Below are positions 1-64,000 of a stretch of 64,000 bases of DNA, piece after piece. How positions within the stretch are numbered: position 1 is the first letter of the stretch; the number at the start of each line of letters is the position of its first letter. Source of the stretch: Gemmatirosa kalamazoonensis (GTDB lineage Bacteria; Gemmatimonadota; Gemmatimonadetes; Gemmatimonadales; Gemmatimonadaceae); the NCBI RefSeq assembly GCF_000522985.1, contig NZ_CP007130.1, positions 434,001-498,000 on the forward strand, read 5' to 3'. A program made the position numbers and the translations under genes. The notes beneath the pieces were generated by a model. That model was not told the DNA's origin, did no database searches, and worked only from the letters and a program-made list of their open reading frames with translations.

Positions 1-46
1 CGAGCAGCACGCGGAGCGCCGTCGTCGTGAGCGTGGAGTGTCTCAT
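1..46 (-). CDS. N-terminus of an unidentified protein, cut by the window edge
   Basis: Only about 15 codons are inside the window, beginning MRHSTLTTTALRVLL. The ATG overlaps the TGA of the upstream 80-residue ORF (ATGA overlap), so translational coupling is likely. This makes it the last visible member of the minus-strand operon that starts with the outer-membrane-like gene near 1595. The short hydrophobic run could be the start of a signal peptide or membrane protein, but nothing about function can be read from so little sequence. Confidence 0.4.
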   Translation of the reverse strand, partial: MRHSTLTTTALRVLL

Positions 47-285
47 CCTCGCGCCTCCGTCACGAACGTCCACCGTCGTCGCGGAGGATCCCGCGACGGC
101 AGCTCGTCGGCCGGATTCGACGCGGAATGGTCGAGCGCGCGGCGGCGCGCGGCGACCAGCTCGAGGATGAGGGCGCGGCGGTCCTCCGCGCTCAGCGGCT
201 GATTATCGAGCAGTGCGAGGATGAGGCGCTCGCAGTCGGCGGCGGTGAGAATGATCATGCCGTCACGATGCGCGGGGCCCGTCAC
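43..285 (-). CDS. Small hypothetical protein (80 aa)
   Basis: This small ORF lies 18 bp downstream of the DUF2306-like membrane gene and overlaps the next gene by ATGA. It opens at a GTG; an internal ATG at 258 would give a 71-residue product beginning MIILTAADCERL. The N-terminal half looks helical and amphipathic, and the tail is Arg/Pro-rich. I recognise no family. Its place inside a tightly spaced minus-strand gene string is the main support that it is real. No convincing Shine-Dalgarno sequence distinguishes the two starts. Confidence 0.4.
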   Translation of the reverse strand: MTGPAHRDGMIILTAADCERLILALLDNQPLSAEDRRALILELVAARRRALDHSASNPADELPSRDPPRRRWTFVTEARG

Positions 286-303
286 TGGCCCGTCAACAGG
301 GCG

Positions 304-1008
304 TCACGCGGGCCCCCTCACGGCTGCTGGAAGCCGAGCGGCACCTCGGGGCTCATGAGCGAGGCGCCGCCGTCCGCGTCGGATGATCCACTCCGCGACG
401 ACGACGTTGATCACCCAGCCGGCGCCCATCATCACCGCACGCGGCAGCTCGCTCGGCTTGCCGTGCGCGAGCAGCGCCCACGGGAGGTGCGTCAGCACCT
501 GCGTGCCGGCGCCCATGCCGATCGCGTAGGCGCGCGTCATCCACGCCCCGTGCGCCGCGAAGTCGCGGCGGCGCACCGCGTCGAGCGCGAGCACCATCGA
601 CGCCACCATGGCCGAGCCGAACACGAGGCGCTCGAGGTAGACGCCCACGCCGTCGCCGGCGGGCCACGGATAGAACTGCGCCATCCACAGCCCCGTGAGC
701 GCGGCCACCAGCCCGCACACGCCGAGCACGCGCCCGGCCGCGCGGTGCCAGCCGCGATGCCGCCGACGGAAGGCGGGCGCGAACTGGAACGCGCCGAGGA
801 TGCTGAACGGGATCACGGCGAACACGTGGAGCACGACCGGCAGCGGGTGCGCGAAGAACCGCGCGTTCTCGACGGTGACGGCCGCACCGCGCGCCAGCTC
901 GACGAGCCTGGCCGTGCCGGCCGCAGCCGGCACGAGGCTCAACACCACCAGCAGCGCCGGCACGCGCCACGCGGCGCGGTTGGAGACCGGCATGGCGCGC
1001 GCGCTCAT
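304..1008 (-). CDS. DUF2306-like multi-pass membrane protein
   Basis: The product is 234 residues with about six hydrophobic helices. Conserved-looking stretches include VLHVFAVIPFSILGAFQF and GVYLERLVFGSAM, plus regularly spaced His and Arg residues (HRGWHRAAGR, FAAHGAWMTRAYAIG). This resembles the DUF2306 family of predicted membrane proteins, whose role is unknown. I chose the ATG at 1008 because it overlaps the TGA of the upstream gene by four bases. The longer in-frame extension upstream is Arg-rich shadow sequence of that gene. It is the second gene of an operon with an outer-membrane-like protein. Confidence 0.65.
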   Translation of the reverse strand: MSARAMPVSNRAAWRVPALLVVLSLVPAAAGTARLVELARGAAVTVENARFFAHPLPVVLHVFAVIPFSILGAFQFAPAFRRRHRGWHRAAGRVLGVCGLVAALTGLWMAQFYPWPAGDGVGVYLERLVFGSAMVASMVLALDAVRRRDFAAHGAWMTRAYAIGMGAGTQVLTHLPWALLAHGKPSELPRAVMMGAGWVINVVVAEWIIRRGRRRLAHEPRGAARLPAAVRGPA

Positions 1009-1595
1009 CGCCGCACCAGGCGCAGCCCGGCCATCACGACGAGGTCGTTGCGCGCGTCCGCGGCGCCGGGACCGTTCAACGGCTTGAAGCCGGTCACGTA
1101 GTCGCGCGTCTCGAGGCGCAGCCGGATGCGGCGCACGCCGATCTCGCCGCCGACGGCGCCGTACGCCGCGACGTCGTGCCGCGCGTCGACGTCCAGGCTG
1201 CGATAGTCGTAGCTCCGCGCGCCCGCGCCGATGCCCGCGAACGGCGCGAACGTCACGCCGTGGCCCGCGATCCACCGCGGGGCGCGCGCTTCGGCGCCGA
1301 CGTCATAGGTGAACACGTCGAGCTTCGGCTGCGAGGCGGCGGCGACGTCGCGGCTGCGCGCCCAGCCGACGGTGGCCGTCACGGCGAGCGTCGGGCGCAC
1401 GACGTAGGAGAGCTGGACGGCGTTCATGTTGCCGCGCTTGATCGCGTCCCGCTGGGCACCGGTCGGCAGCATGGTCCCGGTGGGCACGAGAAGCTCCCAC
1501 CGCGACTGCTTGGCGTGCGACTCGGCGGTCTGCGCGGCGAGGGGGCTGACGATCGTGCAGGCCAGCGCGGCGGTGAACAGCGAGCGAGCGGTCAT
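1005..1595 (-). CDS. Predicted outer-membrane beta-barrel protein
   Basis: The product is 196 residues with a clear signal peptide (MTARSLFTAALACTIVSPLAAQ) followed by alternating polar and hydrophobic strands. Small residues and aromatics occur at strand ends (QLSYVVRPTLAVTATVGWARSRD, GVTFAPFAGIGAGARSYDYR), and the chain ends LVVMAGLRLVRR, typical of small eight-stranded OmpA/OmpW-like barrels. I preferred the ATG at 1595 over an upstream in-frame start because it gives a proper signal peptide. It is the first gene of the operon and overlaps the DUF2306-like gene by ATGA. The ligand or substrate is unknown. Confidence 0.6.
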   Translation of the reverse strand: MTARSLFTAALACTIVSPLAAQTAESHAKQSRWELLVPTGTMLPTGAQRDAIKRGNMNAVQLSYVVRPTLAVTATVGWARSRDVAAASQPKLDVFTYDVGAEARAPRWIAGHGVTFAPFAGIGAGARSYDYRSLDVDARHDVAAYGAVGGEIGVRRIRLRLETRDYVTGFKPLNGPGAADARNDLVVMAGLRLVRR

Positions 1596-1722
1596 GGCGG
1601 CGGCTCCCGTGTTGGCGTGGTGTGTGGTCCCGACGCCAGCCAAGCTGCGGGAGTCGCCCGCCCGTCGAATCGACCGAAAGGTGCAGAGGGGGGTGTAGTC
1701 GGGGGGTGTAGACCCGCCGCGG

Positions 1723-4479
1723 CTACAGCAGCCGCAGCTCCTTCGCCCGCGCGAGCGCCTCCGTCCGGTGCCCCACGCCGAGCTTGGCGTACGCGTTCGC
1801 GACGTGACGCTTCACCGTCGCCTGGCTGATGGAGAGCTGATTTGCGATCTCCTGGTTGCGCAGCCCCGCCGCGATGAGACGCAGGACCTCGAGCTCGCGC
1901 GTCGTGAGCGCCTGGCCGGGCCCGACGTCCGCGATCGGTGCGGGAGCCGCTTCGGACGGCGCCGGCGCGTCGAACGCGGCGAGCAGCCGCCGAGTGTACT
2001 CGCCATCGCCGATGCCGCGGGCGGCCGCGTGGCGGAGCAGGTCGCGCATGCGCCGCCCTTCGTCGACGAACACGCGCAGGTAGCCCGCGGGCTCCGCCAG
2101 CGCGAGCGCGCGCTCCAGCGGACGGAGCGCGCCGCGCACGTCGCCGAGCGCGCGATGGGCGAGCGACTGCAGCGCGAGCGTCTCGATGACGCTTCCCGTG
2201 CGTCCGCCCGCCTCCGCCGCGTCCGTCAGGCGCTCGAGCAGCCGCACGGCGTCGTGCGCGGAAAGCTCGTCCGCGCCCGTCTCGTGTCGGGCGATGAGCA
2301 CTCTCGCGAGCGTGACGTGCTCGAACTCGCGCGCGTACGCGAGATCGTCGCGCACCGTCAGGCCGCGCTGCGCGACCCACTCCATCGCCTCGGCCAGCCT
2401 TCCCTGCGAGAGCCAGACACGCGCCTTCATCGCGGCGATCGGGCGCACCCGCGGGATCGGGCTGCGGACGTCGTGCGACGCGGCCTCGTCGAGCAGCGCG
2501 AGCGCGCCCGACGGATCGCCGCACGACTCGCGCACGCGGGCCATCGCGGTGCACCACCGCTGCCGGTTGCCCGCGTGCGCGCGCTGCTCCGCCGACGCGG
2601 CGATCGTGCGCAGGTGGCCCAACGCCGCCTCCACGTCGCCGCGCTCGCGATGCAGCTCGCTGAGGCCGAGATGCAGCTCGTCCGTCTCGGCATGAGCGGT
2701 CGCGGTGTGCGCCGCCTGCCGCAGCCCGTCCTCGTAGATCGCCGCCGCCTCGCGAAGACGGCCCTGCGTCGCCCGCACGTCGCCGAGGACGAAGGTCCCG
2801 CGGATGGCGTCGAGCGCGTGGCCCGCCGCGCGCATGAGCGCGAGCGCGTCGGAGAACGTGCGGTAGGTCGCTTCGAGGTCGCCGTGCGCCCAGTGCGCGA
2901 GCGCGAGCAGCGCGGTGGCGGTCGCGCGCGCCGCGGCGTCGCCCGACGGTGTCAGGTCGAGCGCGCGCCGCGCGTGCTCCACGGTCCCGGGCACGTCGCC
3001 GCGCGCCTGCACGAGATAGACGCGCGCCGACGCGAGCTCGAAGGACAGCGTCCGGAATCGCGCCTCGTCGTCGACGATCATCTCCGCGCCGTTCGTCGCG
3101 GCGAGCCACCGCTCCACGTCCCGCAGCCTCGGCTCGGCCGCCTCCAGCTCGCCGCCGTTCAGCAGCGCCCACGCGTAGCCCATGCTCAGCACCGGCCTCG
3201 CGCGCACCACGGCGTCGGGGAGCGACTTCACCCGGCCCAGCCACTGCGCGGACTGGTAGCTCCGATCCTTCTCCGGCCACGCGGTTTCCAGCAGCCGCGC
3301 CGCGCGCTCCCAGTCCTCGGCGGCGAACGCGTGGCGAACGGCGTCGGCCGACGCGCCGGCGTGCTCGAACCACGCGCTCGCGCGGCGATGCGACGCACGC
3401 GCACGCTCGGGATCCTCGCGCATCGCGTGCGTCTGCAGCACGTCCGCGAAGAGATGATGATAGCGGAACCATTCGCGCCGATCGTCGAGCGCGACGACGA
3501 ACAGGTTCCGCCGCTCCAGGCTCTCGAGCAGCGCCTGGGATCCGTGCTCGCCGGTGACGGTGTCGCACAGCGGGCCGCTGAGCCGGCTCAGGATCGCGGT
3601 GCCTAACAGGAACCGCCGCACGTGGTCGGGCTCCGTGCTCAACACCTCGTCGACGAGATAGTCGGCGACGAAACGGTGATCGCCGGAGAACCCGTCGACG
3701 AACGCGCGCACGTCCTCACGCCCCTGCATCGACAGCGCGGCGAGCTTGAGCCCCGCGATCCAGCCCTCGGTGCGCCGCTCGAGCGTCGTGGTGTCGGTCG
3801 TGGTGAGGCCCAGCGCCATCACTTCGTTGAGGTAGGCCGACACCTCGTCCGGCGTGAACCGCAGGTCGGCGGCGCGCAGCTCGGTCAGCTCGCCGCGCGC
3901 CCGCAGCCGCGCGAGCGGCAGCGGCGGCTCGGCGCGGCTGGCGACGACGACGTGCATCCGCGGCGGGAGATGATCGAGCAGGAACGCCACCGCGGCGTGG
4001 ATGGGCGCGGCGTCGACGACGTGGTAGTCGTCGAGCACGAGCATGCAGTCGTCGTCGACGGCATCGACGTCGTTGATGAGCGACGTGAGGATCGTCTCGA
4101 TCGCCGGCGGTCGGGGCGACTGCAGTTCCACGAGCGCGTGCCGGCCGACGGTCGGATCCACCTGCTGCAGCGCTCTCACGACGTACGCCCAGAACAGCGC
4201 GGGGTCGTTCTCGGTCGCGTCGAGCGACACCCAGCCGGCGCGGTCGGCCGACTCCGCGAGCCAGGCGGCGAGCAGCGTCGTCTTGCCGAAGCCCGCGGGC
4301 GCCACGACGAGCGTGAGCTTGCCCGCCGCGCCGTGCCGCAGCCGCCCGACCAGCCTGGGGCGCGCGACGAGATCGGCGCGCGACCGCGGCACGTAGAGCT
4401 TGGTCTCCAGCAGCCCCGGCGAGCGCTCCGGTGCGGCGCTGGACAGCAACGCGAGGCGTGCGGGACGGGACGGAGACAC
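1723..4479 (-). CDS. MalT-type ATP-dependent LuxR-family transcriptional activator
   Basis: The 918-residue protein has the MalT/large-ATP-binding LuxR layout. Residues 24-34 carry the typical LLETKLYVPR entry. Walker A is at about 60-68 (APAGFGKTT) and Walker B at about 147-152 (LVLDDY). A long helical-repeat sensor region follows, and a LuxR helix-turn-helix occupies about 858-918 (LTTRELEVLRLIAAG, NQEIANQLSISQATVKRH). Such STAND proteins oligomerise on binding an inducer and ATP. It starts with GTG and has no obvious Shine-Dalgarno. It lies between the small outer-membrane operon and an MFS exporter on the same strand. Which of these it controls, and its inducer, cannot be told from sequence. 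Confidence 0.85.
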   Translation of the reverse strand: MSPSRPARLALLSSAAPERSPGLLETKLYVPRSRADLVARPRLVGRLRHGAAGKLTLVVAPAGFGKTTLLAAWLAESADRAGWVSLDATENDPALFWAYVVRALQQVDPTVGRHALVELQSPRPPAIETILTSLINDVDAVDDDCMLVLDDYHVVDAAPIHAAVAFLLDHLPPRMHVVVASRAEPPLPLARLRARGELTELRAADLRFTPDEVSAYLNEVMALGLTTTDTTTLERRTEGWIAGLKLAALSMQGREDVRAFVDGFSGDHRFVADYLVDEVLSTEPDHVRRFLLGTAILSRLSGPLCDTVTGEHGSQALLESLERRNLFVVALDDRREWFRYHHLFADVLQTHAMREDPERARASHRRASAWFEHAGASADAVRHAFAAEDWERAARLLETAWPEKDRSYQSAQWLGRVKSLPDAVVRARPVLSMGYAWALLNGGELEAAEPRLRDVERWLAATNGAEMIVDDEARFRTLSFELASARVYLVQARGDVPGTVEHARRALDLTPSGDAAARATATALLALAHWAHGDLEATYRTFSDALALMRAAGHALDAIRGTFVLGDVRATQGRLREAAAIYEDGLRQAAHTATAHAETDELHLGLSELHRERGDVEAALGHLRTIAASAEQRAHAGNRQRWCTAMARVRESCGDPSGALALLDEAASHDVRSPIPRVRPIAAMKARVWLSQGRLAEAMEWVAQRGLTVRDDLAYAREFEHVTLARVLIARHETGADELSAHDAVRLLERLTDAAEAGGRTGSVIETLALQSLAHRALGDVRGALRPLERALALAEPAGYLRVFVDEGRRMRDLLRHAAARGIGDGEYTRRLLAAFDAPAPSEAAPAPIADVGPGQALTTRELEVLRLIAAGLRNQEIANQLSISQATVKRHVANAYAKLGVGHRTEALARAKELRLL

Positions 4480-4564
4480 GCTCGGCCGGAGGAGAAGTGG
4501 CGAGGACTGGGCGGGGTGTCGAAGGGTGCAGGTGGGAGCGCGTCATCGCCAGAGGGCACGGCCG

Positions 4565-5857
4565 TTAGGCCGCATTCGCGCAGGTCCGCGCCACCGGTGC
4601 GCGACGCACGCGTGCCGACGCCGAGACCGCGAGCGCGACGACGATCAGCGCGGCCGCGACGCCGAACGTGACGCGCATGCCCGTGGCGACCGCGGCGGGC
4701 GGCGCCGTCGCCACGTCCGTCGCGCCCGAGGCGAGCGCGAACACGGCGCCCATGACGGACGCGCCGCTGACGAGGCCGAGGTTCCGCGACAGCGTGAGCA
4801 AGCCCGCGACGACGCCGCGCTGTCCGGCCTCCGCGTCCGCCATCACGGCCGTGTTGTTCGCGGTCTGGAACAGCGCGTAGCCGACGGTCACGATGGCGAT
4901 CGGGCCGACCCAGCCGGGGATGCCTAACGCCACGGGCGACGCGCACGCGAGCGCGGCGCCGACCGCCATCGCGCCGAGTCCGACGAGCGTCGCCACGCGC
5001 GTGCCGAAGCGGTCGGCGGCGCGACCCGCGGGCACGCCGGCCGCCGCGGTGACGAGCGGACCGACCGACAGCGCGAGGCCGACGAGCGCCGGCGTCAGGC
5101 CGAGCGCACGCGAGAGGTGGAACGGCCCCACCACCAGCGTCGCCATCATCACCGTCGAGACGAGCGCGTTCGACACGAGTCTCGCGCCGAGCACCCGATC
5201 GCGCAGCATCGACGGGAACGCCGACCCGGCGCGGGCGAACGCGGTGCGGTCGGTCGTCCGCGTGCGTCCGACGGCGGGCAGGTGCCGGTACGCGAGCAGC
5301 AGCGCGACGATGCCTAACGGCACGTCGACGAGGAACAGCGCCCGCCAGCCCGCGCCGGCGATCAGCACGCCGCCGAGCGACGGACCGAGCGCGGTACCGA
5401 GCGCGGACATCGTGCCGAGCAGCCCCATCGCGCTGCCGGTGCGCGCGTCCGGCACCGTGTCGCGCACGAACGCGATGGTGAGCGCCATCATGACCGCCGC
5501 GCCGAGCCCCTGGGCGGCCCGCGCCGCGATCAGCGCCGGCAGCGTGGGCGCGAGGCCGCACAGCAGCGAGGCCGCGGTGAACGTGGCGATGCCGGCCAGC
5601 AGCAGCCGTCGCCGGCCGACGAGGTCACCGAGCCGCGCGACCCCGACGACGAGCGTCGTGACGGCCAGCAGGTACGCGACGACGACCCACTGCACGGCCT
5701 GGAACGATGCGCCGAACGCGCGGGCGAGCGTCGGCAGGCCGACGTTGGCGACGCTCGTGCCGAGCGCGGACAGCAGCGTGGACAGCGACAGGCTGGCGAG
5801 GGCCCAGCCGACGGCGGGAAACCGCTCCGCGCGCGGGGTGTCGACGAGTGTGTGCAA
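4565..5857 (-). CDS. MFS drug/metabolite exporter
   Basis: The product is 430 residues with about 12 membrane helices. It has MFS motif A after helix 2 (ARLGDLVGRRRLLL) and the antiporter-like motif C region (GPSLGGVLIAGAGWRALFLVDVPLG). This arrangement is typical of EmrB/QacA-related exporters driven by proton motive force. It is transcribed divergently from a LysR regulator with a palindrome between them, so the LysR protein probably controls it. The stop codon TAA falls inside a copy of the dispersed GCCTAACG octamer. The substrate is not predictable. Confidence 0.85.
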   Translation of the reverse strand: MHTLVDTPRAERFPAVGWALASLSLSTLLSALGTSVANVGLPTLARAFGASFQAVQWVVVAYLLAVTTLVVGVARLGDLVGRRRLLLAGIATFTAASLLCGLAPTLPALIAARAAQGLGAAVMMALTIAFVRDTVPDARTGSAMGLLGTMSALGTALGPSLGGVLIAGAGWRALFLVDVPLGIVALLLAYRHLPAVGRTRTTDRTAFARAGSAFPSMLRDRVLGARLVSNALVSTVMMATLVVGPFHLSRALGLTPALVGLALSVGPLVTAAAGVPAGRAADRFGTRVATLVGLGAMAVGAALACASPVALGIPGWVGPIAIVTVGYALFQTANNTAVMADAEAGQRGVVAGLLTLSRNLGLVSGASVMGAVFALASGATDVATAPPAAVATGMRVTFGVAAALIVVALAVSASARVRRAPVARTCANAA

Positions 5858-5938
5858 GGAGCCTCCGGGAGAGCGACTCCGGCAGTGGAGTCGTCCGCAG
5901 GGTAGGCCCGTCCGAGCCGAGGCGGAACGCGCACGAGT

Positions 5939-5955
5939 TGCACGTCATTCGTGCA
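5939..5955. promoter_or_regulatory. Perfect inverted repeat in the MFS/LysR divergent promoter
   Basis: TGCACG-N5-CGTGCA is a perfect 17-bp dyad 42 bp upstream of the lysR start and 82 bp from the MFS start. LysR-type regulators usually bind an interrupted dyad in such a divergent region to control both themselves and the neighbouring gene. The symmetry is seen in the sequence; the binding is inferred. Confidence 0.55.
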
Positions 5956-5996
5956 CGCGGCGCCACATCTCGCCGCGCGCGTGGTATGTTCGGCCG

Positions 5997-6890
5997 ATGG
6001 CGCGCCCCGACCTCAACCTCCTCGTCACCCTCGACGTGCTGCTGACCGAGGGGAGCGTGGCCCGCGCCGCTCGGCGCCTGCGCCTCAGCCCCTCGGCCAT
6101 GAGCCGCGCGCTCGCCCGGCTGCGCGCGACGACGGGCGACCCGCTGCTCGTGCGGGCCGGGCGAGGGCTCGTGCCGACGCCGCGGGCGCTGGAGCTCCGC
6201 GAGCGGGTGGGGCGAGTCGTGGAGGACGCCGCGGCGGTGCTGCGTCCCGCCGAGCGCCTCGAGCTCGCGAGCCTCGTTCGGACGTTCACGCTGCGCACGA
6301 GCGACGGGTTCGTGGAGAGCTTCGGCCCCGGACTCGTCGCCCGCGTCGTCGCGGAGGCGCCGGGCGTGCGCCTGCGCTTCGTGGGCAAGCCCGACAAGGA
6401 GAGCACGCCGCTCCGCGACGGCTCGGTCGACCTCGAGACCGGCGTGGTGGAGGAGTCGACCGGTCCCGAGCTGCGCGCGCGCGTGCTGTTCCACGACCGC
6501 TTCGTCGGCGCCGTGCGCGCCGGACACCCGCTGAGCGAGAGCGAGCCGACGGCGGAGCGCTACGCCGCCGGCGGGCACGTCGCCGTGTCGCGGCGCGGAT
6601 CGGAGCGCGGGCTGATCGACGAGGCGCTGACCCCGTTAGGCATCGAGCGCCGCGTCGTCACCATCGTCGACGGCTTCGCGGCGGCGCTCGCCCTCGCCCG
6701 TGGATCCGATCTGATCGCGACGGTCCCCGAGCGGCACACCGGCGTTCTGCGCGCGGGCATGCACAGCTTCGCGCTGCCGTTCCCGTCGCCGGAGGTGACG
6801 GTGTCGCTGCTCTGGCATCCGCGGCTGCACGCCGACCCGGCGCACCGATGGCTGCGCGGTCTCGTGCTGGAGTGCTGCTCGGCGACCTGA
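5997..6890 (+). CDS. LysR-family transcriptional regulator
   Basis: The product is 297 residues. The N-terminal winged helix (residues about 1-60) has LNLLVTLDVLLTEGSVARAARRLRLS in the family arrangement, followed by SAMSRALARLR. A linker helix precedes a substrate-binding domain with the usual LVRTFTLRTSDGF opening. I chose the ATG that gives the canonical MxRPDLNLL start; the open frame extends far upstream only as shadow sequence. It is divergent from the MFS exporter with a dyad between them. The N-terminus resembles the NodD/LeuO-like subgroup. The co-inducer is unknown. Confidence 0.88.
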   Translation: MARPDLNLLVTLDVLLTEGSVARAARRLRLSPSAMSRALARLRATTGDPLLVRAGRGLVPTPRALELRERVGRVVEDAAAVLRPAERLELASLVRTFTLRTSDGFVESFGPGLVARVVAEAPGVRLRFVGKPDKESTPLRDGSVDLETGVVEESTGPELRARVLFHDRFVGAVRAGHPLSESEPTAERYAAGGHVAVSRRGSERGLIDEALTPLGIERRVVTIVDGFAAALALARGSDLIATVPERHTGVLRAGMHSFALPFPSPEVTVSLLWHPRLHADPAHRWLRGLVLECCSAT

Positions 6891-7000
6891 CGGGGCGGCA
6901 CGCAGGTCAGCCCCTGCGTTCAAGCCGGCGAGCGTGGTGGATCGGTACCGTGAGGCGCGTTCCCGCCCCATCGCGCGCCACGCCGACCGAGGACCACCCC

Positions 7001-7675
7001 ATGCCCTTCGCCGCCCGCCATCGTCGCGATCCCGTGCCGAGCATCGAGCCGCTGCCGGGACTCCTCGTGCGACGCGAGGACGACGCCGAGTTCATGGCGT
7101 CCATGCAGGGACGCACGCCGGAGGAGATGACGCGTCGCTTCGCGGCGGGCCATCGCGCCTACGTCGCGTGGCACGACGGCACGCCGGCGGCGTGGGGCTG
7201 GGTCGCGACGCGCAGCGCCGAGATCGGGGAGCTCGGCTCCAGCTTCGGCATCCCGAGCGGCGAACGCTATCTGTGGAACTTCGTCACGCTCGCGGCGCAC
7301 CGCGGTCTCGGGATCTATCCGCGCCTGCTCGACGCGATCGTGCGCCACGAGTCGCGCGACACGTCGGACGCGTCGCCGGCCGAGCGGTTCTGGATCGCGT
7401 ACGCGCCGGAGAACCACGCGTCCGGCGCCGGCATCCGGAAGGCGGGCTTCGTGAGCATCGCCGAGCTGTCGTTCGACGTCGCGGGCCGCGCGGCGCTGAA
7501 GGGGCTCGTGCCCGGCGGCGGCCGCATCGCGTCGCGCGTGCTCGGCCTCCCCGAGGCGCACGACGACCTCGCCCAGTGCTGGCGGTGCGTGCGCGCGGGA
7601 CGCGGCGCCATGTCGTGCGCGCCGGGCAGCTGCCGGTGCGACTACCAGGTGCCGAAGTCCGGCTGCGCGGCCTGA
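7001..7675 (+). CDS. GNAT-family N-acetyltransferase-like protein with Cys-rich tail
   Basis: The product is 224 residues. The acetyl-CoA-binding segment reads WNFVTLAAHRGLGIYPRLLDAIV, corresponding to the R/Q-x-x-G-x-G/A signature of GNAT enzymes, followed by a conserved-looking YAPENHASGAGIRKAGF stretch. The last 20 residues contain four cysteines (SCAPGSCRCDYQ...GC), unusual for this fold and possibly metal-binding. A GAGGA Shine-Dalgarno lies 8 bases before the ATG. The gene is followed by a flavoprotein on the same strand. The acceptor substrate is unknown. Confidence 0.75.
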   Translation: MPFAARHRRDPVPSIEPLPGLLVRREDDAEFMASMQGRTPEEMTRRFAAGHRAYVAWHDGTPAAWGWVATRSAEIGELGSSFGIPSGERYLWNFVTLAAHRGLGIYPRLLDAIVRHESRDTSDASPAERFWIAYAPENHASGAGIRKAGFVSIAELSFDVAGRAALKGLVPGGGRIASRVLGLPEAHDDLAQCWRCVRAGRGAMSCAPGSCRCDYQVPKSGCAA

Positions 7676-7726
7676 GCGCGGCGTTCCGTTAGGCCATCCA
7701 CCCCAACACGTCCCGGAGCCGCCGGC

Positions 7727-8833
7727 ATGCGCCCGTCCGCACACCCCTATCTCCGCCCCGCCGCGCGCGTGGAGCGCTACGAGACCCTCGTCATCGGCGG
7801 TGGGCAGGCGGGGCTCGCCGTCGGCCATCATCTCGCCGCGCGCGACGCCGACTTCGTGATCCTCGACGCCGAGCGACGCACGGGCGACGCGTGGCGGCGG
7901 CGGTGGGACTCGCTGCGGCTGTTCACGCCCGCCGCGTACAGCGGGCTCCCCGGCATGGTCTTCCCCGCCCCGCCCACGCATCTCCCCGACAAGGACGAGG
8001 TGGCGGACTACATGGAGCGCTACGCGGAGCGGTTCGACCTGCCCATCCGCCACGCGACGCGCGTCGAGTCGCTCGCGTGGGACGGCGACCGCTACGTCGC
8101 GTACGCGGGGGACACGCGGTTCGAGGCCGACCACGTCGTGGTGGCGACCGGTCCGTTCCAGCGGCCCGTGGTGCCTAACGTCTCGACGCGGCTCTCGCCG
8201 GGCATCCACCAGCTCCACTCGAGCCAGTACCGCAGCCCGTTCGATCTGCCGGACGGCCCGGTGCTCGTCGTCGGCGCCGGCAACTCGGGTGCGCAGATCG
8301 CGCTCGAGCTGGCGCGGTTCCGGAAGGTGTGGCTCGCCGGACGCGACACGGGGCACCTCCCGCGCCGACTGTTAGGCCGCGACCTGTTCGACTGGATCTG
8401 GCCGATGATGACGCGCGCCACGCTCGACACGCGGCTCGGCCGCCGCCTGCGGGCGCGGGCGCGGAGCGGCGGCGACGCGCTGATCGGTATCCCGGAGCGC
8501 GCGCTGGTGGATGCGGGCGTCACGCGCGTCGGGCGCGTCACCGACGAGCGCGGGGGGCTCCCCGTGTGCGAGGGCACGGTGCTCGACCCGCGCGTCGTGG
8601 TGTGGTGCACCGGCTTCCTGCCGGACTACGACTGGATCGACCTGCCCATCTGCGACGAGGACGGGCGCCCGCGGCATCGGCGCGGCGTCGCGACGGACGC
8701 GCCGGGACTCTACTTCGTCGGACTGCGCTTCCAGCACCGCATGACCTCCTCGCTCGTCGGCGGCGTCGGCGCGGACGCGGCGTACGTCGCCCAACAGGTG
8801 CTGCGCGGCGTCGACCGCGCGGTCGTCGTCTGA
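7727..8833 (+). CDS. FAD-dependent flavin-monooxygenase-like oxidoreductase
   Basis: The 368-residue protein has two dinucleotide-binding motifs: GGGQAG at about 24-29 for FAD and GAGNSG at about 184-189 for NADPH. Between them lies the ATGPFQRPVVPN segment typical of the CzcO/YUCCA-like flavin monooxygenase group. Such enzymes hydroxylate small organics, or act as Baeyer-Villiger-type oxidases, in the cytoplasm. It follows the GNAT gene with a 51-bp gap containing a CGTTAGGC octamer and precedes an AraC regulator. The product length is normal. The substrate cannot be predicted. Confidence 0.8.
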   Translation: MRPSAHPYLRPAARVERYETLVIGGGQAGLAVGHHLAARDADFVILDAERRTGDAWRRRWDSLRLFTPAAYSGLPGMVFPAPPTHLPDKDEVADYMERYAERFDLPIRHATRVESLAWDGDRYVAYAGDTRFEADHVVVATGPFQRPVVPNVSTRLSPGIHQLHSSQYRSPFDLPDGPVLVVGAGNSGAQIALELARFRKVWLAGRDTGHLPRRLLGRDLFDWIWPMMTRATLDTRLGRRLRARARSGGDALIGIPERALVDAGVTRVGRVTDERGGLPVCEGTVLDPRVVVWCTGFLPDYDWIDLPICDEDGRPRHRRGVATDAPGLYFVGLRFQHRMTSSLVGGVGADAAYVAQQVLRGVDRAVVV

Positions 8834-8898
8834 GCGGGCGCGTTGTTCGTTCCGTCGCCGCGGGATAGAATCGGAGCGGCGACGAATCGGGAGCGCGC

Positions 8899-9747
8899 AT
8901 GGGCAACGCAGGCGGCAGCGCGGCGCCGTATCGGGGGCACTTCGTGCCGTGGGACGGCGGCTGCATGGTGATCGGGCGTGGCGGCGCCGTGGTGCCGGTG
9001 CACGCGCACTACGCCATCCAGATCGCGTTCGGCCGCACGTCGGGCATCCGCTTCCGCACCGACGACGCCGAGGCGTGGATCGAGTACGGCGGCGCGATCA
9101 TCCCCTCGCGGCAGCCGCACTCCATGGACGCGACCCACGTGCAGCCGAACGCGGTGCTGTTCGTCGAGCCGGAGACGCGCGAGGGGCGCGCGCTCGTCGA
9201 GCGCTTCCTGCGGGGCGGCATCGCGCACGTGCCCGACGCCGTGCTGACCGAGCTCGCGCCGCCGCTGTTCGCCGCATGGGAAGGAGCGTGGCAGGGGCGT
9301 GGAACGGAGCGCGACGTCGCCGACGCGGCGCGACGCGTCGTGCACGCGCTCATCGGCGGCGTGCCGCCGACGACGACCTCCGACGAGCGCATCCTGCGCG
9401 CGATCGCGTACATCAAGTCGCACCTCGACCGGCCGCTGACGCTCGACGAGGTCGCGAGCGAGGCGTGTCTGTCGCCGGGGCGCTTCCGGCACCTGTTCGT
9501 CGAGGAGACCGGCATGGGGCTGCGGCCGTACCTGCTGTGGCGCCGCTTCCTCCGCGTCTGGGAGCTGCTCATGCGCGGCGAGACGCTGTCGTCGGCCGCG
9601 CACGCGGCGGGGTTCGCGGACGCGGCGCATCTCACGCGCACGTCGCGCAGCACGTTCGGCTTCCCGCCGTCGGCGATGCAGATGCTCGGGCCCCTGCCGC
9701 GCGACGTCAGCCCCTTCGTTCAATCGGTGCCGGCGCGTCGGGCCTAA
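8899..9747 (+). CDS. AraC-family transcriptional regulator
   Basis: The product is 282 residues. An N-terminal cupin-like sensor domain (VPVHAHYAIQIAFG, EAWIEYGGAIIPSRQPHSM) is followed by a C-terminal AraC double helix-turn-helix at about residues 165-270 (LDEVASEACLSPGRFRHLFVEE, AHAAGFADAAHLTRTSRSTFG). The His-rich sensor half suggests a small ligand or metal. The gene lies directly upstream of a metallothionein-like ORF, and direct repeats in that gene's downstream intergenic region match a segment at the end of this gene. Its TAA stop lies in a GCCTAACG octamer. Confidence 0.85.
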   Translation: MGNAGGSAAPYRGHFVPWDGGCMVIGRGGAVVPVHAHYAIQIAFGRTSGIRFRTDDAEAWIEYGGAIIPSRQPHSMDATHVQPNAVLFVEPETREGRALVERFLRGGIAHVPDAVLTELAPPLFAAWEGAWQGRGTERDVADAARRVVHALIGGVPPTTTSDERILRAIAYIKSHLDRPLTLDEVASEACLSPGRFRHLFVEETGMGLRPYLLWRRFLRVWELLMRGETLSSAAHAAGFADAAHLTRTSRSTFGFPPSAMQMLGPLPRDVSPFVQSVPARRA

Positions 9748-9824
9748 CGTCAGGCTCACGACGGGCGCGCCGCTTCCGGACAGGCCGGGCGCCGCGCCGC
9801 GAACACCGAACCGCGAGGGATCCC

Positions 9825-9992
9825 ATGACCAGCTCCACGACGTCGTGCGCGTGCACGTCCTGTCACGCGACCACCTGCGCCTGCGGCGCGACCGCCGGCG
9901 CCGCGCCCACCGACGCCGCGCGCTGCTGCTGCGGCAGCGCATGCGGCTGCGACGTGTGCGCCTGCCCGCCTAACTGCGGCTGCGCCGTGTGA
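9825..9992 (+). CDS. Metallothionein-like Cys-rich peptide (55 aa, 14 Cys)
   Basis: This short ORF encodes 55 residues of which 14 are cysteine, arranged as CxC, CxxC and CCC clusters (positions 8, 10, 13, 18, 20, 34-36, 40, 42, 45, 47, 51, 53). The two Cys clusters are separated by an Ala/Thr/Pro spacer, the layout of a two-domain metallothionein. A GAGGGA Shine-Dalgarno lies just before the ATG. It follows an AraC regulator and precedes a lipoprotein and a di-haem peroxidase, so a role in metal buffering or delivery is plausible. I see no close match to SmtA-type proteins. Function is inferred from composition only. Confidence 0.65.
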   Translation: MTSSTTSCACTSCHATTCACGATAGAAPTDAARCCCGSACGCDVCACPPNCGCAV

Positions 9993-10037
9993 CGCCACGG
10001 GCTGCAGCGCACCGTCTCACGACAACGACAGCATAGC

Positions 10038-10070
10038 CCCTTCGTTCAAGGGCACAGCCGCTCCGTTCAA
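10038..10070 (+). promoter_or_regulatory. Two direct repeats 21 bp apart upstream of the lipoprotein gene
   Basis: CCCTTCGTTCAA and CGCTCCGTTCAA share the core CCGTTCAA/TCGTTCAA and sit exactly 21 bp apart (two helical turns), 85-117 bp before the lipoprotein start. A third copy, CCCCTTCGTTCAA, lies at 9711-9723 inside the end of the AraC gene. AraC-type activators bind such direct repeats, so this may be the target of the neighbouring regulator. Confidence 0.4.
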
Positions 10071-10098
10071 TCGCGCGCGCCGCTGCGCCGGTAGCCTT

Positions 10099-10123
10099 GA
10101 GCCACGTCCACGCGACGTGGCTC
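10099..10123. promoter_or_regulatory. Perfect 10-bp inverted repeat in the lipoprotein leader
   Basis: GAGCCACGTC-CACGC-GACGTGGCTC is a perfect dyad 31 bp before the lipoprotein start codon. It could be a repressor operator, a leader-RNA hairpin, or a terminator for the metallothionein transcript. No T-run follows. Confidence 0.45.
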
Positions 10124-10154
10124 TTCGCGCTTCCACCGACCTGCAGAGGCTCTC

Positions 10155-10580
10155 ATGCGCACCCTTCGCACCGCTCTCGCCGCCGTGACGTCCGGGGCGC
10201 TGCTCACCGGCTGCATGCTGTTCGCGCGTCCGCCGAAGGATCTCGACTACTCGCGTACGCGCGCGAGCGAGGGCGGACGCTATCGCGCCACGATCCATCC
10301 CCAGGGCGACACCATCCCGCAGGGCAAGCTGCAGCGCTGGACGCTGCACGTGGAGACCGCCGCCGGCGCGCCGGTCGACAGCGCCGCGATCACCGTCGAC
10401 GTCGGCATGCCGCAGCACGGCCACGGGCTGCCGACGAAGCCGCGCGTCACCCGCGCGTTAGGCCACGGCGACTACCTCGTCGAGGGGATGAAGTTCAACA
10501 TGGGCGGCTGGTGGGTCGTCACGTTCCGCGTGCACGCCGACGCGGGCACGGACTCCGTGGTGTTCAACCTCAAGCTCTGA
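10155..10580 (+). CDS. YtkA/FixH-like periplasmic lipoprotein
   Basis: The product is 141 residues with a lipoprotein signal (SGALLTGC, lipidated Cys near position 21). The single beta-sandwich domain resembles YtkA/FixH-like proteins, including the PMPxHGHG-type segment DVGMPQHGHGLPTKP and FNMGGWWVVTFRV. Proteins of this group are often near copper- or cytochrome-related genes. It is followed after 10 bases by a di-haem cytochrome c peroxidase, so the two are probably co-transcribed. A dyad and two direct repeats lie in its leader. A metal-related or redox role is inferred from context. Confidence 0.6.
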   Translation: MRTLRTALAAVTSGALLTGCMLFARPPKDLDYSRTRASEGGRYRATIHPQGDTIPQGKLQRWTLHVETAAGAPVDSAAITVDVGMPQHGHGLPTKPRVTRALGHGDYLVEGMKFNMGGWWVVTFRVHADAGTDSVVFNLKL

Positions 10581-10590
10581 GGACCGCGCG

Positions 10591-11826
10591 ATGACCCACC
10601 CGTCGCGCCGTGCGCTGAGCGCCGCGCTGATACTGCTCGCGCTCACCGCCATGGCCGCCGCCCGGTCGGCCGCGCCGCGGCGGCGTGGCTGGTCGGCCGA
10701 GCAGCGCACGCTGCTCCGGTCGCTCTCGCTCGCCAGCCTCGGCCCGCTGCCGGCCGATCCGTCGAACCGCTACGCCGACGACCCGCGCGCCGCCACGCTC
10801 GGCCGCGCCCTCTTCTTCGACGCGCGCCTGAGCGGGAACGGCACGGTGTCGTGCGCCACCTGCCACGTGCCGGCGACGGACTTCCAGGACGGCACGCCGC
10901 TCGGCCACGGCATGGGCACCACGGCGCGGCGCACGATGCCCGTCGCCGGCACGGCGCACGGCGCGTGGTTCTTCTGGGACGGCCGCGCCGACAGCCAGTG
11001 GGCGCAGGCGCTGGGCCCGCTGGAGAGCGCGGTGGAGCACGGCGGCAGCCGTGCGCAGTACGCCCACGTCGTCGCCGATCACTACCGACGTGAGTACGAG
11101 GCGGTGTTCGGCCCGCTGCCGCGGCTGGACGACGTCCCGGCGCACGCGGGCCCGGTCGCCGACACGGCGTGGCGCGCGGCGTGGGATCGCCTCGCGCCGA
11201 CACGGCAGGACGACGTCAGCCGCGTGTACGCGAACGTCGGCAAGGCGATCGCGGCGTTCGAGCGGCGCGTGGAGCTCCCGCCGACGCGCTTCGATCGGTA
11301 CGTGGACGACGAGCTCGCGGGTCGCGCGCGCACGCCGGAATCGACGCTGAGCGCGGACGAGGAGCAGGGGCTGCGGCTGTTCCTCGGCCAGGCGAGCTGC
11401 GTGAACTGTCACAACGGGCCGCGCTTCACCGACGACCACTTCCACAACACCGGCGTGCCGCTGCCGAAGGTCGCGCTGCCGTTCGACAGCGGCCGCATCG
11501 TCGGCGTGCGGCAGGCGGTGGCGGGAGAGTTCAACTGCACGAGCCGCTACAGCGACGCGCAGGTGGACGACTGCGCCGAGCTGCGGTTCGCGATCACCGA
11601 GGGCGAGGCGCTGGTGCGCGCGTACAAGACGCCGTCGCTGCGCGGCGTGGCCGAGCGCGCGCCGTACATGCACGCGGGGCAGCTCGCGACATTGTCCGAG
11701 GTGGTCGCGCACTACGACCGCGCGCCGCGCGCGCCGGCCGGGCACAGCGAGCTCAAGCCGCTGCGGCTCTCGCCCACCGAGCGCCGCCAGATCGAGGCGT
11801 TCCTCCGAACGCTCTCGGAGCGTTAG
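10591..11826 (+). CDS. Di-haem cytochrome c peroxidase / MauG-family protein
   Basis: The 411-residue exported protein has an N-terminal hydrophobic signal and two c-type haem sites: CATCH at about 88-92 and CVNCH at about 270-274. The order and spacing match the bacterial di-haem cytochrome c peroxidase/MauG family. The late segment KTPSLRGVAERAPYMHAG is a family hallmark. Members reduce hydrogen peroxide or oxidise partner proteins in the periplasm. It is paired with the YtkA/FixH-like lipoprotein upstream. The TAG stop lies inside a CGTTAGGC octamer that forms the left arm of a terminator hairpin. Confidence 0.88.
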   Translation: MTHPSRRALSAALILLALTAMAAARSAAPRRRGWSAEQRTLLRSLSLASLGPLPADPSNRYADDPRAATLGRALFFDARLSGNGTVSCATCHVPATDFQDGTPLGHGMGTTARRTMPVAGTAHGAWFFWDGRADSQWAQALGPLESAVEHGGSRAQYAHVVADHYRREYEAVFGPLPRLDDVPAHAGPVADTAWRAAWDRLAPTRQDDVSRVYANVGKAIAAFERRVELPPTRFDRYVDDELAGRARTPESTLSADEEQGLRLFLGQASCVNCHNGPRFTDDHFHNTGVPLPKVALPFDSGRIVGVRQAVAGEFNCTSRYSDAQVDDCAELRFAITEGEALVRAYKTPSLRGVAERAPYMHAGQLATLSEVVAHYDRAPRAPAGHSELKPLRLSPTERRQIEAFLRTLSER

Positions 11827-11846
11827 GCACCGCGCCTAACGCTCCG
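11816..11846. terminator. Hairpin formed by two inverted CGTTAGGC octamers
   Basis: CGGAGCGTTAGGC-ACCGC-GCCTAACGCTCCG is a perfect 13-bp stem with a 5-base loop, between the convergent peroxidase and TonB-receptor genes. It has no T-run but is placed as a bidirectional terminator. Both arms contain the octamer that is dispersed through the window. Confidence 0.6.
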
Positions 11847-11856
11847 GGCGCGTGCG

Positions 11857-14340
11857 TCAGCTCCCCGGCGTCCCGAAGCCGACGCTGCCGCCGCCGGTCT
11901 GCTCCGGCGTGACCTGCCGCACGCGCGGCGGCCGCCCGAAGTTGTACTGGTAGCCGAGGAAGACGACGCGCGACTGCGGGTTCCGCTCGGTGAGCTGCAG
12001 CACCTTGCCGTCGCTCGTCTTGATGCGGAACCGCACCATCTCGAACGGATCGGCCACGCGCAGCAGCACGGCGCCCCGGTCGCCCTGGATCTTCCGGCGC
12101 AGCGCGACGTTCGCGACCTGCTGCGCGCCGTACTCGCCGCGCTCGATCTTCAGCGGCGCGCGGTAGTTGTACGCCGCCTGGATGGTGAGCGTCCGCGTCA
12201 CCTCCGACGTCACGTTGATGCGGCCCATCCAGCCGATCGCGTTCGAGCCCACGGCGCTCGTCGAGCCGCCGTCCGTCACCTGCTTGAAGAGGCCGAAGTT
12301 CGTGAGTGCCGTGAACCGCGGCGAGAGCCGCAGCTGTCCGGTGAGGTCCGAGCCCCACGAGTCGCTGTGCGCGAGGTTCCGGAAGCTGATCGACGTCACC
12401 TCGCGCGTGTCGAGCGTGTCGGTGGTGTTGATGTCGATGCGGATGATGTTCGTCGTGCGCCGGTAGAACGGCGAGATCTGCAGCATCCCCTTCGATCCCG
12501 TCTTCGTCAGCCCGAGCTCCATCGCGTCGGTGTACTCGGGGCGCAGGTCGGGGTTGCCGAAGAACACGTTGTCGGCGTCGAAGTAGTTCGGGAACGGGTT
12601 CAGCTCCTGCGTCCCCGGCCGGCGGATGCGGCGCGAGTAGCTCGACTTCAGCGTCGTGTTCGGGGCGAGCGTGTACGACGCGACCGCGCTCGGGAACAGG
12701 CTCGCGTAGTCGTACGGGTAGCGCTGCGTCGCGAGGCTGAACGTGCGGTTCGCGTACTCGCCGCGCAGCCCGGCCTGCAGATCCCACTTCTTCACGCCCT
12801 GACTCAACACCGCGTACACGGCGTGCACCCCCTCGTCGAACGCGAGCACGTTGCTCAGCGGGCTCGGGGCCCACGTGCCGGTGCCCGTCGGGTCGACGGT
12901 GACGGCGTAGTCGCGGTCGATCCACCGGACGTTGCTCTTCCATCCCGCCTCGAGCTTCGTGCGGCGCTTGGCGAACGCCTTCAGGTAGTCCACCTGGGCG
13001 GTGAGCTGCTGCGTCACCGCGTCGTTGCGCTCGATCTTCCCGTCGCGATAGCTCGTGCCCGACAGACGGCGCTCGTCGTTCGCGTCCTCGTCGTGCGAGC
13101 GGTTGAAGCGCAGCTCCGTGGAGATCTCGTGGACGCGCGGCGCGAGCGTGCGCTTCAGCGCGACGTCGTAGTCGAACATGGTCCCGGTGGCGTCCGCTTC
13201 CCTCGGCCGCACGTACTGGTCGAGCGTGGCGCCGGCGCCGCTGAGCAGCGTCTGCGTCGTCGTCGACGCCTCGCCGGAGCCGCGGTGGCTCAGGATCAGC
13301 GCGTTCGACAGCACGTCGCGCGGCGAGAGCTTGTAGTCGACCGTCGCGTTCAGGTTCTGACCGCGCTGGCGCGGGCGCAGCAGGATGTCCTGGCCGGTGA
13401 TGCTCTGCAGCGCGTTCGTCGCGTCGAAGCGCTCGCGGTCGTTCACGCCGACGGCGGTGCGGTGGTCGGACACCAGGCCGACGCCGACGAACGTGCTCCA
13501 CGGCCCGCTCTGGTAGCCGAGGTTCCCGGAGCCGTTGTAGCGGTCCGCGTCGGACACCGCCGTGTTCACCGCGCCGCTGAGGCCGAGGTCGACGTTCGAC
13601 TTCAGCGCGACGTTGATGATCCCCGCCATCCCCTCCGGATCGTACTTGGCGGACGGGTTGGGGATGACCTCGATGCGGTCGATGACGTTGGCGGACAGCG
13701 TCTTCAGGTACGCGGCGAGCTGCGCGCCGCGCATCGGCGTCGGACGCCCGTTGATCTGCACGACGACGTTCTCGTTGCCGCGCAGGCTCACCTTGCCGTC
13801 CATGTCGACCTGCACCGAGGGCACGTGCTCGAGCAGCTCGCTCGCGTTCGCCGCGCCGGGCGCGAGGTCCTTCGCGCGATACGCGTTCCGATCCGGCTCC
13901 GTGACGACGGCCGCGCGCTCCTCCTTCACCGTCACCCCGGAGAGCGTCACGGCCACGGGCGCGAGCTTCGCCACGCCGAGGTCGAGGACCGGCGTGGTGG
14001 GCGGCAGCGTGACGTCCTGGATGACTGGCGCGTATCCGATGTAGGCGACGCGGATCGAGAACCGTCCCGGCCGCAGGCCGGTGATGCGGAACGCGCCGTC
14101 CCGGCCGGCGAGCGCGCCGGCGACCGTGAGCCCGTTCGCCTTCAGGCGGAGCGTGACCGAGGCCTGCGGGATCGGCGTGTTCGCGGTGTCGACGATCCGG
14201 CCGCGGATCTCGAACGACGGCGGCGGGCCGGCCGGCGGTGTACCGCCCGACGGCGCGGGCGTCTGCGCGGCGGCGGTGCCGGGGCGCAGCGCGAGGGACG
14301 ACGCCAGCAGCGCGGCGGCGAGGAGTCGGGGTTGCGGCAT
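11857..14340 (-). CDS. TonB-dependent outer-membrane receptor with CarboxypepD-like N-domain
   Basis: The 827-residue precursor has a signal peptide (AALLASSLALRPGTAAAQ) and a carboxypeptidase-regulatory-like beta-sandwich at about 45-125 (FEIRGRIVDTANTPIPQASVTLR). A plug domain with ELLEHVPSVQVDMDGKVSLRGNENVVVQINGRP-type features follows, then a long outer-membrane barrel ending VGFGTPGS. This is the SusC/TonB-receptor-like group with an OMP_b-brl_3-type barrel. The ligand is unknown, and no SusD-like partner is adjacent. It converges on the di-haem peroxidase with a hairpin between. Confidence 0.85.
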   Translation of the reverse strand: MPQPRLLAAALLASSLALRPGTAAAQTPAPSGGTPPAGPPPSFEIRGRIVDTANTPIPQASVTLRLKANGLTVAGALAGRDGAFRITGLRPGRFSIRVAYIGYAPVIQDVTLPPTTPVLDLGVAKLAPVAVTLSGVTVKEERAAVVTEPDRNAYRAKDLAPGAANASELLEHVPSVQVDMDGKVSLRGNENVVVQINGRPTPMRGAQLAAYLKTLSANVIDRIEVIPNPSAKYDPEGMAGIINVALKSNVDLGLSGAVNTAVSDADRYNGSGNLGYQSGPWSTFVGVGLVSDHRTAVGVNDRERFDATNALQSITGQDILLRPRQRGQNLNATVDYKLSPRDVLSNALILSHRGSGEASTTTQTLLSGAGATLDQYVRPREADATGTMFDYDVALKRTLAPRVHEISTELRFNRSHDEDANDERRLSGTSYRDGKIERNDAVTQQLTAQVDYLKAFAKRRTKLEAGWKSNVRWIDRDYAVTVDPTGTGTWAPSPLSNVLAFDEGVHAVYAVLSQGVKKWDLQAGLRGEYANRTFSLATQRYPYDYASLFPSAVASYTLAPNTTLKSSYSRRIRRPGTQELNPFPNYFDADNVFFGNPDLRPEYTDAMELGLTKTGSKGMLQISPFYRRTTNIIRIDINTTDTLDTREVTSISFRNLAHSDSWGSDLTGQLRLSPRFTALTNFGLFKQVTDGGSTSAVGSNAIGWMGRINVTSEVTRTLTIQAAYNYRAPLKIERGEYGAQQVANVALRRKIQGDRGAVLLRVADPFEMVRFRIKTSDGKVLQLTERNPQSRVVFLGYQYNFGRPPRVRQVTPEQTGGGSVGFGTPGS

Positions 14341-14428
14341 GGGGGGACGGAGACGGGTGCGGGGTCGGCGCGGTGCAGACCGCAGAGTACTTCAAGCCAC
14401 AAAGTACGGCCCCCCTCCGCCCCCGGTT

Positions 14429-14617
14429 TCAACCCGACGACCGCCGCCCCGAGAGCAGCAGCCGGATCGCCCAGCCGCAGAGCACCGCGCTCAGCACCGT
14501 GAGCGCGAGGAACCCCGGATCGGACGCCAGACGCGGCGCCTCCGCCGCCATGCGCCACACGTGGGCGACGACGATGAGGCCGAAGATGACGCCGGTGACG
14601 AGCAGGTACGCGCGCAC
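14429..14617 (-). CDS. Small two-helix membrane protein (62 aa)
   Basis: The product has 62 residues with two membrane helices (YLLVTGVIFGLIVVAHVWRM and LALTVLSAVLCGWAIRLLL) joined by a polar loop. It starts at GTG, with GGGAG about 8 bases upstream. It lies 51 bp downstream of the VOC protein on the same strand, across a 12-bp triple direct repeat, and probably ends the PadR operon. I do not recognise the family. Confidence 0.6.
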   Translation of the reverse strand: MRAYLLVTGVIFGLIVVAHVWRMAAEAPRLASDPGFLALTVLSAVLCGWAIRLLLSGRRSSG

Positions 14618-14630
14618 GAGCCGCTCCCGC

Positions 14631-14666
14631 GTGAAGGGTGACGTGAAGCGTGACGTGACGGGTGAG
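14631..14666. repeat. Three 12-bp direct repeats
   Basis: GTGAAGGGTGAC, GTGAAGCGTGAC and GTGACGGGTGAG stand head to tail in the short gap between the VOC gene and the small membrane-protein gene. They occupy almost the whole gap. No inverted arm is seen. Confidence 0.6.
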
Positions 14667-14668
14667 CC

Positions 14669-15073
14669 TTACGACGCCAGCGGGTGTCCGATCTCCCAGT
14701 CGTGGCCGAACGGGTCGCGCACGCGTCCGAGCCGCCACCCGTAGTCCTCCTTCACCGCCACGATCTCGCGCGCGCCCGCCGCGACCGCGCGCGCCACCGA
14801 TGCATCCGGATCGGCGACGGTGAGGATCATCCGCACCGTGCCGCCGCCGAGCGACTCCGGGCTGTAGTTCGCGTGCGCCGGCGACTCGTCGCTCACCCAG
14901 AACTCGGCGCCGTCCACCGACAGGCGCGCGACGACCGCGCCGTCGGGCGACTCGATGCGGAACCGCTCCGCGGCGCCGAACGCGCGCACGTAGAACTCCA
15001 CCGCCTGCGCGCCGCGCCGGACCGACAGCATCGGCGCGAGCGACGTGCGGACCGGCACCGTCGTCGTCGACAT
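14669..15073 (-). CDS. VOC (glyoxalase/bleomycin-resistance) superfamily protein
   Basis: The product is 134 residues. It contains the two beta-alpha-beta-beta-beta modules of vicinal-oxygen-chelate proteins. The opening is PMLSVRRGAQAVEFYVRAFG and the closing is VRDPFGHDWEIGHPLAS, the PhnB/glyoxalase-like form with the DPFGHxW metal-region motif. The ATG at 15073 gives the conventional family start; an upstream extension is shadow sequence. It is the third gene after PadR and the HAAS-like membrane protein. The substrate is unknown. Confidence 0.8.
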   Translation of the reverse strand: MSTTTVPVRTSLAPMLSVRRGAQAVEFYVRAFGAAERFRIESPDGAVVARLSVDGAEFWVSDESPAHANYSPESLGGGTVRMILTVADPDASVARAVAAGAREIVAVKEDYGWRLGRVRDPFGHDWEIGHPLAS

Positions 15074-15095
15074 GCGCTCCTCTCCGGGTGAGTGC

Positions 15096-15746
15096 CTAAC
15101 GCGACGCGCCGAGCCGGCGCAGGTACGCGCGGTCGAGCCGCGCGGCGATGGCGATGGCCGCGACCCACGCGGCGACCGTCGCCGCCGTGCGCACGAGCGC
15201 CGCCGCGGCGTCGAGCCGCGCGTCGCGCAGCAGGTGCGTGAGATAGGCGACGACGAACAGCGCGCCCCACGCGGTGAGCAGGCGCGCCGGCTCGCGCTCG
15301 AGCCGCACGCACAGCGGCTCGACGTCGAGCTCCCACGCGGCGACGGCGACGACGACGAGCGCCATCGACAGGTGCGCGGCGGGACGGTACCACGGCGACA
15401 GGGACACGCCGTCCACGTCGCCGCCGCGCTGCAGGTGCGCGACGAGCTGCAGCGCGATCGCCACCAGCGTGGACGCGAGCAGCGACGCGGCGACCTTCGC
15501 CGCGTACAGGGCGCGCCGTCCCGCGCCGTGCGCGCGTCGAAGCTCCGCGGCCACCGTGTCGGCGTCGCCGAAGCGCGCGAGCGCGGCGCGCACCGCATCG
15601 GGCGCGCCGTCGGCGGCTGCGATCGCGTCGTCGAAGTGCGCGACGAGCTCGCGCCGGAGGTCGTCGCGCGCCTGCGCGCTCGCGAGCCCCGCGTCGCGCA
15701 CGAGACGCTCGACGAGCGCGTCGATCTCCTCGCGGCCGGCGGGCAT
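15096..15746 (-). CDS. Membrane protein with N-terminal HAAS/permease-prefix-like domain
   Basis: The product is 216 residues. Residues 1-70 form a soluble helical domain (EEIDALVERLVRDAGL, LRRELVAHFDDAIAAA, RAALARFGDADTVAAELRRAH) like the HAAS or permease-prefix domain commonly encoded next to PadR regulators. About four membrane helices follow. It starts 5 bp after the PadR stop. Such proteins are thought to sense membrane or envelope state together with PadR; that role is inferred from the family and from the gene order. Confidence 0.65.
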   Translation of the reverse strand: MPAGREEIDALVERLVRDAGLASAQARDDLRRELVAHFDDAIAAADGAPDAVRAALARFGDADTVAAELRRAHGAGRRALYAAKVAASLLASTLVAIALQLVAHLQRGGDVDGVSLSPWYRPAAHLSMALVVVAVAAWELDVEPLCVRLEREPARLLTAWGALFVVAYLTHLLRDARLDAAAALVRTAATVAAWVAAIAIAARLDRAYLRRLGASR

Positions 15747-15751
15747 GCGCC

Positions 15752-16090
15752 TCACGCGGGGTCGGGGCCGCCGAGGATCGCGCGCATCGCGGCGGAGATC
15801 GCCTCCCACTGTCGCCGCTTCGACGCGGCCTGGCGACGCCCCTTCGCGGTGAGGCTGTAGTACTTCCGCGCCCGGCCCGTGTCTCCCTGCCGCCACTGCG
15901 CGGTGACGTACCCGGCGCGCTCCATGGCGTGCAGCGCGGGATAGATGGTGCCTTCCTTGAGCTGGAACTGGCGTGCGCTGCGGCGCTCGGCTTCCTGCAG
16001 CAGCTCGTACGCGTACATCGGCCGCTCGCCGAGCAGCGAGAGGATCAGCACGCCGACGGTGCCGGTGAGGAACTCGCGGTCGTAGTCCAT
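15752..16090 (-). CDS. PadR-family transcriptional regulator
   Basis: The product is 112 residues with the PadR winged helix: GTVGVLILSLLGERPMYAYELLQEAERRS, then LKEGTIYPALHAMERAGYVTAQW and the wing GRARKYYSLTAKG. It heads an operon with a HAAS-like membrane protein, a VOC protein and a small membrane protein. A long near-perfect palindrome starts 7 bp upstream of its ATG, so autorepression is likely, as is usual for PadR proteins. Confidence 0.88.
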   Translation of the reverse strand: MDYDREFLTGTVGVLILSLLGERPMYAYELLQEAERRSARQFQLKEGTIYPALHAMERAGYVTAQWRQGDTGRARKYYSLTAKGRRQAASKRRQWEAISAAMRAILGGPDPA

Positions 16091-16096
16091 GCGTGG

Positions 16097-16133
16097 CCTT
16101 GGCGAGCAAGGTACGAAGCCTTGCTCACCAAGG
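16097..16133. promoter_or_regulatory. Long PadR operator-like palindrome
   Basis: CCTTGGCGAGCAAGG-N7-CCTTGCTCACCAAGG is a 15-bp-arm dyad with a single mismatch, immediately upstream of padR. The embedded direct repeats of the AAGG type make it a good candidate for the PadR autoregulatory operator. It lies between padR and the downstream end of the pseudokinase gene. Confidence 0.65.
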
Positions 16134-16153
16134 CAAGAGCGCTCAGGGCGGGC

Positions 16154-18103
16154 TCACGGCGACGTGCGCAGCCGCCAGCCGCTGGAGTCGCGCACGAGCG
16201 TGGCGAGCGACGTCGCGTCGGACTTGAGGTGGTCGCGCACGCCGTTCAGCGTGATCTCGATCCGGCTCTGCACCGTGGCCGCGATGACGTCGCCGTCGAA
16301 CTTCGTGTCGAGCACCGTCAGGCGCGCGTCGATGCGCTTCGCGTTGTGGAACACTTTCGCCCACTGCGCGCGCTCCTTCTCCGGCATGTACGGCACCGCG
16401 CGGCTCAGCGCCGCGAGGTCCCGCGTCGACAGCGCGATCGCGAACGCGTCGACGGCCTGCTGCGCATCGCGGCGCGCCTCGGCGACGCGCGCGGCATCGG
16501 GTCGGCTCGCCGCCGAGGCCGTGTCGTCGCGGCCGCGGCGCCACAGCGACTCGGCCGCGGCCGCGAACTCCTCGTTGCGGACGACGGCCTTCGACGACGG
16601 CGACGGCGCCTCGAGATGCAGATCGGGAATCGTCCCGTCGACCCGCGGCGCGCCGGCGAGCATCGAGTCGAGGTGCGAGGACAGCACCGACGCGCGCGAC
16701 GTGTCCTCGGTGCTCGCCGCGGTTCTGTCCGCGGCGGCTTCCGCGACATGGTCCGGCGCGCGCGGCGACGAATCGACGGCCACCTTGTCGCGCGCGACGG
16801 CCGCCTGCACGCGCGGCGAGGCGTCCGCGGCGGGCCGCGCGCTCGGCGTCGCCCGCAGGGCGAGCGTTCCCGCCGCGACGGCGGAGATCTCGCGCGGCGC
16901 CGGCTCGGGCGAGCCGGCACCCCGCAGCGCCGCCGTCGCGACGATGAGCACGCCCGCGCTCACCAGTGCCGCCGCGAGGCGCCGCCGCGCGAGCGGTGCG
17001 AGCACGTCGCTCCAGCGGCGCTCGGCGTCGACATCGCCGGACACGTCGGACGTCACCGCCGCGGCGGTCGGCCGATTCGGCCACTCATCGAGCTCGGTCC
17101 ACGGCACCTGCGCGGCGAGCGCCGCCTCGGTCATCCAGCGCGGCGTGTCGGCGTCGATCGACAGCTCGAGGATCGCCGGCGACGGCAACGGCTCGGGCTC
17201 GGCTGCCGACATCGGCATCGGATCCTCGGCCGCGACGAACTGCTCCCAGAGCGCCTTCACGCTCGGGGGACGCAGCTGCGGGTCGGCCGACCGCGCGGCG
17301 GCGAGCACCTCGGCCGTGGTACGGGCGTCCGGCGCGGAGTCGGCGCCGCGCGCGGCCCTGCGACGCCGCCCGCCGCGACGTGGCGGCTCGGACACGTCGC
17401 TGACCGACGGCGGGGGCGCCTGGTCGCGGGCGAACTGCAGCAGCGACGCGAGCGAGAAGACGTCGGACCGCGCGTCGAGCGCCCTCCCGGCGACGTACTC
17501 GGGGCTCAGGAACGGCAGCTCGTGCGGCGCGAACGTGCGCCCGATCGCGTCGGTGCCGATGCCGAGCACGCTCACCGACTCGTCGCGCCGGTCGGCCGAC
17601 CACTCGAGCAGGATGCTGTCCGGCGTGAGGCCGCCGTGGAACAGCCCCAGCGCGTGCGCCTCCTCGAGCGCGTCGACGACGAGCTTCCCGATGCGCATCA
17701 GCCGCTCGGGCTCGAGTCGTCCGAACTGCGTCACGATCTCGCGGAGCGTCGGGCCGCGGCGGTGCTCGATGGCGAAGAAGACGCGCCCGCTCGACGTGCG
17801 GCCCCACGGATCCACCGTCGGGAAGGACGGATGCGCGAGTCGTCGCGCCAGATCCAGCTCGTCCGTGACACGCTGCACCGAAGCGGGGTCCTGCATCGCG
17901 GCTGGTCGCAGCACGTACAGCACGCGCGGTGCACCGGTCGGCAGGTGGAACGCGTGCATGACGTCGGCACCGGGATAGCGCGTCAGGAGCGCCTGCAGCT
18001 CGTACTCGCCGACGTAGCGCGGGGGACCCCGCCGTTCGAGGGTCACGTCCGGCGGGCCGAAGCCGGGTTCCGCCACCTGCCATGTCTCGGTCTGCTCGTA
18101 CAT
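16154..18103 (-). CDS. Membrane-anchored Ser/Thr protein kinase-like pseudokinase
   Basis: The product is 649 residues. Residues about 33-310 keep the protein-kinase fold order, with an N-lobe, a helix reading EEAHALGLFHGGLTPDSILL, and a DVFSLASLLQF segment like DxxSLG in helix F. The catalytic residues are gone: HRDxKPxN is HGGLTPDS (156-163), DFG is LGIG (180-183), and the ATP lysine region reads RVLYVLRP. One membrane helix at about 370-390 (AALVSAGVLIVATAAL) is followed by an Ala/Asp-rich linker and a C-terminal extracytoplasmic domain. A scaffold or signalling role is inferred. It is not in an obvious operon. Confidence 0.7.
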   Translation of the reverse strand: MYEQTETWQVAEPGFGPPDVTLERRGPPRYVGEYELQALLTRYPGADVMHAFHLPTGAPRVLYVLRPAAMQDPASVQRVTDELDLARRLAHPSFPTVDPWGRTSSGRVFFAIEHRRGPTLREIVTQFGRLEPERLMRIGKLVVDALEEAHALGLFHGGLTPDSILLEWSADRRDESVSVLGIGTDAIGRTFAPHELPFLSPEYVAGRALDARSDVFSLASLLQFARDQAPPPSVSDVSEPPRRGGRRRRAARGADSAPDARTTAEVLAAARSADPQLRPPSVKALWEQFVAAEDPMPMSAAEPEPLPSPAILELSIDADTPRWMTEAALAAQVPWTELDEWPNRPTAAAVTSDVSGDVDAERRWSDVLAPLARRRLAAALVSAGVLIVATAALRGAGSPEPAPREISAVAAGTLALRATPSARPAADASPRVQAAVARDKVAVDSSPRAPDHVAEAAADRTAASTEDTSRASVLSSHLDSMLAGAPRVDGTIPDLHLEAPSPSSKAVVRNEEFAAAAESLWRRGRDDTASAASRPDAARVAEARRDAQQAVDAFAIALSTRDLAALSRAVPYMPEKERAQWAKVFHNAKRIDARLTVLDTKFDGDVIAATVQSRIEITLNGVRDHLKSDATSLATLVRDSSGWRLRTSP

Positions 18104-18405
18104 TGCGCCCTCCGCATCCCGCGTCAGCGTCCCGCGTCAGCCGTCCGCGACGCCAGCGCGGAGGGCTCGAGAACGATCGGTGCCCCGGCGATCACCGGGT
18201 CACAGCGACGCTCTCGGTCTACTCATTGGGACCACGCCGCCGCGACCGGATGCGAATCACCAGCATCTCGGGCGCGAGTCGGACTGGGGAATCCGACGCG
18301 GACGGCGGGGAAAGGCGGAGATTGGGGGGACGATCCCGGCGCGTCCGTCGCTCGGTGCGAGACGCTGCCCGAAGATCGTGACGACCATCATTAGGACCAA
18401 AGCGA
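18104..18405. other. 302-bp intergenic region, divergent promoters
   Basis: This gap separates the pseudokinase start from the GH9 gene start. It holds a tandem pair of CCCGCGTCAGCGT-like repeats at about 18119-18141 and a short CCGG dyad near 18187. I recognise no RNA gene and no reading frame with coding character. It presumably holds both promoters. Confidence 0.4.
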
Positions 18406-20814
18406 ATGCGCGCAAGAGAGAGCCGGGCCCTCACAGTCACCCGTGTCGTGCTGCTCGCGGCCGCGCTCGCTACCCGCGCGGCGGCGCAGGCGCCGCGCCC
18501 GCTCCTTCCGATCGACTTCACACGGTCATGGGAGCACCGCGCGTTAGGCAAGCCGGTGCGCGCGCGTCGCGCCCTCGACGACTCGGCCGGCCTCGCGAGC
18601 TGGCGAATGACGGGCACCGGCCGCCTCTCCATCGCGCCGGTGCCGGCCCTCGGCGGCGAGCGCGCGCTGCGCGTCGACATGCAGCTCTTCACCGGCCCGC
18701 CGGCGCCGACGCGCAACCGCCTCCCCGCGGTGACGCTCTCGCGCGCCCTCGGCGGCGAGGACTGGCGCGACTACGATCGGCTGTCGCTCTGGGTGCGCGC
18801 GGAGGCGACGGGCTTTCCGACGGTGCCGCTGCAGATCGTGCTGCACAACGACGGCGAGGAGAAGGTGCCCGACCGCTACGGGCGCGAGGGGATCCACTAC
18901 GTCACGCTCGTCGGCGACGGCGCGTGGCGGCAGGTGGTGTGGGGGATCGACCCGCTGGCGCGCGACCGCGTGACGACGCTGGAGATCGGCTACTGGGCGA
19001 ACAAGATGCTCGCGGCGCCCGAGGACCGCGTGGCGTTCGAGATCGCGCGCGTGGAGCTGCAGCGCGTGGACGCGGACCATCACACGGGATGGGCGCCGGC
19101 GCCGGGAACGATCGCGTTCAGCCACACCGGGTACGACGCGAACGGCGCGAAGACGGCGCTCGCGAGCGGCCTCGCGTCGCGCGACTTCGAGGTGCTGCGC
19201 GTGGACGACTCCGCGCTCGGCACCGTGGCGCTGCGCGGCACCGTCGACGACGTGCGCACGCGGCTCGGCGCGTTCCAGCGGCTCGACTTCTCCGCGCTGC
19301 GCGCGCCCGGCACGTACGTGCTGCGCGCGGGCGACGTCACCACGCGGCCGTTCCGCGTCGGGCCCGACCCGTGGACGCGTACCGTGTGGGAGGTGCTGAA
19401 CTTCTTCTACGCGGAGCGGTGCGGCTTCCCCGTGCCCGGGGTGCACGGCGTCGATCACGTCGACTGGTTCGCCACGCACGGCGCCGAGCGCGTGACGATG
19501 AGCGGCGGCTGGCACGACGCGGGCGACCTGTCGCAGGGCGTGATCAACACCGGCGAGGCGACGTATTCGATGTTCGCGCTCGCCGAGCGCCTGCGCACGT
19601 CCGGTGGCGATCCGGCCCTCGTCGCGCGGCTGCTCGAGGAGGCGCGGTGGGGGCTCGAGTGGACGCTGCGCGTGCGCTTCGACGGCGGATGGCGCGTCGC
19701 GTTCGGCAGCCACAACCTGTGGACGAACGGCGTCGTCGGCGACGCGGACGACCGCACGGTGGAGGCGAAGAACAACCCGAACGCGAACTACATCGCCGCC
19801 GCGGCGGAGGCGCTGGCCGCGCGCGTGCTGCGCGCCGACGACCCCACGCTCGCCGCCCGCAGCCTGCGCACGGCGGTGGACGACTGGGAGGCCGCGATCC
19901 GCGGGGTGGAGAGCGCGGCGACGCGTCACACGCCGGCGTTCGCGGCGACGCGCATGGAGCTCGCGTCGATCGGCGCCACGGCGTCGCTGGAGCTGTACCG
20001 CGCGACCGGGGAGCGTCGCTACGCCGACACCGCCGCGTCGCTCGCGCGCACGATCGTCGCCTCGCAGCAGACGCGTCCCGTCGGCCGTGAGCTGCCGCTC
20101 GCGGGCTTCTTCTACACGGGCCCCGACCGCGACACGCTGTTCCACCAGTTCCACCGCGGCAACGACCAGGCGCCGATCGTGGCACTCGCGTCGCTCGCTG
20201 AGACGCTGCGCGACCATCCGGACCGGCCGGCGTGGCTGGCCGCCGTCGCGCGGTGGGCGGACTACGAGAAGCGGATCGCCGCGACGACGTCGCCGTGGGA
20301 CGTGCTGCCCGCGTACGTCTATCGCCTGCGCGACACCGTGGAGGTGCCCGACTCCGGCGCGCTGCATCTCGCGACGCGCGCGAGCTATCGCGCACAGGTG
20401 CTCGCCGGCCTGTCGTTAGGCGACGACTGGTACCTGCGCGCGTTCCCCGTGTGGTTCGCGCGGCGCGGCAACTACGGCGTGCTCCTGTCGCAGGCGAAGG
20501 GGCTCGCCGCCGCGTCGCGGCTGCGCGGCGACTCCGCGGGGCTCGATCTCGCGCGGCGGCAGGCGCAGTGGATCGTCGGCCGCAACCCGTTCGCGCAGAG
20601 CACGCTGTACGGCGAGGGCTACGACTGGGCGCAGCAGTACAGCGTGTCGTCGGGCGACTTCGTGGGCGCGCTGCCGGTGGGCATGCAGAGTCGCGGCGAC
20701 TCCGACCTCCCGTACTGGCCGTCGCAGAACATGTACGTGTACAAGGAGGTGTGGGTGCACCCGGCGAGCCGGTGGCTGTGGCTGATGGCGGATCTGTTAG
20801 GCGGGCCGCGGTGA
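18406..20814 (+). CDS. Secreted glycoside hydrolase family 9 (endoglucanase-like)
   Basis: The 802-residue precursor has a signal peptide (VVLLAAALATRAAAQ). An N-terminal carbohydrate-binding-like beta domain comes first, then an Ig-like domain of the CelD_N type (about 225-335). A GH9 alpha/alpha-barrel follows from about 340. The barrel has GGWHDAGDLSQ with the catalytic-base aspartates, and late motifs IVGRNPFAQSTLYGEGYDW and a Glu in YVYKEVWVHP, where the family has its acid. GH9 enzymes cut beta-1,4-glucans outside the cell. Three CGTTAGGC-type sites lie within the gene. No cellulosome module is seen. Confidence 0.85.
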   Translation: MRARESRALTVTRVVLLAAALATRAAAQAPRPLLPIDFTRSWEHRALGKPVRARRALDDSAGLASWRMTGTGRLSIAPVPALGGERALRVDMQLFTGPPAPTRNRLPAVTLSRALGGEDWRDYDRLSLWVRAEATGFPTVPLQIVLHNDGEEKVPDRYGREGIHYVTLVGDGAWRQVVWGIDPLARDRVTTLEIGYWANKMLAAPEDRVAFEIARVELQRVDADHHTGWAPAPGTIAFSHTGYDANGAKTALASGLASRDFEVLRVDDSALGTVALRGTVDDVRTRLGAFQRLDFSALRAPGTYVLRAGDVTTRPFRVGPDPWTRTVWEVLNFFYAERCGFPVPGVHGVDHVDWFATHGAERVTMSGGWHDAGDLSQGVINTGEATYSMFALAERLRTSGGDPALVARLLEEARWGLEWTLRVRFDGGWRVAFGSHNLWTNGVVGDADDRTVEAKNNPNANYIAAAAEALAARVLRADDPTLAARSLRTAVDDWEAAIRGVESAATRHTPAFAATRMELASIGATASLELYRATGERRYADTAASLARTIVASQQTRPVGRELPLAGFFYTGPDRDTLFHQFHRGNDQAPIVALASLAETLRDHPDRPAWLAAVARWADYEKRIAATTSPWDVLPAYVYRLRDTVEVPDSGALHLATRASYRAQVLAGLSLGDDWYLRAFPVWFARRGNYGVLLSQAKGLAAASRLRGDSAGLDLARRQAQWIVGRNPFAQSTLYGEGYDWAQQYSVSSGDFVGALPVGMQSRGDSDLPYWPSQNMYVYKEVWVHPASRWLWLMADLLGGPR

Positions 20815-20826
20815 CCGCGCTCCGCC

Positions 20827-21046
20827 GCTCACGCGGAGCCGCGGAGAACGCGGAGCACTGCCTTGGCAGAGCTGTCCTCTTTGATCGAACCACAGGTTCG
20901 AGGTGCTGGGCGAGTACGACTGGGGATCCAACGGCGATGAAGAGGATCTCGAGATCGTTTCAATCGCACTTGGATCCCCGGAGTACTCGCCTGGCACCTG
21001 GCCCCATCGGTGTCCTCTGCGGCCCTCTGCGTCCTCTGCGGCTCAC
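20827..21046. repeat. Palindromic intergenic element, family A, copy 1
   Basis: The core 20900-20999 is a nested palindrome: GAGGTG..GGCGAGTAC..TGGGGATCC on the left mirrored by TGGATCCCC..GTACTCGCC..CACCT on the right, with GAGGATCTCGAGATC at the centre. The outer arms are runs of roughly 10-bp units, CGCGGAG-type on the left and CTCTGCGKCC-type on the right. Close copies occur at 26835-27106 and 34989-35222. It fills the gap between the GH9 gene and the selenocysteine cassette. Confidence 0.75.
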
Positions 21047-21063
21047 ACGAACCGCCCCGATTC

Positions 21064-21092
21064 TTGACACTGGACCGCACGCCGGTCAGGCT
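21064..21092 (+). promoter_or_regulatory. Putative promoter of the selenoprotein-selA-selB operon
   Basis: A perfect -35 TTGACA at 21064-21069 is followed, after 17 bases, by a poor -10 match (CAGGCT). It lies about 42 bp upstream of the ATG at 21134 and just outside palindromic element A copy 1. The -35 is seen directly; activity is inferred. Confidence 0.35.
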
Positions 21093-21133
21093 GAGTGAGC
21101 GTCGTTCAAGCGTCTCTCGACAGAGGTCACCGC

Positions 21134-21730
21134 ATGGAGCCGATGTTCCTTCCCGAGGTGGAGGCGAACCCGAAGCCGGGGGCGTACACCGCCGCGATCG
21201 AGCAGATGAAGCAGGCGGGGATGCAGGAGTACCCGCAGATCTGGCACCTGTTCGGCTATCTGCCGAGCGCGACGCAGCATCTCGCCCGGTTCACGCAGGA
21301 GATCCTGCGCGGGCCGGCGCCGCTGTCGCCGGGGCTGCGGGAGCTGATCGCGGCGTACACGTCGCAGCGCAACCACTGTCCGTTCTGAATCGCCTCGCAC
21401 GCCGCGGTCGCGGCGGAGCTGCTGGAGGACGAGGCGCTGGTGCAGGAGGTGCTCCACGACGCGCAGACGTCGCGCCTCGACGCTCGACACAAGGTGCTGT
21501 TCGCGTTCATCGACCGCGTGAACCACGACTCGCCGCGCATCACGGCGGACGACGTGGCGGCGGTGCGCGCCGCGGGCTGGACGGACGAGGCGCTGTACTT
21601 CGCCATCACCGTCTGCGCGCTGTTCAACTTCTACAACCGCTGGATCGACGCCACCGGCGTGCACGCGCTCTCCGATGAGGCGCACCGCGCCGGCGGCAAG
21701 CGCATGAAGACCGGGACGTACGCGCGGTGA
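21134..21730 (+). CDS. AhpD-like selenoprotein (CxxU, in-frame UGA at 21386-21388)
   Basis: Read straight through one TGA, this is a 198-residue carboxymuconolactone-decarboxylase/AhpD-fold protein. The UGA is codon 85 in NHCPFU-IASH, exactly where AhpD-like peroxidases have CxxCxxxH, so it should encode the resolving or peroxidatic selenocysteine (C82, U85, H89). The frame after the UGA runs on unbroken to 21730 with GC-rich third positions and normal AhpD sequence (VLFAFIDRVNHDSPRIT, LFNFYNRWIDATG). A SECIS-like hairpin follows the UGA. AGAGG lies before the ATG. It is 50 bp upstream of selA in the same operon. A thiol/selenol peroxidase or oxidoreductase role is inferred from the family. 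Confidence 0.85.
21386..21436 (+). promoter_or_regulatory. UGA selenocysteine codon with bacterial SECIS hairpin
   Basis: Seventeen bases after the UGA is a 6-bp stem CGCCGC/GCGGCG (21400-21405 with 21410-21415) closed by the loop GGUC. GGUC is the core of the E. coli fdhF loop that SelB binds, at nearly the same distance. A 7-bp lower stem CGCCTCG/CGAGGCG (21391-21397 with 21430-21436) encloses it. Confidence 0.75.
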
Positions 21731-21780
21731 GCCGGCGGTGAGCCGGGCGCCGCGCGGCGCCCCCTCACCGCCTAACGATC

Positions 21781-23148
21781 GTGTCCGACACCCCGGCGCT
21801 CGCGCGCCTTCCCTCGGTCGACGAGGTGCTCCGGCATCCCGCGTTCGCCGCAGCGGCCGGCGGGCTGGCCGACGCGTACCGCACGCGGCTCGTGCGGCAG
21901 ACGATCCAGACGCGTCGACGCCGCCTCCTCGACGACCCGCCCGCCGACGGCGCCGACGTGCGCGCGGACGTCGTCGCCGACTGTGCGCGCGAGGCGCGGG
22001 CGCTCGCGCGGCCGTTCCCGCGGCGCGTGATCAACGCGACCGGCGTGCTGCTCCACACGAACCTCGGCCGCGCGCCGCTCGGCGAGCTGCTCGCGGGGCT
22101 CGAGGACACGCTCGGCGGCTACACCGACCTCGAGTGGGACGAGGCCACGCTCGGCCGCGGCAATCGCGACGAGGGACTCGCGGCCCAACTCCGCCTGCTC
22201 ACCGGGGCCGAGTCGGCGATCGTGGTGAACAACTGCGCGAGCGCGCTGCTGCTCGCGCTGCACACGCTCGCCGCGGGACGCGCGGCGCTCGTGAGCCGGT
22301 CGGAGCTCGTGGAGATCGGCGGCTCGTTCCGCGTGCCGGAGATCATCGAGGCGAGCGGGTGCCGACTGCGCGAGGTCGGCACCACGAACCGCACCCGCGC
22401 CGCCGACTTCGAGCGCGCCGCGACCGACGGTGGCGCGGCGGTACTGCTCAAGGTGCACCAGTCGAACTTCGTGCAGCGCGGCTTCGTGGAGTCGGTATCG
22501 ACCGACGAGATGGTGGCGCTCGGCCGCGCGCTCGGGGTACCGGTGCTGGAGGACAACGGCTCGGGGCTCGTGGTGCCTAACGGCGCGCCGCCGCTCGGCG
22601 ACGAGCCGCACGTCGCCGCGAGCGTGGCGCGCGGCGTGGACGTCGTGTGCTTCAGCGGCGACAAGCTGCTCGGCGGCGTGCAGGCGGGGATCGTCGTCGG
22701 CCGAGCGCCGCTCGTGGACGCGATGCGGCGCAACCCGCTGTTCCGCGCGCTGCGCCTCGACAAGGTGCGCATCGCGCTGCTGCATCGCTGCCTCGCGCCG
22801 CACCTCGCGGGCGACGAGCGCGGGCTGCCGCTGTGGCGACTGTTCCACGCGGACGTGGACGAGGTGCGCGCGCGCGCGTCCACGCTGCGGCTGCCGTCAT
22901 GGGCGCGGCCGGTGCCCCTCCGTGCCACGCTCGGCGGCGGCTCGAACCCGGAGGCCGACTTCCCGAGCTGGGGACTCGAGCTCGCGCATCCCACGCTCGG
23001 CGCGGAGCGCGTGCGGCGCGCGCTCGCCGGCCGCGACGTGCCGATCGTGGGCTACGTGCGGCAGGACCGCTGCTTCCTCGACGTGCGCACCGTGCTGCCG
23101 GCCGATCTTCCGGAGATCCAGGCGGCGCTCGACACGCTGGATCGTTAG
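21781..23148 (+). CDS. selA: L-seryl-tRNA(Sec) selenium transferase
   Basis: The product is 455 residues, the usual length. This PLP enzyme converts seryl-tRNA(Sec) to selenocysteyl-tRNA(Sec) with selenophosphate. Family signatures are present: RRVINATGVLLHTNLGRAPL, DLEWDEATLGRGNRD, the NNCASALLLAL PLP pocket, and the Schiff-base lysine in CFSGDKLLGG (K295 by my count, the number used for E. coli SelA). It starts at GTG. The TAG stop lies in a CGTTAGGC octamer, and selB starts two bases later. Confidence 0.95.
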   Translation: MSDTPALARLPSVDEVLRHPAFAAAAGGLADAYRTRLVRQTIQTRRRRLLDDPPADGADVRADVVADCAREARALARPFPRRVINATGVLLHTNLGRAPLGELLAGLEDTLGGYTDLEWDEATLGRGNRDEGLAAQLRLLTGAESAIVVNNCASALLLALHTLAAGRAALVSRSELVEIGGSFRVPEIIEASGCRLREVGTTNRTRAADFERAATDGGAAVLLKVHQSNFVQRGFVESVSTDEMVALGRALGVPVLEDNGSGLVVPNGAPPLGDEPHVAASVARGVDVVCFSGDKLLGGVQAGIVVGRAPLVDAMRRNPLFRALRLDKVRIALLHRCLAPHLAGDERGLPLWRLFHADVDEVRARASTLRLPSWARPVPLRATLGGGSNPEADFPSWGLELAHPTLGAERVRRALAGRDVPIVGYVRQDRCFLDVRTVLPADLPEIQAALDTLDR

Positions 23149-23150
23149 GC

Positions 23151-25016
23151 ATGCGGCTCATCGGCACCGCGGGACACATCGACCACGGCAAGTCGACGCT
23201 CGTGCAGGCGCTCACCGGCGTGCACCCGTCGCGGCTCCCCGAGGAGCGCGCGCGCGGCATGACGATCGACCTGGGCTACGCTCATCTCGACCACCCGGAC
23301 GGGCACCGGCTCGGCGTGGTGGACGTGCCGGGGCACGAGAAGCTGGTGAAGAACATGGTCGCCGGCGCGACGGGGTTCGAGCTCGCGCTGTGGGTGGTCG
23401 ACGCGCGCGAGAGCGTGATGCCGCAGTCGCGCGAGCACCTGCACATCCTGGAGCTGCTCGGCGTGCGCGCGCTGATGCCGGTGATCACGAAGGCCGCCGT
23501 GGCGACGGCCGAGCAGATCGAACGCACGGAGCGCGACGTGGCGTCGCTCGTGTCGGACGTCGCGCTGCCGGTGCTCGCGTCGCACGTGGTGGACTCGGTG
23601 AGCGGCGCGGGGATCGCGGAGCTGAAGCGCGCGATTTTCGCCGCGACGCGTGACCAACCTGCCGACGACGACGCGCCGCCGTACCTCGCGATCGACCGCG
23701 CGTTCAGCGTGAAGGGCGTGGGCACGGTGGTCACCGGCACGCTCGTGCGCGGCACGCTGGCCGAGGGCGACGAGGTCGTGGTGACGTCGGCGCCGGGCAC
23801 GTGGCGCGTGCGCGCGCTCACGAACCATCACGCGCGCGTGGCGCGCATCGGCGCCGGTCACCGCGTGGGCGTGAACCTCGCCGGGCTGCATGCCGACGAC
23901 GTGCGCCGCGGCGACGTTCTCGTGTCGCCCGCGCACCCGTATCGGGCGCGGCGGGTGAACGCGCGCCTGCGGTGGACACCCGACGCGCCCCGCGCGTGGA
24001 AGCACGGCGCACCGCTGCTGTTCCACGCGGGCTGCCTGGAGGTGGAGTGCCGGCTGTGGGGAACGGAGGAGGCGGACGGCGCGTCGTGGGCGCAGCTCGA
24101 GCTCTCGCGCGAGGCGTGCTTCTTTCCCGGACAGCGGTTCATCCTGCGCGGCGGCACCCCGCTCGCTACGGTGGGCGGTGGCGAGATCCTCGACCTCGCG
24201 CCCGACCGGCCGCGGCGCGTGACGATGGCGGAGCGCGCGGCGTACGTCGCACGCGCGCGCGGCGACGAGTGCCTGTCGGTCTACCACGCCGCCGCCGGCG
24301 CGACGGTGCTGGACCTCGCGGCGCTCGCGCGACGGTGGATGGTGGCCGAGGACACGCTGCGTCGCGACGTGGCGCGGAGCGCGTCGCTGCGACTGCTGAC
24401 ACCCGACGGGCCGCTCGCGTGGAGCACGAGCGCAGCGACCGCCGCGCGCGAGCGGCTCCGCCGGTGGCTCGACGCGGAGCCACGCGACGAGCACGCGGTG
24501 CCCTACGAGCGTGTCGCGCGCGAGCTTCGTCTGCCGCCGGCGCACGTGCAGGCGGTGATGCGAGCGCTGCTCGCGGCCGACGCCGAGTCGGCGTCACGCC
24601 TGCGGCTCGACGGCGCCGCGGCGGTCGTGCATCCGGGGCGCGTGGAGCTCGCGCCGGAGGACCAGCGGCTCGCCGACGCGCTGCTCGCGCGGCTGCGGCG
24701 CGAGTGGCTCAAGCCGTCGACGGTGGACGCGTACCGTGAGCTGCTCCCCGCCCCGCGCGGCGCCCTGGACCGCGTGGTGGCGCGGCTGTGCGAGGCGGGG
24801 CGGCTGGTGCGCGTGAGCCGCGACCTGGTGCTGCACGCCGACGCCGCGCGCGCGCTGCGCAACGCGCCGGCGCACTACGGGCTGGACGCCGTGCGCGCGG
24901 CGGAGTTCGGCCAGGCGTTAGGCCTCACGCGCAAGCACGGCATTCCCTATCTGGAGTTCCTGAACCGGGAGGGGATCATGCGGCGCGCGGGGGACGTGCA
25001 CCATCGCGTGCGATGA
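23151..25016 (+). CDS. selB: Selenocysteine-specific elongation factor SelB
   Basis: The product is 621 residues. The N-terminal GTPase has G1 GTAGHIDHGKSTL and G3 DVPGHEK, with the SelB-specific RGMTIDLGYAHL switch. EF-Tu-like beta domains follow, and then C-terminal winged helices that bind SECIS RNA (RLPPAHVQAVMRALL, FGQALGLTRKHGIPYLEFLNREGIMRR). The G4 motif reads TKAA (113-116) instead of TKxD, so the guanine-specificity aspartate is missing. The ATG is two bases from the selA stop, so the two are co-translated. A terminator-like hairpin follows. Confidence 0.95.
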   Translation: MRLIGTAGHIDHGKSTLVQALTGVHPSRLPEERARGMTIDLGYAHLDHPDGHRLGVVDVPGHEKLVKNMVAGATGFELALWVVDARESVMPQSREHLHILELLGVRALMPVITKAAVATAEQIERTERDVASLVSDVALPVLASHVVDSVSGAGIAELKRAIFAATRDQPADDDAPPYLAIDRAFSVKGVGTVVTGTLVRGTLAEGDEVVVTSAPGTWRVRALTNHHARVARIGAGHRVGVNLAGLHADDVRRGDVLVSPAHPYRARRVNARLRWTPDAPRAWKHGAPLLFHAGCLEVECRLWGTEEADGASWAQLELSREACFFPGQRFILRGGTPLATVGGGEILDLAPDRPRRVTMAERAAYVARARGDECLSVYHAAAGATVLDLAALARRWMVAEDTLRRDVARSASLRLLTPDGPLAWSTSAATAARERLRRWLDAEPRDEHAVPYERVARELRLPPAHVQAVMRALLAADAESASRLRLDGAAAVVHPGRVELAPEDQRLADALLARLRREWLKPSTVDAYRELLPAPRGALDRVVARLCEAGRLVRVSRDLVLHADAARALRNAPAHYGLDAVRAAEFGQALGLTRKHGIPYLEFLNREGIMRRAGDVHHRVR

Positions 25017-25039
25017 GGAACGGCAGCGCACGATCTTCG

Positions 25040-25057
25040 GCTCGGCAGGGGCCGAGC
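25040..25057. terminator. Bidirectional terminator-like hairpin between selB and selD
   Basis: GCTCGGC-AGGG-GCCGAGC is a perfect 7-bp stem with a 4-base loop in the 41-bp gap between the convergent selB and selD genes, touching the selD stop. No T-run follows. Confidence 0.5.
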
Positions 25058-26104
25058 TCACACGAGCCGGATGGTCGGCTCCGCGCGCGGCGTGAGCACG
25101 CCGAACGCCCGCAGATCGAGGCCGCGCTCGCGCGTCACGCGCAGGAACTCGTCGCGCCCCGCCGGATCGACGGCGACGAGGAGACCGCCGCTCGTCTGGG
25201 GGTCGCAGAGCAGGTCGCGCCACGCGTCGGGGAGCGGTGCGACGCGGTGGCCGTAGCTCGCGGCGTTGCGCGTCGTGCCGCCGGGGACCGCGCCTGACGC
25301 GATGTACCCGGCCGCCGACGCGAGGCGGGGTACGTCGTCGACGCGCACCTCGGCCGAGAGGCCGCTCGCGTCGCAGACCTCGAGCAGGTGGCCGAGCAGG
25401 CCGAAGCCCGTGACGTCGGTCATGGTCGCGACCGCGTCGAGGCGCGCGAGCGCGGGGCCGACGTCGTTCAGCGTCAGCATCAGCCTGCGGACCTCGGCGC
25501 AGTCGTCGTCGCGCAGGATCCCGCGCTTCATCGCCGTCGTCAGCACGCCGACGCCGAGCGGCTTCGTGAGATAGAGCTCGCAGCCAGCGCGCGCCTGCGC
25601 GTTCGTGCGCACGTCGGCGCGTCGCCCGGTGCCCGTGACGGCGAGGCCGAAGATCGGCTCGGGCGCGTCGATGCTGTGGCCGCCAGCGAGCGCGATGCCG
25701 GCCCGCGCGCACGCCTCGGTCGCGCCGCGCAGCACGTCGCCCGCGATCGCCGCGTCGAGCAGCGACACCGGCCAGCCGAGTATCGCGATGGCGAGGATCG
25801 GCGTGCCGCCCATCGCGTACACGTCGCTGATCGCGTTCGTCGCCGCGACGGCGCCGAAGTCGAACGCGTCGTCGACGATCGGCATGAAGAAGTCGGTCGT
25901 GCTGATGAGGACGCGCTCGTCGTCGAGCGCGTACACCGCCGCGTCGTCGCGCGCGCCGTGGCCGACGAGCAGCCGCGGATCCGCGAACCCCGGCCCGATG
26001 CCGTCGAGCATGCGGGTGAGCACCGCGGGGGAGATCTTGCAGCCGCAGCCGGCACCGTGCGCGTACTGCGTGAGCCGGACCGGCGATGCCGCGACGGACG
26101 TCAT
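25058..26104 (-). CDS. selD: Selenide, water dikinase (selenophosphate synthase)
   Basis: The 348-residue protein makes selenophosphate from selenide and ATP. The catalytic loop is [11 protein letters not shown], with Cys in the position that is Sec or Cys in the family. Other family motifs are [37 protein letters not shown], and the C-terminal DPQTSGGLL. It converges on selB and starts 22 bp from the 3' end of tRNA-Sec, which is on the same strand, so the tRNA and selD may share a transcript. A GCCTAACG octamer lies in that gap. Confidence 0.95.
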
Positions 26105-26126
26105 GGTTGCCTAACGGTACGGGCGC

Positions 26127-26223
26127 TGGCGGAAGCGTGCGGGAATCGAACCCACCAAACCCGGCGGAACCGGGTCGCATCGGTTTTGAAGACCGAGGAG
26201 GCCACCAGACCCCATCCGCCCCC
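26127..26223 (-). tRNA. selC: Selenocysteine tRNA, anticodon UCA
   Basis: The 97-nt gene includes an encoded CCA. Features typical of tRNA-Sec are a 6-bp D stem GGGGTC/GGCCTC with a UGGU loop, an anticodon stem TCGGT/ACCGA with loop CTTCAAA (anticodon TCA), a long variable arm ACCCGG/CCGGGT, and a T arm GTGGG-TTCGATT-CCCGC. The acceptor stem is unusual: seven pairs with two G-U, and a G-A mismatch at the eighth. It lies next to selD on the same strand. Confidence 0.9.
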
Positions 26224-26268
26224 ATGCGCGCGCTGGGCCGTCCTGAACAGCGGGCCGGCCCAGCCACT

Positions 26269-26799
26269 CTAGCATGTGGGACGCCGCACGACCAGCGGCG
26301 CTCGTCCGTCGTCGTCGCCCCGACGTTCGACTCGGCCTCCAGCTGGAACACGCCGCCGGCGCTGCAGTCCTTCGCCTGGATCTTCGTGGAAGCCGGCCGC
26401 CGCGACGAGCCGCCCGCGCGCGACGTCGAGGACGTAGTGCACGCCGTCGTGCGGCGAGGACCACCGGTCGAACAGCAGCGTGCGGCCATCCTTCCACGCG
26501 AGATCGGAGAGCGGCCGCCAGTCGAACGGGATGCCGCGGACCTCGCGAACGCGATGCATGCGGCGATCGGCGACGTACAGCCGGACGCGCTGTCCGGTCG
26601 ACACCGTGAACGCGTCGTAGCGTCGCGCGGGATCCGTGACGACGGTGTCACGCGTGGTGCCCCGCGCGAGCGTCGTGTCGGCCATCGCGACGTCCGCGAA
26701 CTCCGCGCGCACGTCGAGCCGCTCGGCGTGCGGATGTCGGTGCGTGATCGGCGGCTGCGCGAGGCAGACGGCAGCGAGCAGGTGGGCGTGGAGTCTCAC
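26269..26799 (-). pseudogene. Hypothetical exported protein, probably frameshifted
   Basis: The first 140 or so residues after a GTG start look like a real exported protein (signal-like MRLHAHLLAAVCLAQ, then DTVVTDPARRYDAFTVSTGQRV, WRPLSDLAWKDGRTLLFDRW). After about 26395 the third-codon-position GC bias moves to another frame, which would read STKIQAKDCSAGG and VFQLEAESNVG. One extra base near 26390 (in GGCTTCC) would explain this. The current frame ends at 26269 in Arg-rich shadow sequence. I recognise no family. It sits between tRNA-Sec and palindromic element A copy 2. Either a sequencing error or gene decay is possible. Confidence 0.4.
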
Positions 26800-26834
26800 G
26801 GATTCATGACGACCCAGCCCGGGGCTCCGTTATC

Positions 26835-27106
26835 TCGCGCGGGGACGCCGGGAACGCGGAGAACACCATCGAACCGCAGAGGACTGTCCTCTTTGATCGA
26901 GCCACAGGTTCGAGGCGCTGGGCGAGTACCCTGGGGATCCAGCGGCGATGAAGAGGATCTCGAGATCTTTTCGATCGCCCTTGGATCCCCAGAGTACTCG
27001 CCTGCCACCTCGCCCCATCGGTGTGCTCGGCGGCCCTCTGCGTCCTCCGCGGTTCATTCACACAGCCAAGGCAGTGCTCCGCGTCCTCCGCGTCTCCGCG
27101 TGAGAC
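26835..27106. repeat. Palindromic intergenic element, family A, copy 2
   Basis: The core (about 26910-27012) matches copy 1 almost base for base: GGCGAGTAC, CTGGGGATCC, GGCGATGAAGAGGATCTCGAGATC and the mirrored TTGGATCCCCAGAGTACTCGCC arms. The right flank (27066-27106) is the reverse complement of the left flank of copy 1 (GCAGTGCTCCGCGTCCTCCG against CGCGGAG...CGGAGCACTGC). The flanking modules can therefore be exchanged or inverted between copies. Confidence 0.75.
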
Positions 27107-27110
27107 AGCC

Positions 27111-28637
27111 CTACGCCAGCTCGTAGAAGAAGTCCACGAACGACTTCGCCGCGCCGTCCATGCCGACGACGTTCGGGTTCGTCGACTCGACGAGCCAGTA
27201 CTCGTCCGGCGCGTGCGCGCCCGCGCCGTGGCCGAGCCCGAACTGTCCGGCGGGCAGATTCAGCGGGGGCGCGGTGAACGTCGCGCCGGGCCACGAACCG
27301 GCGAGCCGCGGCCAGAGCAGCGGGTCGACGCCGTTCTTGCGATACGTGGCCATCATCGCGTGCACGAGCTTCGAGTCGGCCGGCGTCTCGGTCGGATCGT
27401 AGCCGCCGGTCATGTTCACCTCGAGATCGCCGAAGCCGTGCTTCGCGAGGTGCGCCTTCACCCGCTCGAGCGTCTTCGCCGCCGTCATGTCGGGCACGAG
27501 CCGCATGTCGAGCTTCGCGACGGCGCGGTGCGGCAGGATCGTCTTGCCGCCGGGACCCGTGTAGCCGCCGACGAGCCCCTCGATGTTGATCGTCGGCTGC
27601 GAGACGAGGCGCACGAGCGAGTCGTGCCACGCCTCGTCGGCGATCCAGCGGGTGACGCCCAACGCCTTCTTCGTCTCGGCCTCGCTCATGCGCGGGATCG
27701 CGTCCTCGAGGATGCGCCGCTGCGCGTCGCCGATCGGGCGCACGTCGTCGAAGAACCCCTCCACGGCCGGCGTGTGGCCGTCGGGCTTCACCAGCGTGTT
27801 CAGCGCCTGCACGAGATGCCACGCGGGGCTGTCGACCTGCGCGGCGAGGCTCGAGTGAACGTCGCGCGCCGGGCCGCGCCCCCACTTCTCGCCCGACGCG
27901 ACGAGCTCCAGCTCGATCACGCCCTTCGCGCCGAGGTTCACCTGCACGCGGCCGTCGAGGCCCTGGTTGCCTAACGGGATGACGACGCCGACGCACCGAT
28001 GCAGCGCGGCCTGCACCTCGGGTGTCAGCACGATCTGCCGGAAGCTCGGGCTGCCGATCTCCTCCTCGCCCTCGGCCACGAGCACGAGGTTCACGGGCAG
28101 CTTCACGTTCGCCGCGCGGAACGCATGCAGCGCGGCGAGGCACGCGACCTCGGGGCCCTTCTGGTTCGTCGCGCCACGGCCGACGATCACCGTGCCGACG
28201 CCCTCCTTCTTCACCAGCCGACCCTCGAGCGGCGGGGAACTCCACTCCGCCGGGTCGAACTGCTTCACGTCGTACATGAAGTAGAGGCCGAGCCACGTGC
28301 GCGCCCCGACGTCGAGCGTGCCGAACACGCCGGGCTTCCCGCTCGTCGGCACGAGGCGCGCGTTCGCGAACCCGGCGTCGCGCGCGAGCCGCGCCATGTA
28401 TTCGGCGCCCTGCGGGTAGTTGCGGTTCTCCGCCGCGATGGACGGGAACGCGATCCAGTCGCGGAGCATCGTGAGGGCGGCGGCGTGGCCCGACGCGATC
28501 TTCGCGATCACCGCGTCGCGGTCGGCGGCGGCATGGGCGCCTAACGGAGACGGCAGGCCGCCGAGGGCGAGCCCCGCGACGCCGGCGGCAGCGCCGTGCA
28601 CGAACGTGCGTCGGTCGATCGAGTTGCTGCGCTCCAT
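27111..28637 (-). CDS. Tat-exported M20-family metallohydrolase with altered metal ligands
   Basis: The product is 508 residues with a twin-arginine signal (SIDRRTFVHGAAAGVAGLALGG). The fold is M20/ArgE-like: GRGATNQKG at 153-161, LVAEGEEEIGSPSF with the catalytic and ligand glutamates, and a C-terminal GHGAGAHAPDEYW. The first metal motif, normally HxD, is M121-Y-D123, and the bridging Asp of GRGAxDxKG is N158. Zinc binding is therefore doubtful or different. It follows the FAD oxidoreductase by 24 bp on the same strand and is probably cotranscribed. A dipeptidase or N-acyl amidase role is only a guess. Confidence 0.75.
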   Translation of the reverse strand: MERSNSIDRRTFVHGAAAGVAGLALGGLPSPLGAHAAADRDAVIAKIASGHAAALTMLRDWIAFPSIAAENRNYPQGAEYMARLARDAGFANARLVPTSGKPGVFGTLDVGARTWLGLYFMYDVKQFDPAEWSSPPLEGRLVKKEGVGTVIVGRGATNQKGPEVACLAALHAFRAANVKLPVNLVLVAEGEEEIGSPSFRQIVLTPEVQAALHRCVGVVIPLGNQGLDGRVQVNLGAKGVIELELVASGEKWGRGPARDVHSSLAAQVDSPAWHLVQALNTLVKPDGHTPAVEGFFDDVRPIGDAQRRILEDAIPRMSEAETKKALGVTRWIADEAWHDSLVRLVSQPTINIEGLVGGYTGPGGKTILPHRAVAKLDMRLVPDMTAAKTLERVKAHLAKHGFGDLEVNMTGGYDPTETPADSKLVHAMMATYRKNGVDPLLWPRLAGSWPGATFTAPPLNLPAGQFGLGHGAGAHAPDEYWLVESTNPNVVGMDGAAKSFVDFFYELA

Positions 28638-28661
28638 CGCGGCCTCCGTGGCTGTGCGCGC

Positions 28662-30521
28662 TCAGGCGCCCGCGGTCTCGAGGGCGGCGCGCCGCCCCTG
28701 TGCGAGCGCGCCCGTCGCGCTCTGGTGTCCGTTCAGCTCCGAGTGCGCGATCGCGATCCGCCCGTAGCCGCGCGCGACGATCTCGCGCGGTGCGGGCTCG
28801 CCGTCGCGTCCATAGTACCACCCCGGCGGCTGCACGAGCCGCGCGTGGCCCCACCGGTTCAGGATGATCCCCGCGACGTCGCGCCGCGGGTCGAAGCCGG
28901 ATGCGCCGAACTGCCGCGCGAGCTGCGCGCGCAGCGTACGCTCGTACTCGCGATACGGCGTGGCGAGGAGCTTCGCGCGGTTCGCGACGCCCTGCTCGGC
29001 GGCGCTCATGCCCGGCGTGTAGAGGCCCATGTAGAACGTGAGCATCGCCGGGCGATCGGGATCGAACGGCTCGGTCCTCGCGCCGACGACCATCGGACGG
29101 CGCACGTTCGCCACGAAGCCGAGCCCGCGGTCGTCGAACCAGCGCGCGGCCGTGATGCCCAGCCGCTCCAGGAAGCGCCAGTTCCTGAGCGCGACGTTGA
29201 CGACGAGCGCCGGCGCGTACGCGAAGTCGGCGTACGCGGCGCGCAGCTCGGCCGGCGCGTCGGTCAGCACCCGGCGGTTCACCCAGCCGCCGGTCGCCAT
29301 GATCACGCGGCGCGCGCGCACGCGTCGGAGGCGGCCGCCTAACGCGTACGTGACGAGCACGCGCTCGCTCGCGCCGGGGGCGCCGTCGTGCGCCACGCGC
29401 ACCACCGTCGCGCCGACGCGGATGCGCGTGTGCTGCCGCGGGCGGTCGAGCGCCGCCCAGCGCACGGTGCCGCCGAAGATCCCCTCGAACGTCGCGGGGC
29501 CGGTGATCGCGTCGGGGACGAGCGCCTTCACGAGGTGCCGCGCGTAGGTCGTGTTGCCGCCGGGGAACGAGAGACCGGGCCCGCCCGTGCGGCCGCGCGG
29601 ACGGCTCACGCCGGGCATGCCGATCTGCTGCGCGGCGTGCGCGCTCACCGCGTCGGGGCTCGCGCCGCTGATCAGACCGATGACCGGCTCGATCGTCTTC
29701 GTCACCGCGCTCGAGTAGCCGAGCTCCTTCTCGAGCCAGTCGCGGTACGACATCGTGTCGAGCCGGCGCGCGAACGCGTCCGCGGAGAGCCCTTTCGTGT
29801 CGGGCGGCGTGGAGCGCCAGCGCAGCAGCTCGCGCCTGACGCCATCGGAGAGCGGCGCGTCGGCGAGGTCGTTCTGCCACACGTTGCGCAGCCACGGCCC
29901 GCCCGGCGCGAACTGGTAGCCGACGTCGATGCCGTACTCGCCGACGCCCTCCATCGGCTGGTAGTTGTCCTGCGCCGCGCGCAGCGCCGGCCGCCGCGAT
30001 CCCCACTCGGCGAAGCGGAACTCGCGCGGCAGCGCGAGCTCGGTCCACAGGTCGTCGAGCCAGCCGCTCCCGGCCCGTGGCACGCCGAAGTCGTTCGACC
30101 CCTGCGGACCGACGAGGCGCACGCCGTCGACGTCGACCTCGTTCTGCTTCGCCTCGCCACCGAAGATGGGGTGATTCTCGAGCACGAGGCACCGCTTCGC
30201 GCCGCCGGTCGCCTTCGCGAAGAAGTGCGCCGCGGCGAGCCCCGAGATGCCGCCGCCCACGACGACGAGATCGTACGGGTCGTCGACGTCGGTCGCCGCG
30301 GCGCCGTACGTGCCGTCGCGGATGCCGTGCGCGGCGTCGACGACCGCCTTCGTGTTCCCGTTCGACGCCGCGTAGTCGCCGACGCCGCCGGGGCCCGTCC
30401 ACGGATCCGCGATCCTGCCCAACGCGGCGGCCGGCGACGGGGCACCGAGCAGCGCGGCGCCGACGCCGAGCAGCGTCGCGTTCAGGAAGTCCTTGCGGGT
30501 GATCGGCGTGTCGTCAGGCAT
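28662..30521 (-). CDS. FAD-dependent oxidoreductase, spermidine-dehydrogenase-like
   Basis: The product is 619 residues. A leader with an export-like stretch (ITRKDFLNATLLGVGAALLGA) precedes an FAD-binding Rossmann motif, YDLVVVGGGISGLAAAHFFAK, at about residues 82-102. This is followed by the GIMFGGEAKQNEF-like segment here read as HPIFGGEAKQNEVD, a feature of spermidine-dehydrogenase and related flavin amine oxidases. The C-terminus has an FAD-contact segment GRIAIAHSELNGHQS. I chose the ATG at 30521 for the leader; the open frame upstream is shadow. It lies 24 bp before the M20 gene. The substrate is uncertain. Confidence 0.7.
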   Translation of the reverse strand: MPDDTPITRKDFLNATLLGVGAALLGAPSPAAALGRIADPWTGPGGVGDYAASNGNTKAVVDAAHGIRDGTYGAAATDVDDPYDLVVVGGGISGLAAAHFFAKATGGAKRCLVLENHPIFGGEAKQNEVDVDGVRLVGPQGSNDFGVPRAGSGWLDDLWTELALPREFRFAEWGSRRPALRAAQDNYQPMEGVGEYGIDVGYQFAPGGPWLRNVWQNDLADAPLSDGVRRELLRWRSTPPDTKGLSADAFARRLDTMSYRDWLEKELGYSSAVTKTIEPVIGLISGASPDAVSAHAAQQIGMPGVSRPRGRTGGPGLSFPGGNTTYARHLVKALVPDAITGPATFEGIFGGTVRWAALDRPRQHTRIRVGATVVRVAHDGAPGASERVLVTYALGGRLRRVRARRVIMATGGWVNRRVLTDAPAELRAAYADFAYAPALVVNVALRNWRFLERLGITAARWFDDRGLGFVANVRRPMVVGARTEPFDPDRPAMLTFYMGLYTPGMSAAEQGVANRAKLLATPYREYERTLRAQLARQFGASGFDPRRDVAGIILNRWGHARLVQPPGWYYGRDGEPAPREIVARGYGRIAIAHSELNGHQSATGALAQGRRAALETAGA

Positions 30522-30587
30522 GCGATGCGTCGGTGTGGCTTCGGCGTGGCGGGCGGCGCCTCCCGCGCTCGACCGCTCCTCGAGGTT

Positions 30588-30670
30588 GGAACGCGGATGC
30601 CGCGGATCACGCGGATTCGACCGGAGCGACGGCGTGCGCCGAATCCGCGCGACCCGCGCGATCCGCGTCC
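30588..30670. repeat. Imperfect palindrome with GCGGAT tandem arms (family E)
   Basis: The left arm has three CGCGGAT units in tandem (GGAACGCGGATGCCGCGGAT, then CACGCGGATTCG). The right arm mirrors it with CGAATCCGCGCGACCCGCG and CGATCCGCGTCC. It occupies the 197-bp gap between the TolB-amidohydrolase and the FAD oxidoreductase, which are on the same strand. A strong terminator or transcript-stabilising structure is likely. Confidence 0.6.
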
Positions 30671-30718
30671 GACTCGCGGAGTCGTCCGCCGCGAGGGGTC
30701 GGAACGATACGAGGATGC

Positions 30719-33700
30719 CTAACGTTGCTGATCTCCCCCACCGTTCGCGGCATCCTTCCACCACCAGAGCCCCGCCACCTGCCGCTGTCGCGGCCACAGC
30801 TCGGCGAGCGTGTTCCCATCGTACAGGCGGCCGTTCTTCATCACGTAGCGAATCGAGTTCGTGTTGCGGATGTCGTCGAGCGGGTTGCGGTCGAGCACCT
30901 GCAGGTCGGCGAGCTTGCCCGGCTCGAGGGAGCCGAGCTGCCGGCCCATCCCGATCGACTCGGCGCCGAAGATCGTCGCGACGCGCAGCACGTCGTGCCG
31001 CGGCATGCCGCCCGACGCGATGTTCCAGATCTCCCAGTGGGCGCCGATGCCCTGGAACTGGCCGTGGCTGCCCAACCCCACACGGCCGCCCGCGGCGACG
31101 ACCTTCGCGGCCTGCGCGGCGAACAGCGGGAACGAGTACGCCGACGGCGCCCACCATCCCGGGCGGCGCAGCGCCTTCTTCTCGATCTCGTGGCGCGGCA
31201 TGAAGTGGTTCACCTTCGGGTCGTCCACGACGTTCGTGTTCTCGTACCAGTAGTTCTCCGCCCACGGGCCGCCGTACTGCACGATGAGCGTCGGCGTCCA
31301 CGTCACGCCGCTCTTCGCGAACAGCTGCACCGCGTCCTTGTACTGCGGCGCGATGGGGAGCGTGTGCTCGATGCCCGAGTAGCCGTCCATCGCCTCGGTG
31401 ATGTTCTTCTTGAAGTCGAGCCCGCCCTCGAGCGTGGGCATGAGCCCCTGCTCGCGCGCGGCCATGGCGATCCACTGCCGCACCTTCCGGTCGCCGGCCA
31501 TGTACTGCTTGATCGTGTTCGTGTGATAGAACTCGGAGTAGCGCCGCAGCACGTCGCGCGCGTCGTCGAGGCTGCGGATGTTGTCGCGCGTGAACACGCC
31601 CGGACCCGTGGCGAGGATGCGCGGGCCGACGAGATCCCCCGTCTCCACGAGATCGCCGTACGACAGCACGTCGGTGGTCGACGTCTGCGGGTCGCGCGTG
31701 GTCGTGACGCCGTACGCGAGGTTGATGAGGTACTCCCACGGCTGCGTGCGATGCACGCCGAACGCCGGCCAGATGTGCGCGTGGACGTCGACGTAGCCAG
31801 GGAGGATCGTCTTCCCCGAGACGTCGATGACGCGCGCGTCGTTAGGCACCGTCACGCTCCCCGTGGCGCCGACGGCGGCGATGCGGTTGTCGCGCACGAC
31901 GACGTCGCCGCTCGGGATCACCTCGTCGCCCTTCATCGTGATGAGGCGCGCGCCGCGCAGCACGACCGTGCCCGACGGGCGGTCCTTCGGCACGCGGATG
32001 GTGACGTCGAGGCGCGTCGGCTCGTAGACGGCGCGCGTGGCGCGGGTGCCCGTCGCGCGCGTGGCGGTGTCGTTCGGCACCGCGCCGGCGCGCCGCGCGT
32101 CGCGCAGCGAGTCGGCGCGCGCCGTGGAGTCGCGCACGAGCGAGTCGGCGCGCGCCACGTCGTACGTGAAGAACGAGCGGCCCAGCGAGTAGAAGACCTG
32201 CCTGCCGTCGCGCGACCAGCGCGCGAAGTCGCCGCCGACGCGCGTGAGACGCCGCACCGGCACCTGCGACTGCGCCGGGTTCTGGATGGAGATCTGCGGT
32301 GCGACGGCGCCGACCATCGGCACGGAGTAGATCAGGTACAGGTTCGTGCCCGCCTGCACCAGCGCGCGGTCGCCGTCGGGGGAGATGAGGATCTCGTCCG
32401 GCGGCGGCACCTGCGGGCCGGCGTTCTGCTGCGCGCCGGGGCTGCCGACGCGCAGGTGCTGCTGGCGGTCGGTGCCGTCGTAGCGCATCGACACGAGGCC
32501 GTCGGCCGGCTCGAACACGTAGACGCGGCCCGTGTCGGGACCGAAGTGCGGCTGGCCGAAGCGCGTCACCGGCGTGATCACCGTCGCCGCCCCGCCGGTC
32601 GCCGGCAGCCACACGAGCTCCACGCCGGCCGCCTCGGCGCTGTTCCCGCCCAGCTCGTCGCGGTCGCGGCGCTGCTCGCGCGGGCCCCGCGCGAGCACCA
32701 GGCGGCGGCCGTCGGGCGAGTAGGTCAGCTTGTCGTAGAAGCCGGGCTGCGTCGTGAGCCGCTCCGGGGCGCCGTTAGGCACGTCGGGGCGCGCGCGGTA
32801 GACGTGGCCCCCCTCGCGCTCGTTCCACGTCACGTACGCGACATACCGCCCATCGGGCGACCATGCGGGGGAGAACTCGCCGACGTCGCTCGCGGTCGTG
32901 AGACGGCGCGGACGGCACGCCGCCGCCGGCGCGTCGCCGGTGGTCGACGTCGGACACGATGCGAGGTCGAGCACCCAGAGCTTGTCGAGCGCGGTGAACG
33001 CGAGCCGCTTGCCGTCGGGCGAGCGCGTCGCGTTCCGGATCTGCCGAACGACGAGCGACGAGTCGTCGTACGGGAACTCGAGCTTGATCGCGCCGGCGAT
33101 CGTCTGATCGACGTCGGCGGTGAACGGGATCATCGTCTGCGCGCCGTCGGGCACGCCGATGCGCCAGATGTGCCCGTGGTGCGCGACGACGATCGCCTTG
33201 CTGTCCGGCGTGAACGCGAACGGCGGCATGAGGTCGCGGCTGTAGCGCGACTCCTGGTCGTCGCGCTGCACGTCGGGAGCGAGCCACCGCTCGTCGCCGG
33301 TCGCGAGGTCGCGGAGCCGGAGCGCCGTGAGCGAGTCGTTGCGCGTTGCGTAGACGAGCCACTTGCCGTCGGGGCTCAGCACGGGGCGCATCCCCGACCC
33401 CGGCGCCTGCGTGCGCACGAACGTCTTGCCGGTGCGGCGGTCGTAGACGGCGATCTGCCAGTCGAGCGACGTCTGGTTGTAGCCGCCGCCCGCCGCGGTG
33501 CGCACGGCCGAGTAGACGTAGCGCGGATCCGGCCCGAACGCCGCGCCCACGTAGTTGCTCGGGAACGGCTGCGCGTTAGGCCCGCCCGCGTTGGGCGCGC
33601 CGGCCCCCGCGGTCGGCGCGCCGGTGAGCTGCACCCCGGTGCCGCCGTCGCGGTGATAGAGGAACAGGTTGTACCCGGCGCCCGCGCCGTTGCGCGACAC

Positions 33701-34156
33701 GACGACGTACTTGCCGTCGGGCGTCCACGTCGGCGAGATGAACGTGCGGTTCTCCTCGCGCGTGAGCTGGCGCGCGTGCGACCCGTCCGGCTCGACGAGC
33801 CACAGGTTGTCCGAGCCGTTGCGGTCGCTCACGAACGCGATCGTCTTGCCGTCGGGCGCCCAGTGCGGCTGGCCGTCGAACGCCTGGCCGCTCGTGATGC
33901 GCGTCGCCTTGCCGCCCGCGATCGGCAGCGTGTACAGGTCGCCGAGCAGGTCGAACGCGATCGTCGTGCCGTCCGGCGAGAGGTCGAGCGAGAGCCACGT
34001 GCCCTCGTCGGTCGTGAAGCGGAGCGGCTGCGTGGGACGCAGCGGCAGCTCGCGCAGCGGGCGGCCGGCGGAATCGCCGCCGGCGTTAGGCACCTGCGCG
34101 CCGAGGGACGTGGCAGCGAGCGCGCCGAGGAGCGCGGCGAGGGCGAGGCGTCGCAT
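30719..34156 (-). CDS. Exported amidohydrolase with N-terminal TolB-type beta-propeller
   Basis: The 1145-residue precursor has a signal peptide (LALAALLGALAATSLGA). About 650 residues of WD40/TolB-like propeller repeats come first (SPDGTTIAFDLLGDLYTLP, APDGKTIAFVSDRNGSDNLW, TPDGKYVVVSRNG and others). A metal-dependent amidohydrolase barrel follows, with GYVDVHAHIWPAFG carrying the HxH motif. This two-domain form is frequent in Gemmatimonadota and Bacteroidota; the substrate is not known for most members. Four CGTTAGGC octamers lie inside the gene. The ATG at 34156 gives the signal peptide. Confidence 0.82.
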   Translation of the reverse strand: MRRLALAALLGALAATSLGAQVPNAGGDSAGRPLRELPLRPTQPLRFTTDEGTWLSLDLSPDGTTIAFDLLGDLYTLPIAGGKATRITSGQAFDGQPHWAPDGKTIAFVSDRNGSDNLWLVEPDGSHARQLTREENRTFISPTWTPDGKYVVVSRNGAGAGYNLFLYHRDGGTGVQLTGAPTAGAGAPNAGGPNAQPFPSNYVGAAFGPDPRYVYSAVRTAAGGGYNQTSLDWQIAVYDRRTGKTFVRTQAPGSGMRPVLSPDGKWLVYATRNDSLTALRLRDLATGDERWLAPDVQRDDQESRYSRDLMPPFAFTPDSKAIVVAHHGHIWRIGVPDGAQTMIPFTADVDQTIAGAIKLEFPYDDSSLVVRQIRNATRSPDGKRLAFTALDKLWVLDLASCPTSTTGDAPAAACRPRRLTTASDVGEFSPAWSPDGRYVAYVTWNEREGGHVYRARPDVPNGAPERLTTQPGFYDKLTYSPDGRRLVLARGPREQRRDRDELGGNSAEAAGVELVWLPATGGAATVITPVTRFGQPHFGPDTGRVYVFEPADGLVSMRYDGTDRQQHLRVGSPGAQQNAGPQVPPPDEILISPDGDRALVQAGTNLYLIYSVPMVGAVAPQISIQNPAQSQVPVRRLTRVGGDFARWSRDGRQVFYSLGRSFFTYDVARADSLVRDSTARADSLRDARRAGAVPNDTATRATGTRATRAVYEPTRLDVTIRVPKDRPSGTVVLRGARLITMKGDEVIPSGDVVVRDNRIAAVGATGSVTVPNDARVIDVSGKTILPGYVDVHAHIWPAFGVHRTQPWEYLINLAYGVTTTRDPQTSTTDVLSYGDLVETGDLVGPRILATGPGVFTRDNIRSLDDARDVLRRYSEFYHTNTIKQYMAGDRKVRQWIAMAAREQGLMPTLEGGLDFKKNITEAMDGYSGIEHTLPIAPQYKDAVQLFAKSGVTWTPTLIVQYGGPWAENYWYENTNVVDDPKVNHFMPRHEIEKKALRRPGWWAPSAYSFPLFAAQAAKVVAAGGRVGLGSHGQFQGIGAHWEIWNIASGGMPRHDVLRVATIFGAESIGMGRQLGSLEPGKLADLQVLDRNPLDDIRNTNSIRYVMKNGRLYDGNTLAELWPRQRQVAGLWWWKDAANGGGDQQR

Positions 34157-34166
34157 GGGTCTGACG

Positions 34167-34895
34167 TCAGGTGAGGGTGAGCAGCTCGTCCCGATGCACC
34201 ATCCGCGGCTCCGCGGGCGCACGACGGGCGACGAGCGCGGGGATGCGGGCGCCGATCTCCTCCAGCCGCCACCGCGTCTCGGGATCGCTCGTGTCGCGGG
34301 CGACGGACGTGACGGCGTTCATCAGCCCGAACGCCGACCGGTCGTCCTCGTCGCGATGGGTGAAGCGCGCGAGGATCTGCAGGACGAGCTCCCGGGATGC
34401 GCCGTGACGCGAGAGCAAGGACAGCACGTTCACCACGTCGTCGGCGGCGATCTCCGTCGCGGTGCGCATCTCGCGCAGCCCCTGCTTGAACGCCTCGGGC
34501 GCCGCGGACGCACGCACCGCATCGCCGAGCGCGTCGAGCGCGAGCGTCACGTCGAAGCCGGGCACCGCCGGCACGGTCGTCGGTACGAGCGCCACACGCC
34601 GCGTCTGCAGCGCATGCGCGCGGATGGCGCCGTTCACGCACACCTGGCGGAAGATGTATGGGTGCACGAGCAGCTCGGGACCGAGCGTCCGGAGCGCCAC
34701 GCCGCCGTTCACGGTGTCGCCCGGTCGCACGTCGGCGGCCCGACGGAGCACGGCCCGCGCGAACAGATTGCGACCGTCCTCGTACACGTCGCGGACCGTC
34801 CCGCCGAGCGCGGTGATCTCCTCGTCGAACCGCGCGCGAACCTCGGCGATGGATGGCAGGTACGGAAACGTTCCAGTGCGCTCGTTCGCGTCCAT
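34167..34895 (-). CDS. Conserved-looking hypothetical protein (242 aa)
   Basis: The product is 242 residues, soluble and mixed alpha/beta. It has segments DTVNGGVALRTLGPELLVHP and IFRQVCVNGAIRAHALQTRR, which vaguely recall DUF932-type phage/plasmid proteins; I would not assign the family. GAGGGAAG stands just before the ATG, which supports this start. It lies 10 bp upstream of the TolB-amidohydrolase start and may be cotranscribed with it. Function unknown. Confidence 0.6.
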   Translation of the reverse strand: MDANERTGTFPYLPSIAEVRARFDEEITALGGTVRDVYEDGRNLFARAVLRRAADVRPGDTVNGGVALRTLGPELLVHPYIFRQVCVNGAIRAHALQTRRVALVPTTVPAVPGFDVTLALDALGDAVRASAAPEAFKQGLREMRTATEIAADDVVNVLSLLSRHGASRELVLQILARFTHRDEDDRSAFGLMNAVTSVARDTSDPETRWRLEEIGARIPALVARRAPAEPRMVHRDELLTLT

Positions 34896-34988
34896 GGCAG
34901 CTTCCCTCGTTGAAGAGGAAGAGAGTCGTGCCGGGGCCACGAGATCTAGGGGGCGCGCTGGCAGGCAGTAAGACCCGTGACACGAGAC

Positions 34989-35222
34989 GGTCGAACCGCA
35001 GAGGACGCAGAGGGCCGCAGAGGACGGCTCTCTTCGAATTGAACCACGAGGACTCGACGTTCTGTTCGGCCGGTTCGAGGTGCTCGGCGAGAACCATGGG
35101 GATCCAGCGGCGATGAAGAGGATCTCGAGATCTTGTTGATCGCACGTGGATCCCCAGAGTACTCGCCTGCCACCTCGCCCCATCGGTGTGCGCTGCGGCC
35201 CTCTGCGTCCGCTGCGGTCGAC
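34989..35222. repeat. Palindromic intergenic element, family A, copy 3
   Basis: The left arm is GAACCGCAGAGGACGCAGAG then GGCCGCAGAGGAC (three 10-bp units). The core carries TGGGGATCCAGCGGCGATGA, GAGGATCTCGAGATC and TGGATCCCCAGAGTACTCGC as in copies 1 and 2. The right arm is GCGGCCCTCTGCGTCCGCTG then CGG, mirroring the left arm. It separates two same-strand genes. Confidence 0.75.
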
Positions 35223-35228
35223 GACCGG

Positions 35229-37925
35229 TCAGCGCCGCGCCGGACCCCACAGCCGCAGCTGCTGGATCCCCCACACCGTCCCCGCCGGCGTCTCCGGCGC
35301 GTCGGCGCCGTCGCCGGTGAGCGTGATGCGAACGAAGCGCGCCCGCGTCGGCGCGAACGAGACGCTCGTGATCGCGCCCGTCCCCTCGCCGGCGACCGCC
35401 GTGCTCCACGTCGCGCCGTCGCTCGACAGCTCCACGCGGTAGGCGCGCGGGTACGTGAGCGGCGTCGGCGCGTCGCGGCCGGCGTTAGGCACCGCGACGC
35501 GCGCCGTGGGCGACTCGAACTGCAGCTCGGTGAGCAGCGCTGGCGCCGGCAGCTCCACCTGGAGCCACATCCCGGCGGCCTGCGCGGCGCCGCTCGTCCA
35601 CCCCGCGTAGTCGAACGCGCCGCGCGCGCGCTCCGCGTTGTGGCTCGCCGTCGCCTTCCACGTGGGCTGCGGGCGCAGCTCCACCGGCATGCTCGCGGCC
35701 AGCTCGGCGTACGTCCACGGCGTGCGCCGCGCGGCGGTCGCGGCGCGGACGCGGGCCACGTCGCGCGTCGTCACCGGCGTGGCGCGGTTGCCCAACGCGA
35801 GGCGCACGTACGACGCGACGGCGGCGATCCACGCGTCGTCGTGGTCGCCCATCGGCGCCATGAGCGCGCCCTGGTAGGTGCGCCCGTCGATCGGCCCGGT
35901 CAGGCCCCGCAGCAGCGTCTTCACGACGTAGTCGCGGTGGCCCTGCACGCGCGGGCTGCCGGCGAGCATCGGCGCGACGAGGCGGCCGTCGGCCGTGCGC
36001 ACGCCGCGCCCGCCCTCGCCGTGGCACTGCGAGCACAGCTCGGTGAACACCGTGTCGCCGCGCGCGACGAGCGCCGCCTCGGCCACGGTGAGCGCGGCGC
36101 CGTTGCCGTTCGTGACGCGCGCCGGCGGCGGGGCAAGAAGCTGCGCGCCGACGACCTGCACGCCGCGCGCGGGGTTCGCGGCCATCGTCGCGCGCGCGAC
36201 GTCGGCCGCGCCGCGCACCTTCAGCGTGGCGAGCGTCATCATCGCCTGCAGCGCGACGTCGACGCTCGGGTCGCGGGCGAGCGCGCGCCACCGCGCGGCG
36301 AACGTCGTGTCGCCGGCCTTGTACAGCGTCTCGCTCGCGCGGATCGCCTGCACGCGCATGCGGGGGCTCGGGTCCGCGAGCGCGGCGCGCACGAGCGGCG
36401 CGTCGAGCGCGCCGAGGCCCTCGAGCGTCCACAGCGCGTGGAAGCGCGCGACGAGCATCGTGTCGCGTCGCACGATGTCGCGCAGCGCCGGCGCGACGGA
36501 GCGGTCGCCCTTCAGCACGAGCAGCTGCTGCGCCATGTCGCGCCACCAGCCGTTCGGGTGGCGCAGGTGCGTCACGAGCTGCGCCGGCGTCTCGTCGAGC
36601 ATGCGCGGGCGCGTGGTGTCGCGCGGAAGCGCTTCGAACGACAGCCGCCAGATGCGCCCGCGGCCGATCGCGCGCTCCAGGCCGTACTGCTCGATCTTCG
36701 CGCGGATGTGGCTCCCGCGGGGCGTCCACTGCGACTCCTGGATGATGCCGCGGTACATGTCGACGACGTACACCGTGCCGTCGGGTGCCGTGGCCATGTC
36801 GGTGGGACGGAACAGCGGGTCGATCGACCGCACGAACTCCGCGCGCTCCGGCTGATACACGTTGTGGAGCTGCGTGAGCCCCTCGGTCACCACCGGGTGG
36901 ATGCGCCGCACGATGCGCGCGACCGGCTCGCCGTACAGGTAGTCGCCGAGCAGATCGTTAGGCATGCGGTGCCCGCGCACGACGTCGTTCCCGGCCGAGC
37001 CGGTGACCTCCTTCAACGTGCCGTCGGCGCGCGACGCGGTGGGGCCGGGCTGGAAGTCGCCGACGCCGGCGAGCCCGAACGGCTCCTTGAAGCCCGGGGC
37101 CAGCTCGTCGGGCACCTTGAACGCGCCGTAGACGATCGGGAACTGGAAGTACGACGGCACGCCGCTCGCCCCGCCCTGGAACCACACCTTGCCGTCGTCG
37201 TCCTGCGTCACGCCCCACTGCGCGCCGTTCGGCCCCGTCGGCTCGCGCAGCATGCCGTTAGGCGTGGGGCGGATGCGGAACGCGTTGTACGTGCTGTACA
37301 GCCAGTTGTCCATCGCCCAGGTGAGGAACGCCTGCTGGTGCTCGACGTTCCCGGAGCGGCCGTAGCGCGTGGTGAACAGCTCCTTCCGGTCCGCCTTGCC
37401 GTCGCCGTCGGTGTCCGTGTACTTCCACACCTCGTCGGCGTTCGACTCCATCGTGAGGACGGCGTTCTTCCCCCACGGCAGCACGAAGCGCGGGAACACG
37501 AGCCCGTCGACGAACACCGTGTGCTTCTCGTACACGCCGTCGTTGTCGGCGTCCTCGTGCACCGAGATGCGGCCGCCGGGCGCGAGCTCGCCGGTCGCGT
37601 CGGCGTCCTGCATGTAGGTGCGCAGCTCGAGCACGAACATCCGCCCGTTGCCGTCGAACGCGATCGCCGCCGGCTCGGCGATGTCGGGCTCCGTGAGCAC
37701 GGGATCGATGCGCCAGCCAGGCTGCAGCACGAACCGCTGCTGCTCCTCGCGCGGCGACACGGGGACGATGGCGGGCTCCTTCGTCGTCGTGTCGGTGATC
37801 GGCGCGATGGGGCGGCCGCCGTTCGGGCGCACGGGCGGCTCCTGCTGCGCCGATGCCGTGTGCAGGGCGATCGTGCCTAACAGGACGGCGATCGTAGTGG
37901 GCGAACGGGGTGCGAGCCTGGGCAT
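35229..37925 (-). CDS. PVC-type secreted dehydrogenase: propeller, HEAT repeats, cytochrome c, discoidin
   Basis: The 898-residue precursor has a signal peptide (IAVLLGTIALHTASA). The beta-propeller resembles sorbosone/glucose dehydrogenase (WRIDPVLTEPDIAEPAAIAFD, DADNDGVYEKHTVFVDGLVFP, DMYRGIIQES). HEAT-like repeats, a mono-haem cytochrome c domain (CSQCHGEGG) and a C-terminal F5/8-type carbohydrate-binding fold (YRVELSSDGATWS, ARFVRITLTG) follow. This is the large Planctomycetes-Verrucomicrobia-type membrane-bound dehydrogenase layout, believed to oxidise sugars or polyols and pass electrons to cytochromes. The exact substrate is unknown. Three octamer sites lie inside. Confidence 0.8.
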   Translation of the reverse strand: MPRLAPRSPTTIAVLLGTIALHTASAQQEPPVRPNGGRPIAPITDTTTKEPAIVPVSPREEQQRFVLQPGWRIDPVLTEPDIAEPAAIAFDGNGRMFVLELRTYMQDADATGELAPGGRISVHEDADNDGVYEKHTVFVDGLVFPRFVLPWGKNAVLTMESNADEVWKYTDTDGDGKADRKELFTTRYGRSGNVEHQQAFLTWAMDNWLYSTYNAFRIRPTPNGMLREPTGPNGAQWGVTQDDDGKVWFQGGASGVPSYFQFPIVYGAFKVPDELAPGFKEPFGLAGVGDFQPGPTASRADGTLKEVTGSAGNDVVRGHRMPNDLLGDYLYGEPVARIVRRIHPVVTEGLTQLHNVYQPERAEFVRSIDPLFRPTDMATAPDGTVYVVDMYRGIIQESQWTPRGSHIRAKIEQYGLERAIGRGRIWRLSFEALPRDTTRPRMLDETPAQLVTHLRHPNGWWRDMAQQLLVLKGDRSVAPALRDIVRRDTMLVARFHALWTLEGLGALDAPLVRAALADPSPRMRVQAIRASETLYKAGDTTFAARWRALARDPSVDVALQAMMTLATLKVRGAADVARATMAANPARGVQVVGAQLLAPPPARVTNGNGAALTVAEAALVARGDTVFTELCSQCHGEGGRGVRTADGRLVAPMLAGSPRVQGHRDYVVKTLLRGLTGPIDGRTYQGALMAPMGDHDDAWIAAVASYVRLALGNRATPVTTRDVARVRAATAARRTPWTYAELAASMPVELRPQPTWKATASHNAERARGAFDYAGWTSGAAQAAGMWLQVELPAPALLTELQFESPTARVAVPNAGRDAPTPLTYPRAYRVELSSDGATWSTAVAGEGTGAITSVSFAPTRARFVRITLTGDGADAPETPAGTVWGIQQLRLWGPARR

Positions 37926-37944
37926 GGGTTGGACGTGAGGATGG

Positions 37945-38090
37945 GCGGGCGAGGTGAGAACTCACTGGGGATCCGAGAGCGATCGGCAGGATCTCGGGAT
38001 AGGGGGGAGGCCCTCGCACCGAGGTGCGTTTCCCTATCCGAAGATCCCGAAGATCGCACTTGGATCCCCATGCGGTGTGCTCTCGCCTCG
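37945..38090. repeat. Palindromic intergenic element, family A-related, copy 4
   Basis: This shorter palindrome keeps the family-A landmarks TGGGGATCC, GCGATC, AGGATCTCGGGAT and the mirrored GATCGCACTTGGATCCCCA, but has its own inner arms (GGGATAGGGGGGAGG against TTTCCCTATCC). It lies between the PVC dehydrogenase and the Ser/Thr kinase gene ends. Confidence 0.6.
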
Positions 38091-38100
38091 TGCCTTGCAC

Positions 38101-40890
38101 TCATCGCGCGCCGCGGCTCACGAGCGCCTCGAACCGCGGGTGCCCACGGAGCGAGGCGTAGAATCCGTCCACACGGAGGCGATTCACCGAGAGGTTTGAC
38201 GGGGGACCGACGGCGCGCTCGAGCTGCGACACGGCGGCGTCGCGGTCGCCGAGGAACAGGTAGGCCTCGGCCAGGCTCATCGCGACGACCATCTCGTCGA
38301 ACAGGTGACGCGGTCGGCGCTGCACCTCGCGCAAGGCCGCGACGTAGCGCAGCGCTTCGTCGCGATGTCCCTGGCACGCCGCTGTCGAGGCGAGTGCCCT
38401 GACGACGTTCAGGTCGGCCGTGCCCGTCACGACGGGCGCCGTATCCGGCACGGGGCGGCCCCGTCCGATGATGGCGCGATTCGAGTCGCAGTACGCCACC
38501 GCGCGTGCGCGCGCTCCCTTGCGGTGCCAGAACTGCGCCTTGACGTAGTAGTACCCGCTGCTGTCGTCCGACGTCGGCACCGGGAAGTCGGCGAGCGTGA
38601 GCGCCTCGAGGCGGCCCTCGTACGGCTCGCCGAGGACCGCCGTGGCGTCGGCCCACCAGTCGGTGACCAGCGCGCGCGTCACCGCGACCGCGCCGAGTCG
38701 CCGGACCGCGCTGTCGAGCACCGCGCGCGCGGCGACGACGCCGGCGCCGGCGTCGATGAGGGCGACCGCCTTGTCGCTGTAGCCCGTGAAGTCGTCGGGC
38801 GCCAGCGCGATCGAATGGTCCGCGTAGCGGAGTGCTTCCGGGTAACGCCCCGCGGCCCGGAAGAAGCGCGACGCCTGGCCCGAAGGCCTTCGCGGGTCGA
38901 GCTCCGCTGCGCGCGCCATCATCGCGAGCCCCTCGTTCAGCGTCGGGCGCTGCCAGAACAGATGGGCGCCCAGCGTGACGAGCACGACCACGTCGTTAGG
39001 CCGTGCCCGATACGCGGCGCGCATCGCCTCGACCGCGCGCACGGGATCGCCGTCCATCGCGATCGCGAACGCAGCCACGGCCATGTGCGTCTCGGCCGCA
39101 TTCGGGGCGAGCCGCTGCGCGCTGTCGAGCGCTTGCCGGGCCAGCGCCACGTTGGCGCCCATCGCGAAGCTCGGACTTTCCAGTAGCGCCGCCCGCGCGG
39201 CCGCGAGCTTCGCCCAGGCGAGTCCGAACCCCGGGTCGAGCGCCACCGACCGCGCGTACGCCTCTATGACCTCCTCGAACCGCGCCGCGCTCAAGTAGGC
39301 CGTGCTCTGCTCGATCACGAGGCCGCGCAGATACTGGTCGTACGCCGCCGCGTTCCGGGTCGGGACGGTTGCGACCTCGAGACGCTGGCGCTCGTCGAGC
39401 GCGACGTCGAGCGCGCGCGCCACGTGGTCCGCGATGTCGGCCTGCACCTGGAACACGTCGGTCGGCTCGGCGGTGTACGGCGCCGTCCAGCGCGTGATCC
39501 CGTCGTCGACGTGAACCAGCGCCGGCCGCACCTGCACGCGCCGCACGCCGTCCGCCCCGCGCTCCCACTGCACCACGCCGTGGAGCACGTACGCGACACC
39601 GAGCTCCCGCCCGATGTTGCGCAGCGGCTTCGTCGTGCCGCGATACTGCACCGTGCTGTGCCCGTCGATCACCCCGAGCGATGGCAGTGTGGCGAGCTGT
39701 CCGCGGATCGCGTCCGCGAGCCCCTGCGCGAAGTAGTCGTCCGCGTCGGGCCCCAGGTTGTCGAACGGCAGCACGGCGACGCGGGTGCCTAACGGATGGC
39801 TCGCCCGCGGCCCGTTTGTTCGCAGCCGACTCCTGACGGCCACTCCGGCGCCTGCGGCAACGAGTAGGACGAGCCCGCACGCGATCATCACCCGCCGACG
39901 CCGCGCGGACGGAGCACGCCCCGACAATGCAGCGGCGCGACGCGGCGCCACCGCCGGGAGCAGCTCGTCGAGCTCGCGGACGACCGCGTTCGCGCTCTGC
40001 GGCCGAGCGTCGGCGTGCTTCGCGAGCAGCCGCGCGATCAGCGCCGCGAGCGCGGGCGGCACCTCCGGCCGCCGATCGGCAAGCGGCCCGGGGGCTTCGG
40101 TAATGTGCGCCGCGACAAGCTGCTGCGGGGTCTTCGCGGCGAACGGGTGTGCGCCCGCCAGTGCTTCGTACGCCAGCACGCCTAACGCGTAGAGGTCGAC
40201 GCGGTGATCGGCTGCAGGGTCGCCGAGGGCCTGCTCGGGCGCCATGTACGCTGGCGTGCCCACCGCGACGCCGGCCGCGGTGGCAGTGGTGAGAGCCGCG
40301 GCGTCCGCCACGCCACCCGCGTGCGTCGCGGCGGCGAGGGCCTTGGCGATGCCGAAGTCCGCGACCACCGCGTGCCCGCCGGAGAGCAGGACGTTCTCCG
40401 GCTTCAGATCGCGGTGCACCACCCCGGCGTCGTGCGCGTAGGCCAGCGCGTCGGCCAGCTCGCGCATAAGGCGAACGACCCCGGCCACCGGGAGGGCGCC
40501 TTCGCGTGTGAGCCGCTGCCGCAGGCTCTCGCCCTCGACGTACGGCATCGTGTAGAACGGCAGCCCGTCGATCTCGCCCGCCACGTGCACGGGTACCACG
40601 TGCGGGTGCTGGAGACCGGCCGCGAGCCGAACCTCTCGCTCGAAGCGCCAGGCCGAGAGACCGGCGGCGAGGTCCGGCCGCAGCACCTTGACCACCACGC
40701 GCCGGCCGAGCCGCGCGTCGCGCGCGACGAACACGCGCGACATCCCGCCTCCACCGAGCTCGCGCTCGATGGTGTAGGCGTCGCCCAGCGCTCGCGCCAG
40801 GCGCGGAGTCAGGACGTCTCCGTCGGCTCCAGTCGAGTCAACCGCGCGTCCGCGCTCCGGTGTCGCTCTGGTGTCCCCGGCGTCGCTCAC
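38101..40890 (-). CDS. Ser/Thr protein kinase with TolB/FlgO-like domain and TPRs
   Basis: The product is 929 residues. The active kinase domain is at about 40-310: GGGGMSRVF loop, K68 in VVVKVLRP, HRDLKPENVLL with D161, DFG at 178-180, and GTPAYMAPEQ. A membrane helix (MIACGLVLLVAAGAGVAV, about 335-352) follows. The extracytoplasmic part starts with VAVLPFDNLGPDADDYFAQG, like TolB/FlgO N-terminal domains found on many such kinases, and continues with TPR helices. It starts at GTG, 9 bp after the stop of a propeller cytochrome. Likely a transmembrane signal receptor kinase. Confidence 0.85.
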   Translation of the reverse strand: MSDAGDTRATPERGRAVDSTGADGDVLTPRLARALGDAYTIERELGGGGMSRVFVARDARLGRRVVVKVLRPDLAAGLSAWRFEREVRLAAGLQHPHVVPVHVAGEIDGLPFYTMPYVEGESLRQRLTREGALPVAGVVRLMRELADALAYAHDAGVVHRDLKPENVLLSGGHAVVADFGIAKALAAATHAGGVADAAALTTATAAGVAVGTPAYMAPEQALGDPAADHRVDLYALGVLAYEALAGAHPFAAKTPQQLVAAHITEAPGPLADRRPEVPPALAALIARLLAKHADARPQSANAVVRELDELLPAVAPRRAAALSGRAPSARRRRVMIACGLVLLVAAGAGVAVRSRLRTNGPRASHPLGTRVAVLPFDNLGPDADDYFAQGLADAIRGQLATLPSLGVIDGHSTVQYRGTTKPLRNIGRELGVAYVLHGVVQWERGADGVRRVQVRPALVHVDDGITRWTAPYTAEPTDVFQVQADIADHVARALDVALDERQRLEVATVPTRNAAAYDQYLRGLVIEQSTAYLSAARFEEVIEAYARSVALDPGFGLAWAKLAAARAALLESPSFAMGANVALARQALDSAQRLAPNAAETHMAVAAFAIAMDGDPVRAVEAMRAAYRARPNDVVVLVTLGAHLFWQRPTLNEGLAMMARAAELDPRRPSGQASRFFRAAGRYPEALRYADHSIALAPDDFTGYSDKAVALIDAGAGVVAARAVLDSAVRRLGAVAVTRALVTDWWADATAVLGEPYEGRLEALTLADFPVPTSDDSSGYYYVKAQFWHRKGARARAVAYCDSNRAIIGRGRPVPDTAPVVTGTADLNVVRALASTAACQGHRDEALRYVAALREVQRRPRHLFDEMVVAMSLAEAYLFLGDRDAAVSQLERAVGPPSNLSVNRLRVDGFYASLRGHPRFEALVSRGAR

Positions 40891-40899
40891 GAGGCCTCC

Positions 40900-43622
40900 T
40901 CAACGGGACGCCGTGCCTAACGATCGTATGTAGCGCACGAGCGACGCCACCTCCACGTCGCTCAGCACCCCCCGGAACGACGGCATCCCCGGCTCGAAGC
41001 CGCGCACGATGTCCGCCGTCGGGTCCAGGATCGACCGGCGGAGGTACGCGTCGTCCGCGCGCGCGCGCTCGTGCCGCTCGCGAGCGGCACCGTGGCGCCG
41101 TACAGCCCCTTGAACGTCGGCCCCGTCTTGCCCGCGGTCGTGCCGTCCACCGAGTGGCAACCGACGCACCCTTTCTCGCGGTAGAGCCGGGCCCCGAGCG
41201 CCGCCGTGGCCGATCCGTTAGGCACCGCCCCCACCGTCGGCGCCGCGTCCGCGCGCCGCGCGAGCGCGCGCCAGTCGACGCCGCGGAACCCCGCGCCGTT
41301 CAGGTCGAGCGTGTCCGTCGCGTTCACCGTGAGCCACAGCGTGTCGCGGAGCCGCGTGCCGTCGCGCGCACGGAGGTCGTAGCCGAGCTGCATCTGCATC
41401 GCCGGGCGCATGCGCGGCACGACGAGCAGCAGCGCGCGCCCGTCGCCCGACACGCGCGCGGCGACGGGGAGCGTCTCCTCGCCCGCGGTGCCATCGAGCT
41501 TGTAGTGCCCCGAGCCGTAGTCGGAGCTGCGCACGTAGTTCCACCGCCTCAGCGTGTAGCGCGCCGCGTCGCCGGCCACCGAGGCGTCGAGCGGCGTCGC
41601 GAAGCGCACGACGATCCCCTGCGCGCCGGCGCGGACCGCCGTCGGCAGCCGGCTCGGCCGCCCGGTGTAGCGGAGCCGCACGAGGCTCGACACCTCCGTC
41701 GCCTTCGAGCCCCACACGCTGAAGCCGGCGAGGTAGAGCTGTCCGTCGGGGCCCGTGCGGCCTTTCAGCGTCGGCGCGCGGTAGTCGCCGGGGAGCGCGA
41801 CGAGCGCGCCCTGCACCACGGAGCGCGTCGTGTCGACGTAGACGCGGAACGGGCCCGGGCGGCCGTACGAGAGATGGACGAGCGCGTCGCCGCCGAATCC
41901 CATCCGGTCGCCGCGCACGAACACCTCGCCGGCGCCCGACTGGTCGACCTCGTGCGGGATCCACAGCACCGGCGTCTCCGGCGGCGGCGGGTCGGCGCGG
42001 TGCGCGGTCGCGGGCACGCCGTAGTAGCCGCCGTCGCGCAGCAGGAACACCGGCGTCGACGGCACGAAGTTGCCCTGCTGGTCCGACGCCGCGATCGCGC
42101 CGGTGCGCGGATCGACGCCGATGATCGGCTCGCGCAGCCCCGTGGCGAACGCGCGGATGCTGCGGCCGTCGGCCGAGACCTCCTGCACCGTGCCCGCCTG
42201 CCCCGAGCCGGCGCGGAAGCCGGGCATGATCGCCGCCGACGTCTTCGGGCCGAGGTCGAGCGCGCCGCCGATCGCGAGGTAGAAGCCGCCGCCCGGCTTC
42301 GCGCCCATGCCTAACGGGAACTCGCGCGACTCGCCCGACTGCGCGGTGAGGTTGGTGAAGTTCTCGTAGAAATCGGCCTCGCCGTCGCCGTTCAGGTCGC
42401 GCAGCCGTACGAGCCCCTGCCGATCGTGCACGTAGATCGTGTCCCGCACGACGGCGATGCTGAGCGGCTCGTACAGCCCAGACGCGAAGCGGCGCCACGA
42501 CAGCCGCGCGAGCCCGCGGTCGATCCCCGACACGATCCACACGTCGCCCTCGAACGTGACGACCGCGGCGCGACCGTCGGCGAAGAAGTCGAGGTCCGCG
42601 ACGCGCACGTTGCGCCGCCACGCGTTCGGCAGCGGGAGCGTGAGCCGGTCGAGGACGTAATCCGCGCTGTCGGGCGCGGCGACGCCGTGGGTGGTCGCGA
42701 CGGCCGGCCAGTGCGCCGGTCCGCCGCGCTCGTGCTCGGCCATCCGCACCGGCGCGGCGAGCAGCGACGCGAGCGCGCCGCGCGCCGCCGCGGCGCCTCG
42801 CCACGCCGTGACACGGAACGTGCCCCCCGCGCCGGCGGGGATGCGCAGCACGACGTGGCGCCCGTGCTCGACGGCGAGCGCCGCGCCGTCAGGCGCGCCG
42901 GTGACGCTCACCGCGGTGACCGTGTCGCGCGCCGGGCCCTGGAACACGAGCGCCGTGTCGCCGAGCACCGCGGCGTCCGTGCCGCCCACCACGTCGGCGA
43001 CGACGAGCGTGAGCGGCTGCCGCGCGGCGCCGGTGCGCACGGTGCGCGTGAGCGCGACCTGTCCGCCCACCGCCGCGCTGCCGAGCTGCTCGCGCACCTC
43101 GGTGCCGGCGACGGTGTACGAGAGCACGGCCTCGCGTCCCGCGACGTAGACGCCGTTCCATCGTCCGCGCTCGGGCGCGATCGGCCCACGGCCGACGGCG
43201 TCGGGGTTCGGGCCGGGGGGCCGCGGATCGGCGAAGTCGGCGCCGGGGTTCCAGCCCGGGTACACGCCCGTCGCGACGATCGGCGTGCCCAACACGCGCG
43301 GGATCGCGTTGTTCTTGTTCCCCGGCTGCTGATACGACACCTGCGCCATCGTCGTCATCGACACGAAGCCGCCGTGCCACGCCGCCGCGACGCGCAGCAG
43401 GTCGGTGTCGAAGCACGCGTACGCGTCGTTGCCCAGCATCACGATCACGCAGCGCACGCCGAGGTTCCGCGTCGGGAACGCGGGGCCGAGCTTCCCCGCG
43501 TCGACCGTGGAGACGATGAACGGGAAGCCGGGCTCCACGAACGGCGCGAACGGATCGTCGCTGCGCGCGAACGCCGCCGTGCCTAACAGCGCGGCGGCGC
43601 CCCACCGCCACGCGCGCGTCAC
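40900..43622 (-). CDS. Secreted propeller cytochrome c, broken by a frameshift near 41056-41068
   Basis: The intact reading would be 906 residues. A signal-like N-terminus (WRWGAAALLGTAAFA) is followed by a large beta-domain and a sorbosone-dehydrogenase-like propeller (RRFASGLYEPLSIAVVRDTIYV, TTGLREPIIGVDPR). A C-terminal cytochrome c (KGCVGCHSVDG) ends DDAYLRRSILDPTADIVRGF and EVASLVRYIRSL. The frame breaks between PLASGTSARA and DDAYLRR in a 13-base CG tract; removing one CG restores it. It starts with GTG overlapping the stop of the upstream histidine kinase (GTGA) and ends 9 bp before the Ser/Thr kinase start. Confidence 0.7.
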
Positions 43623-46096
43623 GGCCGCACCGCGGGCAGGAACCGCTCGACGGCGCGGAGGAACTCGTCGACGTCGAGCGGCTTCGTGAGATAGGCGTCG
43701 GCGCCCGACGCGCGCAGCCGCTCCAGCGACGCCGGCGTCGCGTCGGCGCTCACCACGATCACCGGGATCGACGCCGTGCGCGGATCGGCGCGCAGCCGGC
43801 GCAGCACCTCGTCGCCGGGGATGTCGGGCAGATGCAGGTCGAGCAGCACGACGTCGGGCACGTACTCGCGCGCGAGCGCGACGCCGAGCTGTCCCTGCAG
43901 CGCGGGGATCGTGCGCCAGCCGGGACGCGACAGCAGGATCGTCTCGACGAGGCTCAGGTTCGCGAGGTTGTCCTCGACGTAGAGCAGCGTCGCCTCGCGA
44001 TGCGGCGCCTGCACGACCGCGTGCCCGCCGGTCTCGTCGAACGTGCGCATCGGATCGGCGGCGACGGCGAGGTCGACGCGGAACACGCTGCCCTCCGGCC
44101 CCGTGGACTCGAGCGCGAGCCCGCCGCCCATCGCCTCGCACAGCCGCTTCGACAGCGCGAGCCCGAGCCCGGTCCCCTCGATCTCCGTCTGCTCGGCGCC
44201 GAGCCGCGCGAACGGCGTGAAGAGCTGGTCGACACGGTCGGTGGGAATGCCGCTGCCGCCGTCCTCCACGCGCACCGCCCACCGCCCGTCATCGCGCGCC
44301 GCGACGATGCGCACGTGGCCGCCGCGTCGGTTGTACTTGATCGCGTTCGACAGGAGGTTGAGCAGCACCTGCGCGAGCCGCTGGCGATCGGCCTGCGCCC
44401 ACGCGCCGTCGGGCCAGCGTCCCTCGCGCAGCTCCACGCCGCACTGCTGCGCCAGCGGCCGCACGAGCCCGAGCACCTCGCCGAGCACCGGGCCTAACGC
44501 GACCGGCTCCAGCGAGAACCGCTCGCGTCCGGCCTCGATGCGCGAGATCTCGAGCACCTCGTTGATGAGGCTCAGCAGGTGGCGCCCCGCCTTCAGGATG
44601 TGCTGTACCGACTTCGCCTGCGTCGGGGGCAGCTCGTTGCGCGCGAGCAGCTGGCCGAAGCCGAGGATGGAGTTCATCGGCGTGCGCAGCTCGTGGCTCA
44701 TGCGCGACAGGAACTCGCTCTTCGCGCGGTTCGCGCGCTCGGCTTCCTCCTTCGCGCGCGCGAGCGCCTCCTCGGCCTGCGTGCGCTCGGTGATGTCGCG
44801 GGCGAACGCGATGGCGCCCTCCGCGAACGAGTCGGGCGCGAGCGTGCGTCCCATGTACTCGAACACGCGCCAGCTCCCGTCCTTGTGGCGCACGCGTGCC
44901 GGCACCGTGATCACCTGGCCGGGATGCTCGGCCACCCATCGCAGCGCGTCGACGAGCTTCTGCGCGTCGTCGGGATGTGTCATGTCGGGCGGGCGGAAGC
45001 CGAGCACCTCCTCCGGCTTGTAGCCGAGCATCCGCTCCGCCGACGGGCCGACGTAGGTGAGCGCGCCCGTCGGGTCGCAGATCATCACCCAGTCGCTCGT
45101 GTTCTCGATGATGCGACGGAAGTGCTCCTCGCGCTCGCTCAGCGCACGCTCGGCTTCCTTGCGTTCGGCGATCTCCTCGGCCAGCGCGGCATTGCTCGCC
45201 GCCAGCTCCGCGGTGCGCTCGGCGACGCGGCGCTCCAGCTCCTCGTACGCGCGGCGCAGCGCGGCCTCGGCGGCCTTGCGGTCGTTGATGCCGCGCGCCA
45301 TGGCGAGGATGCGGTCGACGCCGCGGATGGTGACGCGGCGCAGCGTCATCTCCGACCACACCGGGCTGCCGTCCTTGTGCCGCGACAGCCACTCGAAGCG
45401 CTGCGGCTCGCCGGCGAGCGCGCGGGTCGCGTAGCCCCACGCGCGCTCGGTCGTGTAGCCCGCGTCGGCGTCGGTCAGGCCCTCGAGGCCGATCGTCTTC
45501 AACTCGTCCGCGGAGTAGCCCATCAGCTCGCACGCGGCCTCGTTCACCTCGAGCACCGCGCCGGTGGTCATGTCGTGCAGGAACATCGCGTCCGACGCGC
45601 CCTGGAAGATCGCGCGGTAGCTCTCCTCGGACGCGCGCAGCGCGAGCTCGGTGCCGCGCCGCTCGGTGACGTCGAGCGACGTGCCGATGACGCGGGTGAG
45701 CGCGCCGTCGGGGCCGGGTACGAGCTTGCCGCGCGCCTGCAGCAGCCGCACCTCGCCGTCCGGGCGCACGATGCGGAAGTCCACGGTAACCGGCTCGCCC
45801 GCGGCCAGCTCCGACATCGCCGCGTCGATGGTCGCCCGGTCGTCGGGGTGCACCATCGCCATGAATTCCGAGTGCGTGCGCGGCGCGGTCGTCTCGTCGA
45901 CGCCGTGGATGCGCCGCAGCTCGCGCGACCACCGGATGCCGTCGGTCGCGAGGTCGATCTCCCAGCTCCCGAGCCCCGCGATCTGCTCCAGCAGGTCCAT
46001 CTGCTGCTCGCGCTCGCGCAGCTTCTGTTCGGCGCCGCGGCCGTCGGACGGCGGGTCGTACGTGGGGGCGGACGGCGGAGTGTGCGGCAGCACCAT
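43619..46096 (-). CDS. Hybrid sensor histidine kinase with three PAS domains and a receiver
   Basis: The product is about 825 residues. Three PAS/PAC modules come first (WEIDLATDGIRWSRELRRIH, YRAIFQGASDAMFLHDMTTG, FRRIIENTSDWVMICDPTG), with a coiled coil between the second and third. The HisKA box is SEFLSRMSHELRTPMNSILG, and the HATPase has N, G1 and G2 boxes. The C-terminal receiver has a phospho-acceptor Asp in VVLLDLHLPD and Lys in YLTKPL. No membrane helix is seen, so it senses a cytoplasmic signal. Upstream ATG (46159) and TTG (46183) starts are possible; none has a good ribosome site. It overlaps the propeller cytochrome by GTGA. Confidence 0.85.
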   Translation of the reverse strand: MVLPHTPPSAPTYDPPSDGRGAEQKLREREQQMDLLEQIAGLGSWEIDLATDGIRWSRELRRIHGVDETTAPRTHSEFMAMVHPDDRATIDAAMSELAAGEPVTVDFRIVRPDGEVRLLQARGKLVPGPDGALTRVIGTSLDVTERRGTELALRASEESYRAIFQGASDAMFLHDMTTGAVLEVNEAACELMGYSADELKTIGLEGLTDADAGYTTERAWGYATRALAGEPQRFEWLSRHKDGSPVWSEMTLRRVTIRGVDRILAMARGINDRKAAEAALRRAYEELERRVAERTAELAASNAALAEEIAERKEAERALSEREEHFRRIIENTSDWVMICDPTGALTYVGPSAERMLGYKPEEVLGFRPPDMTHPDDAQKLVDALRWVAEHPGQVITVPARVRHKDGSWRVFEYMGRTLAPDSFAEGAIAFARDITERTQAEEALARAKEEAERANRAKSEFLSRMSHELRTPMNSILGFGQLLARNELPPTQAKSVQHILKAGRHLLSLINEVLEISRIEAGRERFSLEPVALGPVLGEVLGLVRPLAQQCGVELREGRWPDGAWAQADRQRLAQVLLNLLSNAIKYNRRGGHVRIVAARDDGRWAVRVEDGGSGIPTDRVDQLFTPFARLGAEQTEIEGTGLGLALSKRLCEAMGGGLALESTGPEGSVFRVDLAVAADPMRTFDETGGHAVVQAPHREATLLYVEDNLANLSLVETILLSRPGWRTIPALQGQLGVALAREYVPDVVLLDLHLPDIPGDEVLRRLRADPRTASIPVIVVSADATPASLERLRASGADAYLTKPLDVDEFLRAVERFLPAVRP

Positions 46097-46202
46097 GACG
46101 AGCGGGGGGCTCTGGAGGTCGGGGCGACGGGGGCCTCCCGGAGAGGCGCCCGACAACATGCGGCCGGGGCACGCCCCCCGCAAAGCCGATCTCCACGCGA
46201 AC

Positions 46203-46235
46203 GGCCGGCGACCCCCGTGACGGGGACCGCCGGCC
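46203..46235. terminator. Strong hairpin after cysK
   Basis: GGCCGGCG and CGCCGGCC enclose CCCCG-TGA-CGGGG, giving a long nearly continuous stem. It lies 27 bases beyond the stop of the cysteine synthase gene on that strand and before the histidine kinase start, so it is placed as a terminator. Confidence 0.6.
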
Positions 46236-46261
46236 GGATGCGGGCGCTGCCTAACGCGCGC

Positions 46262-47392
46262 CTAGCGCGGCGCGGTGGCCGGCGCGGGCGGTGCCACGCC
46301 GGCGCCGGGCGGCGCGGCGACGGGCGCCGGCGGGGCGGGCATGGTCGGCACGAAGTCGGCGTACATCGGCGTCGACGCCAGCACCGCGCGCTCGTCGTCG
46401 GTCATGTCGATGCCGATGTCGCCGAACAGCGGCGTCGTGAGGTACCGCTCGCCCGTGTCGGGGAGCATGCAGAGGATCGTCGATCCCTGCGGCGCCTCCT
46501 GCGCGACCTTCATCGCCGCGGCGAACGTGCCGCCCGCCGAGATGCCGACGAAGATCCCCTCCTCGCGCGCGAGCCGCCGGCTCCACTGCATCGCCTCCGG
46601 CGCGGGCACCGGGATCACCTGGTCGACGTGCCCGGCGCCAAGGGCGTCACCGGTGAGCTTCGGGATGAAGTCGGGGCTCCACCCCTGGATCGGGTGCGGC
46701 TTCCACGCGGGATGGCGCGATGCGCCGGAGCCGTCGGGGTTCCGCTCCTGCGCGGAGCCGCTGCCGACCATCGGCGCGTCGGCCGGCTCGGCCAGCACGA
46801 CCTTCGTCTCGGGACGCTCCTTCTCGAGCACGCGCGCGACGCCCTTCAGCGTGCCGCCGGTGCCGAAGCCCGTCACCCAGTAGTCGAGCCGCTGGCCGGC
46901 GAAGTCGTCGACGATCTCGCGCGCGGTGGTGCGCGAGTGGAAGTCGGCGTTCGCCTCGTTCTCGAACTGCCGCGTGAGGAACCAGCCGTGCGCCTGGGCG
47001 AGCTCGATCGCCTTCTTCACCATGCCGATGCCCCCCGCGGGCGCCGGCGTCAGCACGACCTTCGCGCCGAGGAAGCGCATGAGCTTCCGGCGCTCGACGC
47101 TGAACGACTCCGCCATCGTGACGACGAGCGGGTAGCCCTTCTGCGCGCACACCATGGCGAGGCCGATGCCGGTGTTGCCGCTCGTCGCCTCGATGACGGT
47201 CTGGCCCGGCTTCAACGTGCCGTCGCGCTCCGCGGCCTCGATGACGCCGAGCGCGAGACGGTCCTTCACCGAGCCGAGCGGGTTGAACGCCTCGATCTTG
47301 ACGTAGAGGTCGACCCCTGGCGGCGCGAGCTTGCTCACCTTCACCACCGGCGTGTGGCCGATGGTCTCGAGGATGTTGGCGTATCTGGTCAT
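46262..47392 (-). CDS. cysK: Cysteine synthase (O-acetylserine sulfhydrylase)-like PLP enzyme
   Basis: The product is 376 residues. The PLP lysine is in FNPLGSVKDRLALGV, followed by the substrate loop ATSGNTGIGLAMVCAQKGY and phosphate-binding GFGTGGTLKGVARVL. These are CysK/CBS-family motifs, so it should make cysteine from O-acetylserine and sulfide. The chain is longer than usual: a Pro/Ala-rich tail (MPAPPAPVAAPPGAGVAPPA) of about 25 residues follows the catalytic domain, and there is an insert with HPAWKPHPIQGW. No Sec or met genes are adjacent. Confidence 0.88.
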   Translation of the reverse strand: MTRYANILETIGHTPVVKVSKLAPPGVDLYVKIEAFNPLGSVKDRLALGVIEAAERDGTLKPGQTVIEATSGNTGIGLAMVCAQKGYPLVVTMAESFSVERRKLMRFLGAKVVLTPAPAGGIGMVKKAIELAQAHGWFLTRQFENEANADFHSRTTAREIVDDFAGQRLDYWVTGFGTGGTLKGVARVLEKERPETKVVLAEPADAPMVGSGSAQERNPDGSGASRHPAWKPHPIQGWSPDFIPKLTGDALGAGHVDQVIPVPAPEAMQWSRRLAREEGIFVGISAGGTFAAAMKVAQEAPQGSTILCMLPDTGERYLTTPLFGDIGIDMTDDERAVLASTPMYADFVPTMPAPPAPVAAPPGAGVAPPAPATAPR

Positions 47393-47538
47393 GGGCGTAC
47401 GCTGCCGGTGAAAGGAGGGACCCGGGGCCCGCCGGCGCGGCGCCGGCGGTTTCTCGCGGAGAGTATGGCCCGCGCGGGCTCGCTCGGCCAGCGTCCCTGT
47501 GAGCAGCCGCAGCGGTCTCGGCTGCGCGCCTCCCGGAC

Positions 47539-47670
47539 TCCACGTACGGGTTCGTGTGGGACTGAAGAAGGACTCAAGGAGGACTGAAGAAGGAAACACC
47601 AACAGAGCTGTTGGTCCTTCTTCAGTCCTTCTTCAGTCCTTCTTCAGTCCTCCATAAACACGTACGTGGA
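47539..47670. repeat. Palindrome with GGACTGAAGAA tandem arms, family B copy 1
   Basis: The left arm has GGACTGAAGAA-type 10-11-bp units in tandem; the right arm mirrors them as TTCTTCAGTCC three times. The tip is a small perfect hairpin CCAACAG-AG-CTGTTGG. The ends are CCACGTACG and CGTACGTGG. It fills the gap between cysK and the 3-keto-sugar locus. The same element recurs at 56018-56148. Confidence 0.8.
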
Positions 47671-47686
47671 CCCCCGCTCGGCGCGC

Positions 47687-48643
47687 CTAACGGACGGCCG
47701 GCGTCAGGACGATCTTGCGGAAGTCGACCCGCCCGTGATCGCCCTGCAGGTAGATCGGCCCCGGCTCGCCCTCGTTCGCGTCCAGCGCACCGCCGGTGGG
47801 GCCGGGGATGAGCTGGTCGGCGATGACGGTCTTGCCGTTCAGGACGACGGTGACGCGGCGGCCGACGAGCGTGATGTCGTACGTCTGCCACTCCTCGGGC
47901 GCGCGCGCCGCGTCCTCGATCGGCGCGAGGAAGCCGTAGACGCCGCCCACCTCGTCGACGTGCGGGATCGTGCGGCGCTCGCTGTCCTCGATCTGCACCT
48001 CGTAGCGGCCGCGCAGGTAGATGCCGCTGTTGCTCCCCTTCGGGTAGCGGAACTCGACGTGCAGCTTGAAGTCGTCGAACTTCCGGTTCGTGACGAGGTT
48101 CGCGCCGCCGCCGCCGTTCGTCAGCACACCGTCGGCGACGTGCCACTTGTTCTCGCCGCGCGCCGACCAGCCGGTGATGTCCTTGCCGTTGAACAGCGCG
48201 ATCGGTGTGCCCCACTTCGGCGTGGGTCGCACGAGATCGGGCGCGCGCACCGCGGTGTAGCTCATGCTCTGGCCGTCGGGCATGGTGAGCGTGCCGGTGA
48301 GCTTGTCGCCGGCGAGCGTGCCCTCGACGCGCAGGTCGCCGGTGCCGCGCTCCCACTGCGGCGGGATGGCGAAGCGCACCGTGCCGTTCGCGAACTCCAC
48401 GCGGCTCACCGGCCGCGCGCTGCCGACGATGGCCACGAAGCGGCCGACGAGCGTGCCGTTGCCGGACGGCATCACCTCGAGCCACGACGGCGCGCTGCCG
48501 TTCGGCGTGGCGAGCGTGAAGTCCCAGCGGCCGATGATCGGCGCCTCGCTGTGCTGCGCGGCGGCGTCCGTCGCTCCGCCCAGGATGGCCGCGGCGACGA
48601 GCGCGACGAACGGCAGCGTGCGACGTGCGAACGAGGATGACAT
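47687..48643 (-). CDS. DUF1080 exported protein, 3-keto-glycoside hydrolase/lyase-like
   Basis: The 318-residue precursor has a signal peptide (LPFVALVAAAILGGATDAAA). An N-terminal small beta domain is followed by the DUF1080 concanavalin-like fold, with FNGKDITGWSARGENKWHVADG and the late DHGRVDFRKIVL. DUF1080 enzymes have been shown to act on 3-keto-disaccharides/glucosides. Its start is one base after the stop of a NagB-like gene, in an operon with a GMC oxidoreductase and a Gfo/Idh dehydrogenase, which fits a pathway that oxidises sugars at C3. Confidence 0.75.
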   Translation of the reverse strand: MSSSFARRTLPFVALVAAAILGGATDAAAQHSEAPIIGRWDFTLATPNGSAPSWLEVMPSGNGTLVGRFVAIVGSARPVSRVEFANGTVRFAIPPQWERGTGDLRVEGTLAGDKLTGTLTMPDGQSMSYTAVRAPDLVRPTPKWGTPIALFNGKDITGWSARGENKWHVADGVLTNGGGGANLVTNRKFDDFKLHVEFRYPKGSNSGIYLRGRYEVQIEDSERRTIPHVDEVGGVYGFLAPIEDAARAPEEWQTYDITLVGRRVTVVLNGKTVIADQLIPGPTGGALDANEGEPGPIYLQGDHGRVDFRKIVLTPAVR

Positions 48644-48644
48644 G

Positions 48645-49430
48645 TCAGATGGACTCCTCTCGGGTGAGGCCCGCCGCGGCCGCCGCGTCGGCGACGATCT
48701 CGCGCTCGGCGCACTCGTGGATCAGCGTGGCGGGCCAGGACGGGTCGTAGCGGTCGGTGCCTAACATACGCGACAGCGTGAGGCGCTTGCCGGCACCCCA
48801 CACGACCATCGACGCCGCGCGCGACGAGACGATCGTGTCCACGCCGACGCTCACGCCGTGGTGCGGCACAGCGTCGAGCGTGCCGAACGCGGGAAAGGTC
48901 TGCAGGTTGTCGCGGCGCGTCTCCTCCGAGAGCGGGATGACGCGCGTACGGCTGTCGCGCGGGCTGCCGGGCGGGTTGAACGCGACGTGCCCGTCGCTCG
49001 CGCCCGACGCGAGCAGGAAGAAGTCGATCCCTCCCGCGTCGGCGAGGCGTGCGTCGTAGGCCGCGGGATCGCGCGGATCCGGGAACCACACCGCGTCGTC
49101 GGACACGCCTAACGGCCCGGCGATCTCGTGCCGCGCGAAGTGATGGCACGACCACGGCGACTCGGCCGAGGCGTGCGCGAGCGCGTCACCCCGCGGTACG
49201 AGGTACTCGTCCATCAGTGCCAGCACGAGGTGGCCGACGTCCTGCCCCGTCTCCGCGCGCCGGCGCGCCATGGCCGAGAAGATCGGCCGCGGCGTGCGCC
49301 CCGTCGGGCAGCCGAGCACGAAGCGGCGGCCCGCCAGGCGCGCCTGCTCGATGCGCGCGAGCAGCCGCTCGCCGAGGTCCTCGCCGATCGCCTCGGGGGT
49401 CGGCAGGATGCGCAGTGGCGTGCGGCTCAC
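48645..49430 (-). CDS. Glucosamine-6-phosphate isomerase / 6-phosphogluconolactonase-like
   Basis: The product is 261 residues of the NagB/RpiA/SOL superfamily: FVLGCPTGRTPRPIF phosphate loop, LALMDEYLVP, SGASDGHVAFNPPGSPRDSRTRV and HGVSVGVDTI. These match glucosamine-6-phosphate deaminases best, although the 6-phosphogluconolactonase branch is possible. It starts with GTG, overlapping the stop of the Gfo/Idh gene (GTGA), and is one base ahead of the DUF1080 gene. In this operon it may isomerise a keto- or amino-sugar. Confidence 0.72.
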   Translation of the reverse strand: MSRTPLRILPTPEAIGEDLGERLLARIEQARLAGRRFVLGCPTGRTPRPIFSAMARRRAETGQDVGHLVLALMDEYLVPRGDALAHASAESPWSCHHFARHEIAGPLGVSDDAVWFPDPRDPAAYDARLADAGGIDFFLLASGASDGHVAFNPPGSPRDSRTRVIPLSEETRRDNLQTFPAFGTLDAVPHHGVSVGVDTIVSSRAASMVVWGAGKRLTLSRMLGTDRYDPSWPATLIHECAEREIVADAAAAAGLTREESI

Positions 49431-50538
49431 GCGAGCGCGGCCTCCGCCAGCTCCGGCTTCTTCCAGAGATCGATCGGCTTCACGATCCCCGTCGGCCGGA
49501 ACGGCATCGCGATCTTGCGGCCGAGTCCCGCGGAGGCGTAGGCGGCGTAGAGCACCTCCTGCACGACGCGCCCCGTCTCGCCGTCGGCGATCGGCGTCTC
49601 GAGCCCGCGCACGCACCGCGCGAAGTGCCGCATCTCCTGCGGGAAGCCGTAGTTCCAGTGCTCCTCGAACACGGGATACGACCAGCCCGTGGTGAGCGAC
49701 GCCTTCTCCACGGCGTAGCCGAAGCCGGCCTCGGAGTATGTCGGCAGCGCGTTGCCCATGAGCAGGTCGGCGTAGCACTGCCCCTTGTCGCCGAAGACCT
49801 CGACGGAGTCGTCCATGCCGCCGGGCTTCGTCCACGAGTTCTCCACGACGCCGACCGCGCCGCCCTCGAACTCCATGATGCACAGCGCCTCGTCGTCGCC
49901 GGCGGTGCGCGCGCCGTGCACCTGCGTGGAGAGCTGCGCGTACACGCTCTTCACCTTCGGCTTGCCGAGGAACCACCAGCAGAACGCGATCCCGTGGCAG
50001 CCGAGGTCCATGAGCGCGCCGCCGCCGGAGCGGTCCACGTCCCAGAACCAGTCGGCGTGCGGACCGTTGTGCTTCTCGCCCTGCTTCACGAGATGCACGC
50101 GTCCGAATGCGCCCTCGTCGGCCATGCGCTTCGCCTTCACGTACTTCGGCGCGAAGAACAGCTCCTCGGCGTACAGGAGCAGCACGCCCGCCTTCGCGCA
50201 CGCGTCGAGCATCGCGTCGGCCTCCTCGAGCGTGACGCAGAGCGGCTTCTCGCACACGACGTGCTTCCCCGCGGCCGCCGCGGCGACGGTGATCTCGGCG
50301 TGCAGGTAGTTCGGCGCGGTGATCGACACCAGCTCGACGTTCGGGTCGCGCAGCAGGTCGCGGTAGTCGGCGTAGTGCGCGGCGATGCCGTAGCGGCGCG
50401 CGCGAAGTCTTCCGCGTTCCCCGGCGTGGGCGACGCGACGGCGACGACCTCCGCCTCGTCGGGGATCATCTTCACCGAGCCCGCGATGCAGTCGGCCTGG
50501 AAGCGCGAGCCGACGATCCCGATACGAACACGGGACAT
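49427..50538 (-). CDS. Gfo/Idh/MocA-family oxidoreductase, frameshifted at 50396-50404
   Basis: The restored product is 369 residues. The N-terminal NAD-binding part is VRIGIVGSRFQADCIAG, then DFAR/RYGIAAHYADYR and the EKP loop KHVVCEKPL. The C-terminal sheet domain follows. The frame breaks in GCGCGCGCG; removing one CG unit gives DFARRYGIA and a single reading frame. Members oxidise or isomerise sugars via 3-keto intermediates. The start ATG at 50538 lies on the far side of hairpin C from the preceding gene. The stop overlaps the NagB-like start. Confidence 0.78.
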
Positions 50539-50567
50539 GTGGATGAGTGCTCGTGGTGAGAGTAGGT

Positions 50568-50638
50568 GCTGCGTGGCTGCGTGGCTGCGTGGCTGCGTGG
50601 GCACGTTGGGCCGTTACGCAGCCACGCAGCCACGCAGC
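50568..50638. repeat. Hairpin with 8-bp tandem arms (family C)
   Basis: The left arm has four GGCTGCGT units in tandem; the right arm has three ACGCAGCC units. A short loop with GCACGTTGGGCCGTT joins them. It sits inside the 3-keto-sugar operon, between the gluconate-dehydrogenase-3-like gene and the Gfo/Idh gene, where it could separate or tune expression of the two halves. Confidence 0.7.
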
Positions 50639-50645
50639 TCGTCGT

Positions 50646-51131
50646 TCATCCCCACGCGGGCTGCCCGGGGGCGAGATCGGTGCATCCCACCCACTTGCCG
50701 GGGATCATCGTGAACCGCAGCGCGCGCGTCATGCCGATCTCGGACGAGAAGTAGGCGCGGTTCGCCAGCTCGCGCGCGAGGTGGAACCAGTGCGCGTCGC
50801 CGGCGCGCTTCGCCTCGGCGTCGACGTCGCGAAGAATCCGCTCGCGCTCGGCCTGCGGCCGCGACGCGAAGCCGGCGTGCCGGGCGCGGAAGTCGCGCAG
50901 CCCGTCGGCCACCTTGCGCTGCGCGGCGGCGTCGTAGCAGTCGGCGAGCAGCAGGTGGATGCCGGCCTTCGCGCCCGCGGCCCTCGCGCCGGGCGACGAC
51001 GGGGTGTCGGGGAGCAGCGTGTCGGCGATCGACTCCAGCAATGCGTCGTCGTCCGCCGGCGCCGTCTCGCGCGCGCACGCGGCGACCGCGCCGCCCACCA
51101 GCGCGAGCTTGACGGCCTCTCGTCGGTTCAT
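50646..51131 (-). CDS. Gluconate 2-dehydrogenase subunit 3-like protein
   Basis: The product is 161 residues. It begins MNRREAVKLALVGGAVAACA, a twin-Arg/lipoprotein-like export signal. The rest is a helical domain with DALLESIADTLLPDT, a family signature, and ends PGKWVGCTDLAPGQPAWG. This small subunit accompanies GMC oxidoreductases that oxidise sugars in the periplasm and helps their export and folding. Its ATG overlaps the GMC stop by one base, so the two are coupled. Confidence 0.82.
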   Translation of the reverse strand: MNRREAVKLALVGGAVAACARETAPADDDALLESIADTLLPDTPSSPGARAAGAKAGIHLLLADCYDAAAQRKVADGLRDFRARHAGFASRPQAERERILRDVDAEAKRAGDAHWFHLARELANRAYFSSEIGMTRALRFTMIPGKWVGCTDLAPGQPAWG

Positions 51132-52819
51132 CACAGGGAGCGCCTCTTCATCTCGTCCACCGCGTGGTTCGCCGCGCGCGCCGTGAGCGCCATGTAGAGA
51201 ATGCTCGGACTCTGGTTGCCGGTCGACGTCATGCACGCGCCGTCGGTGACGAAGACGTTGGGTACGGCGTGGAGCTGGTTCCAGGCGTTCAGCATCGACG
51301 TCTTCGGATCACGGCCCATGCGGCAGCCGCCCATCTCGTGGATGTCGAGCCCCGGGTTCCACCGCTTGTCGTGCGTCCAGATCTTCGTCGCGCCGGCGGC
51401 GGCGAGCATCTCCTGCGACTGCGTGAACCAGTCCTTGATCATGCGCTCGTCGTTGTCGTCGTAGCCCACCGACGTGACGAGCAGCGGGATCCCCCACTGG
51501 TCCGTCTTCGACTCGTGCAGGCGCACGTGGTTGTCGAACTTCGGGATCGTCTCGCCCTGGAGGTACATGTAGATCCCCCACGGGCCGGGGTGCGTCTGGG
51601 CGTCCTTGTACGCGGCGCCCACCGTCTCCGTCGTCGGTGCGCCGCGCTCGCGGTAGCCGTCGACGAACGTCGTGTAGCCGCCGACGAAGTCGGTGTCCTG
51701 CTTGCCGAGGTTGCGGAAGTTCACGAGGATCGCCTCGGTCGGGTTGCGGCCGAAGTAGTACTTGTCCTCGAACATCCCCTCGAGCCGCCCGCCCGCCTCG
51801 GCGCGGTAGTTGTGGTGGCAGACGTAGTGGCCCAACACGCCATGGTCGTTCCCGAGCCCGTGCGGGAAGCGCGACGACGTGGAGTTCAGCAGCACCAGGT
51901 TCGTGTTCAGCGCCGACGCGTTCATGAAGATCACGCGCGCGCGGAACTCGTGCACGGCGTGCGTCTCGGCGTCGATCACGCGCACGCCCGACGCGCGACC
52001 CGTGCGCTCGTCGTACAGCACCGAGTGCACGACGGAGTGCGGCCGCACGGTGAGGTTCCCCGTCTTCGCGGCCCACGGCAGCGTCGACGCGTTGGAGCTG
52101 AAGTAGCCGCCGAACGGACAGCCGCGCATACACAGGTTGCGCGCCTGGCACGTGCCGCGCCCCTGCTGCAGGTGGATCGCCTTCGGCTGCGACAGGTGCG
52201 CCCAGCGGCCCTGGACGACGTGGCGGTCGGTGTACTTCGCAGCGAGCGCGTCGCGGAAGTGCGCCTGCGCGCAGTCGAGATCGAACGGCGGCAGGAACTC
52301 GCCGTCGGGCATCGCGTCGAGATGGTCCGCGTTGCCGCAGACGCCGATGAACTGCTCGACGTGCGAGTACCACGGCGCGACGTCGTCGTAGCCGATGGGC
52401 CAGTTCACGCCGTAGCCGAGCGTCTCCGGCGCGACGAACTCGTGGCGGCTCCACCGCTGGCACGCGCGCCCCCAGATGAGCGACTTGCCGCCGACCTGGT
52501 AGCCGCGGACCCAGTCGAACGGCCGCTCCTGCACGTACGGATGGTCGGCGTCCTTCACGAAGAAGTGCGCCGTGTCCTCGCCGTAGCCGGCGGCCTTGGA
52601 GATGAGCGGGTTCTGCTCCACGAGCTTGCGCGGCGTGGCGCCGCGATGCGGCAGCTCCCACGGCGCGAGGTTCATCGTGGGATAGTCCTTCAGGTGCGTC
52701 ACGAGGCGGCCACGCTCGAGGACGAGCGTCTTGAGGCCGTGGTCGCACAGCTCCTTCGCCGCCCAGCCGCCGGAGATGCCGGAGCCGACGACGATGGCGT
52801 CGTAGGTGGTGTCGGGCAT
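51131..52819 (-). CDS. GMC-family FAD oxidoreductase (sugar 3-dehydrogenase-like)
   Basis: The product is 562 residues. It has the FAD motif YDAIVVGSGISGGWAAKELC and GMC segments VGGKSLIWGRACQRW, CMRGCPFGGYFSSN and MNASALNTNLVLLNS. The C-terminal active site lies in NPGLDIHEMGGCRMG and TDGACMTSTGNQSPS. The best match is the gluconate-2-dehydrogenase/glucoside-3-dehydrogenase branch, whose small subunit is encoded next in the operon. Substrate is probably a sugar or glycoside. It is the first gene of the locus and is divergent from a PadR gene. Confidence 0.85.
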   Translation of the reverse strand: MPDTTYDAIVVGSGISGGWAAKELCDHGLKTLVLERGRLVTHLKDYPTMNLAPWELPHRGATPRKLVEQNPLISKAAGYGEDTAHFFVKDADHPYVQERPFDWVRGYQVGGKSLIWGRACQRWSRHEFVAPETLGYGVNWPIGYDDVAPWYSHVEQFIGVCGNADHLDAMPDGEFLPPFDLDCAQAHFRDALAAKYTDRHVVQGRWAHLSQPKAIHLQQGRGTCQARNLCMRGCPFGGYFSSNASTLPWAAKTGNLTVRPHSVVHSVLYDERTGRASGVRVIDAETHAVHEFRARVIFMNASALNTNLVLLNSTSSRFPHGLGNDHGVLGHYVCHHNYRAEAGGRLEGMFEDKYYFGRNPTEAILVNFRNLGKQDTDFVGGYTTFVDGYRERGAPTTETVGAAYKDAQTHPGPWGIYMYLQGETIPKFDNHVRLHESKTDQWGIPLLVTSVGYDDNDERMIKDWFTQSQEMLAAAGATKIWTHDKRWNPGLDIHEMGGCRMGRDPKTSMLNAWNQLHAVPNVFVTDGACMTSTGNQSPSILYMALTARAANHAVDEMKRRSL

Positions 52820-52883
52820 GGCGGCAACGTACGCGCGCGCGCGCGGAGCGGCCAGCAGGGTGCCGCGCCGTGACGAATGGCCA

Positions 52884-52927
52884 TTGACGCCCCGGACCGT
52901 GGAACCCATATATGTGGCACTTCCACA
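52884..52927 (+). promoter_or_regulatory. Promoter and dyad upstream of the second padR gene
   Basis: TTGACG at 52884-52889 and CATATA at 52907-52912 are spaced by 17 bases. A dyad TGTGG-N5-CCACA (52913-52927) overlaps the start region and is a candidate PadR operator. Confidence 0.55.
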
Positions 52928-52943
52928 CAACGAGGTCGTCGCG

Positions 52944-53276
52944 ATGCTCGTCGACGAGTTGAAGAAGGGGACCACGCCGCTGCTCGTGCTCGCGCTGCTC
53001 GAGGTCCAGCCGCGCCACGGCTACGAGCTCTCCAAGCTCCTCGATGCGCAGTCGCGCGGCGTCGTCCACATCCACGCGGCGTCGCTCTACCCGCTGCTCT
53101 ACCGCCTCGAGCGCGACGGCTGGATCGAGGGACGCTGGGTGGAGAAGCCCGGCCAGCGGCGCCGCCGCTACTACCACATTACCGCCGAAGGCAAGCGACA
53201 GCTCCGCGCCCAACGCCGCGAGTGGGCCGACTTCGTGCGCGCCGTCGGCCAGCTCGCGGGGGTGGAGTATGCCTGA
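52944..53276 (+). CDS. PadR-family regulator of an ADOP permease
   Basis: The product is 110 residues. The winged helix reads GTTPLLVLALLEVQPRHGYELSKLL, SLYPLLYRLERDGWIEGRW and RRRRYYHITAEGKRQL. It overlaps the permease start by 8 bases (ATGCCTGA), so it is translationally coupled to it. This padR-ADOP pairing is common in Acidobacteriota and Gemmatimonadota. Autoregulation through the dyad at 52913-52927 is inferred. Confidence 0.88.
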   Translation: MLVDELKKGTTPLLVLALLEVQPRHGYELSKLLDAQSRGVVHIHAASLYPLLYRLERDGWIEGRWVEKPGQRRRRYYHITAEGKRQLRAQRREWADFVRAVGQLAGVEYA

Positions 53277-56003
53277 GCCTCGTCCCGCGTCGGATCGCCC
53301 CGACTGGCGTGACGCGATCCGCGCCCACCTCGCCGACGCGCGACTCGCCGCCGCCGACGAGGCGGAGGTCGCCGAGGAGCTGCGCCAACATCTCGACGAC
53401 CACTACGACGAGGCGCGCCGCCGCGGCGCCACCGACGCCGCCGCGCGCGCGAGCGCGCTCGCGGAGCTCGGCGACGACGAGCAGCTCCCGCGCCGTCTGC
53501 GCGCCTCGGTGGCGCATCGCGCCGAGCCCGTGCCGTTAGGCGCCCGCTCCGGCGGCGGCGGCGTGCGCGGCTTCCTCGCCGACGTCCGCATCGGCGTGCG
53601 GCTGCTGCGCCGGTCGCCGGGGTTCACCGCGGTGGCCGTCGCGACACTCGCTCTCGGCATCGGCGCGAACACGACGGTGTTCAGCATCGTCGACTCGCTC
53701 CTGCTCCGCCCCATGCCCGGGGTCGCGCACCCGGCGGAGCTCGTGCTCATCGGGCGCACGCAGGAGGGACAGGGGTTCGACACGTTCTCGTATCCCGACT
53801 TCCGCGACTACCAGGCGAGCGCGCGCACGCTCGCCGGCGTCGCCGCGTACGACCCACTCGCCGTGCACCTCAGCACCGGGGGCGCGAGCGACCGGGCGCG
53901 CGCGCGGCGCTCGTCTCGGGCGACTTCTTCCGCGTCCTCGGCATGACGCCCGCGCTCGGCCGCACGTTCCTCCCCGAGGAGGACGGCGCGCCTAACGCGC
54001 ATCCGGTCGTCGTGCTCGGGCACGGGCTGTGGCAGCGGCGCTTCGGCGGCGATCCGCGCGTCATCGGCCGCACGGTGATCCTGAACGCGCACCCGTTCAC
54101 CGTCGTCGGCGTCGCCGCGCGCGGCTTCATCGGCGTGCAGCGCGACGACCCGGTCGAGCTGTTCGTGCCGCTCGCGATGACGGGGCAGATCCGCGGCTGG
54201 GATCGCATGCTCGGTCAGCGCGACGCGGTGTGGCTCCAGCTGTTCGGGCGCCGCGCGGCAGGCGTGCCGCTTCCCGCGGTGGAGTCGGAGCTGCGGGGCA
54301 TCGCGCGGCGGCTCGAGACGCAGTACCCGGAGTCGAACCACGGGCGCGGCGCGACGGTGGTTGCTGGCATCGGCTTCGACCCCGGCTCGCGGCAGCAGGC
54401 GCGCGCGTTCACCGGCGTGCTGTTCGGCGTGGTGGCGCTCGTGCTGCTCATCGCGTGCGCGAACGTCGCGAACCTGCTGCTCGCCCGCGCGAGCGCCCGC
54501 CAGCGCGAGATCTCGCTGCGCGCGTCGCTCGGCGCGAGCCGCGGCCGCCTCGTGCGCCAGCTGCTGGCCGAGGGACTGCTGCTCGCGACGCTCGCCGGCA
54601 TCGCGGGGCTCGCGCTCGGCGCATGGACGGCGAGCCTCGTCGGGCGGCTGCCGGTGTTCGTCGACAACGAGCTGCACGTGGACGCGATCCCGAGCCCGAG
54701 CGTGCTCGCCTTCACGGCGGCGGTCGCGCTCGTGAGCGCGCTGCTGTTCGGGCTCCCGGCGGCGTGGCGCGCGTCGCGCGTGGATCTCGTCGGCTCGCTG
54801 AAGGCGGGCGCGCCCGGCAGCGGCGACGCACGCTCGCGGGCGCGGGGCGCGCTGCTGGTCGGTCAGCTCGCGCTCTCGCTCGTGCTGCTCGCCGCCGCGG
54901 GGCTCTTCCTCCGTACGCTCGGCCGGCTCCACGCGGTGGACCCGGGCTTCGCGACGGACCGCGTGCTCGTCGCCCGCGTCGACGTCGAGCTGCAGGGCTA
55001 CGACCAGGCGCGCGGGCGGCGGTTCTACACCGAGCTCGCGCGGCGCGCCGCGGGGCTGCCCGGTGTGCGCGCGGCGAGCCTGGCGTACATGATCCCGTTA
55101 GGCGGCGGCGGGTGGGACACGCGGATCTTCCGCGCCGACGTCGTGCCCGCGCCGGAGGTCGAGGGGCTCAAGACGGACATGAACGCCGTCGACCCGGCGT
55201 ACTTCCGCACGATGGGCATGACGATCACGCGCGGCCGCGGCTTCACCGACGCCGACCGCGACGGCGCACCGGCGGTGGCGGTCGTGAACGACGCGGTGGC
55301 GAGCGCGTTGTGGCCCGGCGAGAACCCGATCGGCAAGCAGTTCCGCCGTGGTCGCGACGGCGCGCCGCTCGAGGTGGTCGGCGTGGTGCGCGCGGCGAAG
55401 TACCGCTCGCTGCTCGAGCCGCCGCGTCCCTTCCTCTACTTACCGTTCGCGCAGTCGTACCTGTCGCCGATGACGCTGCACCTCGCCACGGCCGGCGACC
55501 CGGGCGCGCTCCGCGAACCGGTGCGCCGCCTGGTGCACGATCTCGACCCCGACCTGCCGGTCTACGCGGTGCAGACGCTGGCCGAGCGGCTCGACGAGTC
55601 GATCGGCGCGCAGCGCACCGCGGCGACGATGGTGGGCGCGTACGGCGCGCTGGCGCTGCTCGTCGCCGCGGTCGGGCTCTACGGCGCGATGGCGTACTCG
55701 GTCTCGCGCCGCACCCGCGAGATCGGGGTCCGCATGGCGCTCGGCGCCCGGCAGTCGTCGGTGCTGCGCGAGGTGCTCGTGGAGGCGGGCCGACTGGCGG
55801 CGATCGGCGCGGCGTTAGGCCTCGCGGCGGCGATCCCCGCGACGGGGCTGCTGCGGAGCCAGCTCTTCGGCGTGTCGCCGGGCGATCCGCTCACGCTCGT
55901 CGCGGTCGCGCTCGTGCTGGGGCTCGTGTCGCTCGCGGCGGCGTACCTGCCGGCGCGGCGGGCGACGCGCGTGGATCCGGTGGTCGCGCTGCGGGCGGAG
56001 TGA
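53269..56003 (+). CDS. ADOP-type ABC transporter permease (MacB-like), frameshifted near 53896-53906
   Basis: The restored product is 910 residues. An N-terminal helical permease-prefix domain (EAEVAEELRQHLDDHYDEA) precedes FLADVRIGVRLLRRSPGFTA and ALGIGANTTVFSIVDSLLLR, then two MacB-like periplasmic domains and two FtsX permease modules (LFGVVALVLLIACANVANLLL, GVRMALGARQSSVL). It ends ARRATRVDPVVALRAE. The break lies in GCGCGCGCGCG; one CG less gives DRARAALVSGDFFRVLGMTP in one frame. No ATPase is adjacent, as usual for these orphan permeases. Confidence 0.8.
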
Positions 56004-56017
56004 GGTGCGCCTCGGAC

Positions 56018-56148
56018 GACTCCACGTACGTGTTTCACTAGGACTGAAGAAGGACTGAAGGAGGACTGAAGAAGGAACCTCTCAAGTGTCCTTCTTCAGT
56101 CCTCCTTCAGTCCTTCTTCAGTCCAACGCACACTCGTACGTGGAGTCC
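56018..56148. repeat. Palindrome with GGACTGAAGAA tandem arms, family B copy 2
   Basis: The layout matches copy 1: ends GACTCCACGTACG and CGTACGTGGAGTC, left arm GGACTGAAGAAGGACTGAAG plus GAGGACTGAAGAAGG, right arm the mirror image with TTCAGTCC units. The tip sequence differs (AACCTCTCAAGTGT). It lies between the ADOP permease and the M20 gene, both on the plus strand. Confidence 0.8.
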
Positions 56149-56217
56149 TGATGGCCGCGCCTTGCCACGCGACCGCGCGGAATCTATCTCCAAGGGCACT
56201 CTCGCCCCGAGATCCCG

Positions 56218-57834
56218 ATGCGCGCCCGCCTAACGATCCTCGCTCTCGCCCTCGCGACGCCCGCCGCCGCGCAGATCCCCGCCGCGAAGCTCGCCGCGTA
56301 CAAGAAGGCCGTCGCGCAGGACGTCGACGCGCGGCGGAAGTTCACGCAGCAGATGACCGATCAGATCTTCAGCTACGGCGAGCTGGGGTTCCAGGAGGTC
56401 GAGACGTCGAAGTATCTCGTGAAGCTGCTGCGCGACTCCGGCTTCACCGTCACCGAGGGTGTCGCCGGGATCCCCACCGCGTGGGTGGCGACGTGGGGGA
56501 GCGGCAAGCCGTTCATCTCGTTGGGCGCCGACATCGACGACATCCCGCAGGCGTCGCAGAAGCCCGGCGTCGCCTGCCGCGAGCCGATGGTGCCGGGCGC
56601 GCCCGGGCACGGCGAGGGGCACAACGCCGGCCAGGCCGTAAACGTGACCGCGGCCCTCGCCGTGCGCGCGCTCATGCAGCGCGAGCATCTGCCCGGCACG
56701 ATCCAGATCTGGCCCGGGGTCGCCGAGGAGCTCGGCGGCGCGAAGGCGTACTTCGTGCGCGCGGGCATGTACAAGGACGCCGACGTCGTGCTGTTCGCGC
56801 ACGTCGCGAACAACATGAGCGTGAGCTACGGCGACTTCCCCGGCACGGGGAACATCTCCGCGGTGTTCTCGTTCCAGGGGCAGAGCGCGCACGCCGGCGC
56901 GGCGCCGTGGCGCGGCCGCAGCGCGCTCGACGCCGCGGAGCTCATGGACGTCGGCTGGAACTTCCGCCGGGAGCACCTGCGCCCGTCGCAGCGCTCGCAC
57001 AACGTCATCAAGGACGGCGGTGACCAGCCGAACGTCGTGCCGGCCACCGCGTCGACGTGGTACTACTTCCGCGAGCTCGACGGCCCGCACGTGCAGGAGC
57101 TGTTCGACACCGGGATGGAGATCGCGCAGGGCGCGGCGATGATGACGGGCACCAAGCTCGCGAGCGTGCGCATCCTCGGCTCGGCGTGGCCCGGCCACTT
57201 CAACCGGCCGATCGCCGAGGCGATGTACGAGAACATCAAGGCGGTCGGGCTGCCGAAGTGGGACGCCGCCGACCAGGCGCTCGCGAAGGGCGTGCAGCGC
57301 GAGATCAAGGTCCCCGAGCAGGGGCTCGACACGGTGCTCACGCCGCAGCAGACGCACGCGCTCACCGACGCCGAGCGTACCGCCGGCTACTCGGACGACA
57401 TCGGCGACATCTCGTGGAACGTCCCGACCGTCGTGCTCTCCTACCCGTCGAACATCCCGAACCTGCCCGGGCACAACTGGGCGAACGCGATCGCGATGGC
57501 GACGCCGATCGCGCACAAGGGCGCGACCGCGGGCGCGAAGGTGCAGGCGATGACGATGCTCGACGTGTTGGGCAGGCCGCAGCTCGTGCGCGACGCGTGG
57601 AGCTACTTCCGCGACGTGCAGACGAAGACGATCAAGTACGCGCCGTTCGTGCGGCCGACCGACGAGCCGGCCGTGGAGCTCAATCGCGACATCATGGGCC
57701 GGTACCGCGACGCGATGCGCCCGTTCTACTACGATCCGTCGAAGTACGAGACCTATCTGCAGCAGTTGGGCGTGTCCTACCCGACCGTCAGGCGCGCCGA
57801 CGGATCGTGCGGGGCGCCGACGACGGTGCCGTGA
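56218..57834 (+). CDS. Exported M20-family amidohydrolase, AbgB-like
   Basis: The 538-residue precursor has a signal peptide (LTILALALATPAAAQ). M20 features include SLGADIDDIPQ, the metal loop GHGEGHNAGQA, EELGGAKAYFV with the catalytic Glu, and the dimerisation-domain SAHAGAAPWRGRSALDAAELM. The nearest relatives should be p-aminobenzoyl-glutamate hydrolase (AbgB)-like amidohydrolases, which cleave N-acyl or N-aroyl amino acids. It is single on the plus strand and converges on another M20 gene. Confidence 0.8.
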   Translation: MRARLTILALALATPAAAQIPAAKLAAYKKAVAQDVDARRKFTQQMTDQIFSYGELGFQEVETSKYLVKLLRDSGFTVTEGVAGIPTAWVATWGSGKPFISLGADIDDIPQASQKPGVACREPMVPGAPGHGEGHNAGQAVNVTAALAVRALMQREHLPGTIQIWPGVAEELGGAKAYFVRAGMYKDADVVLFAHVANNMSVSYGDFPGTGNISAVFSFQGQSAHAGAAPWRGRSALDAAELMDVGWNFRREHLRPSQRSHNVIKDGGDQPNVVPATASTWYYFRELDGPHVQELFDTGMEIAQGAAMMTGTKLASVRILGSAWPGHFNRPIAEAMYENIKAVGLPKWDAADQALAKGVQREIKVPEQGLDTVLTPQQTHALTDAERTAGYSDDIGDISWNVPTVVLSYPSNIPNLPGHNWANAIAMATPIAHKGATAGAKVQAMTMLDVLGRPQLVRDAWSYFRDVQTKTIKYAPFVRPTDEPAVELNRDIMGRYRDAMRPFYYDPSKYETYLQQLGVSYPTVRRADGSCGAPTTVP

Positions 57835-57843
57835 GCGACGCAG

Positions 57844-59064
57844 CTACGCGGCCGTCTCCGCCAGCGCCGCCGACGCCACGCGTGCCGCCTCGGCCAGCAC
57901 GGCGGCGCCGATGAACAGGCTCTCCTCGGCGGCGTAGAAGCGCGGCGAGTGCGCGGCGATGCGCTCCCCGCCCGGCTCCCGCGCGCCGACGCGCATGAAG
58001 CAGCCGGGCATCTTCTCGAGGTAGAACGCGAAGTCCTCGCCGCCCATGTTCGTGGTGCCGAACGGCACGAGCGCCGCGCCGCCGAGCACGCGCTCGGCCG
58101 CCTCGCGCGCCCACATCGTGGCGCGCGGCTCGTTCACCACCGGTGGCGTGCCGTCCTTGAACGTCACCGTCGCGGTGCAGCCATATGCCGCGGCGACGCT
58201 CTCGGTGAGGCGCCGCAGCTCCTCGGTGAGCAGCGCGCGCGCAGCCGGCAGCGTGGCGCGCACCGTGCCGGCGAGCGTCGCACGCTCGGGGATGACGTTA
58301 GGCGCCGAGCCGGCGTGCACCGCGCCGACCGTGACGACGCCGGGGAGCGCCGGGTCGAGGCGGCGGGCGACGAGCGTCTGGATCGCGGTCACGATCGCCG
58401 CGAGCGCGACGACCGGGTCCGCCGACTCGTGCGGCCGCGCGCCGTGCGCGCCCGCGCCCACGAGCTCGATGTCGAACGAGTCCGTCGACGCGTTCACCGG
58501 CCCGACGTCGGCGACGACCTGTCCCACCTCGAAGCGCCGATCCACGTGCGCACCGAAGATCGCGCGCGCCTCGTCCAGCGCTCCGCTCGCGACGACGCGC
58601 TCGGCCCCCTGCCCCATCTCCTCCGCCGGCTGCAGCACGACGAGCACGTCGCCGTGCGCCGGTGTCGCGCGGAGCAGCGCCGCGGCGCCGACCGCCCACG
58701 TCGCGTGCACGTCGTGCCCGCAGGCGTGCATCACGCCGTCGACGCTGGACGCGAACGCGAGCCCCGTCGCCTCGCTGATCGGCAGCGCGTCGATGTCGCC
58801 GCGCACCGCGACGACCGGCGCGCCGCGCACGCGTCCCGGCACGCGCGCGACGACCGCTGTGTCGAGCACCCGCCGCGCACCGCCCACGCCGAGCATCTGC
58901 AGCGCCGCCTCGAGCGCGCCGGCCGTGCGCGTCTCGCGCCACGACAGCTCGGGGTGCCGGTGCAGGTCACGGCGGAGCGCCACGAGGTCGGCGGCGAGCG
59001 CCGGCGCGAACAGCGGCGCCACGGCGTCGGGAACGATCGGCAGGCCGGTCGACGGAATGGTCAT
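57844..59064 (-). CDS. M20D N-acyl-amino-acid amidohydrolase
   Basis: The product is 406 residues, cytoplasmic. Signatures are LRRDLHRHPELSWRE, VAVRGDIDALPI, MHACGHDVHATWAVG (metal Cys and His), QPAEEMGQGAERV and GAHGARPHESADPVVALAA. These are typical of IAA-amino-acid/hippurate-type amidohydrolases. Its ATG overlaps the stop of an N-acylamino-acid-racemase-like enolase by one base. The pair would racemise N-acyl amino acids and then deacylate the L-form. The ATG at 59064 gives the family start. Confidence 0.85.
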   Translation of the reverse strand: MTIPSTGLPIVPDAVAPLFAPALAADLVALRRDLHRHPELSWRETRTAGALEAALQMLGVGGARRVLDTAVVARVPGRVRGAPVVAVRGDIDALPISEATGLAFASSVDGVMHACGHDVHATWAVGAAALLRATPAHGDVLVVLQPAEEMGQGAERVVASGALDEARAIFGAHVDRRFEVGQVVADVGPVNASTDSFDIELVGAGAHGARPHESADPVVALAAIVTAIQTLVARRLDPALPGVVTVGAVHAGSAPNVIPERATLAGTVRATLPAARALLTEELRRLTESVAAAYGCTATVTFKDGTPPVVNEPRATMWAREAAERVLGGAALVPFGTTNMGGEDFAFYLEKMPGCFMRVGAREPGGERIAAHSPRFYAAEESLFIGAAVLAEAARVASAALAETAA

Positions 59065-60200
59065 CAGACGCCTAACGTGAGCGTGCGTACCGTGAGCGCG
59101 TCGACGCGATCCATGTTCACCGTGACGCCGATTCCCGGCCGGTCGAGCGGGACGCGGACACGGCCGTCGGCGTCCATGGTCCACTCGGGGTCGACGACGT
59201 CGCGGGCCCAGTAGCGCGCGCTCGGGCTGAGGTCTCCGGGCTTCGTGAAGTTCGGCAGCGACGCGAGCGCCACGTTGTAGGCGCGGCCGACGCCGCTCTC
59301 CAGCATGCCGCCGCACCACACCGGCACGCCGCTCCGCGCGCACACGTCGTGGATCGCGATGGACTGCGTGAAGCCGCCGACGCGCCCGGGCTTGATGTTG
59401 ATGATGCGGCCCGCGTCGAGCGCGAGCATGTCCTCCGCGCGGTCCACGCTCGTGATCGTCTCGTCGAGGCACACCGGCGTCGCAAGCTGCTTCTGCAGCG
59501 CGGCGTGGCGCAGCAGGTCATCGTGCGCGAGCGGCTGCTCGATCATCATGAGGCCGAACGCGTCGAGCTGCTGCAGCACGTCGGCCTGGGCGAGCGTGTA
59601 CGCGTTGTTCGCGTCGGCCATGAGCGGCGCGTCGGGAAGCGCCTCGCGCACCGCGCGCACGTACGCGACGTCGCGCCCCGGCTCGATCTTCAGCTTCACC
59701 TTGCGGTAGCCCTCGGCCACCGCGGCCGCGGCGCGCTGGACGAGCGCCTCGGGGCTCGCCTGGATGCCGAGCGAGATGCCGGTCTCGATCCAGTCGCGGG
59801 TGCCGCCGAGCAGGCGCGCGAGCGGCACGCCCTCCTTCTCCGCGGCGAGCGCCCAGCAGCCCATCTCGAGCGCCGCCTTCGCCATCTGGTGGCCGCGGAT
59901 GTCGCGGTCGAGCACGGGCCAGATGTCGCGCGGGTGCGCGAACGCGGCCCCGAGCACGCGCGGCGCGATCCACTCGGTGATCGCGAGCCAGCAGGTGTCG
60001 ATCGTCTCCGGCGAGTAGTTCGGCAGCGCGTCGGCGACGCACTCGCTCCAGGTGCGCGCGCCGTCGGCCTCCTCGAGCTCGAGCAGCAGGATGCGCCGGT
60101 CGGCCATCACCCCGGACGAGATGCGGAACGGCTCGCGGAGCGGGAGGTGGATCTCGCGCAGCGTGAGGCGCGCGACGCGAATCTCGGGAACGTTAGGCAT
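59064..60200 (-). CDS. MenC-type o-succinylbenzoate synthase / N-acylamino acid racemase
   Basis: The product is 378 residues of the enolase superfamily. It has the KxK acid-base pair in YRKVKLKIEPG, metal ligands in PLMADANNAY, MMIEQPL and PVCLDETI, and a second lysine in IINIKPGRVGG. The MenC2/NSAR subgroup either makes o-succinylbenzoate for menaquinone or racemises N-succinyl amino acids. No men genes are near, and the overlapping downstream gene is an M20D amidohydrolase, which favours the racemase role. The start ATG is followed by a GCCTAACG octamer (Pro-Asn codons). Confidence 0.82.
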   Translation of the reverse strand: MPNVPEIRVARLTLREIHLPLREPFRISSGVMADRRILLLELEEADGARTWSECVADALPNYSPETIDTCWLAITEWIAPRVLGAAFAHPRDIWPVLDRDIRGHQMAKAALEMGCWALAAEKEGVPLARLLGGTRDWIETGISLGIQASPEALVQRAAAAVAEGYRKVKLKIEPGRDVAYVRAVREALPDAPLMADANNAYTLAQADVLQQLDAFGLMMIEQPLAHDDLLRHAALQKQLATPVCLDETITSVDRAEDMLALDAGRIINIKPGRVGGFTQSIAIHDVCARSGVPVWCGGMLESGVGRAYNVALASLPNFTKPGDLSPSARYWARDVVDPEWTMDADGRVRVPLDRPGIGVTVNMDRVDALTVRTLTLGV

Positions 60201-60356
60201 GGGCGGCTCGGGAGGCACGCGGCGCGGGATGCGCGGCGCGGGATGCGCCGCACGCAATCAATCATCGCGCGTCGCCACCCGCCACGTGCCCTGGCGTGGC
60301 GTCGCCCCGCGCGGCAACCTTCCGGCGCCCGCCCCGACCCACTCCCGAGACCTCCC

Positions 60357-60950
60357 ATGCCGCGCCTCCGCCACACCGCCGCGCTCCTCCCGCTCGCCGC
60401 TGCCACCATCGTCGGTGCGCGCGACGCGTCCGCGCAGACGGCGCTCCCCGCCGCCGACCAGATCGCCGCCGCGGTGCTCCCGCTGCCGACCGAGTTCCGC
60501 ACCGACGCCACGGTGCTCGGCTACGGCGCCGACGGCCGCCTAACGACGCTGCGCACGGGCGCCGGCCCGTTCAACTGCCTCGCGCCCGACCCGAAGGTCG
60601 CGCAGTTCCACGTTGCGTGCTACCACCGGGCGCTGGAGCCGTTCATGGCGCGCGGGCGCGAGCTGCGCGCGTCGGGCGTCACCGGGGGGCGCGTCGACAC
60701 GGTGCGCTTCGCGGAGGTGCAGAGCGGGAAGCTCAAGATGCCCGACCGCGGCGCGCTCTACACGCTGACCGGCGGCCACTTCGACGCCGCGACCGGCACG
60801 GCGCCCGGCGCGAACCCGCTGTACGTCATCTACATCCCGTACGCGACCGCGTTGACGACGGGGATCAGCGAGCGGCCGGTGCAGGGGGCGCCGTGGATCA
60901 TGTTCCCGGGGACGCCGAAGGCGCACATCATGCTCGTGCCGAAGATGTGA
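60357..60950 (+). CDS. Hypothetical secreted protein (197 aa)
   Basis: The precursor has a signal peptide (LLPLAAATIVGARDASAQ) and a mature domain of about 170 residues with no motif I recognise. It contains single-copy phrases such as GPFNCLAPDPKVAQFHVACYH and LYVIYIPYATALTTG, with two cysteines that could form a disulfide. Similar small secreted proteins occur near hydrolase genes in this group. It is divergent from the racemase and followed by the 15-bp repeat array. Confidence 0.6.
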   Translation: MPRLRHTAALLPLAAATIVGARDASAQTALPAADQIAAAVLPLPTEFRTDATVLGYGADGRLTTLRTGAGPFNCLAPDPKVAQFHVACYHRALEPFMARGRELRASGVTGGRVDTVRFAEVQSGKLKMPDRGALYTLTGGHFDAATGTAPGANPLYVIYIPYATALTTGISERPVQGAPWIMFPGTPKAHIMLVPKM

Positions 60951-60953
60951 GGC

Positions 60954-61285
60954 GGCGGGACACCTGACGGCGGGACGTCTTCCTGCGGGACGTCTCACGG
61001 CGGGACGTCCAACGGCGGGACGATCCACGGCGGGACGAATACCGCGGGGCCGTGCGTACCTAGGTCCCAGGGGGGCTCCCCCCCCTTCGCCCAAGGTGCT
61101 AGACGGCGATCGCGCCACTGTATCAATCCGACGCCGATCGGATTCGGCCGTACGCATCCCGCCGCTTCCGTCCCGCCGTATCCATCCCGCAGTAAGGCGT
61201 CCCGCAGTAAGGCGTCCCGCAGTAAGGCGTCCCGCCGTCAGGCGTCCCGCCGTCAGGTGTCCCGCAGTCAGGCGTCCCGCCGCTC
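60954..61285. repeat. Inverted arrays of 15-bp repeats (family D)
   Basis: The left array (60954-61045) has six units of period 15, GCGGGACGTCTCACG and variants. The right array (about 61153-61285) has about eight units of period 15, such as TCCCGCAGTAAGGCG, TCCCGCCGTCAGGCG, complementary to the left. The middle carries GGGGGG-CT-CCCCCC. The array stops 9 bases before the ung start codon. Confidence 0.75.
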
Positions 61286-61293
61286 CCTCAAAC

Positions 61294-61968
61294 ATGCCGC
61301 TTCCGCCCATCCCGAAGTCCTGGCAGCCCACGCTCCGCCACGAGACCGAGCAGCCGTACTACGAGGCGCTCGCCGAGTTCGTCGACGCGGAGCGCGCCGC
61401 GCACGAGGTCTGCCCGCCGAAGGACGAGGTGTTCACGGCGCTCGAGCTCACGTCGAAGCGGGCCGTGAAGGCGCTGATCCTCGGCCAGGATCCGTACCCC
61501 ACGCCCGGCGTCGCGCACGGCCTCGCGTTCTCGGTGCGCCCGGGCAAGCCGATCCCCGCGTCGCTGCGCAACATCTTCAAGGAGCTCGTCGCCGACCTCG
61601 GCGTGCCCGCGCCGACGGACGGCTCGCTCGTGCCGTGGGCGGAGCACGGCGTGCTGCTGCTGAACGCGGTGCTGACGGTTCGCGCCGGCGCGCCGAACTC
61701 GCACAAGAACAAGGGCTGGGAGCGGTTCACCGACGCCGTGATCCGCGCCGTGAACGAGAAGTCGACGCGCGTCGCGTTCATCTTCTGGGGCGCGTACGCG
61801 CAGAAGAAGATCCCGCTCGTCGACACCGAGCGGCACGCCGTCATCACCGGCGCGCATCCCTCGCCGCTCACGCGCGGCAAGGGCTTCTTCGGCACGCGGC
61901 CGTTCTCGCGCGCGAACGCGGCGCTCGAGGCGGCCGGCGTGAAGCCGATCGACTGGCGGCTCGACTGA
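61294..61968 (+). CDS. ung: Uracil-DNA glycosylase, family 1
   Basis: The product is 224 residues. It has the water-activating motif LILGQDPYPTPGVAHGLAFSV, PASLRNIFKEL, LLLNAVLTVRAG, FIFWGAYAQKK and GAHPSPLTRG, all Ung signatures. It removes uracil from DNA. The ATG at 61294 lies just after the 15-bp repeat array. The open frame extends upstream through the array, where the period of 15 would encode (VRRPA)n, but the ATG gives a normal Ung length. The downstream gene converges. Confidence 0.92.
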   Translation: MPLPPIPKSWQPTLRHETEQPYYEALAEFVDAERAAHEVCPPKDEVFTALELTSKRAVKALILGQDPYPTPGVAHGLAFSVRPGKPIPASLRNIFKELVADLGVPAPTDGSLVPWAEHGVLLLNAVLTVRAGAPNSHKNKGWERFTDAVIRAVNEKSTRVAFIFWGAYAQKKIPLVDTERHAVITGAHPSPLTRGKGFFGTRPFSRANAALEAAGVKPIDWRLD

Positions 61969-61974
61969 CGCTGC

Positions 61975-64000
61975 CTAACGCTTCCTGATCCCGGCGGCCG
62001 CCTCGCCGAGCTCCCCACCGGCGAGCAGCGCGTCGATCGCGCCGCCGATCGCGTCCTCGAGCGCGGGGCCGGTGCGCGCGAAGCCGAGCAGCGCGCGGAC
62101 CTCGGTGACGAGCTGCTCGCGCGGCAGCGCGTGGCCGCCCGCGAGCACGAGGCGCACCGCCTCCTGGTACTCCTCCGGCGCGATGCGCTCGGCCGGGATG
62201 CGCGTGCCGGTGCGCGAGCGGACGGCGACCGCGTCGGCGGGGCCCCACCAGAACGCGCCGCGCCGCCGCACCGCGCCCGCACGCTCCGCGGCGGCCGCCG
62301 CGTCGCGGATGCGCGCCTCGATGCGCGACCCCACCCGCGTCCCCCACATCCCCGCCACGCGCGCCACGAGGTCGTCGTCGTGCACGGGTGCCTCCGCGAT
62401 CACGACGTCGCGCACCGCGTCGCGCAGCCGCTCCGCCGGCGCCGCGAGCAGGTCGTCGTCGGCGTACCGCTCCTCCCCCGCCGCGAACGTGTACGGCACG
62501 ACCGCCGGCCGCACGTATGGCGGCATCCCGCCTAACGCCGCCGCCTCCGCCCTCGCCGTCTCCGATTCCGCCGTACCCGCCGCCGCGTCCGGCTCCGCCG
62601 TCGACGCTGCCGCCGTACCCGCGCCCGCCGTATCCGCCGCGATGAGCGCGAGGAGCCGCTCGATCTGCCCCGCGCGGTCCTTGAACCAGTCCGTGGACCA
62701 CACGCGATGGATCGTCCAGCCGCGGTCCTCGAGCACCTGCTGCCGCAGCCGGTCGCGGTCGCGCGCCGTGTCCGAGGCGTGGTAGGCGACGCCGTCGCAC
62801 TCGATGCCGCACAGGAACCGTCCGGGCACCGCGTCGTGCAGCACGCCGAGGTCCACGCGATAGCCCGCGACGCCGACCTGCGGCACGACCGTCAGCCCAC
62901 GGTCGACGAGCGCGCGCAGCACGTCGCGCTCGAACGGCGACTCCGCGTCGGCGGCGCGGCTCGCCGACTGGCTCTCCAGCCGGCCGCGCTCCGCGTACAG
63001 CAGGAACTCGCGCAGCAGCTGCGCGCCGCGCGACGGCGTCGTCGCGTCGATGTCGTCGCCGTGCATGGACGCGAACACCAGCATGCGGCGGCGCGCGCGC
63101 GCGTCGTGATGACGTTGAGCCGTCGCCACCCGTTGTCGCCGTTCAGCGGCCCGAAGTTGTAGCGCAGCCGCCCGTCGGCGCTCCGCGCGTAGGTGACGCT
63201 GAGGAACACGACGTCGCGCTCGTCGCCCTGGATGTTCTCCAGGTTCTTCACGAAGAACGGCTCCGCGGCGCCGCGGTCGAAGAACGGCTCCAGCGACGGG
63301 TCGGCGCGGCGGCGCTGCTCCAGCTCGTCCTGGATCGCGAGCTGCTGCCGGAGGTTGAACGTGCCGACGCCTAACGACAGCGGCCGCTCGCCGCGCGCGC
63401 TCCGCGCGAGCTGGTCGCGCGCGAACGCCACCACCGCGTCGGCGACGGCGCGCGCCTCGACCATGTTGAGCCCCTTCCCCTCGTACGTGCCGCCCTCCAC
63501 GAACTGGAAGCGAAGGCCGAGCGTCTCGGTGTCCGTCTCGACGCTCGGGAACGTGTACAGGTCGCCCTCGTAGAACTGGACGTTGGAGAACGCGATGAGC
63601 GACTCGTGTGCGCTCCGATAGTGCCAGCGCAGGCGGCTCATCGGCACGCCGGCGCCCATGTACTCCTCGAGGATGCTCTCGGCGTCCTCGTACGCCGGCA
63701 TGCCGTCGGCCGGCTCGTGGTCGTCGACGAGCGAGGCGGCGAAGAAGTTCGTCGGCGGGAGCTGCTTCGGGTCGCCGACGACGACGAGCTGCTTGCCGCG
63801 GATCACCGCGCCCACCGCGTCCTCCACCGGGAGCTGCGACGCCTCGTCGAAGATCACGAGGTCGAACGTCGGCAGCTCGCCCGGCAGGTACTGCGCGACG
63901 GTGAGCGGCGACATCATCCAGCACGGCTTGATCGCGCGGACCGCGGCCGTCGCTTCGCCCAACGTCTTCCGGAGCGGCGCGTGCCCGCGCTGGCGGGCCA
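61975..64000 (-). CDS. 3' part of helicase / Vsr-like nuclease / DUF3320 protein, frameshifted near 63091-63103
   Basis: The 5' end lies beyond the window. Visible parts in order are the superfamily-1 helicase C-half (VIFDEASQLPVEDAVGAVIR, VVGDPKQLPPTNFF, RWHYRSAHESLIAFSN, ENIQGDERDVVFLSVTYA, RLNVITTRAR), a Vsr/DUF559-like PD-(D/E)xK domain (RVDLGVL, FLCGIECDGVAYH, VWSTDWF) and a C-terminal DUF3320-like winged region ending AAGIRKR. The frame breaks in a 13-base CG tract; one CG less joins TTRAR to RRMLVFASMHGDD. The layout resembles DUF4011-helicase-Vsr antiphage proteins. Confidence 0.7.
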   Translation of the reverse strand, partial: GPPARARAAPEDVGRSDGRGPRDQAVLDDVAAHRRAVPAGRAADVRPRDLRRGVAAPGGGRGGRGDPRQAARRRRRPEAAPADELLRRLARRRPRAGRRHAGVRGRREHPRGVHGRRRADEPPALALSERTRVAHRVLQRPVLRGRPVHVPERRDGHRDARPSLPVRGGRHVRGEGAQHGRGARRRRRGGGVRARPARAERARRAAAVVRRRHVQPPAAARDPGRAGAAPPRRPVAGAVLRPRRRGAVLREEPGEHPGRRARRRVPQRHLRAERRRAAALQLRAAERRQRVATAQRHHDARARRRMLVFASMHGDDIDATTPSRGAQLLREFLLYAERGRLESQSASRAADAESPFERDVLRALVDRGLTVVPQVGVAGYRVDLGVLHDAVPGRFLCGIECDGVAYHASDTARDRDRLRQQVLEDRGWTIHRVWSTDWFKDRAGQIERLLALIAADTAGAGTAAASTAEPDAAAGTAESETARAEAAALGGMPPYVRPAVVPYTFAAGEERYADDDLLAAPAERLRDAVRDVVIAEAPVHDDDLVARVAGMWGTRVGSRIEARIRDAAAAAERAGAVRRRGAFWWGPADAVAVRSRTGTRIPAERIAPEEYQEAVRLVLAGGHALPREQLVTEVRALLGFARTGPALEDAIGGAIDALLAGGELGEAAAGIRKR

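Follow-up and report, generated by a model that had tools for sequence, protein, structure and literature searches.

The window analysed here, a stretch of 64,000 nucleotides from Gemmatirosa kalamazoonensis, very probably encodes one full-length selenoprotein of the peroxidase-related AhpD group, whose reading frame is hidden by an in-frame TGA (Table 1). The open reading frame listing gives two pieces of this gene, 21095/21134-21388 and 21440-21730, which lie in the same frame and are split by one TGA. Ordinary gene calling indeed breaks the gene there, as a sequence-only reading of the window had stated. When TGA was translated as selenocysteine (Sec, U), the frame stayed open to 21730, and the only other TGA was the terminal stop at 21728-21730. 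The joined protein contains the motif C82-P-F-U85-I-A-S-H89. It matched the Pfam CMD profile (PF02627) with 40.2 bits (cut-off 23), NCBIfam TIGR01926 (peroxidase-related enzyme) with 86.6 (cut-off 81.8) and TIGR00778 with 35.4 (cut-off 27.8). The start was placed at M1, which is nearly invariant in 44 homologues. From the comparisons below, we infer that Sec is inserted at residue 85. Annotating the TGA as a stop yields a truncated protein without its active site, and the same error is expected in at least 80 other genomes.

Table 1. Features of the selenoprotein locus, in window coordinates
Feature	Position	Strand	Basis
Sec-AhpD gene, TGA read through	21134..21730	+	198 residues plus stop, ATG start at 21134; translation and profile matches
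In-frame TGA, Sec85, second position of CxxU	21386..21388	+	TGA in 83/83 aligned homologues
SECIS hairpin CGCCGC[GGUC]GCGGCG	21400..21415	+	loop 21406-21409; stem 21400-21405 with 21410-21415
selA, L-seryl-tRNA(Sec) selenium transferase	21781..23148	+	TIGR00474 436.8 bits (cut-off 267.9); PF03841
selB, Sec-specific elongation factor, C-terminal SelB winged helix	23151..25016	+	TIGR00475 284.5 (cut-off 242.25); PF09107
selD, selenide water dikinase (Cys form)	25058..26104	-	TIGR00476 409.2 bits (cut-off 125)
tRNA-Sec, anticodon TCA	26127..26223	-	ARAGORN; RF01852 68.1 bits (gathering 47)

Conservation of the gene across the TGA

Homologues were scanned with one genome per species. The scan found 80 homologous loci with 58-75% identity, mainly from Acidobacteriota (Bryobacterales, Solibacteraceae and Acidobacteriaceae) and Gemmatimonadota. 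Nearly all of them span the entire gene, and the TGA is at the same codon in all 80 and in the three copies of the source genome. This codon aligns to a functional Cys codon of the AhpD family. The protein is conserved after the TGA as well as before it. In an alignment of 44 sequences, E70, C82, C/U85 and H89 are invariant, and the densest invariant stretch, LF-F-N-W-D--GV, is located 3' of the TGA (L163, F164, F166, N168, W170, D172, G175 and V176). The homologues thus speak for read-through, and their alignment placed the TGA on the Cys codon among invariant relay residues.

In a survey of Gemmatimonadota, a relative was present in 139 of 249 genomes. One internal TGA was found in all 14 listed matches with more than 50% identity and in most of the weaker matches listed. 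Cys forms were found in relatives at L067, L069, L074, L079, L113 and L114, and none was seen among the genes with more than 50% identity, so that the clade of the window gene looks obligately Sec at the sequence level. In a tree of 69 rows, this clade comprises 37 rows and is entirely Sec. A Cys group stands as its sister with weak support, and Sec predominates in, or makes up the whole of, two further groups. The tree requires at least two changes between Sec and Cys, whose direction is not readable because the root is arbitrary. In some Acidobacteriota (L067, L069, L074 and L079), Cys-form AhpD paralogues lie directly 5' of the Sec-AhpD gene, sometimes several in tandem. The clade is common in abundant soil phyla and includes cultured members which are suited to direct tests of Sec use.

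Selenocysteine machinery and gene copies in the genome

The complete Sec decoding trait (selA, selB, selC and selD) is present in the genome, and selA, selB, selD and tRNA-Sec are all located within 5 kb 3' of the Sec-AhpD gene. For selB, selD and tRNA-Sec, these are the sole copies over cut-off in the genome. The Sec-AhpD gene, selA and selB share one strand and are separated by 50 nt and 2 nt. Since the sel cluster yielded no sigma-70-like promoter, we infer co-transcription of the Sec-AhpD gene with selAB only from this spacing. A glycosyl hydrolase family 9 (cellulase-type) gene is located just 5' of the selenoprotein gene (18406-20814). A palindromic dispersed repeat of about 200 nt flanks the sel cluster (20828-21056 and 26884-27104). 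With about 40 occurrences genome-wide, the repeat is not specific to this locus, and the idea that its copies at 20.9 and 26.9 kb delimit a specific mobile cassette was rejected.

The claim that the gene heads a selA-selB operon stood for the physical order, but not as a feature of the family. No selA or selB was found by tblastn in the flanks of the other 80 loci (L004-L083, some with short flanks), where one partial selD was detected (L080). Among 12 further contexts from Gemmatimonadota, two of them from genomes among the 80, selAB linkage was seen only at L097. In this sister genus the order is kept, and a distant Sec-AhpD gene is located at the far end, beside tRNA-Sec and selD. Because the linkage is absent at 80 loci, it was rejected as a conserved family operon. 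Neighbouring genes gave no clue to function, since those that recurred were artefacts of overlapping frames or genes common in soil bacteria. At the level of whole genomes, selB exceeded its curated cut-off in 35 of the 41 gene-holding genomes tested; the other six, of unstated completeness, had partial pieces (three) or none (three). In a phylum-wide tRNA-Sec search, matches below the cut-off carry no information, since ordinary tRNAs give weak matches too.

The genome consists of four contigs with 7,479,215 bases in total, including C2 (5,311,527) and C4 (1,040,503). The published genome of strain KBS708 has a chromosome of 5,312 kb and, as a satellite element or plasmid, a replicon of 1,041 kb (PMC3974934). 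The window is on C4, the 1.04-Mb second replicon, as are the sole selB, selD and tRNA-Sec over cut-off. A second Sec-AhpD copy is located on C4 at 356440-357030 (L084:8441-9028), 99 kb from the window gene, and is 89-90% identical to it. The two copies are near-identical over a stretch of about 330 nt that includes the UGA and the SECIS and diverged at both ends, a pattern that looks like recent gene conversion. A third Sec-AhpD gene (C2:4652333-4652740, L085:7340-7747) has 37% identity, the motif CTFU and the SECIS CTCCGC[GGTC]GCGGAG. It is on the 5.3-Mb chromosome, a replicon separate from that of selA, selB, selD and tRNA-Sec. No close copy was found in plasmid records.

Three other families were checked in the genome, non-exhaustively. 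No in-frame stop was present in the matched stretches of molybdopterin oxidoreductases (PF04879) and peroxiredoxins (PF00578), and SelW/Rdx (PF10262) had no match. It is conceivable, though rather doubtful, that the Sec apparatus on the second replicon is kept solely for AhpD-fold enzymes, of which this replicon encodes two and the chromosome one. If so, production of the chromosomal selenoprotein would require a genetic-code extension borne on a plasmid, and ahpD-selAB would form a Sec module that is self-contained and brings its own client.

The hairpin downstream of the UGA

In the bacterial SECIS model, the hairpin carries a G in its apical loop and follows the UGA at a distance of roughly 16-37 nt. 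The hairpin of the window has this loop G and lies in this range. Its inner stem is GCCGC/GCGGC and its loop begins 17 nt 3' of the UGA, and across the whole clade the loop is GGUC or AGUU and starts at the same distance. The sequence-only reading had taken the GGUC hairpin as the SECIS and proposed a fold search around the UGA as a check. The hairpin is present, but its folding energy was not above chance when compared with shuffles (z -0.12, and z +0.36 for 71 nt). Such an energy is unremarkable in this GC- and Ala-rich DNA, and single-sequence folding was dropped as evidence for the SECIS. The position and the loop proposed for the hairpin held up, and covariation was added to them; the folding energy of the sequence alone gave no argument for it.

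In 82 sequences, both partners had changed in 44 cells of the stem (14.3 in shuffles), and standard pairs made up 98.9% of cells (93.9% in shuffles). Neither value was reached by any of 500 shuffles. The loop-closing pair changes from G-C (46) to A-U (34), and C-G changes to U-A at pair 18-27 (6) and at pair 15-30 (4). Because the peptide HAAVAA is nearly fixed, the stem changes are synonymous and occur in step. Only GCC and GCT are used for Ala90, and only GCG and GCA for Ala93. The codon entropy at A90, A91, V92 and A93 is 0.38-0.98 bit, compared with 1.44-1.72 at the four conserved Ala positions that are not part of the stem, where all four codons are in use. Of 105 Sec genes, at least one of which was counted via two loci (L003 and L085), 103 have a stem of 5 bp or more at the SECIS place, against 63.9 expected from synonymous redraws. 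In Cys genes, the same place had such a stem in 3 of 11 (4.0 expected), which is no hairpin beyond chance. In two further Sec clades of the phylum this place is taken by other stems, for example that of the chromosomal gene and ACGGAG[CGGGT]CTCCGT. On these comparative grounds the hairpin is real, and the evidence is carried by covariation, not by folding energy.

At L019, L020, L022 and L027, Val92 is replaced by Gly and the loop changes from AGUU/GGUC to AGGU/GGGU, with the stem kept. With loci L115-L131, L085 and L110-L112, Gemmatimonadota contain at least three AhpD-fold Sec clades, in which the SECIS stems differ and the distance to the UGA is nearly equal.

These data bear on three other explanations of the locus. 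A hairpin could arise as a by-product of the conserved AAVA peptide in GC-rich DNA, which would agree with the folding energy of the window sequence; given AAVA and the codon usage of the family, 20% of codings are expected to combine all six pairs with a GT loop. However, this arrangement was observed in 76 of 82 sequences, a count that is not an independent-trial probability because the sequences are related. Moreover, the Ala91-Val92 codons are GCG-GTC or GCA-GTT in all 78 genes coding Val there, the swaps of U-A for C-G affect two other pairs, and the hairpin is absent in Cys relatives, which makes a mere by-product highly improbable. Even less credible is that the TGA truly ends translation, or broke the frame of a pseudogene by mutation, so that the downstream half stays untranslated. 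The two pieces given by ordinary gene calling agree with it, but the TGA occupies the family Cys codon in every one of the 83 aligned homologues, the strongest invariant block is 3' of it, and selB accompanies the gene in most homologue genomes. The mismatches between the C4 copies are also mostly at third codon positions, downstream of the TGA too (4, 3 and 11 at positions 1, 2 and 3). Decoding of the UGA as Trp, Arg or a near-cognate residue is possible in principle and has a similarly negligible probability. The gene is adjoined by tRNA-Sec, selA, selB and selD, its UGA is at the position of the catalytic Cys with a covarying SECIS at SECIS distance, and its own final stop is a TGA. Read-through with Sec is the reading that the comparative data back.

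Fold, proposed chemistry and known relatives

The model of the read-through protein is all helical, with a pLDDT of 94.5. Its best structure matches are 6k40, 2oyo, 2prr, 3c1l and 2pfx of the peroxidase-related AhpD group (Z 20-22 over 183-186 residues). These Cys-form proteins have nearly the full-length fold in common with the model, and the E/C/C/H relay positions of the aligned 3c1l match those of the window protein. In contrast to the window protein, they contain Cys instead of Sec, with 19-23% identity. The AhpD fold also includes the debrominase Bmp8 (Z 15.9) and sestrins (Z up to 14.8). M. tuberculosis AhpD (1knc and 1gu9) has the same pair of catalytic helices bearing Glu, CxxC and His, but differs in having Cys and C-terminal catalytic helices (Z about 10 over 134-136 residues). 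The confident fold, the profile matches and the alignment bear out the earlier claim of one AhpD-fold protein with CPFU-IASH.

AhpD-like CxxU selenoproteins (COG2128) were reported in 2005 with 27 sequences from the Sargasso Sea set (PMC1088965), and 299 were found in the Global Ocean Sampling set in 2008 (PMC2398784). They appear under TIGR01926 in a 2026 listing (PMC13188914). The window protein matches the same NCBIfam model and shares with this family the CxxU with Sec in second position and the SECIS just 3'. It belongs to a group with 51-90% identity, mainly from Acidobacteriota and Gemmatimonadota, which was not found by name in these three papers. Acidobacteria and Gemmatimonadetes go unnamed in both prokaryotic selenoprotein reviews that were searched. 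No NCBIfam selenoprotein equivalog reached its cut-off on the window protein. The AhpD-related (seleno)protein models NF041238 (AhpD_rel_CFYUT), NF041047 (GSU3128 family) and NF053654 (YciW-related) scored 41.8, 16.7 and 15.9 bits (cut-offs 175, 110 and 310), which indicates that the window protein is related to these families but not a member. The AhpD-like CxxU class has therefore been known since 2005, and the window gene is a previously unlisted and well-conserved case of it.

In M. tuberculosis AhpD, the relay consists of Glu118, Cys130, His132, Cys133 and His137 (PMC3141380). By spacing, Glu118 maps to E70, Cys130 to C82, Cys133 to U85 and His137 to H89, which places Sec at the Cys133 position. 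We take Cys133 to be the peroxidatic residue of M. tuberculosis AhpD. In the proposed mechanism, SelD would supply selenophosphate, SelA would convert Ser-tRNA-Sec to Sec-tRNA-Sec, and SelB would bring Sec-tRNA-Sec to the ribosome at the UGA via the hairpin. Sec85 would stand where the AhpD CxxC has its second Cys. It likely reacts with peroxide to form a selenenylsulphide with Cys82, which would be re-reduced by a presumed thiol partner, and Glu70 and His89 may serve as the proton relay. Peroxide is probably the main substrate of the enzyme.

The protein could also be a real selenoprotein whose main reaction is not peroxide reduction but reductive dehalogenation, as for Bmp8, or thiol-disulphide reduction of the AhpC-adaptor type. 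Bmp8 (6ohi/6ohj) matches the model with Z 15.9/15.8 over 174-176 residues and has a weak sequence match (E 0.0029), its C82A mutant was crystallised with a bromopyrrole, and iodothyronine deiodinase is a known case of dehalogenation that depends on Sec. However, no recurrent neighbour suggests a halogenated substrate, and the peroxidase-related AhpD structures are nearer to the window protein than Bmp8 in sequence (E 1e-19 to 1e-25) as well as in fold. A main reaction other than peroxide reduction is accordingly considered unlikely.
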